This document shows, piece after piece, positions 1 through 64,000 of a stretch of 64,000 nucleotides of DNA (the stretch's first letter is position 1; every line of letters begins with the position of its first letter). The DNA lies in assembly GCA_002205965.3 (NCBI GenBank), contig NADL03000480.1, positions 62,001 through 126,000 of the forward strand, in the 5' to 3' direction. Source of the DNA: Kappaphycus alvarezii. Lineage: Eukaryota; Rhodophyta; Florideophyceae; Gigartinales; Solieriaceae. Below the pieces are notes generated by a model. It was not told where the DNA came from. It did not search any database and was given only the letters and a program-made list of their open reading frames with translations. The translations under genes were made by a program, and so were the position numbers.

Positions 1-463
1 GTTGTCTGCCAACTTGCTTGACCTCCACTAAAGGAAGCAAGTTACTCGGCTTATATAGACCTTTGGCTACCCTAAAAGTCTTCAAACAAACAGACTAATA
101 ACCATAAAATGCATTCACGGGAATCGTGTGAACCAGAGAGACCATTAGAAGATATTTCCTCAAGGTAAATATCTAGGTGCCATACCCATGCCAGCCTCCT
201 ATCGGCCAGGGGTGGGAATTGATGTGGCCATTATATAGACCTTTCAGAGTCACTCGTAGTATCACCCACAACCTAGAACTGTACTGACATCCACTATGAC
301 AGTGTGTCCTAAAATAAAAAATCAACCGATGAATTTGCCACACTCACCCAAATTTAAAATATCTTGCAAATTCAAAAACTGTAAAAATATCTTCCCAGTT
401 CCAATACTGTATACAATTATGGTCCTCATCTAGATTTTTTCGTGTGCGAATTTGCGCACATCA
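1..463 (-). repeat. 3' LTR of the gypsy element (partial)
   Basis: Matches 4656-5118 base for base as far as I can check by eye. On the minus strand the LTR starts at 463 with TGATGTGCGC. A purine-rich stretch immediately precedes it (plus-strand 464-476 is pyrimidine-rich). The rest of the LTR lies left of the window. Confidence 0.95.
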
Positions 464-476
464 CGCCCTCCCGCTC
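464..476 (-). other. Polypurine tract of the gypsy element
   Basis: On the minus strand the bases just before the 3' LTR read GAGCGGGAGGGCG, directly followed by TGATG, the LTR start. This position and composition are typical of the tract that primes plus-strand synthesis, and it supports the LTR boundary at 463. Confidence 0.7.
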
Positions 477-496
477 AAGACGAACGTCCCGGCTCG

Positions 497-1581
497 TCAC
501 TGCTCTTCTTCTGTTTCCGTTAGTGTTCGCTGTCTTATTGATAAAATATATGGTCTCTCAAACGGGTACGGATGCAACTGATTACCAATATGATGTTCTA
601 AAAAGTAGGTTCGCATTACTGGTACCTCACTTTGTAGCATAGCCTCATATATTGGTTTGATAACATCGAGGTGGGGTTGAATACATTCTTCTTCCGTGAC
701 TCTTCCGAATCTTCCAAGAGTGAAAAAATATATGTGATATGCAAACTCTTCTGGAAGATGCCGGAGGAATGGATGCCGATAGGAAAAGAAGACGCGCATC
801 ATCAAGAACGAATCTTCGTAAGATAAGTGCGGTCCATGTAGCGCCCTAAAACATAAACAGATGCTTATCATGAAATAAGAAATGACCTGCGCATCGTTCG
901 CGTCCTCGGAGATATTGCGCAGCCAAAAAGATAATCTTCTTCTTCCGACTGTATGCTGTGCATGGTTGTGAAGGAGAGCTAGAGATGAAGTTGTGGTGGG
1001 CGGTCCCGATGAATGGCCGCGACCAGCTCCTGACGTACTGGGACCTGCACGAGGTCCTCTCGGGGGACGACCAGAACCTCTTTTGGGCGGGTTGCTGTCT
1101 CCCGAAGGTCCTCCTCTGGTCATCATCACTGCTTCAGGAGGATCCTCGCCGCCTCCAATGTTCCCAATTTGTGGCGGAGAAACGTAAGGTTCCCATAGAG
1201 GATACGGGACCAGTCTGTACTCCATATCCGGGGTAAGGCGTAACCTCTCAGTCGCACGTCTTGGTTGTTCTTGAGAAATACGTAAATTGGACGTATAATA
1301 TTCAGATACGTTTGCGACAAGTCTCCAGCAGCTACCATTCCATATCTTCCTATAGAGTAATGACATATTACCTCCACAAACTCTGGACCTGCTTCCGTGA
1401 ACCTTCCGTTTTGGAATGAAAATAGAACTCTTATTAATAGTCGGAAATCTTCTTCAGGTAGCAATGGTCCGTTCAACGTACGAAAACATAGGCATATATT
1501 AATGTAGAAATGGATGATTACGTGGAGTTCGTAGTAGTCCCGCGTAATCGAGATGATCCATTCCCAGGCCCTTTTTCCTCC
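497..1581 (-). CDS. Tandem unknown domains A and B at the end of gypsy pol
   Basis: The minus strand encodes two related copies of a domain I do not recognise. Copy A lies at about 1578-1169 and copy B at about 946-542. Both contain ICLCFR, a GP-L---ED pair, RV-FS, GR-G-V and I-PIY, and both end with a PYP-[LF]-[EW]-PY motif. Identity is roughly 40% by eye over the central 67 residues. A linker of about 75 residues rich in Gly, Pro, Ser and Arg joins them. Copy A changes reading frame once by -1 near 1260. Because other genes here show the same kind of -1 shift, this may be a consensus error or a real recoding site. The position after integrase is where gypsy elements may carry an envelope-like or accessory gene, but I see no signal peptide or membrane anchor. 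The C-terminus is acidic (ending TETEEEQ). Confidence 0.75.
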
Positions 1582-2448
1582 CATAGGAATCATTCTATAG
1601 TTAAAGATGAGTATGCCCCGTGGTTGCGCATAGTCCTGTGTGAGAAGGAATTCTTCAGGCCTCTGATGATAAGGGACCAGACGACGTGCATGGATAGCCC
1701 TCCTTGATCTCTTCCCTGAGCTTGAACAGAGCTGATAGTGCGGGTGTCTTTCCTCCGTGACGATGCAAGGGTTCGAGTACTTGGTTTGGAGGGCCGGCCA
1801 CTTCACAGCCTGCTGCATTGCTTTTCCATGTACTACAAGTACTTTAGTGCCAACTGAAAAGGTTCTGACTGCAGTTTCTGCATCCTTCTTTGGTGCGACC
1901 ACAACTGGAAACGACCATGGGGATGAAACTGGTCAAATAATATCATTTTTCAGCATACTTGTAACATTTTCTGAGATAAATTGGTCATATTTTGGCGGTT
2001 GACGTCTGGGCTTGTGGTAAATCGGTTGAGTGTCGGTAAGTTCGAACGAGTGAGTAACCGGTACACTTGCTTGTCTTAAATCTGATACACTCCATGCAAT
2101 TACTTCGGAAGATGTTAACATGTCAAAAATATCCGGTGAGTCGGCGGCGGGAATGTGCTGCACTTTTCCTTGGATTTCTGCCATTTGGCGCCCTTTTTCT
2201 TCTTCATTCTCAACCTCAATATTTTGAAGGACCTCTCCCGTCGTGCTCACATCTTCATGTATGGAATTCGACGTATTCTTATTTTCTTTGCAAAGGTAAT
2301 CTTCTTTCATGCTCCGAATTCTGTCCTTTGATTCGATATCATCGCAAAAAGAAACATATTCGGGTTTCAAACTTATCCTAGAATTCCAGTCGTCATCTGT
2401 TTCAAACCCAGAATCATAATCGTCCCATGCCATGTTCATTACCCCCAA
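1582..2448 (-). pseudogene. Gypsy pol remnant: RT start fused to integrase C-terminal tail
   Basis: The first part is acidic. It ends in the typical entry to a Ty3/gypsy reverse transcriptase: HSFELTDTQPIYHKPRRQPP, then a helix ending MLKNDII, then (after one TGA at about 1933) the SPWSFPVVVAPKKD motif. The usual next RT motifs are absent. In the same frame the text runs on as FSVGTKVLV and later RRAIHARRLVPY, which is the beta-barrel tail that follows the integrase catalytic core. An in-frame deletion of several kilobases has therefore joined the RT fingers to the integrase tail at about 1875. No catalytic residues of RT, RNase H or integrase remain. The reading frame continues directly into domain A. 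Confidence 0.8.
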
Positions 2449-2880
2449 GGGTACCCTTTTCCACTTCCGAAAGTGTTCGTTGGTTCCGAATCTTCGCTGT
2501 CATAGCTAGAAGTGAAATCTTCACTGTCCGTTTCTTTTAAATCTTCAGGATGCGTGCTTTTGTCGAAATCCAGGGGCATCTTCACGGTTCTGCCGTCAAT
2601 ATTAACTGAAACCATTTGATTGCCCAAGTCAATGCATGTCCCTAGTCTTTCCATGGTAGGGCAGCCAATGATTGCATCGAAAGGGAGATCAGGCATGACA
2701 AGAAAGTCTACATCAACTTTAGAGTCCCCAAAGAACACGGAAACATTGTCAACAGTGCCCATGCATTTTGAGACGGTTCCATCCGCTACAGTTATTTTTC
2801 GAGTCGTTGGAGTAATGTCGAGACCTAATCTGTCACCAAAGTTTCTGAAATGAGGTTTGGAACAGCACCCGAATCGAAGG
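2439..2880 (-). pseudogene. Gypsy aspartic protease (frameshifted)
   Basis: The catalytic DSGA motif is at 2875-2864. After a frame change it is followed by LGLDITPTTRKITVADG, then the flap-like strand VSVFFGDSKVDVDFLVMPDL and the hydrophobic-Gly motif AIIGCPTMERLG, which match a retroviral/retrotransposon pepsin-like protease. It would form a homodimer and cleave Gag-Pol. The 3' part is acidic and ends one frame out of step with the RT section, overlapping it by about 10 bases at a G run (2448), which could be a -1 frameshift site or an indel. Confidence 0.7.
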
Positions 2881-3252
2881 AGCCTGGGTTTTCATACCCA
2901 ATACTTTGACTGGTACCAGCTTAAGACGTCTTGGTGCTGTCGAGGCCGATTGAAGAAACAGTTTCTTACCCTTAGCGGACTTATTAGACCTGATAATTTT
3001 TTTGAGTTCTTTTCTCGCATCTCTGCGTCGCCCCTCAAAAGTTGACCAAACGTTCTCCCAGTTGGGGCCGATGCAAGCTCAGCCACCAAATTGTACCTCT
3101 TCACATACTCTAGTACGTCCTTAGAGATACTCTTACTTTCTTACTCTTTTTCGTCTTCTTGGCCGGAGTGACTCCTACTCCTGGAACAACTTGATCAGAC
3201 CTCTTGGTTCGAGGAGGTACAGGTGCTGGGATATGCTCCAGCATTCCATAAT
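2881..3252 (-). other. Gag-protease junction of the gypsy element, no intact frame
   Basis: Between the gag stop and the protease motif there is no long frame. Short stretches rich in Lys and Arg appear in alternate frames, as expected for the linker between nucleocapsid and protease with a few indels. Confidence 0.5.
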
Positions 3253-4266
3253 CTAGCCTAGGTTTTTCGATAAAATGTTCCCTTCCCCATCCCTTTTTGT
3301 CACATTGACTTGACTAATCTCTTCAGCGATGGATACGTTACCGGCATCCGTCAACCTTTGATCCCTTCTATTTTGCAAGATTTTCACCTCTGGTCCTGAC
3401 TCACTCCTTGCTTCCGATAAATTTGCTCTTCTGTTGTCTTTAGACCAGCAGTTACTTTCATGATGCCCATATCGACCGCACTTTCCACAACGAGTGTTTC
3501 TATGTGGATTATCAGGACACCTGTTTGCAAAGTGTCCAGGCTTGTGACAGTAAGAACAGACTTCTGCGGCCTTAGGGGCCCCAGACTGGTTCTTCTTAAT
3601 GGTAAGAGTAAGGCTTTCCAACTGCGAGGTTATCATGTCAAGTCGATTATCGAATCGGGTTTCCAACCTTTCTTCCAAGTTTTTGACATCGCTCCTGACA
3701 GATTCTAATGCCGCTGCACTAGTAGCCGGCCTTTGATAATTCTTTTCAGGATGTACGATAGACATCGATGTGCGGGTTTCCCTCGGTACCTCACTCAGTG
3801 ACTGAAACGTCTCCGAATTTTTGACAAATTCTACTATGGTACCCTTCAGTTCATCAAAAGTGTGAGGGCCCTTGATGAGGAGGAAATCAGAGAGCCGCTT
3901 ATCCCCCATAGCCGCCTTACGCAGCATTCCGTACTTGGCTTGGGCGTTGAACCCAGCCTTTTCATAAAGATCACACAAGTACACCAATGAGCTTAACAAA
4001 TCGTCGAAGTTGAGCCGGGCCTCTATGGCGGTACGAATCATCTCATCTGGTTCTACCTCCTTAGCATACTCTTTCACAAGCCACTCACATACGTCACCGA
4101 AGTTACGCCCATTCCCGTTAAGAGACCACCCGTCGATAAACTTGGACTTATATTTGTGCTTTGCGTCACCATGAAGATAGGCAAAGATACTTGCGGCCTT
4201 CTCTTCATCGCCCTTCTCACGCATCACAACGTTGACATGTATAGAGAAACTCCTCAACGTCTTCAT
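3253..4266 (-). CDS. Gypsy Gag with two CCHC zinc knuckles
   Basis: A 337-residue open frame. The first half (about 20-165) is helical and resembles a Ty3/gypsy capsid, with aromatic and Leu-rich helices such as EWLVKEYAKEVEPDEMI. Residues about 180-225 are predicted coiled coil. Two nucleocapsid zinc knuckles follow, at residues 237-250 (CSYCHKPGHFANRC) and 260-273 (CGKCGRYGHHESNC). Gag packages the element RNA into virus-like particles in the cytoplasm. It is intact, unlike pol, which fits a deletion derivative that could still be packaged by itself or by a relative. The start at 4266 lies just inside the putative primer-binding site. Confidence 0.88.
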   Translation of the reverse strand: MKTLRSFSIHVNVVMREKGDEEKAASIFAYLHGDAKHKYKSKFIDGWSLNGNGRNFGDVCEWLVKEYAKEVEPDEMIRTAIEARLNFDDLLSSLVYLCDLYEKAGFNAQAKYGMLRKAAMGDKRLSDFLLIKGPHTFDELKGTIVEFVKNSETFQSLSEVPRETRTSMSIVHPEKNYQRPATSAAALESVRSDVKNLEERLETRFDNRLDMITSQLESLTLTIKKNQSGAPKAAEVCSYCHKPGHFANRCPDNPHRNTRCGKCGRYGHHESNCWSKDNRRANLSEARSESGPEVKILQNRRDQRLTDAGNVSIAEEISQVNVTKRDGEGNILSKNLG

Positions 4267-4380
4267 TCTTGCCCCCTGTGAACGTTATAAGAGCAGCGTT
4301 GAGATCCATGATTACAGAAAAGAAATCCCCTCGAACGGTTCCCTAAGACTGCTCAACTCGAATACCTCGGGTGCAACCCC

Positions 4381-4396
4381 CTCCACAAGAGTACCA
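4381..4396 (-). promoter_or_regulatory. Putative tRNA primer-binding site of the gypsy element
   Basis: On the minus strand, two bases after the inner LTR end, the sequence reads TGGTACTCTTGTGG. A PBS begins TGG because tRNAs end CCA, and a gap of about 2 bases is common. I cannot say which tRNA it pairs with. Confidence 0.5.
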
Positions 4397-4398
4397 AA

Positions 4399-5118
4399 TG
4401 ATAGGGGCAAATCGTCGGGAGAAGAGATACTTAGAACCAACTACCCCAAGACGGAGGTTTTGCGAGCGACAAAAGTGCTACCGTGGTATAGTTGAACAAA
4501 TAAAAAGCAGTGTATATGGGAGAGAGTTGATAGGACTACAAGCAAGTATAAAAGGGGCAGCGTCTACCACTGATGCTCTGCGACCAGCTTAGGAAAAAGT
4601 TTTCTTGGGTCTGAAGTTGACTCTCAACTTCCTACTACTCGGAGCTTGACCTGAAGTTGTCTGCCAACTTGCTTGACCTCCACTAAAGGAAGCAAGTTAC
4701 TCGGCTTATATAGACCTTTGGCTACCCTAAAAGTCTTCAAACAAACAGACTAATAACCATAAAATGCATTCACGGGAATCGTGTGAACCAGAGAGACCAT
4801 TAGAAGATATTTCCTCAAGGTAAATATCTAGGTGCCATACCCATGCCAGCCTCCTATCGGCCAGGGGTGGGAATTGATGTGGCCATTATATAGACCTTTC
4901 AGAGTCACTCGTAGTATCACCCACAACCTAGAACTGTACTGACATCCACTATGACAGTGTGTCCTAAAATAAAAAATCAACCGATGAATTTGCCACACTC
5001 ACCCAAATTTAAAATATCTTGCAAATTCAAAAACTGTAAAAATATCTTCCCAGTTCCAATACTGTATACAATTATGGTCCTCATCTAGATTTTTTCGTGT
5101 GCGAATTTGCGCACATCA
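4399..5118 (-). repeat. 5' LTR of the gypsy element (about 720 bp)
   Basis: The right boundary (CA at 5117-5118) comes from the match to the other LTR. The left boundary (TG at 4399) is supported by the decayed LTR at 5655, whose similarity starts at the same TGATAGG. On the minus strand it should contain the element's promoter and polyadenylation signals. Confidence 0.8.
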
Positions 5119-5654
5119 GCCCTATCCTACGCTTCTTTCCACTTCATATATAACGTCAGGATGCCAACCTCTGAGGGTACATATTAGCATGAGGACGAGT
5201 ATGCCTCGGGAGAAAGTAGCTATGAAGGGATAGTACCTTCTGTACTTCGCTGGTCGGTTTCGTTCAGGGAGGTCACAAGGTTGAACGTTTTGAATCCCCT
5301 GGTCGATTGCCCGAGTTAATTGATGAAAGTTATATAAGAAAGTCAGCCCCTCCGTGGCTTCCCATACCCGGATATCCGGTCATGTGCAGTGAAGACCCTC
5401 TTGTGATCCTAAAACGGGATGACGGGCATATCTGCCAAGCCCCGGTCCAAAAGATTCACTTGGCGGTCGTGGTGAGTAGATGAAAATAACTTCCTTTGCA
5501 CCAAATAATTCCAAGAAGAAGCAGTCATTGAAAATGTTCACTACTGAAAAGAACGCAAAAAGATACGATAGTTATTCGACAGAGGAATGTTGGAAACATG
5601 TGCACTGTGATGGGAAAATACTGGAATAGGTGGAAATATTAACACCAAACACCC
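5119..5654. other. Intergenic flank between the gypsy element and an older LTR
   Basis: No open frame or motif recognised. Composition is intermediate, less AT-rich than the tract further right. It could be further decayed gypsy DNA, but I see no clear match. Confidence 0.4.
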
Positions 5655-6100
5655 TGATAGGAATAAGTCGGCGAGGAGTAGAATTTCTGAACTAACTATC
5701 CCTAGACGAAGGTGTTGCGAGCGAAAAAGTACTACCCTACTATAATAGTGGGAACGCGAAGAGGTGGGTAAGGATGGGGGGTCAAGAGGCCGTAAATGGG
5801 TCTAGAAGGGCAGGTCTTACCATTTATCCTCAGTAGAAACCATGAACGAGACACCCATTAGTTCAGAAGTTGAATTTCAACTTCTCAACTGTTTGGGTCC
5901 TCACTTGGAAGTTGTCTGCCAACTTTTCTGACTTTCCTTAAAGGATGGGTTTAGTCAACTTACATAGAATTTTCGGCTAACTATAAAGCTCAAAAAATAC
6001 ATACTAAATACCATGAAATGTATCCGATGAAGTTTGGTGACTAAAAAGACTAATAGTAGATACTTTCAGGACAAATATCTACATTTACTACTCAAGAGCA
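5655..6100 (-). repeat. Decayed partial LTR of the same gypsy family
   Basis: From TGATAGG at 5655 this stretch follows the 4399-4850 LTR with many substitutions and indels. Shared landmarks include the GTCGG-GA block, TTGCGAGCGA-AAAGT, GAAGTTGTCTGCCAACTT, and GACTAATA near the end. Similarity fades at about 6090. It is in the same orientation as the young element, so it is a solo or truncated LTR much older than its neighbour. Confidence 0.8.
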
Positions 6101-9100
6101 CAATTTTTGAGGTCAGAGAAAAACAATTAACCCATAATATCAATACTTCCATTACAATCCTACAAAATAGCTTGAACGTCTCATAATCGTAGAGAGAATC
6201 CTCAGACATATCGAAATCATCCAAATTTTCTTCATGATTGTCAACCTCCCCTCCATTCCCAACAGAGAAGTATGACATTACGATGAAACCCTCACACTCA
6301 CTTTATCCTTTGCAAGACGCAGAAAAGTCCCCACGTTTGTACCCCGACGGCTCCCACTAGTCTAACCAGCCCCTCTAATCTTCAGAGTCTTCCTCACCCA
6401 CCTCATTCTCTTTTCATCTTTTGCCTCCCCGACGAATTGTATGTGAGCCCAATCCCTTATGTAATCATACTTTAACCTCCTGAGGTATTCTTCTTAGTTT
6501 GTAGGACCAATACAGGCCGGCCCGTGATTGATTTTTGATAGTGCAGAAGGAGCTGCGGTTGGCCATCTCGATAGAAAATTAAGAGGGTGTGCAGATTAGC
6601 TCATGGCTACTTGATAGAAGGGATGATGATTCACGACGCTGCTACAGAGGTGTAAATTGGCACATGCAATCTATAGTTTTCACAGCCATGTTTGCATAAA
6701 AATGGAGGCTGTACTGTTGCTTTAAATGTGCCCCAATTTGTGATCATTGGGTAAATATCCGTAAAAATATGATGGAAGTGAATTTAGGGGAAGAGCATAT
6801 AGCAAATTAAAATGTTTCTTCCAAAAAGTGATGACCAAAACATTTTTGTATAAAATAAAATTGGTGGTAAAAAGTGAGTAGGGTGCTCATAAAAAGGAAC
6901 AGTTTCGAGGTAACGTTTTCAAAAACGTAAAAGAGATAACTGGTCTTTTGTAGAACGACGTCACTGACAAGTTCGAGGGCATATTAAAGATTCATAGAGA
7001 ACCAATTTACTCTCGAAAGTCCTCTTCATGGGGAAGCTGCAAGCGAAAAAGTACAGTTTCCTCCTGGCTTAAAACGAAGGATAAATAGATAAAGAGGGGC
7101 TCAATTTATTTAAATACTTCAATGGGATTGTTTATATGAGAAATATGACAAGTTTTCTGCCTCTATCGCTACGTGGATTTCCAATTATTCATTTGTATGG
7201 TACATATGTAAATCAGCCCAAGATAGTCGTGTGTCCGACACGTGCCTGTATCATGTTTCTATGTTAATGGCCCCGCTGGCATTTTCAGCACATAATGGTA
7301 ATGTGATGTAGGCGAGTGCTGCACAAATGCCTATTCAACTCAGAAATGGCAGTTTCATCTAAAAATAATGTGTACTGAATTGCCTTAAGAAAAGCTTTTC
7401 TTATAATTATGGCATGAATTCAATCCTCCAATCTTCAAATTTAAGGTTAGAACTGAAAGGTACTTTAAAAGATTGATGAATCCAAAACAGTGCGCATATT
7501 TATTTGCAATCGGGCGAAATTCCTAAATTTAGCCCTTCAAAACATTAAACCTGGTATAGTTATCTCTGATGATATCTTCAAATACTCAGAAAACATAAAG
7601 TTTTAAAATTTCTCACTGTCAATTTGCCGAGCTACACATTCTAAAAAATACCTTTCTCCCCCTGAATTATAATTAACCATTCCAATTCATAGAATGGAAG
7701 CGTTTTATGACATATTTTGCGTCTGCCATATCTACAAAAGCGCCATGTTTACTGATATATTTGGATATGAGCGCTTTTAAGCTTTTAAATTGAGCCCAGA
7801 ATAAGATTTTACTAGGAGAAAAAGAGGGCCGCTTGGCTTACGCGAATAGTATAGAAATGACTGACTTGAACATCAAGCAGCATCTTTATTGATGTGATCT
7901 GTATATAGTCCTCTTCCAGACAATAACGACAGATCTTAGGAATATCGCATCTAGTTTTGTCAATTATTTCCAAACTTTCAAGAATGAAGATTTTTCCAAC
8001 ATGTTATCCAAAATTATGTTCTATGTAAATTTTAGGCCTATATCCCTGTGCTTTTGATCCTTTAGGATCAATTTTTTTCTTTACAACTATGTATAAGCAA
8101 CAGTTTAAAACTCTGTAGCCTCTAAATATCAGGACTTATCACACGCATGATCACAAAAGGACTCAACACAAAATTATGGATCAGAACTCCAATAATATAG
8201 CAGGATACAGACTATTTTTTATTTCCAGTGCATTGATTGGCTTTAAATTAGGCAACTACAAAGAATCTACAGGAATGAAATTATTTGAAATCCTAAGCTG
8301 AATTGGTTCGTGGTAACGAGAAATTTAAAAGCTTTTGGGCTCCCAATAGATTTCGTGCGTCTTCTGAAGCTATGATAGAGTTTTAAATGGAATTAAACAC
8401 TTCTTCGTTATATCTAGTGATTGAAATGTCGTAAATGATAGAAGAAATCCAAAAAATTCGGCTTAATTATCACCACCTCCATTGAAACTAACTTTCGCTC
8501 AGTTTAGGAAACCGTTAAAAAAGTTACAAATAAGTTCAGAGTTGTCCTTTAGTTTTATACCTTTTGAAATGTTACCCAAATTGTAGATGTGAGATTAAAA
8601 GATAAGAACTATGGGGTAAAGATATTCATTACTGGAAGTAATCAATGTAACCGCAACAGACAACTAATTAGCTTTACTGTCCAGATGCGGCAAAAGCATA
8701 CATAGGTTTGGTGTTAAATTATAAGAAAAGGACATGTCTCATTTAAAAAATTTGTAAAATTGTAGGAATGAGCATTTTTCCGAAAAAATGGATTAATTTG
8801 CTGATTTTTGATTTTTAGCCATCATACCAAGTATTTCATATCATTGATGTTAAATGAGTGCTTTATGAACTCTGATCATTTTCTATTGTTGTAGACAGAA
8901 ATATAGCTCATTAGGTAAAAAATAAAAAGCGAAATAGGTATACAAGAGGAGTGGCTTCGATGATAAAATTTTGAAGTTAATGACAAAAGGTACTGGAAAA
9001 TATTCTTTTGGAGTAGCTCGAGGCACCTTTTCTATAGGTTCAAATTTCAGAGGATGAAAATCATTGATAACTTGAATTACAGCGAAAAAGAAAGCAATGT

Positions 9101-12100
9101 GAGTCTGTTGTCGACATGAAGCAATTCAATGTATATTTTAGGTATTTTCTAGTGAGAGGGCCAGGAATGAGAGATTAAACTTCCCTGGGGTCCTCAAGAA
9201 GCCCTTTGAGAGAAAAAAAAGATGTTTAAATAATAACTAGGTAGCCACAACCCAAAATAATGTAGTATAGTGCACTCAAAAGTGATTTAAGTGAATATGA
9301 TTATGCTTCACTTCCAAATATTATTGATAAAGTATGGTCATTACGCATTTTTCAGCCAGACATCTTCAGATATGTATCAGTGAAGCTTCAAATTCAAATG
9401 TTTCGTTAGCGATTCAATAAATATTATTCGGTTGTAATCGAAAGATTGTGCATCCAAAATGAATTCAGACTGGAAAAATATGATTGAATTGCTGTAAAAT
9501 AATCGTTGGAGAATTCTGCAATATTTTTGCGCAAAATTGCAGATTTTTGACCTATTAGTGTAGTGAAAAGGGCAACTAAACCGCTATACCTTTAAAATGT
9601 TTTAAATTTTTGGCGCATTTGTAATTTGATGGATCAAATGCACTGAGAAATGCATAGAAACTGCGCTACACCTCCCTTCAACAGTTTCCCATCCTATTAA
9701 TGCTCATTCCAGCCTGCATTGCCTTCAAAACCTAGCTGGAGCAGCTGAACCCCGGGTTGAACAACACACATCCCCTCCTTCAAAGAGCCAAAAACCTTTA
9801 AATACCGATGAAAACACTTCAGCGACTGAAAATTTGCGCAGTAGTCGTAGAACGAAATCGAAATAAGTTGCCTCTTCACAAGCGCCTACGATGAATGCTT
9901 TGGGATAGGATGGATACAGGGCAAGGGATACTGCTGTAAGAAAGGGTAAAAGGCTATCAGGTAGTACTAAAGGAATTACGGGGGTTTCCAGGCGTAGTTG
10001 CAGATGTGTAATAGGCGTCAGTAAAGAAGCTTCCTTACAGTTTTTGAATTATAGATTAATTGCAGTTTAATAACTGAATTTTTGGAAGGCATAATATATG
10101 TATTTATTCAGTCAGGAGTATAATTATTAAGCTACTTCTTTTATTGTTGGTATATCTCAAAGAAAATTTCTATGAATTTGGAAATATAATAAAAATTTAT
10201 TGCTCTAGTTCATCCCTTTCTGTCCGGACTGCTGAAGCAGGGAATTAATTTAATATTTTGAACCACACAAAGCATTATAATCTTCTGAATTCATACAAAG
10301 ATAAAGTAAATTTTTTCGCTGATTCATTTTTCCATTTATGACTTATGGGGCGATGTATATATTTATATTTTAAGGGATGGAATGCAATTCTGGGAGCTCG
10401 ATAATACTTTCCGCATGCAGAATACCTAAAAATTTCCGAAGTCTATCAGTTGGCTTTTAAAAGTTCTTTACCGCTTTAAATGAAAAAATAAGCCACTAAT
10501 GTATTTTAGTTTGGATTCAATAGCGCGATTAACATCGAGCAAAATTTTTCCGAGTGATTTAATGTAACTAAATTGATCAATTGCTTCGAGAGGGAAACGT
10601 ACCGATTGAGATAGATTAACACATTTTTATTTCGTAAATTCGTCAGAGGTGCAGTTTGATGCGCTAAAGTGATCGATATATTAAGCATGGTATTTCGCTA
10701 CGATTCGACATGTTAGGGAATGATTATGCTCGGGGAGTTTCATCAATAACTGAAACGCGCCACCATCACTATGGAAAATAGAATGTATAAATCACGCGTT
10801 TTTGCTAAGCGGACTGAACTTGGTGTGAAAATAGGTCTTACGAAAGAATACCTGAGTCAAGCAAATAATTAACCGACGTGCTGAAATTTCATCTCAACCA
10901 GACTTGAAACATGGTCTTAATTTTATTTTTCGCCTCTTCGAGAATATTTACGCAATAAATCATTATCTATAAATTGAATATCTTAATAGATAAAGTACTG
11001 AAAAAAGTTGATTTTCCCCAGAAACACTTTAAACTTATCTTCTTTATCAAGATATTGATCTGCAGAAATTGTACTCCTGAAATCCATAGAATGTAAAACT
11101 ATTGTGAAGGAATTTCATTTAAATTTGTCAACTGTTTGAGTAAGTGATTTTTTTGAAAGAATAGTACCCTCCTGAAGGACTCAGTCAAATGTTCGTCGAG
11201 TTATAATTTTAAGGCCCGATTGTACTAAGCGTAATAAAGTCTGTGAGGCTTCCAATAAAGATTTTTAATTTAGATGAATCTAATTTAAAGGTTATAGAAA
11301 GATATCAGAATTTCAACTGAATTTTAATTCTCACGCATAGAAATTACTCGTGCAAATGAAAAGGTCTGGAATTACCAGTCCTTCAACCTTAAATAAAGTA
11401 AAGTAATGCAAATTAAGTCTGAAGCAGATTTGAAACAAACGAAGGGACGTCACGTGAGTTTATTGTTTCCCAAAATATCACCCAAAGAAATTATTACCAA
11501 TTCGAAGGAATTTTTCATAAAATAGAACAAAGGGACTGGTAAATTATACTTTTCTCCTGACTTCCAAAAATTTCCACTTAATTTGAGCTTTCTGATTATT
11601 TTAGAGTGATAGAAGAATATAGAAGAGAAATATTACTGAAAGGGATTTTAGGATAATTACTTTTACAGTTGTGCGCGTTCCCGGGGTTTTCCAAACTGGT
11701 GCCAGCAATTATGGATACCGGCCGACATTGTAAAGTGCATTACAGTGTATGACTGGAATAATTGTATCAAATAACACCTATTGCATTGGAAAATAAGGTT
11801 TGAGAGTTCAGAGGCACAGAAAAGATCTAAAATATCGAAACGGTTAAGTATTATGTGCGTATAAGGTCACTATGAAAAGTATTTGAGACGGTATTTTACG
11901 CCATAAAACGACAGTTACCGCAACTTAGTTGCAATAAGAGTAATTTACCATCCATTTAACTCCCCTCTCGCGGTCAAGGACATATTTATTTCCAGGCTGT
12001 TCCCCTTTCACTCTTCCTCTGTCTTAATATCTTTCTACATTCTACTACACAGCAATATCACATCTATTCTATCTTAAAGAAAAAATAATGGTCTGCGAGA

Positions 12101-15100
12101 GCATAAATTTCTACTGATCCGAATCTGAAACAAATCCGAACCGTTGTGAGTTGCTCTACTGTCTAGTCGATCCTGCATTTTATCTTCATCATCTACGCTG
12201 CTACGATACGTGTATGTAGTTCTTTGTACGTCTCCTTTGGGTTTATTGAAGTTATACACCAAGTTTAACGGCAATTTCCCGAAGTAAAATATTCGTCTAC
12301 TTACTTTTACGTTCCTGGTTTGTTTCATTTAAGAACTTGAGTATGCTTGTGAGCTGATCTCGAAAAAATGTCCTAAAGAGGAATAAGTGGCGAAAAAGTA
12401 ATAGGAAAAATTATGGAACAGCATGAATAGGAAGAAAAATGCCTAGTATTTGGTGAAGAGATCAGAGAACAGAACAGTCCAACATAAATTGAAAATTTGC
12501 TCATTGATTCAAACGACTCACTTTTGCTTTTTTATGATAATACGTATCTTTTTGTATTTCGAATTAGCTTAAAACCAGTTTTGATCGGAATTATTTCAAT
12601 TTATCCCAAGATGATTATTTCAAAAAGAAACCAATAAAAAAGATGGATAAAATTGCGCTGTGATTTTATAATATTTTTAAAACCTGGAATTTATTCTATT
12701 AAACGAAATATTTCGAAAATCAAGGAATTAAGAGAGCGCATAACGTGTTTTTTGCTTGTTCATATAAATTATAGTGGAACTCGCGTGGATTTTCTTGAAT
12801 TGACAAAGTATCATTCGTACTCTCAAGGTCTGGGTGGATTCTGCGCTTATGCATCTAATGTGAGCAGAGGAACGAAATCAAAGATAAATTTTTGGATATT
12901 AAGCATTTTTAAAGATGAATAGTCTTATCTCTTATATTTATTTGAGAACTTCTGTAGCTTCAAATACCAAGAAATGATCCCATAGTTCATCATCAGACCT
13001 TATTTATTCGTTCGAGTACAGATGGTGTGAAAATGCATAAATAAATACGAAAGGCATCAGATTATCAGTACGATATCAGGACTTACATTAATCGAACCGA
13101 AGTAAAAAATTGGGCTAAAATATGGAAAAGATACAAAAATAGATATAATACAACTCAACAGTGAAAATATATAGAAGTTTTGGGGAAAAATAATAGGCAT
13201 TAGGGGCAGAAAAAGTAGCTATATCTACCAGAGCTTTGCCTTCGAACAATAGAAAGACCAAAATAAAATGACATGACCCATACCTTAGGCATATATAGCC
13301 GCAAAAGTCTGATGAATATCAGCAATCGTTTTATAATTTTACTTTATATTACAGTAACGGGAAAATTTCCTAAAAGCCAGGAAAAGATTAACAATTAGTT
13401 GGCGCACATACAGTGCAGGATTAAAACAGTAACTTTCCGCCATAAAAAATAATAGAAAATGGTTTTATTGAATAAAAGTCTGCTAGAGGCTGATTATGCC
13501 CGTCATTTTTATCAATATTGGATAGTATGATGAAAGATGAAAGCACTTAGAGGTAGAGATTCACATGGAATCAAAAAAGGGATTTTCACTCCCAAATGGG
13601 ATCTATAAAACAAAATTTCAAACTTCAATTTACATAAACTGGTAATTCCAAGTCCATGTTTTTCCATTCATGATGATTTAAATTAACAGATTCAGGAATC
13701 CAGTATTTATCCCACCGTTATAAATAATAGTTGTAATCTCAAGAAAAGTCGACAGAGCACCCAATATAGGACGGTTTCACTGGTAGTATTCATAAAAAGA
13801 TGTAGAAATACAGCAGCAGATTATCTCGAGGTAAGCTGTTCGTGATGTAGAGGAATTCATTAATGGCAAATATCTCATGCAACTAGGTGCAGCTTGTGAT
13901 AGAGTTTAATTAGATCAGGTCCTAAAGTTCAGATATCTCTTCTGCTCAAGCACTTCAAAAGGAGTCCTGGTTAAAATGCCTAATGTTTGATTAATACGAA
14001 AAAGACTGGAAGGGTAAGAAATGATCTAGATAAAACCATATGTGTAGTCTCCGGAACGGAAACGAGACACACTTAGCTTAAGAATAAAGCTGTGGAAATA
14101 TTTTTGACTGGTCCCCTAAATATGAAACTGACTTAGTGTAATATACATCAAGTCTACTACAAATTTATGAGGAAGTTGAAGATTTCCTCTCAACCAACTG
14201 TTGTTTCGAATTCACTAGGCTTTGAAGGGTTAGAGGTGAATAACTAAAAATTGCTGATAGATTCTGGAAATAGTTCCTTCATCTTCTGGAAACTTTGTTT
14301 GATATTGCTCGGCGTAAATCATTCAGCACGATTTTAGCGGAATAATTTAAAAACTATTGTATTTTATTCCTTAGTTTCTTCTGCGTTTAGAACTAAAAGT
14401 ATATGTATTTTGTCTTCACCTATGAATAAGGAAGAAATTTTCCCGTAAAAGGGGTAACTCCATTTTTTTGTATCGGAAGACCTAAATTTGTGTATTTATG
14501 TCCAATATTTTGTAAGGATTGTCCTCTATCCTTGGAAATTTGGTTTCTCATTCCAAAATAAATAATTAAGTGTCCGTGAACAAATAAAAGTTCCAAAAAA
14601 GCATCGAGATATTATATCTATGAGAGAAATTTTAATACCATGTCTTCTCTTGCATTGATTCTGTATAATAAGACGAGCTCTTTGTAATGAGATCTGGGAG
14701 GAAAAATATTGGAAAGGATCGGGGTGACGAGGTTGCCGTATAAACTAACTGAAATTTGGTATCTTCTCTATTTATTAGAGATCATTTTTCTTGTAAAATT
14801 CTAAGTGGAGTTCAATGTTGAGTGTTCTTCTTTGAATAATACATGAATTGAAAAAATGAAGTTTTGTCATGCATAGGTAATTTACCAGCAAATTAATCGA
14901 TGGGAGCTGGATAAGTTTCACTTTTTTACTTTTTATCCAGTTCCAGCCTTTAGATCATGTCTTATTTACGCTCTTTATAATTTTTGTGATCTTTTCAGTA
15001 TCAGTGATGATAATTAAAAAATCTCGTTCGGTAGTAATAGTATTTAGGAAACATTCTTGAAACCGTCTATCGCCTTTTTCACGTTCTATCAAAAAGAAGA

Positions 15101-18100
15101 TTTTATAAGAAAGCCATTTGGACGTGTATTTCTGTAATTCTGAATTAAACGGATGAACGCGTTGTTCCATATTTTACAGCCTTTCATATAGTGTTGCTTA
15201 GAGTCATATTAGACTGATGTTTACATTCTTATGTCCATCTGATGCTTACACGGGAACATATCACTTTAATAGTTTTCAATTCTGTTATATGTATCTTGAT
15301 AGGTTTTGGGCATTATATATCGAATAAATTAAATAACTCTATTGGTACATAAATACATTACGAGCTTATAACGAAAAGACTGATGAAGTGTGTATCCATG
15401 TGATGAGGATAGATACATGTGATTGAATATAGTAAACGTGTTTGTGGGAAAGTATCTACAATTAAAGCACGGTTCTTATAAAATATCCCATTTCAAATAT
15501 AGAAAAATGGATTGAAATGCATTCAATCAAATCTTATTCTCACTATCCTTTAATCTGGTGTGCTTTTACGTGATCACTTTTGATAGAATATAGTGAGGCA
15601 TTCTTTGAAGATACCAAGAAATAAATAATGTGAATGTGTCATCCCAATCATGACGAGAAGGCCTTCAGACTTTTCAAAGTAAGTTGGTAAAATTTCTACA
15701 TTATGTGATAAAACTAGAGTGCATTTGGAATATTTTCGCGAAACTATCCTAAGTAAATATCACGTTCTTAGCATTACTTAATGACCACGGTAATTTCACG
15801 TAGTAACCTTGTTGATCGATTGTTGGGACACATCCATTGTACAAGGTGTTTTAATGGCTTAGGCGTATCAATTGTTTAGATCTTGTTCCAAATTACTGAA
15901 TTTTATCATTTTAATGCGTGACTACACTCTTTTATTAGACCAAAAGAGAAGCCTGGGAGTCTAAATATCATTTTTAAGGGTAAATCGTTTGGTATCACTG
16001 GTAATTGCGAGACTGTTCCAACCTAATATCGTTAGATACAAGGATGGTATGAGCTAGGAAAGATACGGACAAGTAGGAAATAAAACGGGTCTTCAGAGAG
16101 GAAGAATTTCTCGAGGGAACACACAGAGAACAAAAACTTACCACTTCCCGAAGATCTTTACCGAAATAGAATACAGAATCCAGATTCGAATATTCTTTTC
16201 GTAAAATATTGCTAAGTTGATTTCCATTCGACAAAATATATGCTTACCAATAACACTGTTTTTATTCTGGGTTTCATATTTATCTTCAGCCTATTGGCGG
16301 TAATTCAGGTTTATTCTTGCTTATTCGCTCAGTCTACACACGGAAAGCTTATTCAGCGCCTTGGATATTTTTTACCCTGCTTGATCCATTAAGTTTATAG
16401 TTTTGGGATCTGAATCCTTTCTTTAACCAAGAAATCGCTCTTCGTAAATGTACAGACTCACTTTATTTGCATCAGCTTAGAAACTTTATGGAACGATTGC
16501 TCTCTTTCCAAGTATGAAAATTTATTCGAGTCAGAGATTATTTGTACGTCCAATCGAATGTCTGAGGATCGCCAACATTGGTAGGGAAATTATTTGGTTT
16601 TTTGTTAGAATTTTCAAAATATCTTCGTCATATTTGATTATTAGAGTGTTATTTGATATCAGTGAAGTTTTCATGTAATTAAAATACCACCGTAACTACA
16701 GCTTCATTGTATATACTCTGTTCCATCTCCCATCCGCTGGTCCAGCCTCTGCTTGGCAAAAAATGAAGTGCAGAAAAGTACGAAAAATAATAAGCCCCCA
16801 TTTTCATGTAGCATGAAAAATGCAACACTAAATTCATATTTAATGGATAAGGTTTCTGATTTAGACAAAAAACTTCCAAGAAATTCTCGTCAAGCATAAT
16901 CAGTGATATGTTATGCCTATCGTAAAAAATCACAGGTAAGGTAGCACTACTTACAGCTTTATTTTCATGCAAAATGTAGGTATAAGTTGTGTTTTTTGAA
17001 TTTTCTATTTCAAATATCGTATTGTACATTTTATACTCATCACTCAACATACACAGGATAACTCCAAAACAGTTACATACCTTCACCGACCATTTCCATT
17101 TTTCCAAAACGCCTAATTTTCTATTACCATTCTATTAATTTCGTACAAATAACTGTTAGATAATACAGAGAAATTTATGAATACAAACTTACAGGGAAAT
17201 TTTCCATCGTTTTCACTATTAGTTTATACTAAAATGGATTTGGATTGACAGCGGACGTTTCTGTTACCTTTCTTGGTATAGAATGTATTCAAAACATCCT
17301 CTTTCGATTTAATTTCTTCTGTATATCCACAATAAATCTCTTCTGACCCCTTATTGTTTAGTATAACGAAAAGAAATAGATTCTAAAATCTTTTATTCAT
17401 TTAATCGAGAATTTTGCATACGGTCCAAAAAACGAAGCTTTTTCAAATGAGCTGCGCAGCGGTTCATAATATGGTCGGTAACATCTGGAGTTCATCCATA
17501 TTCTGCTTCGTTTATTAAATCAATACCACAGATAAATTATCTGCCTTCTTATCTACTCGAATCTGGCCGAGCCGCATTCAGAAGATTATTTAACATAACT
17601 AACCAACTGTAGTTTAATTTTAGTTGCTGTTTTTGCCGTTTTCCATAAAAAAGTTTAATGATCCATAGTTTGTGGAAGATCTGCATAAAATACTACATAT
17701 GTAGCATTTTTTTAGTATTTGAAATCCACATTAGTATCTTCACGTGCAAAAGTTTCATATTAAATTTGTTCTTGACAAATGTCATCAAGTTATTCAATTT
17801 CATTTCTTCGTCGAACCGAAATACTACTACCCTTTTCAAAATCACTAGAAATATCAAGAAATAATATTAAAAAAGCGCTCTGCAGCAAGGAAAAACTGCC
17901 AACAGAAGAAGAAGACTAAAAATTTATGTAATATTGGTAAAATAATTAGCCTAAAAGGCACGTTCACGTATCCATATATGCGAAAATTTGAGTAAATATA
18001 TAGCCATCGGCTTCAACTTTTCTTCTCTTCATTTGAATGTTATAATGATAAGAAAATAATATCAGCAAAGGTGTGATGATTATTTCCCGTATCTACGAGC

Positions 18101-20150
18101 GGTGGGTATTTCTCTCTTAGTGGTATTTATCCAAAGGATAGAAAGGTTCCAAAGAACGTAACCTACCTCAATCATCATTTGATAAACCACCAAGTTAATA
18201 GGCGGACCTATCTTTTCTGCCTACAAACAAAAAGAATAGCGAGATGATTAGACCTGCTGTTCAAATCAAGTAATAGGAGTTTTAAAAAGCAAAGATAACG
18301 AGAGGATCGTTCTGACAAGATAGGTACAGTAGTACAATTGCTAAAGTGCGGGTACTATGGTTCTGAGGCGTAGAAAAGAGAACAATTTAGAGGTGAGGGT
18401 GGATTGGAAACTGAATAGTACTGTGTGTAAGCAGTATGCACTTTCGGTTGAAACGTAAGGAGGTGTAGAATCGCGGGAGGTTTCCGGCTATCGAGATCTC
18501 AATTTTTATTTAGGTACTTCAGAGATAAACTATATTACACATTGGGGATCGATGAGAAGAAAAAGCCGGACTGCTATGTGATGTAAACAAAAACTTGCAG
18601 CATATTACTTCATAGAGAAAAAAATACATGGCAGAGTGTATTATAATGTACAGAAATGAGCAAGTCCTGTGCACCCGAACTATAATGGGCTCAGAGCGTT
18701 GGATGGTGTGATTAAGATGAGCGCCCAGGCAAGCAGCTACTAATTTTCGGCCTCATTAGCAAATAGGCTGCATATAGTGCACGAGCGTCATCTATGAGCA
18801 AGGGAGCCAACGCATAACAACCGAAAGCAACACAGTTCGCTCCGGTGCTACCTACTTTTCTGACATCAAAGGGCGTAATAAACAATTAAACTGAAATCTA
18901 GGCAAGCACTGAGACCCAAATCAAAACCAAAGACTTGCAAATACCGGCCACAGTGGGAGCGGAAAGAAAACGGTATCAATTAACGAGAAGAAGTCAGAGT
19001 TTTCTATCACAAATTAAATCACTTACGTAATCAGTTTTAACGCCCTTCAGAAATATAGATGAGGCCAAAAATTAATACGGCTGAAAGAGCCCCGTCATAT
19101 GGAACATACACCAGTGGCTTAGTGAAAAGAAATCATTTACCCTATTAATCCCATAATTTTGACGAATCTTAGACAGTAAGCTAGATATTCAATAAATTTT
19201 TATTGACTAAAAAGCATGAAGACTCGCGATGGACACCAAACTCAAGTCAACTTCGGAAAAAAAGAATTTTTGAAGGCACTATCCAGGCCCAAAAAAAACT
19301 TGAAAGTAGACCTGAACATGAACTAAAACTTTCAAGCGTGTCATTAATTACTTCCAACACCGTTTTTCTACCACAAGACGTACATATTAGTAAAAAAACT
19401 CTATCCCGTGAGTACTTTCTTCAGGCGACGTCTTCAGGTAGTTCTTAAACGGCAACTAGTATAAAAGATTAATAAGACGAGATTAAAGAGTACCTAACGA
19501 CAACTTTTCACAGAGAAAAATACAAAACGGAATAGAGAACGATATAGTTCGAAGGGTTAGAGCAGAAAGATACGAACGAGACCAACTCTCATAAAATATA
19601 AATTCTCCTCGAGAGGGTCCAGAGATTGAAATTCTGACTCAATGGTGCATACAATTCGATTTTACTATTTTGCAACTGCATCTTCAAGAGGCAGAATCCA
19701 AACCGTTCTACTTCCTACACATGAATTGCGTAGTACGAAGCATTAATAAGAACCTCTAAACCAGACTTAATCAGTGCACCCGGTAGTTGAATACAGAATC
19801 TACTGCTATTATGAGTGCGAAATTAAATAGTGCGTGTAATTTCTACCCAGAGCCTCAACTTAATTTGAACTAAAACAAGGGCCACCAGGCCTACCTGTAG
19901 CGTCGTACTTCATGTTGATCTTCCACGTAATAGAAATCCGATTTACGTGGCCCAACTGTCTAATTTTTGCCTCGAACAGAAAGATTTCCGAGAATATGAC
20001 TGAAACTGAGTCCGATCTCAGCCGCATATCCCTTCGCTACTGGAAACTTGACAAAAATAAGAGGAAGTTCAAGAAACGTCCCCATTCGGGATTTTTACAA
20101 TTTTTAGTCCTGTCTTATCCACGCTTTCCCTAACTGGAACTGATATCCAA
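6101..20150. other. AT-rich gene desert
   Basis: About 14 kb with no recognisable coding region, RNA gene or intact transposon. Sampled lines are roughly 65-68% AT. All open frames but one are under about 90 codons, and none has a familiar motif. A 142-codon minus-strand frame at 16679-17107, rich in Phe, Tyr and Cys, is the longest, but it shows no homology I can see. The tract is probably long-decayed repeats or heterochromatin. I found no tandem satellite by eye. Confidence 0.6.
16679..17107 (-). CDS. Orphan 142-aa open frame, doubtful
   Basis: The longest uninterrupted frame in the AT-rich tract. It is rich in aromatic residues and Cys and has no motif I recognise, no neighbour, and no clear promoter. 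A frame this long is somewhat unexpected by chance at this base composition, but codon use mirrors the AT-rich background. I think it is more likely noise than a gene. Confidence 0.12.
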   Translation of the reverse strand: MEKWKWSVKVCNCFGVILCMLSDEYKMYNTIFEIENSKNTTYTYILHENKAVSSATLPVIFYDRHNISLIMLDENFLEVFCLNQKPYPLNMNLVLHFSCYMKMGAYYFSYFSALHFLPSRGWTSGWEMEQSIYNEAVVTVVF

Positions 20151-20157
20151 AGATTAA

Positions 20158-20211
20158 TGGTCAATTGTTCACTAGGCTGATTTAGCAATCAGCCTAGTGA
20201 ACAATTGACCA
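20158..20211. repeat. Perfect 25-bp inverted repeat with 4-base loop
   Basis: Arms 20158-20182 and 20187-20211 are exact reverse complements around the loop TAGC. The left arm begins TGGTCAATTGTTCACTAGGC. It would form a very stable hairpin or cruciform. No gene, T-run terminator or transposon end adjoins it. Confidence 0.9.
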
Positions 20212-22271
20212 AAACGCCACAAGTAATATACCGAACTATGAACCCGAAAAAAGTTCTAACAAGTACAACTTTAATGTCCCGCCGAAGCGAAATGAACGAA
20301 AACGAGCGTAACTTTTCTACTTCGCCCTGACTCATCAGCTGCGGTATGAAATAGAACAGCTCTGATATGAGTCTTACTGATGCAGGCGGGGAATTTATCC
20401 CAATTTCACAAATGTATCGTACTTTTAAGACTTACTTCATAGCTACAAGTTCCGCACCCCTGATCTCAGTTCCTTCTTCTTGATTCGACTTATCGGCAAA
20501 ATTGCTGAGCAGTAATGACACATATTTTAGATATACTGTTCATTTTTGAACTATACCTTGACGATTCGCACATTTTCGGTATATCGCGCTCGGTATTCGG
20601 TATCTCGCTGACATGTGCCGAGTGAAATTTTTCTGTGACTTTACGTGACGAGCGCACCCATATAGTACCGGGAATCTCATCTTCCTAGTATGGGCGCCGA
20701 ATATTGGCAAGTTTGTTGATCAAAAGTAGTTCGCGCTGACGTTTTGATGACATCATATTATAGGAAAATGCTCTTAGCTTCCAAGGATTTTTTAAGCGTT
20801 TTAATGACCTTTTTATTTCGACACAGCATGCGTATACCAATGCAGTAGTTATATCATGTAAAGAAGGTATAAAAAATCAAAGCGAGGGTAGATAAGGTAA
20901 TGTATTATCATATAAATCTTTCCCTGTGAGAATGATGGAATCGCTATGGCGGTTAATAATGCAGGCTAGTAGACTGGGTTTTTGCGTCATATTCGTTATG
21001 GACACTGCAAAAAAACGTAAAATATCTATTAATCACGTTTGAAAGTAGTAAATCAGATATGGAAGTCGTATTTTCTTTGAATTATACCGTTCGTTTAAGG
21101 AAAGCAACCTTTGCCCGGCACATACTCTTTTTGGCTTGAATTGAAAATTTGTAACAAATTGCATAAATTTCAGTACGTGAGGTTTATGAAATTAAAAGCA
21201 TCGAAACCAAAAGGAGCTTTCTTCGCATAACTTGAAATTGTTCAAGATCAACTGATCTTTAACTATTGGTTGCAGTTTGCAAATATGCGTTGACTTAAAA
21301 ACTACTTCTTACCCGTGTTTGTTTACAATACAGCTAAGGGAACACAGGGAGAGGTCATTTATACTTAACTTGACAAAAAATTTCATTAAAATGGCCTATT
21401 AGAATGGTAGTTAGCATTAACAGTTTTGAAAGAGGCTTCAGTTACAAGATCTGAAAGGCCGGTAGATGGGTCCCACTTAGTTAAAAAGAGGAAAATGGGG
21501 CAGGAAGGGGCGGAATTGTCAAGAAGTCTGACTTCAGAGAAATTATACCATACCAAGAAGAAGGAGGAGTAGAGCTCTACCAAATTATATCTGGGCAGCT
21601 TCTGAGATATTTAGTAAGATATAGTGTAGCCTCAGACGATTTTGACGTATCCGAATCATGTTTCATACGCCTATATTGTGTATAAACTTGCTCAAATCGC
21701 TTATTTAAAGCATGGAGTTGAAATATATTGCACCTATAGCCATGTTGACTCCAAAAGTCATGTGTTCTGCTTTTAACAGTTTGTTGGAGATTTCGTATCG
21801 GTTCCTGAACAAGTAAAAAAGTAGAAACAACTTGTTTTTGAAGCACTTAAATTGTTTGGTTGGTTTCCTAGTGCACAGAATATGGTGGTTATAATAATTT
21901 CGGCATAAGAAGTGGGTTCGGATAGGTCAAGTATCCATACGCCCCTTATAGCCACAATAAAGCCGAGCTTCTTCTTCCTGCTCTCTGTAAAGCGCTGTCC
22001 ATCTTCCTCGCCCACCACCTCGATGCGTAATGAGCAAAGGGTTTCGAAGCGGGATTCAGTTGTAGGATTAATTATTTTTTGACAGTAGTAGAGGTTCAAT
22101 AGAAAACATTGAGCATTACAGAATAGAATAGTTGCTTGCAACCTTTGATGTCCAGCACAAAGGAAATCCACTCGTCAAACTACAGGAAGTACTAAGCATC
22201 ACTCTAGTTCTCCTTCTCGTTGTGCACCAGAGCAATATTTTCCAGCATGAAGTCTGCAACAAATATATTAG
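20212..22271. other. AT-rich tract continued, no gene recognised
   Basis: Contains minus-strand frames of up to 132 codons (21773-22171), none with a motif I know. It may include a decayed transposon, but the evidence is too thin to name one. Confidence 0.4.
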
Positions 22272-22314
22272 CAAGAGTAAAATGCCACGAGGAAATCGTG
22301 GCATTTTACTCTTG
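22272..22314. repeat. Perfect 19-bp inverted repeat with 5-base loop
   Basis: Arms 22272-22290 and 22296-22314 are exact reverse complements around GGAAA. The left arm is CAAGAGTAAAATGCCACGA. It is similar in design to the hairpin 2.1 kb to the left but unrelated in sequence. Confidence 0.9.
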
Positions 22315-22319
22315 ACTCG

Positions 22320-23271
22320 CGGATGACATAAATACTATTCTTTTGGTAACATGAAGAGGTAATTAAGTGTACTAAAACATGGGTAATCTCGGTTGTGCCC
22401 CAAAGGCATGTCCAATATTCAAAAACATTTGATTTCAGCGCCAATTTGACACAAATTCTCTTGTGGCTGAATATTTTAGCCGAAATGGTGTATATTTGAA
22501 GACAAGGGGCACCTCGTTATTGTAATTCGACGGTTTTAGAGTATATGTTTTAGTAAATATTTACGAGCCCCCAAAAAAGTCTTTACTTTCTGTACATTTT
22601 TGTATGATAAACAGGTTTGTCCTCATACGGTATGGGGAAAAAGTCTGCCGCATATGGGAAAATTTCTATTGCGGATATTCACTAGCTGTTGCTCTCCTGT
22701 TCTTGGGGTGAGAATTGATCGAAACGATACCTCTCTGCAGGCTTCCGTCGGCCCTCAACGGCCTGGTATTTATTGACCCTCTGCGGTCACACTTCGTCCA
22801 ACAGAGTGTATTGTACAGAGCAAGGCGTTGGTAACCCTCAAGGATAGCTATCCCATATCCGCGGATACTATGGCTACAATATCACTAAGTACGGTAAAGT
22901 AATCCTACGGAACAGTAATCTTTCTCTGCGGAGGTCCCTTCAGGCGGACCTGTTTTGCCCCATCTCGGCCAAATCACAACGGTACACAGCGCCGCACACA
23001 AGACGTCTGCAACAGTTGTCACTCAAAATCGTTCACTTCGAGAATTCGTCGCTGTCGTCGTCACTTTTTGTAAGCACATCGCTAACACCAGAAGTTTTTC
23101 AACCCTGCTTTCTCGGCTCGCCGAAATTTCAGTGGGAGAATACACTTTCGTCCTCTTTGCTGGAGTAGACATCGATTGTTCAGAAATGACATTACAATAT
23201 TTTCCAAATAATAAATTACCCAAAATTTTCCCCCATTAAAATATACTGTACACAAACGTCATACTGTAAGT
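22320..23271. other. Transition zone left of the Copia element
   Basis: Base composition moves from AT-rich to balanced at about 22.6 kb. Short frames only, and no product recognised. Confidence 0.4.
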
Positions 23272-23276
23272 GGCCT
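23272..23276 (+). repeat. Left target-site duplication of the Copia element (GGCCT)
   Basis: GGCCT directly precedes the 5' LTR start TGTGAAG, and the same five bases directly follow the 3' LTR at 33616-33620. A 5-bp duplication is normal for Copia integrase. Confidence 0.85.
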
Positions 23277-23393
23277 TGTGAAGAAGTGTCCCCTAATCCC
23301 CAATCATCATCACTTCGCAGACCTCCATTCAACCACTGTTTCGAATAGGATACCATAGCTTTAAAGGTACCCCTATCTACAGTATCCTATTAA
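23277..23393 (+). repeat. Copia 5' LTR, left part (split by a Harbinger element)
   Basis: Aligns with 33280-33400 and contains the block AATCCCCAATCAT and the inverted motif AGGATAC...GTATCCT. It is interrupted at 23393/23394, and the LTR resumes at 26458. Confidence 0.9.
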
Positions 23394-23505
23394 GGCATCT
23401 CCACTCGGAGACCTGCAAAACGGTGTATCGGCAAAAATATTGTTCGAAGTGGTCGTGTTTTATTGGTTTGCGGTAAACCCGTAAAACGCCATAGCGGTAT
23501 AGGAG

Positions 23506-25005
23506 ATGACTTCTCAAGCGGTTTATTCTGGTTTACGAATCAATCAGATGTCGCAGAGTCTTCACAGTGGTGCCTGCGACGCAGACAACACTGTGCAAGT
23601 CTCCCTCATGCTCTTCAAAAACAGCGAGACATTGCCATTCGCTGGCTTTGCGGCCACGGTAACTACGTTGCTGATGACCGTGCTTGGCGTGCGGGAAAGG
23701 ATTCGAAAGCGACATCTTGGTGTCCGCAGGCACGGTGGATCTCGCCCAGGCAGGGCACCAAACAGAAACATTCGGAAGGAGCTGGCTGGTCGTAACATCT
23801 ACGACACCTATTTTGCTAATGAGTCTAGCCTCAATGCTGGAACGGGAGAACTGGGTCCTGTTTTCTCAGAAAGGGAGTTTAAAAGGCGATTCCGCATGCC
23901 GAGGGCAGTGTATAATCGCGTTCACAACGGCGTACTTGAAGTTGGCCGCTATTCCTGGGAGGGCGTAGATTGCATCGGGAGACAGTCTGCTACTACACAT
24001 CAGAAGCTAGTGGCCTTGTTATGTCAACTCAGTCTTGGTATTGGTTCTGACTCTTTGACAGGGTTTACAAGTCTCTCTGAGTCAACGCACCGAGAATTCC
24101 GGAAACGCTTTGTGGGAGCCATATGCAATCGCTTCAAAGATGAATATCTTCGAAGGCCTACAATAGACGACTTGAAGCTCATTATGGAACGTCACGCAAA
24201 TTTAGGGTTTCCAGGAGCTTTGGGTTCTCTAGATTGTTCGGGATGGTAGCTGATCTGCGGCGCAGTGTCAGATTAGAGACGTAACATCGGAAAGCCCGGG
24301 GACCCAGAGCTCCGACTCGAAAGCGTCTGCGACAACGGGCTTTGGATCTGGCACCTCAAGTTTGGCTTCCAAGGCGCCATGAATGACGTAAACATACTGG
24401 ACTGCTCACCACTTTTCAGTGACGTTCGGGCCGGACTGTGACCGCCATTCAAACTTGAGAGAAAAGTGGCCGGACGCGTCATACAGTGGTTCTATTGGAT
24501 CGTTGATGGAATCTATACGCCGTTTCGGATCTTTCTCAAAACTATTTCTAACCCCCAAACGAAGAGGGATAAAAACTTAGCAAAAGCACAGGATGCGTTT
24601 CCAAAATGAGTAGAACGAGTCTACGCCGTGCTATTTAGTAGCTGGCATATTCTATCCAATCCGTTAAGAATATGGTACACGGAAGACATGAACTACGTAA
24701 TTCGTGCCTGTGCTATTTTGCACAATATGATCATTGAAGAGCGCGACAGGAATGGGAACATGGGGACTAAGAATATCGTCAGCGTTGATCCAGATGCTTG
24801 TATTGTCCCGTTGAGAACTATTAGTATACCAAATGAACCTTATGCGGCTGCAGACTTTTACCGTGAAAATGCTGACGGCATTGATAACAAACGCGATCAT
24901 GAAATGCTTACGAATGCATTGGCGGATGCTATCAAGGACAGATATGGGAGGGGAAATCTTGAGAAGTACTTGGAGAATCAAGGTAGTGCTGAGGAAGAAG
25001 GCTGA
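23506..25005 (+). pseudogene. Harbinger (plant-type PIF) transposase, broken
   Basis: The first frame (23506-24249) has the basic N-terminus, the EFKRRFRMPRAVY motif, the helical region before the catalytic core, and LGSLDCSGW, which carries the first catalytic Asp. A stop follows. The next part, in other frames, holds VCDNGLWIWHLKFGFQGAMN and DVNILDCSPLF with the second Asp. The last part (to 25005) holds VERVYAVLFSSW, where the catalytic Glu is still visible, and ACAILHNMIIEERDR, the standard C-terminal block. An active enzyme would cut and paste the element. Here stops and frameshifts separate the three parts. Confidence 0.88.
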
Positions 25006-25009
25006 ATAG

Positions 25010-26362
25010 AGTCACTATCGTCACGATCGTGAGTAGCAACGTCAGCAGCCTGCTCGCTGTTCTACTCTCTAAGCAGCTTTCTTATACGCTTCCTTTTCAG
25101 TGCCTCTTTGTACTGTTGGCTATCTTGGCCGTCGTCATTAAACAGAAATCTCACCGCCTCCAAGTCATCTGCTTCTTTACGGAGCATGTATTCTCTTTGC
25201 GCTTGCTCCGGCGGCAAACGTTCTCGATCCATATGAGCGCGAACGTTTGCCGCCTCACTTGATGCGCAACTTGCCTCCGCGAGCCCCTATTTCCACGAAT
25301 CGATAGCGGGCTTGATGGCACCGTCCTCTTTTTCAGCGTCAAGCTTCACTTTCTTTGAAGCCTTTGCTGATTTTACACCTATCTGTCTCTTGCGACGGAC
25401 AGGGTTGTCTTCAGAATTTCTCGGTTATTTCTCCCGTCGTTTTGATCGAAGGGCTGTACCTCTTGGGAGATATCATTGCCGTCGGCGGCATTCTCCGTGT
25501 TGGATGGGATGGACTGCACATTCTCAGGGGGTGACGCAGGGACCGGACTGAGCTCAGACGTCGTTGTTCTGTGCCACTCGAATGTCTTCGAATAAGGAAA
25601 GGCCTTACCAATGACGTAATTAGGGTTGCGGAACTCGTCGAAGAAGTGTGAGGCTTTGATGGCGCCATTGTAAAGTCCGACAGCGCAGCGCATCTTTTCT
25701 GCATACGTTGGGTTTCCGATTATTTGTTGAGACTCCACAATGCGGAAGGAGCCTCGAAGCTTTCGACATGCAGCCAAACCCTTTTGACCCTGATCGGCAA
25801 CAATACGACCAGAACGCTCTCTCCAGGTATCCATTCGCTGGCAATTGTTGAGTTCAGGATGGTTTGGAATCAAACCGTCAAGCAACCGGTCAAACCCCGC
25901 TTTCAGCTGTGCGTGTGAGTCCCTTTTTGTATTTTTGGAGCCGTTGATGGCTCCATCCGGCAAATGCAGAATAGCCATCGTGGCGGCCATAGTTTCAGCA
26001 TCACGCCACTGCCGCTGCTTGCACCGCGGCGCTTTACTTTCCAGTGCTGAAGCAGCGGCGTTTGGTTGCGGATGACTCGGGTGATTTGCCGATATGTCTA
26101 TGGGTACTGCAGGTAGAGGAGATGGCGTAGACATTTGGGGTACTTGAGGAGGTAGATTTAGGTTGCTTGGAGACAATAGTGTTGGAGTGATATTACATTG
26201 AGCTGCGTGTTGAAGTTGAGACATCACTGTATATGTTCTTATCGTTTCATTGGTAAGTTTTCGTTTAGCGACGGCGGTAAAACTCTCTCTATAGTATTTT
26301 TTGGCGAGCTTTATAGCGTTCCGAAAGCGTATATCGTTACCGATGCCGTTAGCGAGACCCAT
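25010..26362 (-). pseudogene. Harbinger second protein (Myb/NAM-like partner), broken
   Basis: A 327-codon minus-strand frame starts at 26362. Its N-terminus is helical. A Pro-Ser-rich linker is followed by QWRDAETMAATMAI, reminiscent of a Myb/SANT trihelix, and by RMDTWRERSGRIVADQG and FDEFRNPNYVIGKAFPYS. Beyond the stop near 25379 other frames continue with LPPEQAQREYMLRKEADDLE and a basic tail, like the C-terminal domain of plant NAM-associated proteins. In active Harbinger elements this partner helps bring the transposase to the nucleus and DNA ends. The 25.0-25.4 kb section carries at least one stop and a frame change. Confidence 0.7.
25210..25254. repeat. 14-bp inverted repeat inside the Harbinger second gene
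   Basis: GGCGGCAAACGTTC at 25210-25223 and its reverse complement at 25241-25254, separated by 17 bases. It falls in the damaged 3' section of the minus-strand gene. Confidence 0.8.
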
Positions 26363-26457
26363 TGGAGAAGGAAAATTTCGACCGTCGCTAAAAACCTGCG
26401 CTATAACTTAAAAGAGTGTTTCTTTATGTCGTTTTAGAGCTTACCGCTGGAGATGCC

Positions 26458-26681
26458 ACTACGGACCTGCTCTATATAGAGTTACCTTTCTCCAAGTACC
26501 CGATACCCTCAACGCGAAAGACATAGCTCGACCAGCAAGGTTCTGAGGCTACGACTCAACGGGTACTTAAGACAGCTTGATAAGTTGAGACAGCATATGT
26601 TCTATCACATATCATATAACTTACAACTGAAACTAACCAACCAACTTGAAGTGCTTTAAACGTTCATACGTGTTAACCACA
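26458..26681 (+). repeat. Copia 5' LTR, right part
   Basis: Aligns with 33395-33615 (shared TAGAGTTACCTTTCTCC-type block, CTACGACTCAACG, ATATCATATAACTTACAACT) and ends TTAACCACA like the 3' LTR. Confidence 0.9.
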
Positions 26682-26740
26682 TTCGCGATTAAGACTAAAC
26701 TTTCACACCTTTAAGCTCTTTATTCGAAACTTTTCCAGAA

Positions 26741-28603
26741 ATGGCAAAGCAACCTCCCAATCCTCCTCAGAACTCCAGGGTTATCAACTGGTAACGAACA
26801 GAGCCGGATAACCCGTTACAAAGGAATATCGTCCGCTTCTTCAGAACTTTTCACCACTTCAGCCCGGATGCTCGTGGTGAAGAACTTAAAGCTCTATTAC
26901 AAGAAGAATTCTCAGTATGGGATCTGACACGTGCCGAGATCATACCGAATTCAAGCATCTACAAGTCAGTAAAAACGTCCATGGTACACCGAGGACTACC
27001 CTTCCAGCGCGCTTTGAGAACTCGAATATCCTCGTGATACGCATTATTGCCGCAATATTGCCGGAGCAGCAGTTCCGTCAAGAGATAAATGAAGCTTATA
27101 CTCGCTAACATGCTTAAAAGCAGGGTCAGCTGCAGACACACGCCAATACTCTCCCGCCCTGTCAATTGCGAACCCAAAATCGAACCGATAATCAGCAGGG
27201 AGCCTTTCAACTCAATTTTGATGGCGAGAAGAACAGTGTAGTCAACAATATCTACGCATACTACAGTCAGGATTCAGCCAAGTTTAGTGGTTCATCTAGA
27301 GAAAACATTGCGGTGGCCCTCATGCAGTTTGAACATCTATAGAAAACATTGCAATGGCCCTCACGCAGTTTGACCTTCTATGCAACATCAACAACGTCCT
27401 GTCTGATCAGCTCCACACCCTGATCAACAGCATGTTCAAAAATGAGGCTATCCGATTCTAATATGCCTCCCTCATACACATCCAGGACGGGAAGAGACTC
27501 ATGGAAATCCTCCGACAACGTTACAGCAGCACAACTCGCATGCAGTCGATTGAGAATGACGTCTCTCTTCTGAATATCAACAACTTCTTACTAAGAAGTG
27601 TGCATGAAGGAGAAGCGTTGCATAAACTTGCCCGAAAGATTGAAGACCTTGTCCCACAGTGTCTTCCGGGCCGTATTTTGGAAGAAGATCAGAAGTGAGT
27701 CCTCTATCTCGCGGTTCGTATGAAAACCTGGGCAGCGGCACCTATAAATAACATGGACAACCCGGGATCCTACTAAAAGTCCTTCCTTAATGCTCTCGGT
27801 CATGCCGAGCACAACCACCGAATCTGCGCAACATATAGCATGCCTTTTGGCTTTCCTCAACTCACACTTCCCAACAATACGCAGTCTTTCTTCCCGTCTA
27901 GTCAGTTGCCTACATCTCAAAACGCCGCCTTGCCGCAACTACCAGAACCCGTACAATCCCTGCTGCCGCCAGCCCCATCTAAACCTACTACCCCACCCGA
28001 ACTCCTGGATCTTCTACGCCGGCAACCCAAACTAACCTCAACCGCCTTGGGAACAATAATCCGGCCATGAATTATTATCAGAAGCGAGCCCGCTATGGTA
28101 GAAATCCTCGTTCCCGTCGCCGTCCTCATATCACCTCTCGATATGACGCCAAGTGCTTCAACTGTGGCAGTTCTGAACACGTGGAACGCCGCTGCACTCA
28201 ACCCCGCGACGCCGACAGAATCTTAAAGAACCGCATTGCGTTTATGCTCCTAGAAAAGAGCAATAAGAAGAAGGCCTCCATCCTCGTTTCCGGAAATTCG
28301 GAACACATTAAGTACCTCTTCGGACTCCTCTGCGATATAATGCACCAATCCCACTTACCAACCTCAAACATGTATGACAATATGACAATGACAATAACAA
28401 AAGACGATAATCGGAGCGAGTCAGACTTTTTACAGAACTCAGAATCTGACAGAGGATCTGTTAAATTTTCAGAAGGACCGCCCGATCCTCTGGACAATCT
28501 CTTCGTCCAAGCCATCCATTCGGAAGCCCCACCTTCACCGACACTCTCCTCTTGCAACACCTCGTCATCCATCCTATCTCTTGTCTCCGAATCTTCCTTG
28601 TAG
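26741..28603 (+). pseudogene. Copia Gag, decayed, with one zinc knuckle
   Basis: The start ATG at 26741 follows the LTR by 60 bases. The reading runs through many stops and frame changes. Recognisable parts are a capsid-like stretch near 27500-27700 (NDVSLLNINNFLLRSVHEGE) and a CCHC knuckle, CFNCGSSEHVERRC, within the open frame 28067-28603. That last frame, rich in Ser and acidic residues, ends with two stops. A 41-base direct repeat at 27300-27381 (two copies starting AGAAAACATTGC) lies in the decayed middle. Confidence 0.75.
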
Positions 28604-28931
28604 TAATATGGACCCTTAACGAGACCACAAACCAGATGGTTGGGTTTTTAGAAGCAAGGCTTCTTCGGGAGACCAGTTTAGGAGTCCTAGACAGCTAAGT
28701 GGGTTAGCAGGGTAGGGCGACTGTAGGTCGCTCTCGGAAGGTAGGAGGATGCCCTCCGGTCCTCCGGGAATTTCTCCGGGGTTAGAAAGGATGGGAAAAG
28801 GGGAAATAGAAAGGAAAATAAAGGGGGAAAAGGAAAAAGTAGGGTAAAGTAAAGGGTAGGCAATCCTACTCCGGGAGCGCCTGAAAGGGTTAGCAAAAAG
28901 GGGTAGCCCCGAGTACTCCGGCCGCACGCTA

Positions 28932-29371
28932 GTGTCTATCCGACCACGCACTGTCCTCATATGAGGCACACTTTGTCCTCATATGAGGACAATTTCCGTT
29001 ACATTTTGGAAAGGAAAATTTTTTGGAACCCCGAAATTTTTACTGGAAAAAAGTTTTTTATGTTTAGTTACAGTACAGTAATTTTTACTGTACATGCGCC
29101 CTCGTTTCTGAAACCCCCCACGATAATACGAACTATTTTACCTTCCAAAATGAAGTCGTTTTCACAACTTCTTGCGAAGAGCCGAAGCTGGTGAGGGAAA
29201 ACTGGTCTAGCCTTCACCGAGGTCAACAATTCTGAAAAGTTTGTTTTGATCGGCCATCTAAACTCATGAACTAATGCGGAGGGACAAGAAATGCGCTGAG
29301 GTAAAAAAACATTGTATTGAAAAGAAGTGCTAAAAGTAGTCCTCATATGAGGACAACGGTCCAATAGACAC
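28932..29371. mobile_element. MITE with TA target duplication (mariner/Tc1-like)
   Basis: The left end reads TA-GTGTCTATCCGACC and the right end, reverse-complemented, TA-GTGTCTATTGGACC. The TIRs extend about 35 bases to a CCTCATATGAGG palindrome. It is flanked by TA on both sides, is 440 bp long and has no transposase frame. It would be mobilised by a mariner/Tc1-type enzyme. Confidence 0.8.
28955..29352. repeat. Three copies of the palindrome CCTCATATGAGG
   Basis: The 12-base self-complementary motif occurs at 28955-28966, 28977-28988 and 29341-29352, within or next to the MITE termini. Repeated subterminal palindromes often act as transposase binding sites. Confidence 0.85.
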
Positions 29372-30360
29372 TAGATAGATCTAGCCATAATGAGCCCGTG
29401 CAGCGTCAGGCTTTCCGGTCATTAGATAGGAATCCTAGTTGGCTTCGAACTTTCGGACTACTCCGGCCATAGAAGTAAAAAGGTAGACTTTGGATCGGGG
29501 TTTTGTTGGCAGTTTACTGTGGGACAGCCAAAGCCAGCAACCTAAGTAGTCTAAGTGTCACCTAATGTGGCACTGTCAGCTAATTAGTCCTACAGTAATT
29601 ACTAAAATAAAGGGATAATTAATGGAAAAAGAAGTAATTGCCAGCGACCTTACACGTGGGCATTAAACGTGGCAAATACACGTGGAACTGGACAGGACAG
29701 CCTGTACTTACTGTGGTAGGTACAGTATGCGCGCGAAAAGTAAGGGTCAGGTTCCCACATTCCCACTGTTCCCTGTCTCTCGATTGCAACTCTTCACCAT
29801 TCGTCTCATCAAGACCCTCACCGGATTTCATCTTACCTCAGTCACCAGATTCAATAACATCCATCCATGCTGCAGGTTGAAGACTTGGAAGCCCAAAGCT
29901 ATACCTGTCATATGGTAACCGCATTAAAATCCCGATCAACTACTCTACAACTGTTGCGATTATGCCCATAAATCACCGAATACCCTGACAGTATCCCTCC
30001 GGTAACCTGTACCAAGGATTTACACTGTAAGAAGACATCATTGCAACTTGTGCACTGTACTCAAGCACCAGTGTAAAAGCATAATATCATACCTCTTTGT
30101 ACCTAGCCAATGACATGGATCCATCATGGCTATCTCGCGTGGTTCTCGAAACATTTCGCACCCACCAATCAGCAACCACTTTATGCCTCCTTGCAAATTG
30201 GACCAATGGGACTTTTTCATGATTTTTGTTGCTGTCTGTTATACTGATGAATGCTACATGAGCCTTCAGAACCTTGTAGTTTGATACCTCTGAGTCGCTT
30301 TTTCTAGAATACCTTTGAATTCAGTACCGTTTAGTTACAATTTATCTCTGCTGGTGTTGA

Positions 30361-30815
30361 GTGCTTTTTCTATATATACCCTGGTCTGATGTTCCGGCCG
30401 GTTTACCGGAAGCATCAACCAACAGTTCAACCAACGATTACCTTTTGTGCGCTCAACACCCCACAACAACGCACTTCACTACCTCACCCCGACATTTCAA
30501 TGGCGCCTGCCTTGACACTGATGCACAGCGGGCATGTATGGGACTCCCTCAAGCAAAACCCGTCTGCTATGCGATGAAGCGGAAGCTCAAGCTTCAGCCC
30601 TCCGACTACAACTTCAAGATTGGCGAGAACGCTTTTATCAGTCTTGGGTCAATGACTATGCGCATTCCCACTCCAGACAACTCGTTTCTAGAATTCGATG
30701 TCGATGTTGTCGATGCAGATGTCCCACTACTCGTCGGACTGAACATCTAGGATAAGTACGGCCTCGTAGCAGACAACGTTGAGAAGGTACTCCATAGTTG
30801 TCGATACGGGTAGAA
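30361..30815 (+). pseudogene. Copia aspartic protease region, decayed
   Basis: FNGACLDTDAQRACMGL matches the active-site motif of Copia proteases, which normally reads D-[ST]-G-A. Here the Gly is Asp (DTDA), so activity is doubtful. VPLLVGLNI, then a stop and DKYGLVADN, fits the second conserved block. The reading frame stops at 30748. Confidence 0.75.
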
Positions 30816-30890
30816 ATTACCCATCAACAGACTTCAGCAGCTAATGTACATGCAATAGGACAGCGCCAAAATCTTCTATAATAGACAAGA

Positions 30891-31790
30891 ATTGAAACGT
30901 CTCCGAAAAAACTTCTGGCACCCATCCGCATCGAAGCTGTACAAGTTGCTGCAGCGTATAAAGCCCCTCGACACATCACCTGGAACCTTGGTTACACTAA
31001 AGGAGATCAGCAGAGCATGCAGCACATGTAATAAATTCAAAAAAGGGCCACATCGTTTCCGTATAACTTTCCCACCCTCCGAGTGCATTTTAAACCACGG
31101 GATAGCCCTCGACCTCGTTTGGCTTCAAGGGAATGCTGCTTTGCATGTGGTAGACCTTCACACCCTCTGTTCCTTCGCTATTTTCCTTCCAGAAAAGTCC
31201 GTCCAGGCTATTTGGAACGCATTTATAGTGTTCTGGGTATCTGCTTATTTCGGCTACCCCGACAAGATGCTTGTTGACCAAGACTGAATCTTCCGCGGAA
31301 ATAATTTGAAACCCTCTCCAAATCAGCTGGAATCGAGCTCAAACTGTCTGGTGTCCACTCGTACAACGCACTACGATGCAGGGAACGCTATCATGCCCAT
31401 TTGCGGCGAATTTTCAATAATATTACCGAGGACGTTCCCGGTATCGATCACAGCATTGCCCTCCAACTCTCGGTCAAGGCAATGAACGACGCTCAGGGTA
31501 CCGATGGCTTTACACCCTCAATTCTTGTGTTCGGCTTGATTCCTCGCTTCTCTTCCCTCTCCAAACACCTCTTGTCACATGCAGACCGCATGAGAGCTAT
31601 GGTCATTGCCCGTATTGAGATGGCAGACATCTGTGCAGAACTTCGAATGGAACACGTATTCCGCGAACAAATTCCCCAGCAGCGGGCTACATAATCAACT
31701 CTGGTGACCACCTGTATGTTTGGCACGAGGACATTAAGCAATGGAACGGACCTTTCGAAGTAACGGAAGTCCTAGACAAACAAGTATGCA
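30891..31790 (+). pseudogene. Copia integrase, decayed
   Basis: The zinc-binding HHCC domain is visible as WHPSASKLYKLL followed by RACSTCNKF. The core has the first catalytic Asp in IALDLVWLQG and the second in MLVDQD, where a stop follows. A later frame (31401-31694) gives RRIFNNITEDVPGID and DAQGTDGFTPSILVFGLIPR, the region after the catalytic Glu. Stops and frame changes make it inactive. Confidence 0.8.
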
Positions 31791-32049
31791 TGCAACGCCA
31801 AGACACAGAGGCCAAATATTCTATTGACCACACAATGCCAGTCTCAAAGGCTGATGGCAACTCATTACTACAGCACATCAATTACTCTCTGTCCTCCATC
31901 CCGAAACCCTCAACCTCAGCTCGTGTCTGTCTCACTGAAGTGCTCACTCCCAACGATTCACGCAAAAAGAACCCCTCCTTTGCTGCTGCACGAGCAAAGA
32001 AATTCACGGATTGCTGGACCGAAATTTTTTGAGATCGCGCTCGGGAGGA

Positions 32050-32500
32050 TCTTCCGGTTGATTCTAATATTATGGGAGGTCTTTTTGTGCTCTCCGTTAA
32101 ACAAACAGGCACAAAAAATTAGCTGAGTAAAGCGCGATATGTGGTAAAAGGCGGCGATCAAGACCTCCACCATCTTGTACACTCCGCTTGCATGCTCCGT
32201 CTCAGCTCCCTACGCATTATAATGTCTCTCGCAGCTATCTTCGGCTTCAGGATATAGTCACAAGACGTTACTTAGGCGCATTGACAATCCGCAGGTGAAC
32301 CACTACGAGATGTTTACGTCACCCCACCCGAGGAACTGCAGCTGGACTCAAACCACTATACGGATTAGCAGATGCAGGAGACTGTTGGGACTCAACTACC
32401 ACCACACACCACGGACAATGTCACCTTTGCCGTCATGCAAGTATCAACAACACCAGAGGGAATTCACCTCTCCCAATCACAATAACTCAAAACGCTAAAA
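32050..32500 (+). other. Copia RT region, mostly missing
   Basis: Only about 450 bases separate the integrase tail from RNase H, far less than a full reverse transcriptase needs. Short scattered pieces (for example around 32295-32480) could be the RT C-terminal end. No YVDD catalytic motif was found. Confidence 0.55.
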
Positions 32501-32503
32501 ACT

Positions 32504-33213
32504 TTGCCAACGGATGCAGCCTCCAGAGAATACAGGTCCCTACGTCAAAAACTCCAGTGGATCTCGCAAACTAGACCAGACATTGCATGCGCAGTTAATA
32601 AGACACCTCAAGTTATAGAAAACCATTTTGGTCCGATCGTCAGAGAGGCAATCAACGAAATCGCCCGGCAAGAACACAAATACCTTGATCGTGGAATTTT
32701 CCAGCGACCAATTGACTCAACATCTATCTACCTTCACGCTTACAGCGATTGCAGCTTCGCAGACGGTCATGACCTCTTCACCCGACTAGGGTTCCTGATT
32801 CTACTCTGCGAAAAAAACGATCTGTACAACATACTGCATTTTAGCACGCACAAATCTCGCCGAGTCATTCGTTCTGTTCTCGGTGTCGAGATAATCTACA
32901 TCGCTGAAGCAGTGGATTACGCGCTCACAGTGAAACACGAACTGGACACAATACTACAGCGCCCCATTCCTATTCGTATGTTCACTGACTCGAAGTGCCT
33001 CTTCGACTTACAAAGAACACCATGACTACCGAGAAGCGCCTAGTGATTGATGTACGCGCTATAATAGAAGCTTATATTGAATTGAAGATCAGTGATGTAG
33101 GTTGGATTCGCTGCGAATACAATCCAGCAGACTCACTGGCCAAAAAGAATGAAAACGCGATACTAGACCGTATCATTGATGTGGGAATCGTTTCACACCC
33201 TGTCGCACAGTAG
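32504..33213 (+). pseudogene. Copia RNase H domain
   Basis: Two overlapping frames cover the thumb and RNase H. TDAASREYRSLRQKLQWIS and TRPDIACAVN are the usual Copia RT end. AYSDCSFADGHD carries the first RNase H Asp; SVLGVEIIYIAEAVD carries Glu; FTDSKCLFDL carries Asp. After a frame change TTEKRLVIDVRAI and EYNPADSLAKK complete the domain. It is nearly intact except for the frame change near 33005. Confidence 0.85.
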
Positions 33214-33267
33214 ATGATCCGCCGTGGAGTATTGTTCAATGAATGACTATAGCAACCCGAATTCCTT

Positions 33268-33279
33268 GGAAGGGGGGAA
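33268..33279 (+). other. Copia polypurine tract
   Basis: The purine run GGAAGGGGGGAA lies immediately upstream of the 3' LTR start TGTGAAG at 33280. Confidence 0.8.
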
Positions 33280-33615
33280 TGTGAAGAAGTGACCCTAATC
33301 CCCAATCATTGTCACTTCGAAGATCGTCATTCAACCACTGTTTCGAAGTAGGATACCATAGCTTTACAGGTACCCCTATCTACAGTATCCTACTGCGGAC
33401 TTGCTCTGTATAGAATTACCTTTCTCCAAGTACCCGACACCCCCGACGCAAAAGACATGGCTTGACCAGCAAGTTTCTGAGGCTACGACTCAACGAGTAC
33501 TTATGACGAATTGATAAGTTGAAACAGCATAAGTTCTATCACATATCATATAACTTACAACTGAAACCAACCAACCAACTTCAAATGCTATAAAATTGCA
33601 TACGTTTTAACCACA
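33280..33615 (+). repeat. Copia 3' LTR (336 bp)
   Basis: Uninterrupted copy of the LTR, beginning TGTGAAGAAGTG and ending TTAACCACA, followed by the GGCCT target duplication at 33616-33620. Confidence 0.92.
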
Positions 33616-33704
33616 GGCCTCACAAGTTACAAAAAAATATAGTACACCATGTTGATCTCTCTGAACTCCCATTTCCTGCAAAGCATTAAACAATGACAAA
33701 TGTG

Positions 33705-35289
33705 CAGTGCGCGAAATCACAAAAAAAACACCTCAACTTCTTTGCATACGTACACCCCGACTTGCATTCACGATAGCTGAAGTATTCTATCCACTGCAAT
33801 TTTATACGAGGAATCCGAATATGAAGTCAGATCTACAATTGAATGAACTCTTTTAAAGCTATCTATACAGCAGTGTTTTGGAGCAGGTTTCAGATGTGAA
33901 ACCAAAAAGCAACAGATTATTTCTTTATTGCATCGAACTTCAGCCTATTACTTCGTCGGCTTCCCTTTGCCCTCAATTAAATCCAGTAAACTCTTCGGAA
34001 AGCTCCGATATAGTTTAAAAAAGTAGTCAGACTCAATCTCAGCCCAAACCCTCCTGATCTCCAACTCCTTCACATCATTAAAATCCCGGTTCCATTTTAA
34101 AACTCTCCTCGCCATCAAACTCCACACATTTTCAATTATGTTAAGGTCCGAGGAGCACGCCGTCCATGACAAAGTGCGAACTGATTTCGCCCGGAGCCAA
34201 TCGCGGGTCTTGACGGCCGTGTGTATGGGGCAATTGTCTTGCTGAAAAACTCAAGTCAGCATCTCACCGAACGCATCTGCAGCGAAGGGAAGCAAACCCT
34301 TTTACAAAGTTCGACAATACTCCTCCTCATTCTGCTTCACTTTCAAAATAATCAGCTCTGATACACCATAGTACGAAATAGCCACCCAAATCATCAAGCC
34401 ACCCGCCCCCTTCTGGCGAGTTTAAAGAACGTTTCTAGTCACTCCTCAAATCGTGCCAGTGATACTTGAATCCGTCCGAGCCACCTAAGGTTGACTTCTT
34501 CTTGTCCAAAAAAATGCACTTGATAAAGAAAGTGTGGCCACGGGCGATATTTTAACGCGCAAATTGGACCCACCGTTCCATGTGCGATAGGGTGAGTTTC
34601 GATCCTTGAGTCATCTTCTTTTAAACAAGAAAATCAACCCCGCGAAGAATTTGCTGTACGCGACGCACCGAAACGGGATGTTAGGTAGCCTTTTGAGCCC
34701 TGATGCACTCTTCTCTCCATAAGATGCTTCCCAGATTAGTCTTCGGATGAGCTGTGCTGAAATTTTCCCCCTCCGACCTTTTGAAATATGATCTCTACCG
34801 CCCTCCTCCCGAATTAAGAAACGGAAAACAGTTGTGTGGTTGCGATCGACGACATCAACGATCTCTCTGAGCGACATTCCCCCATGATGGAGGGCCATAA
34901 TTTGCCCTTTCTCGAACTGGCTGAGATGCCCTTTGGTTGGCATGGTTTTTACTATTGCGCCGCATTTATTTTAACGGGACGGGCTCTGCGTCACACCTAG
35001 TTATTATACTTGTATTTGTAAGGTGCACTAGTTGAGTTGGCCCTTTGCATTTCCCGCCAGAAAGTGTTTGGGTTGTATCTGTTGCTTTTTGGTTTCGTAT
35101 CTGATAGTTGCGCCAAAACAATGTTTTATGGATAACTCTAAAGGAGTTCATTTAATTGTAGGTCTGACTTCATATTCCGATTCCTCGTATAAAACTACAG
35201 TGGATAGCATACTTCAGCTATCGTGAATGCAAGTCGGGGCGTACATATGTAAAGAAGTTGAGGTGTTGCTTTTGTTATTTCGCGCAGTG
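33705..35289 (-). mobile_element. Mariner/Tc1 transposon with about 150-bp terminal inverted repeats
   Basis: The ends read CAGTGCGCGAAAT (left) and, reverse-complemented, CACTGCGCGAAAT (right). Similarity continues for roughly 150 bases on each side (33705-33855 and 35140-35289). It is flanked by TG on the left (probably a mutated TA) and TA on the right. The neighbouring duplicate unit shows the unoccupied site ACAAATG-TA-ATTTC, which defines both ends exactly. Confidence 0.9.
33948..34943 (-). pseudogene. Mariner/Tc1 transposase, broken
   Basis: The N-terminal frame (34943-34611) has a helix-turn-helix, FEKGQIMALHHGGMSLREIV and NHTTVFRF, the DNA-binding part. The middle carries several stops. 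The C-terminal frame (34172-33948) has SSDLNIIENVWSLMARRV, the block around the last catalytic acids, and a helical tail. A working enzyme would cut at the TIRs and insert at TA. This copy cannot make it. Confidence 0.85.
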
Positions 35290-35708
35290 TAATTTCTTGA
35301 CAACTGCGTGGACAGAGGTATTACGGCGCACCCTGTAGGATATTCCGGGAAACAACCGACCATATCTTTCAACTATTAAATCACCCGACATTTTCCCCCT
35401 TCGACTGGCGGGATGAACATTTTATTTACCCTACTCCCGACGAAGAGCCGTCTAGGGCTACCGTATGTTGTCGGGGGAAACTAATATGGTAATCGTAGAG
35501 TTTTCGAATAATATAGTACACCATGTTGAGCTCTCTGAACTCCCATTTCCTGCAGAGCATTAAACGATGACAAATGTAATTTCTTGACAACTGCTTCGAC
35601 TGGGGGGATGAACATTTTATTTACCGTACTCCCGACGAAGAGCCGTCTGGGGCTACCGTACGGTATGTTGTCGGGGGAATTAATATGGTAACCGAAGAGT
35701 TTTCGGTG

Positions 35709-36139
35709 CGGGGTTCGAGTGTAATTCTTGAGATCGGTCGGGTCCATGCGCAGGCCCAAAAAAACCCAGTAGGAAAGAAACAGGCCTTGAACTCGAAGCC
35801 GATCCCTCGTCTAGTGCTTTTCTTCGCGGAATTCTTAGAGTGTGAGGTAGTCCTTGTCCAAGAGTCAGTGCTTGAGCTTGTGTTTAATCTTGTCCGTTCT
35901 TACTTTGCTTGAGTTAGTGCTTGTGCGTTTGTGGACTGGTGATCGCAGCACTGGAAGGGATATGATTAATTAAGGCAGTGGTCTGGGTAAATGTTAATTC
36001 ACTCATTTGCTATTTCGAGTGCACGCTGACTGACCGACTATTGAATTAAAGATCTAACTGTATGATCCACATTGGTCACGTGATGTCAAGCGCGCGAAAT
36101 GATGGCCATCGCGGCCGACGACCATACCGTATGATGCAA
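35709..36139. other. Intergenic, no feature recognised
   Basis: Short frames only. Lies between the tandem duplication and the 3' end of a non-LTR retroelement copy. Confidence 0.5.
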
Positions 36140-38783
36140 CTACAGTAAGGGCTGCTGTATACGCGGTGCGAAAGATGGCGGAAGAGACGTGTCATTTCTT
36201 CGCAGCCCGGTCGATAAAACCTTCAAGGAGCAGACGGTATCAGAGCATGCGGCACCGAGGGAGTCAAAAGCGATGGGCTGGAACTGGACACCAAGGTCGC
36301 GAGTACCACGAGAAGGGTCGAGGGAGGGGGGGCTTCGCCTGGAAAGCTCGTGTTCCAGCTTCTGAATCTTCCAGCAATATTCTTGAGTAGCCGCGCCGCC
36401 GGCTACTTGTGTCACACTTGCAGCGGCGGCCGGCGTAAACGGCGATGTAATGATAACGTCACAGGCAGTGAGTTTCTCGCAGGCGCCAGCGGGGGAGGCG
36501 CTAGGATGCACAAAGATGTCCCCGGGCCGAAGTTCGGAACCAGGGATGAGGTCAGGAACCTCAAGCTGGGTTTCCAAACCAATGGCGCGAAAGAGGTGAA
36601 AGGCGAGGGCGTTCCGAATGGAGTCATGACGGTGTTGACGTCCAAACTCAGAAGGGCAGATGTCAGCTGCATGATCGCCGTAGACAACCAGCGGTTGCTG
36701 GCAGTGGTTACATTTCAACGGCATCGAGTATGTGTAGACTGGCATAGAGAGGTGGCGGCGTAGCATTACTGTCCAATGGGGGCGGAAACTTTTGTGGCAG
36801 CCGTCGGGTGCGCTTGGACGAAAGCAGCGGCACCACTGTGGTGGAAGGCAAGGCCTAGTACCCGGCGACGGGTCCTACAAGCAGGGTGATGTCGCAGGCA
36901 TGATACATTCCTCCAGAGATCATCCTCCCAGAACTCCTTGGCCCTGCCCTCATGCTGAGTCCTATTTAAAAGTGTTTGGAGGTTGACGGGCTTGTCGGCA
37001 AGGGCGGTAGGGTAAGACCACCGTGGAGGCGGCGTACAAACTCACGAAGGGGCAATTTCAGTTGGCCAACAAAGAAGAAAGGCCTGTCGCGGCGAGCGCG
37101 CTTTCGAAGGACTACTTCTGACCGCGCCGTAGAGTACGACGCGGTGCGCCGAGGGACGGGGGCTGAATCCATGAGGCTGCCAGCCACTGCCCCGTGGAGA
37201 AAGGGGTCAATCAGGGAGAAACCCTGACCGCGCGAGGCGCAACGGAAGACACGCTTGGTTCCAATCTGAGTCCGTGAGAGCGACGTCACGAAATGACTCA
37301 TGGGCGGATCGCTGCAGGGAGTCGAATTCAGCTGCAGGGTCAGAGGAGTGTTTTGGATTTGCAAGTTTTAACAAATGCGTGACGCGGTATGCCGACGCAC
37401 AGAGTTTGTGCATATAGAAACGGACCTGAGGGTCCCGGATGTGGTCAAGAAGCTTCAGTACGCGTCGACACGCATCAGCTTTGTAACGGAGGAACGCCTT
37501 TGTGAATGTACCGTTACTAATCGGGGCGCCGATGATATCGAAGCCGTCACCAGCGTACTCGGAAAGAGGAAATTCGCCTAGGAAAGCTGCTCTGTCCAAG
37601 GGCGTGATGTGCGGCCAGTAAATGCCGGTCTTCTGGTGGTTAAAGAATATGCTAAAAGCCGGGCCGTACCGGGCAACGGATCGAAGGGCTCTCCGGAGTC
37701 CGTCCAGTGACCCCGTGCCGTCATCAGCGTACCACTGATTAAAGAAGATGCCGTCCTCCACGGATATCCGCTGGATGAGTGGCTGGATAGCGAGAGCGCA
37801 GAGCAGCATGCTAGCAGGGTCTCCCTGCTGAGTGCCCTTCGCACTAGATATCAGAGTTCGGTCACGGTTCGGAATGATTAAAGGTGGCTGGGTCCGACCA
37901 TGAGTCATGTTAGCGAAACGTGCGACCGAAGGGGCACGAGGTGGGAGGACGTCTAGCATTGTCTGTCTATCAACGCAATTGAAGGCGTTGCGGGCGTCAA
38001 TAAGGATGGTGGCCACATGCAGGTCAGAGGAAACCCGGCGTGACAATGTGCGAACATCATGGACGATGGAATCCATGCTAGCCTTGATACCATTGGCCGG
38101 TTGGAAGGGGCCAGGAAGTCGCGGGAATCTTCAATCGCCGAAGGTGTCTTCGTCACAATGCGTCGAAGGACTGATCAGACTGCAATTGGACGAAACTTCC
38201 CGGGTTTTGGCTGGAGCGGAAACACTGTTGCAGCAGTGAGAATGGGGAGGACTGCGTCCGGACGGCCCCCTTTTGCTTTCCGGGTGACCAGTTTCGATAA
38301 AACACCGGGGCCAGTGACAACGGCTTCAGGGCTGAGAGGGGTCTTGCAGAGCAGGTGAAACCACTTAGAGGGCGTGTGGTCGGGGACTGCCGTGGTGTCA
38401 CGTGGCACGCGGCATGTTGCCTTTGCGACTTCAGCGTTTGTGACGCGGGGGGGTGGCGGGAGGACATCTTCGGGAAGCGGAGTCACGTGCCTTGGCGGGG
38501 AGGTGTGAAGGTCCCGGAGTTGTTGTACAGTGCTTGGGGCATTCACGTCTGTGCACGGGGCATTGTGAGGGGTGCGCATAGCCTTAACGTAGCGAGCGTC
38601 AGCACAGAGGGCTTCCGCCCGTAGGGAACATTTCACATCCGAGGTAGCAGGAGAGCCGCCGGGAAGTGGCAGTAAGTTCCGCCCGGTGACTGTGAGCGTT
38701 GATGTCAAAAATATCCGACATTGTTCGAGCGCAATCTGTGACACTCTGGCCAGACTGTAGTACTCTACTGTACTGTGCTGCAT
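36140..38783 (-). mobile_element. Non-LTR retroelement copy 1: reverse transcriptase plus R2-like endonuclease domain
   Basis: Read leftwards. The segment 38783-38175 holds the region before and into RT block 1 (LTAATVFPLQPKPGKFRPIAV without the first base context). The segment 38076-37207 holds the core: motif A as LIDARNAFN, motif B as KGTQQGDPASM and motif C as QWYADDG at residues 116-120, then a thumb. The segment 37364-36966 continues in another frame. The segment 36766-36140 holds the C-terminal domain: CNHCQQ followed by GDHAADIC (a CCHC zinc motif), RHDSIRNAL, PGSELRPGDIFV and ACDVIITSP, which match a PD-(D/E)XK nuclease core as in R2-type elements. The 5' part is missing, as expected for truncated target-primed insertions. 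Frames are shifted between segments. Confidence 0.85.
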
Positions 38784-38960
38784 AGTACTATACTGTACTG
38801 TACATTGTACAGTATCGTATGAACTGCATTACAGCACAGTGTTAGCGCAAAGTACTGTACTTCTGTCGAAGTGGGGTATGACAGTAACAGTGCACCATTA
38901 CAGCACGTCTCTAGTGTGCGGTACAGCAGTGTGGCAAACTGTAATGACCTTTTCTACTGT
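38755..38960. promoter_or_regulatory. GTACTGTAC-type palindrome cluster upstream of the 39170 gene
   Basis: Dense repeats of TACTGTAC and its complement GTACAGTA (for example 38770-38818 and 38935-38965) lie 200-400 bases before the start codon of the next gene. The role is unknown. It is one of several such clusters near host genes. Confidence 0.45.
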
Positions 38961-39169
38961 ACAGCAGTTCAGCATCCTCAATGTCGGGTCGGTGGTACTT
39001 TCCTCCAAATTTGGTGTACCGTTGATCTCCACACGCCGATGGAAGTCGAAGATTGAACTTAACGTCGCCATCAGTCCGCAACCACCCGGCTGTATCCTAA
39101 CCACTCCTTTGAGAGCAGATATTGCAGCCGCTCTGAAATCTCTGTCTCCGCACAACCGCACCACTTAAA

Positions 39170-39710
39170 ATGACCGACATCGAAAGCGAAGAAGTGGTTG
39201 AAGGTCCGAGGGTAAGTTCCGCGCAAATTGCCATCCATTGTGACCTACCTTTTTTGGTTCGGAACTATGTCTCTAACTTCCTTTTTACTCCATGTATTCG
39301 TCTATGCGGTCAGGTATCCGCTGCTCTAGAGTTTGGCGCCACTCCGGATCGTCCGAACACTCGCCACAACTGGTGGTTCCGATCCTTCGTTTCTGATTCT
39401 GCTCGAGGTGAAGGATTGCTCTTCAAGGTTGCTCGTCGTCCCCGAACTCGTCGCGATGACGATCCGCACCCAACTGTTCGCCTCTTGCAGGAGAATCCTC
39501 ATGGAATCTTGTAAGTACTTTACTTTCCTCTTTTCATCAGGCGCTTCGCCGGTTCGATTGCTCAACTGACAATGAAAGGGCGGACTTCTCTGTAATTGTA
39601 GGTATGCCAAAGTCAAATCTGGCGAGATCCGTGTTGAAAACTACCACGACTACATCAATCGAAAAATCCTTGAAGCGAGGGATGAACTCGCGAAGCAGAA
39701 GAAGAAGTAA
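39170..39710 (+). CDS. Unrecognised 115-aa protein, three exons
   Basis: Exons 39170-39211, 39314-39510 and 39602-39710, joined by introns with GTAAGT donors and pyrimidine-rich AG acceptors (GGTCAG and ATTGTAG). The spliced length is 348 bases including the stop. The first intron is a multiple of three and lacks stops, so it could also be read through. The product starts acidic (MTDIESEEVVEGPR), has a central Arg-rich part with HNWWFRSFVSDSARGEG and KVARRPRTRRDDD, and ends in a helix with KQKKK. I do not recognise the family. A small subunit of a larger complex would fit the size and charge, but that is a guess. It is convergent with the kleisin gene, 242 bases apart. Confidence 0.75.
39212..39313 (+). 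other. Intron 1 of the 115-aa protein gene
   Basis: Donor GTAAGTTCC, acceptor GCGGTCAG, 102 bases, with a pyrimidine-rich 3' half. Confidence 0.7.
39511..39601 (+). other. Intron 2 of the 115-aa protein gene
   Basis: Donor GTAAGTACTT, acceptor GTAATTGTAG, 91 bases. The reading frame requires its removal because the donor contains an in-frame TAA. Confidence 0.8.
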
Positions 39711-39952
39711 AGGTTGCTTTCTAAGTGCCTAGAAATGTTTGCTCGGAGTTACCGAAATTTCGCCGTACGCCTCGGATTGGTTCACGGTGACAAAACCCGC
39801 ACTCGCCAGATTCAACAAGCTATGGAATGCTCGTGCTGTGGTTCCGCGAGAACAACCCTGCACCAAATTGTCAAACTGGCCAAGCATAAATCGGAAACGG
39901 AGTAACTGGTTAGGTTTCATCCCTAGAGTGTAAATGTGGAATGCGGTGGAGG

Positions 39953-42421
39953 TTAACTGAGCAACGGTACCGTTATTATTTCTTTTTCATCAACTTCAGC
40001 GTTCGATCCTTGCGCGTTCTCATCCTCAAGTTTGCGGAGCAACTCGAGCATTTTGAAAGACCGGACATTGATCGCAGAGACCGGCGTCTCGCCAGCCGTT
40101 CCGGCCATGCCTGGTTTTTCCGTTTCCTCAACCAACTCAAACTCAGAGGTCTGCAGCGCTTCCCCTGACTTCTTGTTTGCACTATCCGCAGCGTCCTTGA
40201 TTCCAGGGGACACAGCGTCTTTGCCATGCTCTGCCGCACTACCCGCACCAGCAGAAGCTGTGGAGCATTGCGAAATAGAGTTTGCGATGTGGTGGAAAAT
40301 ACGGTCAGTTTGAGTTCTGAGTAACGTAGGAAGTAGATGACGAGACCCTGGAACGACGTACATTTTTGCTTCTCAGTCGATCGAAGGGCTATCTCGTACT
40401 CCCTGTGATCAGAGGCAGTAATCTTTTTGCAGGAATCCAACGGGAGGTACGTCGATAATTACAACATACAGCAAGCGAGTTGTTAGTTTTGGAGAAAACA
40501 AGGTGAGAACCGAAATATGTCGATGATACATGAACGCAAGTAACGAACCTTGTCTATCAGATCCGCAAGGCCACGACCGGATCCACTACTCGAAACCGCC
40601 CCACTGCCACCCTGTCCGCTTACACGGTTACTCTTGCCGTCGGTATCGTGGGATGGAATGGAGAATTGATCATTGGAAGCTGATTTGGATCCTTCTTGTG
40701 CGCGGTCAATATCTAGGCCGGAGACTCGTCTTTGGTTGTCAATCATCTCTGGCACGGCAGATGCTTCCTCAACCTCGTCGATCACAGGGATATTGTATTG
40801 CGGCTGACGCTTGTGATCAGCAGGGCGGGTTTTTGTTTTTGGGCATCCGCTGGGGGCCTGAACTGTGGGATTTGCTGTCGACGATGCCTGCGGTCTAGGG
40901 ATGCCAAAAGGTGGTTCGACAACTGCGTGCCACAGATCAATAATTTCCTGTGAGAATGTCCTCAGGAAGCTAGGAAGGGTCAAATAATCTTGCCTTGCGT
41001 TCTCCCTGGAGCGGCTCTTTCTAGTAGAAACACGCTCCTCGTGCGGCGCGAGTACAATGTCCGATGTGTCACGGATAAATTCCCTGACCTGGGCAGGCGT
41101 AAATTCTGTAACGTCGTCAAATTGATCCATAGATAGTCTCCGCCTCTTCGTCGAGTTTGACTGCGGAGCAGACTGTACACGTTTCATTCCGACTGTACCT
41201 TGTGGAGGACGGGAGTAACCGGTTTCTTCGTCTGTAGAGGGAACACCTGCGGACACTGACTGGCGCACTGCAGACCCTTCTCCACTGTTTTCCCGTGGCC
41301 TTTGTGCAAGCGGTTCGTCAATAGCATGAAGATCAAGAGGTTCGATTTGTAACGGTTCGAAGAACATATGGGATTCCGGGGCGTAGTAGTTGGATTACCG
41401 TCTTCCTGCGCTATGGGTTGGTTTTGTGAGGGATCGCTGGAGCCCGAGGTAGGGACACCGTCTTGATTCACGGTGCCGCCCAAGTTGGAGTCCCACATCG
41501 GTTGCGAAACTTCAGCGTCGGATACAGGATTTGAGTGAAGGCTGACCCGCAGATCGCTCTGAAAAATGTCAGTGCCAAGATTGGCAGTGGGACTTGACAG
41601 TGCAATGTCTTGCTCTCTGGCTCTGTACGCAAGCCGCCTCTCGCTACCAGCGGTTCGGTTTGGATTTGGACTGTTCAGTCTTGATGACAAGTGCTCACCT
41701 AGCCGTGGGACTACGATCGACGGAAAGATCGTCTCCATTGCAGTCAGAACATCGAGTTGAGCACTGTCTCCGAGGGACATTTCTGCAAACATTATGGAAC
41801 CCTGACTCAGAAAATCCCCTGCGGAAATTGTTGGGGATTTGTTGCCGCGACTATCACCATCCTTCCATGGCTTGCAGATGTCTTCTGCTTCTTCCTGACG
41901 GGCAAGGTGATAGCATCAAAACGAGCCACATCCTCTCCGTCCTGGAGAGAAATGCGATTTGCCTCAGAGATGGGCGTAACTTGTTCTCGTTGCCTCTTCT
42001 CTCCTGTTCTTCCAGCTGATTGTGAGGCATTAAAGCGCCTGATTGCCCTCATTACGGAATTGACATCGGCCAGGATTATAGCAGACTTGCGATTAAAACA
42101 CGAACGACGCCGAGCAATAAAGCCGAGGAGAGACGCAAGGCGAAAGGTGCGGCTGGCTCCTCTATGTTTTTGCAAAGAACCTGGATTTTGGCGGAGGACG
42201 CAAAAGCTTTAGGTACTCGGGACTCGCCTAATGTGGCAGCGACCCAAACTTTCCCAAGGAGTCCCTAACATACCAAAGTTGACAATATCATAGTGGTGAG
42301 AAAGATACTTGTGGTCAGAGTCATCCGTTTGGTACAATGTTCCAGTTCTAGAACGAATCACGAAAGTAGTCGGGGAGGGAATGAGTACCTTCTTTGTGAG
42401 GACGATATGCGAATAAAACAT
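39953..42421 (-). CDS. Rad21/Rec8-family kleisin (cohesin subunit), several exons
   Basis: Exon 1 (42421-42389) encodes MFYSHIVLTKK, the hallmark start of cohesin kleisins. A 124-base GT-AG intron follows. Exon 2 from 42264 gives GLLGKVWVAATLGES and FALRLSSALLLGVVRV, then after a one-base loss NRKSAIILADVN and FDAITLP, the end of the N-terminal domain that binds SMC3. The middle (41792-40483) is long, polar and low-complexity, with EFTPAQVREFIRDTSDIVLAP, as in the central region of Rad21/Rec8. After another intron (donor GTTCGT near 40550) the last exon ends at 39953 with INVRSFKMLELLRKLE, likely the C-terminal winged helix that binds SMC1. The protein closes the cohesin ring in the nucleus. 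Mitotic Rad21 and meiotic Rec8 cannot be separated here. Further introns and exact exon ends are uncertain, and -1 shifts occur near 42100, 41800 and 41390. Confidence 0.8.
42265..42388 (-). other. Intron 1 of the kleisin gene
   Basis: Donor GTACTC straight after codon 11, acceptor TATGTTAG, 124 bases. Removing it joins LTKK to GLLGKVWVAAT as in the family. Confidence 0.8.
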
Positions 42422-42429
42422 CTTAAAAA

Positions 42430-43990
42430 ACCAAGGAAGTGATGCAAAAGGCAAGTTGCTGGCGGTCGTGTCAAGTCGCTTGAGACTGGCTTTGATGATC
42501 GACGGTGGAAAGATAGAGAACGAGGTGCATAACGATGAGTTCGGGGGAAGCCTTTCATCTTTGAAAGATGTACAAAAGGGTTCTGCCCGAAAAGAAAGAC
42601 GAGGGAGCGGAGCTGTGGGCGAGAGATGGAGGAGGGGATGTGGAGCGAAACGAAACTAGTGATAAGATGAACGACAGCCATGATGTTTGGAAGGACGAAG
42701 TGATCGAGGGAAACGAAAGGAAAGCAAAAAGGTAACGGGGATATGAAAGCACGGTAAAGCTGGAAACTTTACATGTATAGACGGGCCCAGACTAGAGGTC
42801 CCTCCACAGCGACGCGGCGGAAAATACAAGAGCCCCAACGATAGAGACCCGAGACCAAAGACGAGCAACCAGGCGACGGTTGGACAGCTACGTGATGGGG
42901 CATTTGGAGGTGACGGGCAGTTTGTTTCCATGTCGGAGAGACGATGCCTTGAGCGATATCTCTTATTGATGTAAGAAGGATCGGAATGGAATAACGAACG
43001 AACGGCGTTGCGGATGGCGGTGACGAGGTGAGTCGGGGATAAAACGTGGAGCGTTTGCTGAAAAGAGTGTCGAGGGCGGGTGGGAGGTCCTCGGACTGTA
43101 CGCCAGTTTAGGGTGTGTTGGGGATTGGTTGGATGTTTCGGGGATATGACGGGGTTGCCGTCAATAAGATAACAGAATTGGCGATGGCCGGATGGGACGG
43201 TGGTAATGACAGACCAGATATGAGCTGGAGGGGAGAAGTGGGAGGCGTGTCAGTGAGCAGTTGTGCTTTGGTTTCCTCTCGGTATTCGTAGTTGAAGGTA
43301 ATGATCGTGGGTGTTGATGGTGAGACGTACGCTGTTCGAGGGTCATTGGAATAGGAGTCCAGTCGGCCCAGTCGCCGCAGAGGCTGACCGAGGAGTGGGG
43401 TTGTTGGGACGTAAAGACAAATTCTGTGCGAACAGGAATGGCGTTTGGTTTTGAAATGGAAGTGGGAGGTGGAGATGGGGCAGATGCGGGATTCGGGGGT
43501 CAATGTTCAGGAGTATTGCTTGATGTGGAAGATGTTTATTTTTGTTCATGCTGGAGGCATGAGAACTGGAAAGAAGGAAGAAGGGCAACCGGGGAAGTGG
43601 AGTGCGACAGACATGAGTACTGCTGTTGTGGATACGGATATGTTGAGAGGAGTTTATTATGGACAAGACGATGTCGGATCTTGTTGCATTTAAGTGCTGT
43701 TTGCGAGGATATGGCGAGCGGATTTTGCTCGAGTCTGCAAATGGGAGCAGGTGTGAATGCCGGTGGTGATGGCCGAAGCATTGATTGCCAACGAAAGACA
43801 CAACCGATGAAAAGTGCTCAGATGAGCTTCTTTGTGATAGGGCGCGTCAGGGTTACGTGGCAAACGTGTACTGAAGGGAACGTGAAATAAAATGGGACAT
43901 TATTTTTGGTTTTATTACAAGCGTTCGAGAGAGGTTGTGTCAAGTTTGCATTCCTTTGTTTGGTTAATGCGGACCGTTGACTGGTTGAGT
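42430..43990. other. Intergenic, no convincing gene
   Basis: Open frames here are low-complexity (His, Pro and Ser-rich on the minus strand; Gly and Glu-rich on the plus strand), reflecting a strongly G-rich plus strand. I see no domain, start context or splice pattern worth calling. It probably contains the kleisin promoter. Confidence 0.45.
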
Positions 43991-43999
43991 CAAACTGGG

Positions 44000-44560
44000 G
44001 TTGTACTACTTTACGTACGTACAGTAAAAGCAGTGGTGTACAGTACCGCAGTACAGTATTATTTATTGAGTCATCCAGCGTAAGCGGTACTACACTGTTC
44101 AATCCGGTTTGAACTGTACTTTTTTGACAGATATAGTACAGTATGTTCTGACTGTTCATTGCTGTTCTTTTTTGGTGACTGGGGATGATGGTGGACTGTA
44201 TCCACTCATTGGCTCGGTGCGAACTGTAAGTAGTTAGCTTTGCTTCAAAATGGCTCGAAAGAATGCTAACACACAAAATTTGTCATACAAAAGTGTACCA
44301 CTGTAATGATAACACTTGTCTGCATGTATCTGCCAAAAGGTATACGTATGGTCCCTCTAGTCTAGTCTTGTCCTTGCGGAGGATGCTAACATGACTGCCG
44401 TAGAGTGCAGTATGTTTCCCCATTCGATGACATTCTTGGAATCAAATGAAAATTATTCCGAATTGCTCAAAACAATGTTTCAAATCAACCGCAAAAGGTT
44501 TGTTGTAAACTAGTCATTCACGTTTTACTGTACTGTACTTACTACTGTACATAAACATAG
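44000..44560. promoter_or_regulatory. GTACTGTAC-type clusters upstream of the OSBP-related gene
   Basis: TACGTACGTACAGTA and GTACAGTACCGCAGTACAG at about 44010-44060, TAGTACAGTATG near 44132, and TACTGTACTGTAC at 44526-44538, within 250-800 bases before the start at 44787. Confidence 0.45.
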
Positions 44561-44786
44561 CTCAATGCAGAGGACCTCAAGACTCAGTTCCGACGCCCAA
44601 CAGTATTCAACCACCTCACTCCCTTAGCAGCACTCGCCTATAAATCATTCTGGCGTTCGTGGGCATCGCACAATCCCTCTCTCACTCATTTCTCCTTTTA
44701 TTTGCACCCTGCCTACCCATCCCTATAAAACTGCTTGTCTGTTTCCTCAGCTCAAAAGTCTTGCTTACCCATCACCTTGTCCCTCC

Positions 44787-47412
44787 GTGGGCTGCTTCCC
44801 CCAGTTAGTCCCACCTGTCATCGCTACACCTTCTACCATTTTTTCTTTTCGTCCTGGCGTCTCCGAAGGAACCCCGCTCCCCTCCCCTGTCCCCGTCGCT
44901 TCGTTCCGCGGCACGACGCATCGTACCCATGCGTTACGTAATGTCCTCCACCGCCGTCGCAGTTCCAACGGCAGTTCTTCCGTCTTCACGCTCACCGTTC
45001 CCAAGGATGAGCTCCACATTCTAACTTCTAATGTCGGTGTCGCCCCTCATAAACAAGGCACACTCCTCAAATATACAAATGTACTCAAGCGCTGGAAGTA
45101 TCGTCAGTTCTGCCTGGAGAATGGGTCCTCACATATGCCGCCCTCATGATTTAGACCGCGATAGCAGCGATGATTCCATTGGAGATGTTGAGCCAAAGTC
45201 GATCAGGAAAGTCCGTAGAAAGTTGCACTTTTTGAAACGCCAGACGAGTAAGGATGAGAAAGAACGTGATATCAAGGGCTCTATTACATTGCAATTCGCT
45301 GTCATTACTGCCGATGATTCTGATCCAACTCGCTTTGCCATTGATGTTGGTGCCGATGTCTTTCACATCCGTGCCGAGAGTGAAGCAGAGAGAGATGAAT
45401 GGGTTGATGCAATGAATGCTTCAAACGAATACTTTCGAGGCTTGATCAAGACTGCAGTGTCTAGGGCGAAACAATCCGCGAATCATCACTCGACGCACAA
45501 TATCCAGGTAACAGCTGAAGGACTGGAAGCACCTACCCCGAATGGCCCCTCGATGCGCGACAATGTCTATGCTATAGATGACAGTGATGACAGTATCCTT
45601 GAGGACGACGGATTGAAGGAGGCGGAGCAGAGTCGCACCGCACTGCTCTCTGAACTCCACCGTATCTTGGCTTGTTGGAGGCACAAATGGGTAGAGCCTG
45701 GCGCCGTCCCAGAAGATGATACGGAATTTCTGCAAATGGTCGCAGCTGCCTTTAAAGATCGCAATTCCTCAGGCGACGCTATGGACCAGCCTGTGCAGGC
45801 CTCGGCAAAGGGCCTTATCGATCTCGTCACCTGGTGTCTTCATGTTTTACAGACAAACGATGAACTCTTTGAGCGTAGAATGAAGGCGGATCTGACGAGA
45901 GTCATGGCAGAGGGCCTGCCCATGTTTCCCACTAGTCCGGCAAGGCTCGCAAGCAAGATTGGGGATATTGATGACGATGAGGAAGATGATGACAGCGACT
46001 TGGAGTTTTTTGATGCATTGTCACGTGCGGCAAGTTCGCGTGCCTCGTTTGCGAAAAAACAAACCCTTGATGAAAGGGAATCTCTGGCACGCGGTCTTAA
46101 CCGCGGGAAGGGAGTAGGTGATATGGCGGCTTCTTCGGAAAGAAGGTTAACGGCAGGGGAAGTCAAGCGAGTAGATACGAAGATCATCTCGAAGGGCTTC
46201 AGAGGACGGCGGACAAGACTGCCAAATATATCTGGCAAAAAAGAGACTCTGAACGTGTTTTCTATTTTGAAGGACGCCGTTGGCAAGGATTTATCGAAGA
46301 TTAGCATTCCAATCGTGTTGAATGAACCTATCTCCTTCTTGCAGCGCCTTGCTGAGGACATTGAGTACTCTGAGTTGTTGGACAAAGGAGCTGCGGAGCC
46401 AGATCGCAATAGGCGCATGATGTACGTAGCTGCAATGGTTATTTCACACTACAGCTCTACGCAGGGTAGAATGGGCAAGCCCTTTAACCCTCTACTTGGG
46501 GAGACTGCTTGCGTTATAATGCCGGACAAAGGGAAGGGAATTCGATTTGTGGCAGAGCAAGTTAGCCACCATCCCCCCATATCGGCGTGCTATGCTGAGG
46601 GCTCTGGTGCCTCGTGGAAATACTACAACAGCATAGAGATCAAGAACAAGTTTTGGGGGAAAAGCCTCGAAGTTTTTCCGACAGGCCTGAACCATATAGA
46701 ATTTCCAGAGTACGGGGACCATTACGTTCTGGAGCAAGTTACCTCCTGCGTTCACAATATCGTCATCGGAACTATGTGGCTCGACAACTATGGGGAAATG
46801 GAAATTGTTAATAAGACCAATGGGGTCGATGTGTAGTCAACTTTGCGAAAACCGGCTGGATGAGTGACTCTCGTTCGTTTGGAGCAATCAAGGGAACGAT
46901 ATATGATGCAAGCGGTGCATCAAAATTAAGATTGGCGGAAATTGGACTGATTGCATTTACGAACAGCTGCCAAAGAATAAGAAGAATGTTATCTGGAGGG
47001 TTGCCGATCGGCCAGATGACAACGCGTCTCAATCGTACAACATGACGAAATGGGCCATTTCCCTGAATGCTCCGGTACGAGATGAGGAACGGCCATTCGT
47101 TGCCCCAACCGACAGCAGGCTGAGGCCCGACCAAAGAGCTCTTGAGAACGGAGAATATGCGCAAGCATCCTCCTACAAGACGGCTTTAGAGGAGGGACAG
47201 AGGCAAAGGCGGCGGGATATGGACGCCGAAGGTGTAAAATGGGAGCCGCGATGGTTCAAAAAGGTACCTGGAGACCAGGAAGGTACTCACGAATATGTCT
47301 TCGGGGTGAATTCTTCAAATATCAAGCTGTCGGGATTGGTCCAGATGCCAAGACATCTTTTCGTGCGCCAACGCAAAAAGCTGATAGTCAGTCCCACAGG
47401 GCAGTTGGCTAG
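44787..47412 (+). CDS. Oxysterol-binding-protein-related protein with PH domain
   Basis: A lipid-transfer protein that would carry sterols or phosphoinositides between membranes at contact sites. A basic, Ser/Pro-rich N-terminus leads into a PH domain (KQGTLLKYTNVLKRWKYRQF ... AVITADDSDPTRFAIDV ... RAESEAERDEWVDAMNAS). A helical acidic linker with a D/E run (around 45970-46000) follows. The ligand domain contains LNEPISFLQRLAEDIEYSEL, HYSSTQGRMGKPFNPLLGET, the signature EQVSHHPPISA, GDHYVLEQVTSCVHNIVIGT, then NFAKTGWMSDSRSFGAIKG, PRWF and a C-terminal strand. Order and length fit the ORP family. The gene is read only if five single-base losses are allowed (two near 45125-45150, then near 46830, 46940 and 47305), each a -1 shift and several at G runs. 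This points to sequence errors rather than decay, since conserved motifs resume at once each time. The upstream frame start at 44787 is the best candidate start. Confidence 0.9.
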
Positions 47413-47589
47413 CGTGGCGTCTGCAGTTCAATGTCCTCTCCATGCAACAAGGAATGTACATAAAAATGCGCGCCTCACAGATCATTGGCCTGGCGTTGCG
47501 TAGCCCAGCTTTTGCTGCTATCAATTGAAATTGCTCTATTTTGCTCAGGAACAGCGGCTTTTCGTTCTCGCTCAGACCTTTTTCGTTTT

Positions 47590-48549
47590 TCATGTGAACG
47601 ACGTTGGCGTCATTGATCTCATCTGCAAAGGCGATTTTGCAGAGTAGTTGTCATGAGCAATCTTTTTGTCTTGATTGGAATCAATGTCGTCAATCTGTAA
47701 AACTTTGTCTTCATTTGCATTGTCTCGAATAGTCGTGCGTTTTGCGGAAAACTGGGTGGGGCTTGGAACCCATCGTTGACCTGGTAATAGGCCAAACGTT
47801 CTTGAACCCCAGTCCTTTACGCTCATCGACACAAGTGGGGTGTGTGGCCGCGCTTCCTTCTTGTTGAGAAGGTCCTTCAGCGCGATGGTTCGTTCCTTTA
47901 CCTTTTCGAGGCGGTCGTCAGATCTTTTCAAGATGATAGATACGGGTTCGCGGGCTGGAGGTTGTGTCGGTTCGGAGTCAAGGAGCTCACGTTCTGTTGG
48001 AATAATCTCGTCCTTGAATTTCTTTGTCAGGACGTAGCTTGAGTGTTTGACATAAGGCCAGATGTTCCGAAGCTGGGGCTCCCAATACCAATCCTTCAAC
48101 CAGGCAAGAGCATCTTTGCTTGCAAATCTGAGAAATGACAAGTTGGGTAGCTCGTTATGACAAGCTTGATGCCTAATCTCTACTAGTTCCAACGGCATTC
48201 CTAATTCCGTTGCAACATAGGCGACACTTCTGGCTACGGAGCGCTCACCACGCGGTTGGAATTGATCCGTAGTGCCATTGACCAGGCGGGTGATAGTCAT
48301 GGAAAGGGCGAGACGGTTTGTGTAAGGGTCGGGGGAGGGATTCTCAAGTTGATGCATGAGAGAAATGGTGCTGATCATAGCAATAGGGACGGCGGAGCTT
48401 CGACGGAGCATGAATGTTGTTAGCTTGCGCTTTGCATCTGTTGTGCGACCAGACTCAACCATGTCCTTGACCTCGAGCCACTCGGCCCAGTCGGCCCATG
48501 GCATCAAGCGGAAGCCGTCCTTCTGTTTTGGTCTCGGCATGTTCGACAC
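47590..48549 (-). CDS. LAS1: Las1-type pre-rRNA processing endoribonuclease
   Basis: A 319-residue intact frame. Las1 is the HEPN nuclease that cuts internal transcribed spacer 2 during 60S ribosome assembly, in the nucleus with the kinase Grc3. The HEPN signature R-x4-H is present at residues 126-131 (RHQACH), in the typical setting ELGMPLELVEIRHQAC ... LPNLSFLRFASKDALAWL. The block MTITRLVNGTTDQFQ is the other conserved Las1 helix. The N-terminal PWADWAEWLEVKDM motif is also standard. The C-terminal third is polar and charged with predicted coiled coil and short motifs, as in Las1 tails that bind Grc3. It converges with the OSBP-related gene (177 bases between stops) and has a GTAC-palindrome cluster about 90 bases upstream. 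A second Met three codons in is an alternative start. Confidence 0.92.
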   Translation of the reverse strand: MSNMPRPKQKDGFRLMPWADWAEWLEVKDMVESGRTTDAKRKLTTFMLRRSSAVPIAMISTISLMHQLENPSPDPYTNRLALSMTITRLVNGTTDQFQPRGERSVARSVAYVATELGMPLELVEIRHQACHNELPNLSFLRFASKDALAWLKDWYWEPQLRNIWPYVKHSSYVLTKKFKDEIIPTERELLDSEPTQPPAREPVSIILKRSDDRLEKVKERTIALKDLLNKKEARPHTPLVSMSVKDWGSRTFGLLPGQRWVPSPTQFSAKRTTIRDNANEDKVLQIDDIDSNQDKKIAHDNYSAKSPLQMRSMTPTSFT

Positions 48550-48629
48550 GGATGCTAAGGGAAGAACAAAGGGTTTGGGACCAAACCAGTCCTACGAAAT
48601 TCTATGAGCCCCACCTCTTTTCCGACTAC

Positions 48630-48770
48630 CGTAATGTACCATACCGTACTGTACTGTACATTACAGTACAATCGAGTAAAACCAAATAAAGCGAGATACA
48701 TATATTTTCAATGCTTAACAAGGACTGTGCCGCATAGTGCCGCATACTGTACGGCACAGTATTTGTGTTT
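48630..48770. promoter_or_regulatory. GTACTGTAC-type cluster upstream of LAS1
   Basis: Contains TACCGTACTGTACTGTACAT, TTACAGTACA and, further on, ATACTGTACGGCACAGTA, about 90-210 bases before the LAS1 start on the minus strand. Confidence 0.5.
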
Positions 48771-48835
48771 CCTGCGGGATACACTGACGGACTGCGGCCT
48801 ATTCAACGCTCGAAGAGCTTCTCGGTTGAGTCACA

Positions 48836-49664
48836 TTAGCGGAATCCCATGGAGCACGGGAAGAGACAGCCTAGGCCGACGAGGATCAAATGACAGTGCT
48901 GAGACGCTGGTAGATATGTCGGCGGATCACATTGTCGGTCATGTGGTAGCGGCGGACGATGCTGGGATATAGTCTTCAGGGAAGATGATGGTGGCAGGGG
49001 AGGGTGTGCCGAACGAGTCGAAGGCGACCGGTTGGAACCGGAAGCCGAGAGCTCGGGGATCAGTTTGAGGGGAGCGCATCGGGAAATCTTTCGCTCGAAG
49101 TCCGAGATCTTCGAGCAATGGGCCGCGTTTGAGGCACCACCGGAGACTTGGGCAGTTTTTGGAAGGGCGGAGGGCTTGAAGAGACACTCCACGGCGATGT
49201 CCCATGCAACAGGACGGTCTTGCGGGCCGACCTGCGGGGAAAAGGGGTAGACGGGGATGTCGGCGGGCCTGAGTTCGGTCCCGGGGACGAAGAGCAGGGC
49301 CTTAAGCCGGCAATCGAGCCCAGCCGCGCGCACAAGCTGGGAGAAGATGGCGTTGCGGAGGTGGTGCCTGTGGAGCCGGCCGAGTCCTCCGGGCAGTGCT
49401 CAGCTGCATGGTCTCCCCAGGCATCCTAGGGCTGGTGGCAGCGTAGGCAGCTGAAAAGTGCGGATTATCGAGAACGGTGTTCGCTAGCGGGGCCGCCTCG
49501 CGCAAGACCTCTTTCGCTTCCTCGAAGGAAGAGAAAGCGAGGTCGGGCGTCGGCGCAATACCAATGTGAGCGAGGGCGGGCGGGGGGCGGCGGGGGGAGC
49601 CTCGGCTTCCCGTGACAGGGTCCAAGGTGAGGGAGGCTGCGGTGGCCCCTCCTAACCAATCCCT
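48836..49664 (-). mobile_element. Non-LTR retroelement copy 3: endonuclease-domain fragment
   Basis: Only the C-terminal part is present. WGDHAAEHC of the zinc motif, then FVPGTELRPADIPV and VAWDIAVEC of the nuclease core are visible across two or three frames, followed by FQPVAFDSFGTP, also seen near the end of copies 1 and 2. The RT is missing, consistent with 5' truncation on insertion. Confidence 0.75.
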
Positions 49665-50495
49665 GTTCCTATCGTCCTGATGGAGCCCATTGACCTCCCT
49701 GCTGCCACACCTCCCACCGGCCAATCATTTCTCAATCTCCGTCAAGCTCAGGCTATCATTGGCCAGCCAGGAGATACCCGCCCCACATTGAACTCGCACG
49801 CAAGCGCGTCGCCTCATCCACGGCATCCCCGCTCGCCTTGGACCTTGTCACGGGGAAACCGCAGTTCCCCCCGCCGCCACCACCTCCCCGCCTCCTTCGC
49901 CGAACGCCGACCAAGCACTGTCCGCCCCGTCGGACACCGCTATGCGGTCTCCTGGCGGTTCACCGGCGGCAATGAAGCGCCGGTTCTCCGCGGCCCATCC
50001 CACAACCGCCGCTGCTGACCCCAACCCAAAGTCGACACACTCATCATGCCGACCCCTCTGACCCTCCCGGCCAATCCGAAGCAGCAGGGCCCGAACCGAC
50101 CGCCGGCTCCTCATGCTGCATGGTCGTCTTCCCCTTCTGACGCCGCCGCGTCAGCCATGGAAGGCGTTATCACCAACCCCCGAGCTCGTAACCACCCCGC
50201 CACCTTCCCCATCGATCCTCCTCCCATGCAATCTTCTCCTCTTACCCTTGCACCAAGCCTTCCATCTCCACATGAGATTCTCACCTCCCCATCCGCCCAT
50301 CCGATCTCTTCACATCCATTCCCGCCCATGCCTTCACGCTGCCGTGCTTCTGTTTATTCGCCAAATATGGGCTGCATCTTCCTCCCTTCCCCCCGATGAG
50401 ACACTTGCAGCCTTTATCAAGCTACACCTTTTCCCCGTTGCTGTCCTACGTCGATCACTTCGAGGAGAACCTGGCTGGCGGTCCACAAGTGTCAA

Positions 50496-51679
50496 GTGCG
50501 CGGTCTCCGAGAGCGCATACGGAGAGCCTCCGGAGGGGATTGGACTGCTCTGTGGACTGAGGCTATCTCTGCACACCGCCGAAACACTGAATGGAATCTT
50601 ATGCACCGACGCCCCCGGCGACAAAATGCTTCGCTTGACAGTTTCCGCACAACGCGAGCTCTCCACCTGGCGAAAGAAGGACAGAACTCGCGCGCCATGC
50701 GCACCCTGCTCCATGCTCGAGTGGCTGACGCTGGGAGCTCCGATGTCATCAACAAGCTGCATGACCTCCATCCAGATCCTCCGGCACTTGTGCAACCAAT
50801 CCCTCCTCCTAACCTCCCGTCCGCCCCACACATAACGGAAGCTGAGGTCCTACGGGCGGCAAGATCTCTCAATCCAACTGCTTCGCCAGGTCCCGATCTT
50901 ATGTCCCCGCGGCTTGTATGCCCCATCGCCACGACCTCCATATCCCCGCAGGCTGGCGTCACCGGCCTCTCCGCTCTCACGAACCTTGTCAGGCGCCTAG
51001 CCAGGGGTGACCCACCCATGCAAACCCTTCCTCTCCTCACCGCAGCCACCCTCATCCCGATCCAGCCCCGGCCGGACAAGATCCGCCCCATCGCAATTGG
51101 ACAAACGCTTCGACGCGCAACTAAATTCCTACTTGGTCCGGCCCTGCTGATACCCGCACTCATTTCGCCCATGTCAACTCGCCAACGGTGTTTCCGCCGG
51201 CATGACTCCATAGTTCATGACGCCAGAATGCACATGAACAGACATGGTCGCGATGCAGGCTACGACATGGTCTCGGTTGATGCCCAGAATGCTTTCAACG
51301 CCTTTTCTCGCCAGCAGCTCCTCCGCACCCTCCCATCCAAAGCTCCCCCCCTGGCACGCTTCATCAACATGATATACGGCCTTAGTCCCCCGCTCTATTC
51401 GTGCGCACCCGGGCCCCCGAAGCCGATCCTTTCATGCTTTACAGCAAGGAGGGAACCCAGCAAGGAGATCCTGCAAGTATGTTCCTCTTTACTCTGTGCT
51501 TACTGCCTCTTGTACAGAAAATATCCGAGGAATGTGCTCTTAACTTGAACCACTGGTACGCCGATGATGGACTCCTCCTCGACACTGTTGATGAGATCTG
51601 CAAGGCCCTACACATCCTGGTTCACGCCGGACCGGCTTTCCAGTTCCACATCAACGCCTTCAAGACCCTGGCATATTAG
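50496..51679 (+). pseudogene. Reverse transcriptase domain of retroelement copy 2
   Basis: The best preserved RT of the four copies. The frame 50496-51548 covers the pre-RT helices and RT blocks up to motif A. The frame 51401-51679 carries motifs B and C with the unusual W-Y-A-D-D-G catalytic string in place of the commoner F-A-D-D. The two frames differ by -1 near 51410, within a run of C and G. Confidence 0.85.
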
Positions 51680-52279
51680 CCGTTTCTATCCTCGGACAGC
51701 CTGCGCCAGCTACGATGTGTGCTCCCGCTGTCTATCCCAAATGAGAACGGAATTACCCTCCTGGGCGCCCCCTTGGCTCTGATGAGTACATGCGCTCCTT
51801 TCTCAAGTCTCGAATGGACCTTTGCGAAAACATGCTCTCAACCCTGCTCAAACTGCCTCACCCTCGCACCGCCTTCCACCTCCACAGACTCTGCGCATCT
51901 GCCTGCAAAGTGCAACACGCCTTCCGGCTCAACCCCCGCCCATTGCATACCCGCTCGCCAAGGAGTTTGAGAAGGCCCAAATGGTAGCCTATTCAAGGCT
52001 TAATTCCGTGCCCCTTACCACTCAGAGAATCCGCCAAGTTCGCCTCCCCTTTCGCCTTGGCGGGCATGGTCTTACGTCCCTAGCCCTCACCTTGCATGCC
52101 TCATATGCGGCCAGCCTCATCGAGTCCGCACCTCTGCGACACCCGAACGCCCTGCCGAGTTCTATATGCGATGCGCACGACCTGCAATGCGCTTCGTGGC
52201 CACGGCGCTTGAATCCCCCTTCCAGCCCCTACGTCTACAAGAAGAACTTCGAAGCCCCCAGTCCCACTCTCTCGGACAC

Positions 52280-52306
52280 AGTGGTGTGGTGATAGACCAC
52301 ACCACT
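52280..52306. repeat. 11-bp fold-back inside retroelement copy 2
   Basis: AGTGGTGTGGT and its exact reverse complement are separated by GATAG, located where the thumb-region frame ends. Confidence 0.85.
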
Positions 52307-52431
52307 TTCTATTTCAGGCCATTCACAATTCGGCGGCTTCCAAGCTATGGGAAGAGGACATATGGATAGCTCAACCACGACCTGCCCTACACACCGAGGT
52401 TTCCATTCGCCTTCGCGCGAGACGTAATTCC

Positions 52432-53214
52432 TTGCTCAATCCATGCGCCTACGCGTGGCTCATCGCGCATCCCTTCAAGGCTACTCATGTTTCCCCCGAG
52501 GTCTGGTCCATCATGCTTCGCCGGCACCTCGACCTCCCTGTCTTCGACTCGTCAATTCCCCTTGTTTGCACCCACCGTCTCGCTAACATGGACGCCCAAG
52601 GCGACCATGCTTTGAGTTGCACATCAGGATACAACGCCGCTGCCCGACACAACTTCCTCCGGAGCCTCCTCACAACCGACATGTTTCGACCTGCCCGCCT
52701 CGCTCACAGACAAGAAGTTCCCAACCTCGTGCCGGGTACAGACTTCCGGCCCGCCGACATCCTCGTCCAATGTGGACCGGAACCTACAGACACGCTCGAT
52801 GCGCCGATGCAAGTCGCATATGATGTCACCATTCGCAGTCCCATGGCCCGATCTTACCTCAAACAAGCTGCATTGGCACCTTGCCGGACATCCGAATCGT
52901 CCTACGTTGACAAGGTAAAGACCTTCGACCGCGCAGAGAGAGCTGCGTTTAACCTGACCCCGGACGCTACTTTTCCAAAGCTCCGTTTTCACTTTGCTCC
53001 GCTCGCTTTCGACTCTTTCGCCGCGCCCTGTAAGTCAACCTCTGGGGTGATTGAGACCCATGCGAAATTGATATCGCGACGACTGTTCTGTGCACCAGCG
53101 GCGGCCCTTGACCACCAGCAGCAACGAATCTCATCGACCATATGGTCTATCTTCGCAACATCGATCTTAGCATTTACTCCCAAGCTGGGCAGCGACGAAC
53201 TTCAAGTGTTTTAG
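52432..53214 (+). CDS. R2-like endonuclease domain of retroelement copy 2
   Basis: A 260-residue open frame. The zinc-motif region (residues about 45-62) is followed by the nuclease core with conserved Asp in RPADILV, Asp in YDVTIRSP and Lys in DKVKTF. A helical C-terminus ends SDELQVF. The layout C-C-H-C, R-H, P-D, D, K is that of R2/NeSL-group elements. The first zinc ligand pair is incomplete in this copy (CTHR instead of CNHC). Confidence 0.75.
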   Translation: MLNPCAYAWLIAHPFKATHVSPEVWSIMLRRHLDLPVFDSSIPLVCTHRLANMDAQGDHALSCTSGYNAAARHNFLRSLLTTDMFRPARLAHRQEVPNLVPGTDFRPADILVQCGPEPTDTLDAPMQVAYDVTIRSPMARSYLKQAALAPCRTSESSYVDKVKTFDRAERAAFNLTPDATFPKLRFHFAPLAFDSFAAPCKSTSGVIETHAKLISRRLFCAPAAALDHQQQRISSTIWSIFATSILAFTPKLGSDELQVF

Positions 53215-53404
53215 CTTACACTGTCAGCTATGCTTACACGCCTTTTACTGTATAATGCATGAAGTAAAGATAATTACACACCGAGAACGGTCATGTCTTC
53301 GTCCTCAAACGGTAGTTTTGAGGGGTGGTGCTATTCTAATTTTCCTCACTGTATCCCCCTCTGGAATCCATGAAGTAAATGGTCTCTTTTTTTCTCTCAA
53401 TTAT

Positions 53405-53560
53405 TCCCACTGTACTGTACGGTACTGTACGGTACAGTGCCGAAGTCATTCAGAAGTCATCCAGAGAATACTGTACAGTACTGTACTGTACTTGCCGCCG
53501 TACAACACACAGCTCTTTACTGTGCGGTACCGTAACAGGTACCGTACAGGACAGATTAAA
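53405..53560. promoter_or_regulatory. GTACTGTAC-type cluster upstream of the glutathione peroxidase
   Basis: The densest cluster in the window, with at least eight variants of GTACTGTAC or GTACGGTAC at 53411-53550, ending about 80 bases before the start codon. Confidence 0.5.
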
Positions 53561-53633
53561 CCGTGGGCATTTTCAATCACCAAACACTCAACCGACTAAA
53601 GCAAACTTCGAAACTAGACAATTCAATTCAACC

Positions 53634-54431
53634 ATGATGAACTTCTGGGCCGCCATCTCCACACCTCCGTCTTTTATTTTCCCGGCGGTTCCTCGCAGCA
53701 ATTCTTTCCTTTGGCAGCCACCCGACTGTTTTCCTCACATCACTTGCAATTTAAACAAACACACCCCTCAGCAATCCATTCAAGCCTCACCAGGCGCCAC
53801 GACAAGCCAGCGCCTTTCCCGTCGAGCTTTTCTGCGCATTTCCGCCGCCCTCATACCGCCATCCCTCTTCGTTCCCTACTCCGACTCAATCGCTGCGCCG
53901 ACCTCAGCCTACGACATTGTTGCATTCAAAAACGGCGCTCCTTTTCCTTTGTCTGACTACTCTGGCAGACTCACTCTCTTTGTCAACGTGGCCACGTATT
54001 GCGCTCTGACGCCACAGTACGAGGGTCTAGTTTACCTCCACGACACTTACCAGAGTCGCGGTTTCGAAATTATCGCCTCCCCCTGCGACCAATTCGGGCA
54101 TCAGGAGCCTGGTTCTAATCAGGAAGTTTGCGCCTTTGCCAAGGAAAAGTTTGGAGCGCGCTTCCTCCTGCTTGACAAGCTCAACGTAAACGACGCCCCA
54201 GGTGGAGTTGCCCCTCTGTACCAATTTTTGCGCAACACAAGCCCAGAGGGTACTGGTCAGCGTGTCTCTTGGAACTTTGAAAAGTTTCTTGTCGCCACGG
54301 ACGGCCACGTTCTAAGAAGGTACAAGCCAGGCATCCTTCCTGAGGATATTCAAGCGGATATTAATTGGGCACTTGATCACCCCGGGAAAAATCTACCCCC
54401 TAAGAAGAAACCGTCACTTGGTGTCGCATAG
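53634..54431 (+). CDS. Glutathione peroxidase, Cys type, with Tat-like plastid targeting
   Basis: Reduces hydrogen peroxide and lipid peroxides using thioredoxin or glutathione. From the Met at 53634 (CAACCATGATG) it is 265 residues. The peroxidatic Cys123 sits in VNVATYCALTPQYEGL, where animal enzymes may have selenocysteine. Cys166 (EVCAFAKEKFG) is the likely resolving Cys of thioredoxin-dependent plant-type enzymes. Gln153 in SPCDQFGHQEPG and Trp213 in WNFEKFLV complete the active site. Residues 1-60 look like a Ser/Pro-rich transit peptide. Residues 61-88 hold LSRRAFLRIS followed by a hydrophobic run and SIAAPTSA, a twin-arginine thylakoid signal. It is therefore predicted to reach the thylakoid lumen. 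The frame is open further upstream, but that part overlaps the palindrome cluster. The next gene starts 8 bases after the stop. Confidence 0.92.
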   Translation: MMNFWAAISTPPSFIFPAVPRSNSFLWQPPDCFPHITCNLNKHTPQQSIQASPGATTSQRLSRRAFLRISAALIPPSLFVPYSDSIAAPTSAYDIVAFKNGAPFPLSDYSGRLTLFVNVATYCALTPQYEGLVYLHDTYQSRGFEIIASPCDQFGHQEPGSNQEVCAFAKEKFGARFLLLDKLNVNDAPGGVAPLYQFLRNTSPEGTGQRVSWNFEKFLVATDGHVLRRYKPGILPEDIQADINWALDHPGKNLPPKKKPSLGVA

Positions 54432-54439
54432 TTGAGACC

Positions 54440-54801
54440 ATGGGTGCAAGCAGTGATGTAGGGTTGAACAAGTCGATTTTGAAAACGAAGAGGAGGCGAG
54501 GTTTGTATGAGGTCATGTCGGCACGCAGTAAAACGTGGAAGAGTTCGCGTTCGTTGATCACCAATGAACACTACGATATGCTTCCTCCGTCACTGCCGAC
54601 CTATGCCAACGTTGATGCGGGACCAAGTATGATGCCGACAAAAAGTACTGCGATTTCACAGGGTTTCCGGCAAAGTATACAGACCCAGTCACAAAGCTGA
54701 GATTTGTAGGCAAGGAGGCCTTTCGAAAGTCAAGGAACATGCCCGAGCACAAAGTGGAAGAGTTCCTTTCATTGCGCAACGCCCAAATTCGTATAAAGTA
54801 A
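54440..54801 (+). CDS. INO80C/Ies6-like protein with YL1 C-terminal domain
   Basis: A subunit of the INO80 chromatin remodeller in the nucleus. The first part, ARSKTWKSSRSLI and LPPSLPTYANVDAGPSMMPTK, matches the stretch before the YL1 C-terminal motif. The motif itself is KYCDFTGFPAKYTDP, then TKLRFVGKEAFRKSR and EEFLSLRNAQ, ending with the stop at 54799-54801. The two halves are one frame apart. An A run of five at about 54645 is one base short, so this is probably a sequence error. Two possible starts exist, at 54440 and 54515. The second leaves more room after the peroxidase stop. SWR1 subunit YL1 is an alternative, but its acidic N-terminal region is absent here. Confidence 0.8.
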
Positions 54802-55811
54802 GCGTCTTTAATTCCCTGTTGCCATTTGTTAAAATTCATGCCTTTCTGCGGAGGACGTGGTTGGGCTAATAGCACTCTCATCCGGATGCAAGGGAGCCCA
54901 TCCGAAAAGCGCAATGGCTCCAATATTCAAGGTCTGCACCTATTGTACCAATGATAAGGGCGTAGGTCGTGCTAGAGTAGAGAAAGACATTCTCGTTGCA
55001 GTTGTCACAGGCTACGGACACGGACAGCTGCAGTTTGCGGACCCAAGTTTAATTTTGGTAGCAGTAACGCTGCGTCTGACGGGAGAGACAAAGTACAGCA
55101 CACCGGATAGAAGTCGGTGTACTGGCTCTCCGGGAGCGATGCGCAATGTCGCCAACGTTTTCAAACAAGCAGATCACTAGACGGGTCAAGTAAGCGATAT
55201 GCATGAGCGGTTGCGGTTAGTACTGATTACACCAAGCGGCAGAGGAAAGGCGTTGGGATATGACCGATCAGAATTAAGCGGTTGCATTCTCTGCACATTA
55301 AATGGCTAAGATCAAAGTGAAGAATTAAGCATATTTGGTATTGGTATCATCATTTGGTCGGGGTTCTTGCAGAGGGGCGGCACAAAGCACACGACAAGGC
55401 AACTCACCTTTGCAAACATGGTACGTATGGACAGAAGGATGCGGGACGCTGGAGATAAGACAGAAACCAAAGAGCGGAGGGTTATGTGAGTAGACTGCAC
55501 GTGCTAAGCAAAATGGAAAAAGGGATGGTCCGTGTACAAATTTGCGCTCCTCAGTTGGTTGATCCAAAAAAGCCGTATGGCATTCTACATGGCCAAAGCT
55601 TTCGATGTATGCAAAATCCTCTCTGGAGCAAGAGGTAAGATAATGTTGCAAGAGAATGAAATGCGCTTACCTCAAAGATACAGATAACAATGTGAATGTG
55701 GTGTGCTAACTGGGATGAAATGGACCTGCCAGAGTTTCCTTGCTGAATGCGACAGGTTCACGGTGGAATGAGCGTTGATGTACACGGAAACAAATCACGA
55801 GGAGGTGAGAG
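54802..55811. other. Intergenic, no gene recognised
   Basis: Frames of up to about 108 codons on either strand, none with a known motif. Donor-like GTAAGC and GTGAGT sequences on the minus strand near 55670 and 55405 hint at a spliced transcript I cannot resolve. Confidence 0.35.
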
Positions 55812-56226
55812 CTACCGGTTAGTGCATGTTTGGCAGAGGTATAGGGGGGACAGTGGCTTTGTGGAAAGTCGACTCGGAGGATATTCTAGGTGATCTCCAA
55901 CACGGCCCAAAGTTTGGGGTGATTTCAGTCCAAGTGTCGTAATGATATTTGGATCGTCAAAGTCGAGACAGCGCCGATGAAGGGGGCTACATGATCAAAG
56001 CAGTGGGTGATTGCGACAAGCTTACCTTGTAAAGTTGTTCGGAATCAGAGCAGTGCATTTCTTTCCTACGGCCATAGAGAATGTTTAGGTTTCGTGAGCA
56101 TTGCGGAGCAAGAATGGAGCAGTTGTTTGCTCGGGGGGGTAGGGAATCACGTTTACCTGGCCTTGCATGAAGCCGCTCTATTGCGTATGTAGGCAATCGC
56201 CGGCGTCTGGATATGACAATGTGCAT
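55812..56226 (-). CDS. Possible three-exon 94-aa protein
   Basis: Exons 56226-56157, 56065-56026 and 55986-55812 are joined by GT-AG introns of 91 and 39 bases (donors GTAAAC and GTAAGC, acceptors CCGTAG and CATGTAG). The sum is 285 bases, exactly 95 codons with a stop, and no internal stop arises. The start is basic (MHIVISRRRRLPTYAIERLH). I do not recognise the product. The 39-base intron is very short, so this model may be wrong. It starts just after a GTAC-palindrome cluster, like other host genes here. Confidence 0.3.
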
Positions 56227-56254
56227 GGGTGTGCTGCAGTTGTCAATGATACCG

Positions 56255-56335
56255 CAGTACGTGTGGTACGATGATAGTACAGTACTTTACTGTACAGGGG
56301 AAAAGGTGACCTTTTATTCGTGTACAGTACAGTGG
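56255..56335. promoter_or_regulatory. GTACTGTAC-type cluster between two divergent genes
   Basis: TAGTACAGTACTTTACTGTACAG and GTACAGTACAG lie about 30-110 bases upstream of the minus-strand gene model and about 500 bases upstream of the SAP-domain gene. Confidence 0.45.
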
Positions 56336-56815
56336 ATGGATGATAACTGTTTGGTGCCAGCGTTAGTACGGTGTCACGAGGCAGTTGATCACTTGAGGAA
56401 ATATTATTCCACACATGCATTACAGTGACAGCGATGACAGCGATTTCATAAATTGCTTACAGAAAAGTAATAAACCTTGGTGTAGATTGGGATGCGTGTG
56501 ATCTGAGGCGATCTCGAATTGAAGAAAATCCATGCCTGAGTAGTGTTTGGCGTTGCCCACATGCACCACATGATTCATGCTGCAGTGGCCAGAGGGAGTC
56601 ACGTTTGATAACTGCTAGTCTCCGTACCTCTCGTCAATCGCGGGTAGGGTTTCCAGTTGGTTTTCTTGTTACCCTTCCTCGACTCTGCGAGCAAGCTTTA
56701 CATCTTCCCTACTGGTAACGTTTCTGTCACCCTTACTTTATTGCCCAGCGGCCAGGTCAAGGCCTACCCTCCACCCCCTATGGTGACACACTCAGTCCTT
56801 CCAGGTAATCAAGCC

Positions 56816-58176
56816 ATGGCCTTTGTCACCCACACACTTCCCACCACTTATCCCCCAACTTCACTCAATCCAACCTCCCTCCCGTCCCGCCCCATGCCCC
56901 GCCAACGTTTCTTCCCTCCCGTCGACGGCACGTCATCCAGTTCCTTCACCAACCCAACCCCTCCTCCAACTCAAACCCCGAAATTCCCGCGTCCCACTCC
57001 AATTTATCCCAACGACGAGCCGCTGCAATCAATGCTTTGATTCAACGCCGCGCCAACCGCCAATCGGCTATCGCTGCAGATGCCGCCAAGAAGGCTCAGC
57101 TGTGGGCAGAGACCCTCGCCCAATTGAAAACACCCCCTGCACCATCGCTCGCAGGTGACCCGTCACCGCCACAGGATCAACTCCATACATCTATTGCACA
57201 CGAAAAAAACACCATCGTCTGTGGTAGTCCCGCCTGTACAGGAAACCCCGCTAGAGCCCTCGGTACCCTCGGACCATCCCCCAAATGCTGAACAGGATGC
57301 CGACATAGCTTTGTCGGAGGTTGAGCATGTTGAATCTGATGTTGACCAACCTACACCTGAGGTTGAACAAGCTGCGCCTGATGAGAGCAAGACTGCGCGT
57401 AGCTCTGTGGCTGAGTTGTACGGTCCGCCTCGCACCGCGTCAACTCAGGTAAGTCCAGAGTCGGATGCTGGTGTGCCGAGGCCATCAGTGGATTTCTCAG
57501 CGGCTGCCGAAAAGATACGTGATGTTATCGGTGCCGCAGGGTCTGCGGCCCAACTAACCTTGGACAAGCTGGCTGGTGAGGGAAAGGACCAAGAAAACAG
57601 GATGAGATTATTGCGGATATGTTCAAGGGTATCGCGGAGCAAATTAAGGACGAAGCCGACCTTGTTGAGGAAGGCCTCACAGAGGAAGAGGCGAAAGCTT
57701 TTGGTGATAAGCTGGGCAGTATGTGGAGGGACGGTATCGAGAAGATTGAGGATTTTGTAGAGGATGTCGTTGAAGAGGTGGAGGACGTAGTGGAGATGGC
57801 TGGAGAGACCGTTGAGGATCTTGTCGAATCAGTTGGGGATGCCGTCGATGCCAGTGTGGAAAGTAGGAAGCATTCCGATGAAGGGAAAGCGGTAGAGATT
57901 TCTGACAATGATGCAGATGCAACGGATAAGAAGACTCTGGGCGAAAAGATCTTGAATGCAATTGTAGACGGCGTTGAACATCCCGACCAGCCGAAGGTTG
58001 TCAGTGACGAAGATCCCGTTGACAAGGAGTACGTCGTTGAGCTAGTCACCACTGGCAAGATCAAATCTCTCACAGTTACAAAGCTCCGCCGATTGCTCTC
58101 CGCGAATAACCTCAAGACTTCGGGTCGTAAATCAGAACTCATCGCTCGGCTTACCTCTTACGCCAAGGCAAAGTAA
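56816..58176 (+). CDS. SAP-domain acidic protein, possibly plastid-targeted
   Basis: The start ATG at 56816 has a strong context (GCCATGG). The N-terminus is rich in Thr, Ser and Pro with few acids (AFVTHTLPTTYPPTSLNPT), like a transit peptide. A helix with RRAAAINALIQRRANRQSA follows, then a long acidic region (DADIALSEVEHVESDVDQPT; VEDVVEEVEDVVEMAGETVE) with helical periodicity. At the very C-terminus is a SAP domain (SLTVTKLRRLLSANNLKTSG then KSELIARL), a 35-residue helix-turn-helix that binds nucleic acid. The gene needs three frame corrections, at about 56990, 57200 (an A run of seven, the only +1 case) and 57600. The role is unknown. DNA- or RNA-binding in the plastid is one option, and chromatin binding is another. 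Confidence 0.7.
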
Positions 58177-58739
58177 GCATTCACGTCATCTCCTAACAAT
58201 TTTCTGCAGCTTCTTTATTTCGGGGTATACTTTGCTGCCCTTTCGAACATGGTTTGTGTATCGAGATACGGCCCTGCGTGCCTTTTGAGGAGGGGTGGAG
58301 CTCAAACCTCCGACTTGTTTTCAAAAATCAATGTGTAAACACTTTTTGCCGAGTGCGCTGCGTGGGCAGTTTGCTTACTTTCCAAAAAAAGAGTGGAAGT
58401 TTATAGCTCGAGGTGTTTAAGTGGTTCCAGATTTGTCGATAGGTCATCTCACAAGCTGCGCAGGGTTCCTTTTTTATTTTGATAACGAACAGCTCCCCTC
58501 ATTTGAATTGATCATTGTGCTGTATTCCCCGAAGACATGTGCGGTACAGAGGTAGGTGCAAGTTGACACAGCCATTTCACGCGACGCCTTAGGGGAGAGC
58601 ACGCGAGTTTGACTCCGAACAAAGTGCAGGTCGACTTGACCGAGGGTCGGAAAGGGGTCCGGTGCTGATCACCTCACATTATATGAACGACAGTCTGATA
58701 AAAGAATCGTAACTATATTTGGTCGTGCGCACGTTGCGG
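58177..58739. other. Intergenic between convergent genes
   Basis: No frame of note. It should hold the 3' ends of the SAP-domain and HEAT-repeat genes. Confidence 0.5.
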
Positions 58740-59656
58740 TCATTGCAACTCAGTCTTTCGACCTGAGCCAAGAATATCATCAAGAACGGCCAGGACCATT
58801 GGGCTTTTTCCGTAGGTTTCTTCACTGCTTCTCATGAGCAAGAGACGTTTCTCCACATCGGCCGCTGTGCGCCATCTACCAAAGGTTTGCGCAACAGCAG
58901 CACGCACGAGATCCTCACGGTCCAGAGCTCTCCCGCTCACACTTACCAAAAGACCCTCATCAACGCTTTCCGGTCTTACCATTTCCCCTACGGCACCAAT
59001 AGCTGCTGCAGCCTCAAGTCCAGGAGCTGAGGAATTTTCGACAATTTCTAGCAAATTAGGCAGTGCCACGGCATCGCCCAAGTTGCCAAGTGAGACGATA
59101 GAGGTGTATCGAACGATGAATTCTTCATCCTCTGCAACTACACGAAGCAGCTCTGCAACTGCAGCGCTAACATAGTCCTGCACTCCAATGCCAGAGGCAC
59201 CATCCAGCAACCTTCCCAAGGCATTGGCCGCAGCCGCCCGAACCGAGTAGTCCTCCTGTTTATTTGCAAGAACTGATACCAAAGTTGGGGTCTCCGATAG
59301 AACGCCCAACTTTCCGAGGGTAGCAACCGCGGTCTGGCGCACCTGCTGATTGGAGGATGATAGCAGATTGGAGGACTGGAGAATTTCGAGTGCTGTTTCG
59401 GGGGAAGACGCTCAAGTGCAATCAACGCAACCAATTGCTTGGGCTGAGAACCACTGCGGAGCTGCTCGGAGATAGCGTCGTTATTCGGTGAATGTAGTCC
59501 TGACATTCGTAAAGAGCGGCGTGGCGAAGTGGAAACCGTTCCTTGCAGGTTGCAACGCGATGATCCATTTTGAGTGGTTGGCGCCCAGGCGATAGTTGAA
59601 GCACGAATAGTACCATCTCTGCCGACGTATAGTCCTTGCTTGGTGGATGAAAGCAT
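58740..59656 (-). CDS. HEAT/PBS-lyase repeat protein, plastid-targeted
   Basis: An N-terminal part with many Ser, Thr and Arg (STIAWAPTTQNGSSRCN) looks like a transit peptide. The rest is a run of about six HEAT-like repeats of the phycobilisome-lyase type: LVALIALERLP, VRQTAVATLGKLG, VRAAAANALGRLL, VRYTSIVSLGNLGD, GLEAAAAIGAVGEM and VRAAVAQTFGRW. In cyanobacteria proteins of this fold (CpcE/F, NblB) attach or remove bilins on phycobiliproteins. Others have unrelated scaffold roles, so bilin lyase is only one candidate. Two frames (59656-59400 and 59342-58740) are offset by -1 at a C run near 59400, which is one C short. Total length is about 305 residues. Confidence 0.78.
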
Positions 59657-60004
59657 CTAAGAAGGGGGAAGTGGATGGGAGCCGTTACGAAAAGTGCAGT
59701 CTTGAAGAAATAATGCTGGGAGAGATACGAGAGAGTCCTGGTGGCTTGTCTTGGGATAGCATGGGAGTTGTCATATAATGCTCGTGCGCATGATTGGGTA
59801 ACTGGAGAAAGTGCTTCAGGAAAAATAAAATACCAGCGCAGCCAATTGGTACATGTTTCGAAGAGGTCCGTTTCAGAGAATGCATGTTACGATTGGGTGC
59901 AGCGACCAGCCTTTTCTGGGTACATCAGGTTCTCCTCGCAGATACCTCCTAGGTCATCTTGGGTGCAGCAATTCTCGGCCCTTTCTGGGCACTTGAAGCT
60001 CTGA

Positions 60005-60897
60005 TTACAAACGCCTTCTCTTGTCTTTTCGGCTGTTTCTAAGTTTACGATTTCGTGCTTTTTCTTCTCTCGCCGCCTTCTTTCTTATGAACTCCGGGTT
60101 CTGGCCAACCCCATACATTGGGCATTGCGGACAACCCATGCCAGGGCAGTCGTTGCACCTCATTATTCCAGAGTCCATAACAGTTGTTGCTTTCTCTCCT
60201 TTTCGAGACGATAAATGGTCTTGTCCTCCCACCAGTCTAGTCCAGTTATTTATCGCTTGCCCTTCCCTCATATTCTCCAGGTTGACTAAATCAACCCAGT
60301 CAACGTAATAAATGCAGTTTACAGGGCAGGTATCAATAGCTTCTTCAATAGCGGCTTCACACTCACCCATCTGGTCATACACACGAGCTCGACCGTGATC
60401 AGCCTCCATAAAAAACGTACCCGGAGCCGTCGTTGCACAATGAGTGCATCCAATGCAGTCTCTTTCCTCCACGTAAACATACCGGTCTCGCGGGCCTATT
60501 CCGTCCTCGTCAAATCGAATGATCTCAAAGGACTTCTTTAGTCCAAGCGGATTAGAAAGAATCTGTTCAGAATCGATCAATGCACGAAGCCGCTTGAAGT
60601 ATTCCTCGCTGTCAATGCTGGGGATTATGTCATCTGGGATTGTTCCCCGTCGCCACGTTGTGTTGCATTATTACCGTACGATGCCTTGATACAATATCTG
60701 CGAGGGACAACACATGGCCGAGAGGCCTGATTCTCGATGTTCACGCAATGGTAGTGACAGTTGAGTCGATTGTGTCGATGAAAGCTTAGCAGCCAGTTAC
60801 TAGCAGAGAATGCAGTCTGATACTGAACACGGCTGCTTGGGAAGGAGGGTGACGTTGGCATCTTGTCGCAGTTCCAAAACAGATTCTTCACCAGCAA
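60005..60897 (-). CDS. Ferredoxin-like 4Fe-4S protein with DnaJ-type CxxCxGxG motif
   Basis: The N-terminal frame (60897-60640) is Arg/Ser-rich and transit-like. The next frame, one base out of step, gives PDDIIPSIDSEEYFKRLRAL and then the ferredoxin domain: CIGCTHC (Cys 42, 45, 48 counted from the Met at 60580) and CPVNC (Cys 85, 89), enough for one 4Fe-4S cluster. After a helix comes CNDCPGMGCPQC (Cys 142, 145, 150, 153), which has the CxxCxGxG pattern of DnaJ zinc fingers, and then a Lys/Arg-rich tail (ARNRKLRNSRKDKRRRL). Plant chloroplasts have DnaJ-ferredoxin fusions; here no J-domain is seen. A plastid electron carrier or chaperone-linked redox protein is likely. The ATG at 60897 is the first in frame. 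Confidence 0.8.
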
Positions 60898-61179
60898 CCA
60901 GTAAGATTCCTCATGAGATGCAGGTCCTTAAGTTATCAGTTGAACCATAGGGTGATATTTGAAGCAAGGGCGATTTCCTAGTACTGTAGCACAGCAACCG
61001 TAAATAGAGGTGCAAAATGAATGGATAGGAATAGGCCCTTGCATAATGATGGTGGTCCATAATAAAGATATTTGAGTAACCAGCAGCAACAATTCGTAAA
61101 TATCCACGGTCTGTACGAAATAAAGTGGTTAAATACGCATTTATTTCTCGGAGGGATGCTTATCAAACGATGTCATACG

Positions 61180-62460
61180 ACGTATTACGGGTTACCCAGG
61201 TTGAGAAAGACCCCGGCCGTGACACAGTATGCGAGCAAGGAGAGCAGTAGCAATACCCGACCAGATAGCATAACTGAGTTATAGTATTTGGCCCTTTGCG
61301 TGATCGATTTGATGTGCAGACCGAAACGCGATACGTTTGGCACAGTCGTCGATAGCTTTTCACGAACGGGGAGACAGAGCACCAAGTGTATCAAAAGGGG
61401 AACAAAATGCCACTGGACATGTGGGGACGGATCCGTGTCGCTGGGTTGGAAGAGCGCGTCACGCACCATCCGGACATGTGACCGAAGTTTGGCACCATCA
61501 GCTAGTTCGGCAGCGCGCACTTCCTCGTCGCGTAGCGTATCGACCTAGGGACGAACGGTGAGCGGACCATAATGTCATACGCTGTTGGTTTATCAGGAAA
61601 AGACCATGGACTAGCGGGCGAGGTTGAACAAAAATATCAACAGGGCGGTGAGCAGTACCAGGGAAGAGGACGCGGGCCTCCTGCTGGCACGCGAGACCAC
61701 CGGGCTTGAATACATGTGTAGTGAACAAATTGCGGATGGTGTTGCGGCGGTGCACAACGCCGAAACCAGACTTGCAAATAGCGGCATGGTCGCTACGAGG
61801 GTCTATCTGAGCGTGGCAATGCGGCACTGGATCAGCGAGGCTGAATCCTCTTACACGGGGAGGTCCGAGTGTCGGCGAGGCATAACAGACCAGACGTTAT
61901 TGCTAACAAAGAGAGAGAGAGGAAAGATGGAAGGTGAGGAAAAGGCGCCGGTGGAGAGAAGGGAGTAGCGGCGGGCGCGGAGTCGAAGTAACGCTGCGCT
62001 GTGGCTGAGCGGTTAAGTTGAGCGTCCCAAAGGTCATCTTCCCAAAAGGTGCGCGCACTGAATCTCGACTGAATCAGCTGGGGGCTGAGAGTGTAGGGGC
62101 GGAGAGGTCGTTGGATCAAGGCCTCGGAGTCGAAATTTCCAAGACCTGCGGTGCCAAACTCAGAGCCAGGACGGCGAAGGCGTTCAGACAGGAGGCTGCA
62201 CATCTTCGCACGGGTATACGTGCGATGCGGCGATAGAATTCTGCGGTGCGGTTCCCAGGTGCGCCATCTGTGAACCCGGAAGAGTGAATCAGGCAGGTAG
62301 CATAGGACGCATGGATTATCTGTGTGGGTGGTTGGTATCCATGGCTGCTAAACCGGATTAGGAGATGGACCTGGTTGCATGTGGTCTGGGTGAGGGAGAC
62401 GTTGAGGAGGCAGTAAGCCTCCAATTCTTCTTCGAAGCGGGAAGGGGAAATTTTTGGGTT
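61180..62460 (-). mobile_element. Non-LTR retroelement copy 4: thumb and endonuclease fragments
   Basis: From right to left: HGYQPPTQIIHASYATCLIH (matching GLTSLALTLHASYAASLIE of copy 2), then FWEDDLWDAQLNRSATAQR, then DPRSDHAAICKSGFG with RRNTIRNLF, FPGTAHRPVDIFV, and near the end HVQWHFVPLLIHL, which matches the end of copy 2. No RT core is present, and frames change several times. It is an old, 5'-truncated copy. Confidence 0.78.
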
Positions 62461-62556
62461 ATTGTAATGTATTGAATGTGTGGTCAGTTTTATCTACGCC
62501 GCTAGTGCGTTGTGCGGGAGAAGTCGTCAGTGATGGGTAACACCAAATAACATTCC

Positions 62557-62870
62557 TTACAGGGCTGGCTCAATTCGAGCGAGCATGCATGCCGCGATAG
62601 ACATTATGGCCGCGGCAGCGTGCCTTTGGGTGAGCACCGCTCTAACCGTCCCATAGGTCTCCATCGCTCGGACGGCCACGTTCCGTGCGACATCGGTTAG
62701 CATCGCGTAAGCGTCTGGGTGTCAGCCTCCAAGGGTGAGAGACGCAAAATGCAGCTCATGTTTGAGCAGAGCAGTTGAACAATTCGTTTGGCAAGAGCTG
62801 GTGCATGTGACTGCTCATCGGTAGACGGCGTACAAACGCTATCGGAGCTGTCTGTACTTTGTACATCCAT
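62557..62870 (-). CDS. Unrecognised small protein of about 104 aa
   Basis: The start at 62870 gives MDVQSTDSSDSVCTPSTDEQ, then a hydrophobic-basic stretch with ALAKRIVQLLCSNMSCILRL. One base is missing at about 62715, after which the frame continues as HPDAYAMLTDVARNVAVRAM and RHAAAAIMSIAACMLARIEP and stops at 62557. With that correction the length is a whole number of codons. It looks like a mostly helical soluble protein. I do not recognise a family. It faces away from retroelement copy 4. Confidence 0.5.
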
Positions 62871-62879
62871 GTTGGTTTA

Positions 62880-64000
62880 AATCATCTCCTTACACTGGTC
62901 TCATAACATGAGCCACCAGCTCATACTTTATCACATATTCAGCACTTTCTTCTACGCCAACCGGATTTGAGATTTCAGTAATGCCCATGGGACATCGCGA
63001 AAGTACTAACCTGTCAACGTACCCTTCATACATACTAAGTGTTTCCAGTACTGTACTTATTCCACTTCGGTAGCAAGATAATCAGACGGCACCCCCCACA
63101 CATCAACGACATCCATTTCAGAGCTAATTAATTCGGAAGTTGAGTGGTTACACACTCCTTAGAGGATTACGACTTCCAATTTGAGCCCTCAATTCTCAAT
63201 TGGACTCATTGCAGCCATTATAAATAGACACCTTACCATGAGCACGAGTCTTGGCCTTTAATATCCCTGTGCGCTTACATCATTTTCCAATGATGTTACC
63301 CAGAAGCTCATTCTAGATCTGTTTTAGACACCGCAAGGCCGTTAAGACATCGATCTTGTAAATTTCCTTCGAATTTTCGTCTACCAAGAGAATTGCGAGC
63401 TCCATTTGAAGTAGCAGGTATCTGAGTTTCATTTATGCTATTATGCAAGCATCCATAAGTTGTAGCTTTGACGTTTTGTAAGGGGGAAAACGATGACATG
63501 CATGAATATTCGTAGGACCTCGAATCATCGCACAACTCTCAGTAAAGTACTAAGGCATAGAGTCGAACATTACTTCCAAAGTTAAAATTGCCAAACTCTC
63601 CCTCGCAGTAAAGCAACCGCATTTTTTCGCTCACAACAGGAAGTGTCTTTACCACTTTGTGTGGACTAGAGTTGCCCATTACTCATGTTTTACTTGATTC
63701 TGATGTTTTATCACCCATCAACCGAACCCGACGAATCAACCATGAAGAATAATTGCTGTAATTTACGTGGTCTATTTGCATTATAACCAAATCCTAACTA
63801 TATCGTAGTTTTTTTACCAAAACATCTTCCAAGAACGAAATTCCGATAAAAATAAGTTCAAAACGCGTAGCGCCATCTGCATTGAATCTGGGCATTGCTT
63901 TAATCCTTTCATGGTTTTTTCTCGTCTTGTAAGTCATTCGATCCGAATGCAACTATCTTGATCTATGAGAAGAAACAGTATACATTTATCACAGTAATAT
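62880..64000. other. AT-rich end of the window, no gene recognised
   Basis: Composition returns to AT-rich at about 62.9 kb. A 75-codon minus-strand frame (63308-63535) is the longest and shows no motif. A short part at 63120-63260 weakly recalls the gypsy LTR but not enough to call. Confidence 0.45.

Follow-up and report, generated by a model that had tools for sequence, protein, structure and literature searches.

A double domain, real and under selection, is attached to the integrase of a Ty3/gypsy retrotransposon of the red alga Kappaphycus alvarezii, and no description of such a tail was found in a literature search (made without most subscription journals). The place, the duplication and the selection of this tail, taken together, are put forward with high confidence. 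In locus L068 (contig C84), a copy with an intact frame, the integrase, the first domain (A), a linker and the second domain (B) run through one open frame (683 aa as fetched; 1373 aa for the frame containing the tail as listed in the search of the alga's own genome, a 336-Mb assembly of 884 contigs), and therefore the tail is the C-terminus of Pol. It belongs to a red-algal Ty3/gypsy family, and it forms the end of Pol in many copies.

The double domain and the element that carries it

In the window, which is the whole 64,000-nucleotide stretch of DNA analysed here, the tail lies on the minus strand and consists of domain A (approximately 1169..1617), a Gly/Pro/Arg-rich linker (986..1168), and domain B (500..985). 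Domain B, in ORF 500-1453, is unbroken and runs up to the stop codon that closes the tail. Domain A, which is unbroken in L068, is split over two reading frames in the window, with its last 20 or so residues in the frame of ORF 500-1453 and the remainder in that of ORF 1129-1932. A and B of the window copy were 35% identical over 126 aa (E 3e-23), and comparison of the window B with the unbroken A of L068 gave 50 identical residues out of 144 (E 3e-30). An old internal duplication gave rise to A and B, which are copies of a single domain about 145 residues long. The initial annotation had described two paralogous domains after the integrase tail, differing by more than half and joined by a Gly/Pro/Arg linker, and these statements were confirmed on the minus strand. 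The span that it gave, 497..1581, located the tail correctly, but domain A extends to about 1617, and the domain that it called intact is so in B but not in A.

Relatives of the tail domains were sought in several collections. Pfam and NCBIfam gave no significant family match, and a PDB sequence search gave no significant match either. Matches to AP-2 mu, Switch-activating protein 1, AP5B1, and DUF6080 had E values of 0.05 or worse and were treated as chance. Pattern scans of IMG/VR and GTDB genomes did not find tail relatives. In a set of 5.8 billion proteins, five proteins matched, and four of them, all fragments, carry the tail: the window ORF found P0001-P0003, ORF A found P0004, whose match was limited to the integrase end, and the profile found P0001 and P0005. 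The best match of P0001 in the alga's own genome was 68% identical, and, judging by its sequence, P0001 may come from another species. Two structure predictions were all-helical at low confidence; the domain is probably all-helical, but the models are too poor for its fold to be assigned, and a structure search with the second prediction returned no reliable match. Derivation of the tail from the element's own gag was also considered, and the similarity comparison with gag gave no support for it. As far as these libraries reach, the view that the domain is unrecognised was borne out by the Pfam, NCBIfam, and PDB sequence searches; no match to a known domain was found, and related gypsy elements do carry the tail. 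This suggests that domain libraries give poor coverage of the accessory parts of elements from organisms other than animals, plants, and fungi.

The element in the window is an LTR retrotransposon on the minus strand, assigned to the Ty3/gypsy type by gene order and best Pfam models only. Both LTRs are 720 bp long, with TG...CA ends, and a 5-bp target site duplication, which reads AGGGC on the strand of the element, flanks the element on both sides, which are LTR features of Ty3/gypsy elements. The 5' LTR occupies 4399..5118 on the minus strand, and the visible part of the 3' LTR occupies 1..463 on the same strand and continues past the window start; one copy of the target site duplication is at 5119..5123 and the other is outside the window. 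The two LTRs are nearly identical, with 4 mismatches in 720. The LTR of the window element was 98.8% identical to that of L002, and longer LTR matches in other loci of the close set L001-L030 were 84.5-95.1% identical. The tails of the L001-L030 loci were about 98% identical, above most of their LTR identities, and therefore the LTRs and the coding parts have separate histories.

The coding parts of the window copy, all on the minus strand, are damaged. The Gag piece (3256..4284) has two CCHC knuckles in its translation (Pfam zf-CCHC, E 0.045, below the cut-off), and the aspartic protease piece (2442..2891) matched Pfam PF13650 (E 1.4e-05, above the cut-off); both gag and protease are in pieces. 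Comparison with L035, which has RVT_1, placed a remnant of the reverse transcriptase (RT) start at 1879..1932 with a stop codon just before it, and an internal deletion junction at 1871..1891. The C-terminal remnant of the integrase (1618..1875) is 97% identical to the integrase end of L068, and rve is found upstream in L068 and L035. Only the protease, the RT start, and the integrase end are thus left of pol, and the RT core is missing as claimed; in comparison with L035, the absent sequence comprises RT, RNase H, and the integrase core and amounts to about 2.1 kb. In L035 itself, Pfam placed RVT_1 and RNase H first and rve downstream, so that the PR-RT-RNase H-IN order of Ty3/gypsy elements was found in a relative.

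The deletion junction was private to the window copy and not common to L002-L030. Integrase core sequence was present in 28 of the 30 close copies. Of the two that lacked it, L001 is the window copy and L021 is broken off at a different point. A 7-base repeat is found at the edges of the deletion and is compatible with template switching. The window copy is a defective member of the family, whose RT and integrase core were probably lost when copying jumped from one short repeat to another, and it was presumably mobilised by its relatives. Because the deletion belongs to the window copy alone, the retention of the tail despite the loss of RT is uninformative on usefulness. The proposal that the accessory part is useful to the element is supported by its conservation between subfamilies and by the open frame of L068, but the argument from a young, broken copy fails.

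Reading frames and selection across copies

The open frames around domain B were compared among the matches listed in the search of the alga's own genome. The frame was at least 430 aa long in 80 of the 150 matches listed, 295-390 aa in 32, and shorter in 38. For the 128 listed matches from rank 23 on, which were nearly all tied in score, the same classes held 75, 30, and 23, and these figures describe the matches listed and not the whole genome. The frame state of domain A in the window was common to 26 of the 30 loci L001-L030 (window copy included), with two differing and two unreadable, a proportion biased by the choice of these loci for their likeness to the window ORF.

Some frame lengths around B recurred among the matches listed: 588 aa and 318 aa were each seen 19 times, 211 aa 12 times, and 206 aa seven times. 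These recurrent lengths suggest either lineages that went on multiplying with common frame breaks or systematic errors of the assembly. Several broken-frame classes have multiplied too, which would point to help in trans; alternatively, the frame breaks in the copies may be assembly errors at short runs.

Selection was analysed by codon-by-codon comparison of L068, as reference, with seven diverged copies, namely L036 and the old copies L069-L074, with HSPs below 40% identity omitted and stop codons skipped. Each comparison with an old copy covered 50-196 integrase codons and 155-162 B codons. The synonymous difference between L068 and the six old copies was 0.68-0.96 over all segments, some synonymous distances being past correction. 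The nonsynonymous difference was 0.19-0.23 in B, 0.20-0.30 in the integrase, 0.27-0.40 in A, and 0.32-0.45 in the linker; in frame-changing old copies an HSP may continue in the wrong frame and inflate both types of difference, and A of L069 (33% identity in the codon comparison) is the least certain segment. The value for B was lower than that for the integrase in five of the six old copies and higher in L069 (0.23 vs 0.20, with 50 integrase codons), while A changed more than the integrase in five comparisons and equally in one. For the closer copy L036, the difference from L068 was 0.05 in B, 0.08 in A, 0.10 in the integrase, and 0.10 in the linker. The dN/dS of the window B, computable in three of six pairs, was 0.22 with L036, 0.08 with L070, and 0.11 with L074. 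Among five old copies the dN/dS of B was 0.37-0.67, and those copies have decayed since insertion.

Near-saturated synonymous change together with low nonsynonymous change indicates purifying selection on B. Judged from the aligned codons, B is about as constrained as the integrase, and A and the linker are less so. The two domains therefore probably help the element to move. The comparison of dN/dS across related elements, which had been proposed as a check, found B conserved about like the integrase in tail-bearing elements of two subfamilies or more, between which synonymous change is near saturation. That the tail is a passenger without function is extremely improbable: the broken state of the window copy and the stop codons or frame breaks seen in many copies speak for it, but nonsynonymous change between subfamilies is low against near-saturated synonymous change.

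Integrase, A, and B sequence was found in all six old loci in the same order, with a weak A in L069 (27% identity, E 6e-9). In the tree, the true A sequences, which came from L068, L036, L070, L072, and L074 only, grouped apart from the B sequences with a support of 1.000; the rows L069_A, L071_A, and L073_A are actually stretches of B and were disregarded. Since the A clade is separate from B, the duplication that produced A and B took place before the subfamilies diverged.

Possible roles of the tail

A role of the tail in targeting or packaging was the hypothesis of the initial annotation, and the position of the tail behind the integrase favours targeting. From its place and the selection on it, we take the tail to be an integrase C-terminal tethering or targeting module that would occupy the position of the chromodomain of other elements, though its sequence matches no chromodomain; our confidence in this reading is evenly divided. 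The tail would stay attached to the integrase, A and B would bind a chromatin or transcription protein of the host, and the Gly/Pro/Arg linker, which is basic, would touch nucleic acid. For a targeting mechanism of this kind the balance is about even. More tentatively, and well short of even, the tail may represent an undescribed class of integrase-borne targeting module, located where other gypsy lineages have a chromodomain, in which a tandem helical partner-binding domain and a DNA-touching linker use their own host factor to direct where the element integrates in red algae. Carried by an algal family that is abundant and recently active, a conserved double domain lacking known relatives would be a new type of integrase tail, one whose host partner could be searched for directly.

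The insertion sites were examined using the 3' flanks of L001-L030. Eleven loci were without a usable flank and two repeats of a third flank were dropped, which left 17 flanks. These flanks were dispersed and showed only weak base preferences beside the insertion site, and no target bias was seen in them beyond these preferences. Their GC content was 0.477 in comparison with 0.457 (s.d. 0.080) in window segments, which is no clear bias. Among the 12 positions after the LTR, base 6 was a pyrimidine in 15 of the 17 flanks and base 8 in 16 of the 17, in an alternating pattern. Such base preferences could be caused by the integrase core alone. tRNA-directed insertion was rejected, since the 20 loci examined contained no tRNA genes, with about 0.7 kb of 3' flank covered for most of them.

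Retroelement polyproteins are cleaved by a protease. The dispersed look of the insertion sites would also fit a tail that the element's protease cuts off the integrase and that then acts as a protein of its own, not in target choice but, for example, in assembling particles, in handling RNA, or in nuclear import. Cleavage of this kind is what retroelement polyproteins undergo, and the linker is basic and looks flexible. However, an open frame continuous with the integrase gives no argument by itself for a separate protein, and the tail has no similarity to the element's own gag; we consider a separate protein rather unlikely. Also weighed was an origin of the tail by capture of a host domain, which would work against silencing of the element or defence against it by the host. 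The searches made found no relative outside these elements, as might be so if a captured domain had evolved fast. Proteins in arms races, however, usually change rapidly, and B evolves as slowly as the integrase; among the best candidates in the alga's own genome, all of which may be element copies, no host gene was seen to carry the domain. Host capture is improbable.

The linker was also compared with the AT-hook, a DNA-binding motif with the core RGRP. It is AT-hook-like in some old relatives and not strictly so in the window. The strict RGRP core was found in the linker of two of the six old copies, L069 and L073, with near-forms in others; it was not found in the linker of the young family or in the other four old copies. 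Pfam gave no AT-hook match on six proteins, L069 not being among them. The likeness to an AT-hook is that the linker is basic and rich in proline and, in L069 and L073, contains RGRP; the core is absent in the family of the window copy.

Errantiviruses are gypsy elements with an env-like third gene. They share with the element described here extra coding capacity between the integrase and the 3' LTR, but in errantiviruses this is a separate ORF, whereas here the tail continues Pol in intact-frame copies such as L068. Pfam gave no match to an envelope family, and a separate envelope ORF was not found, the tail of L068 being in frame with the integrase. Chromoviruses, Tf1, and Ty3 resemble the element in that they have the gypsy gene order and an extra domain, under selection, behind the C-terminal module of the integrase. 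Chromoviruses have one chromodomain of about 65 residues, whereas two domains of about 145 residues, predicted to be helical at low confidence, are found here. Target choice of LTR retrotransposons is understood for few integrase tails only, for example chromodomains, and the Ty3 chromodomain contacts TFIIIB and sets the insertion site (PMC8632968). Pfam scans of the tail gave no chromodomain match, but the vestigial chromodomain of Ty3 could be recognised from structure only (PMC8632968).

Neighbouring features of the window

The stretch 5122-5379 on the minus strand was tried as a diverged start of domain A and rejected, because the search of the alga's own genome and the fetched loci place it in another repeat. 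This repeat has at least 150 relatives in the genome, and loci L038-L067, which were brought in by the search with 5122-5379, were excluded as tail relatives. The adjoining frames, by eye, look like what we take to be the C-terminal zinc-knuckle and endonuclease part of a non-LTR element. The stretch is probably a remnant of the C-terminal part of such an element, into which the gypsy element inserted.

Further along the window, Pfam matches pointed to likely host genes encoding an oxysterol-binding protein with a PH domain (45025-46836, plus strand), a glutathione peroxidase (53379-54431, plus strand), and a ferredoxin-type 4Fe-4S protein (60005-60667, minus strand). A HEAT-repeat protein (58740-59411, minus strand) is also a likely host gene by its Pfam match, and the window contains a weak HEAT_PBS match, which hints at a red alga. 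Two matches below the cut-off were a further reverse transcriptase at 37207-38130 on the minus strand (RVT_1, E 4.9e-05) and a weak transposase-like match at 23503-24249 on the plus strand (Plant_tran, E 0.002).
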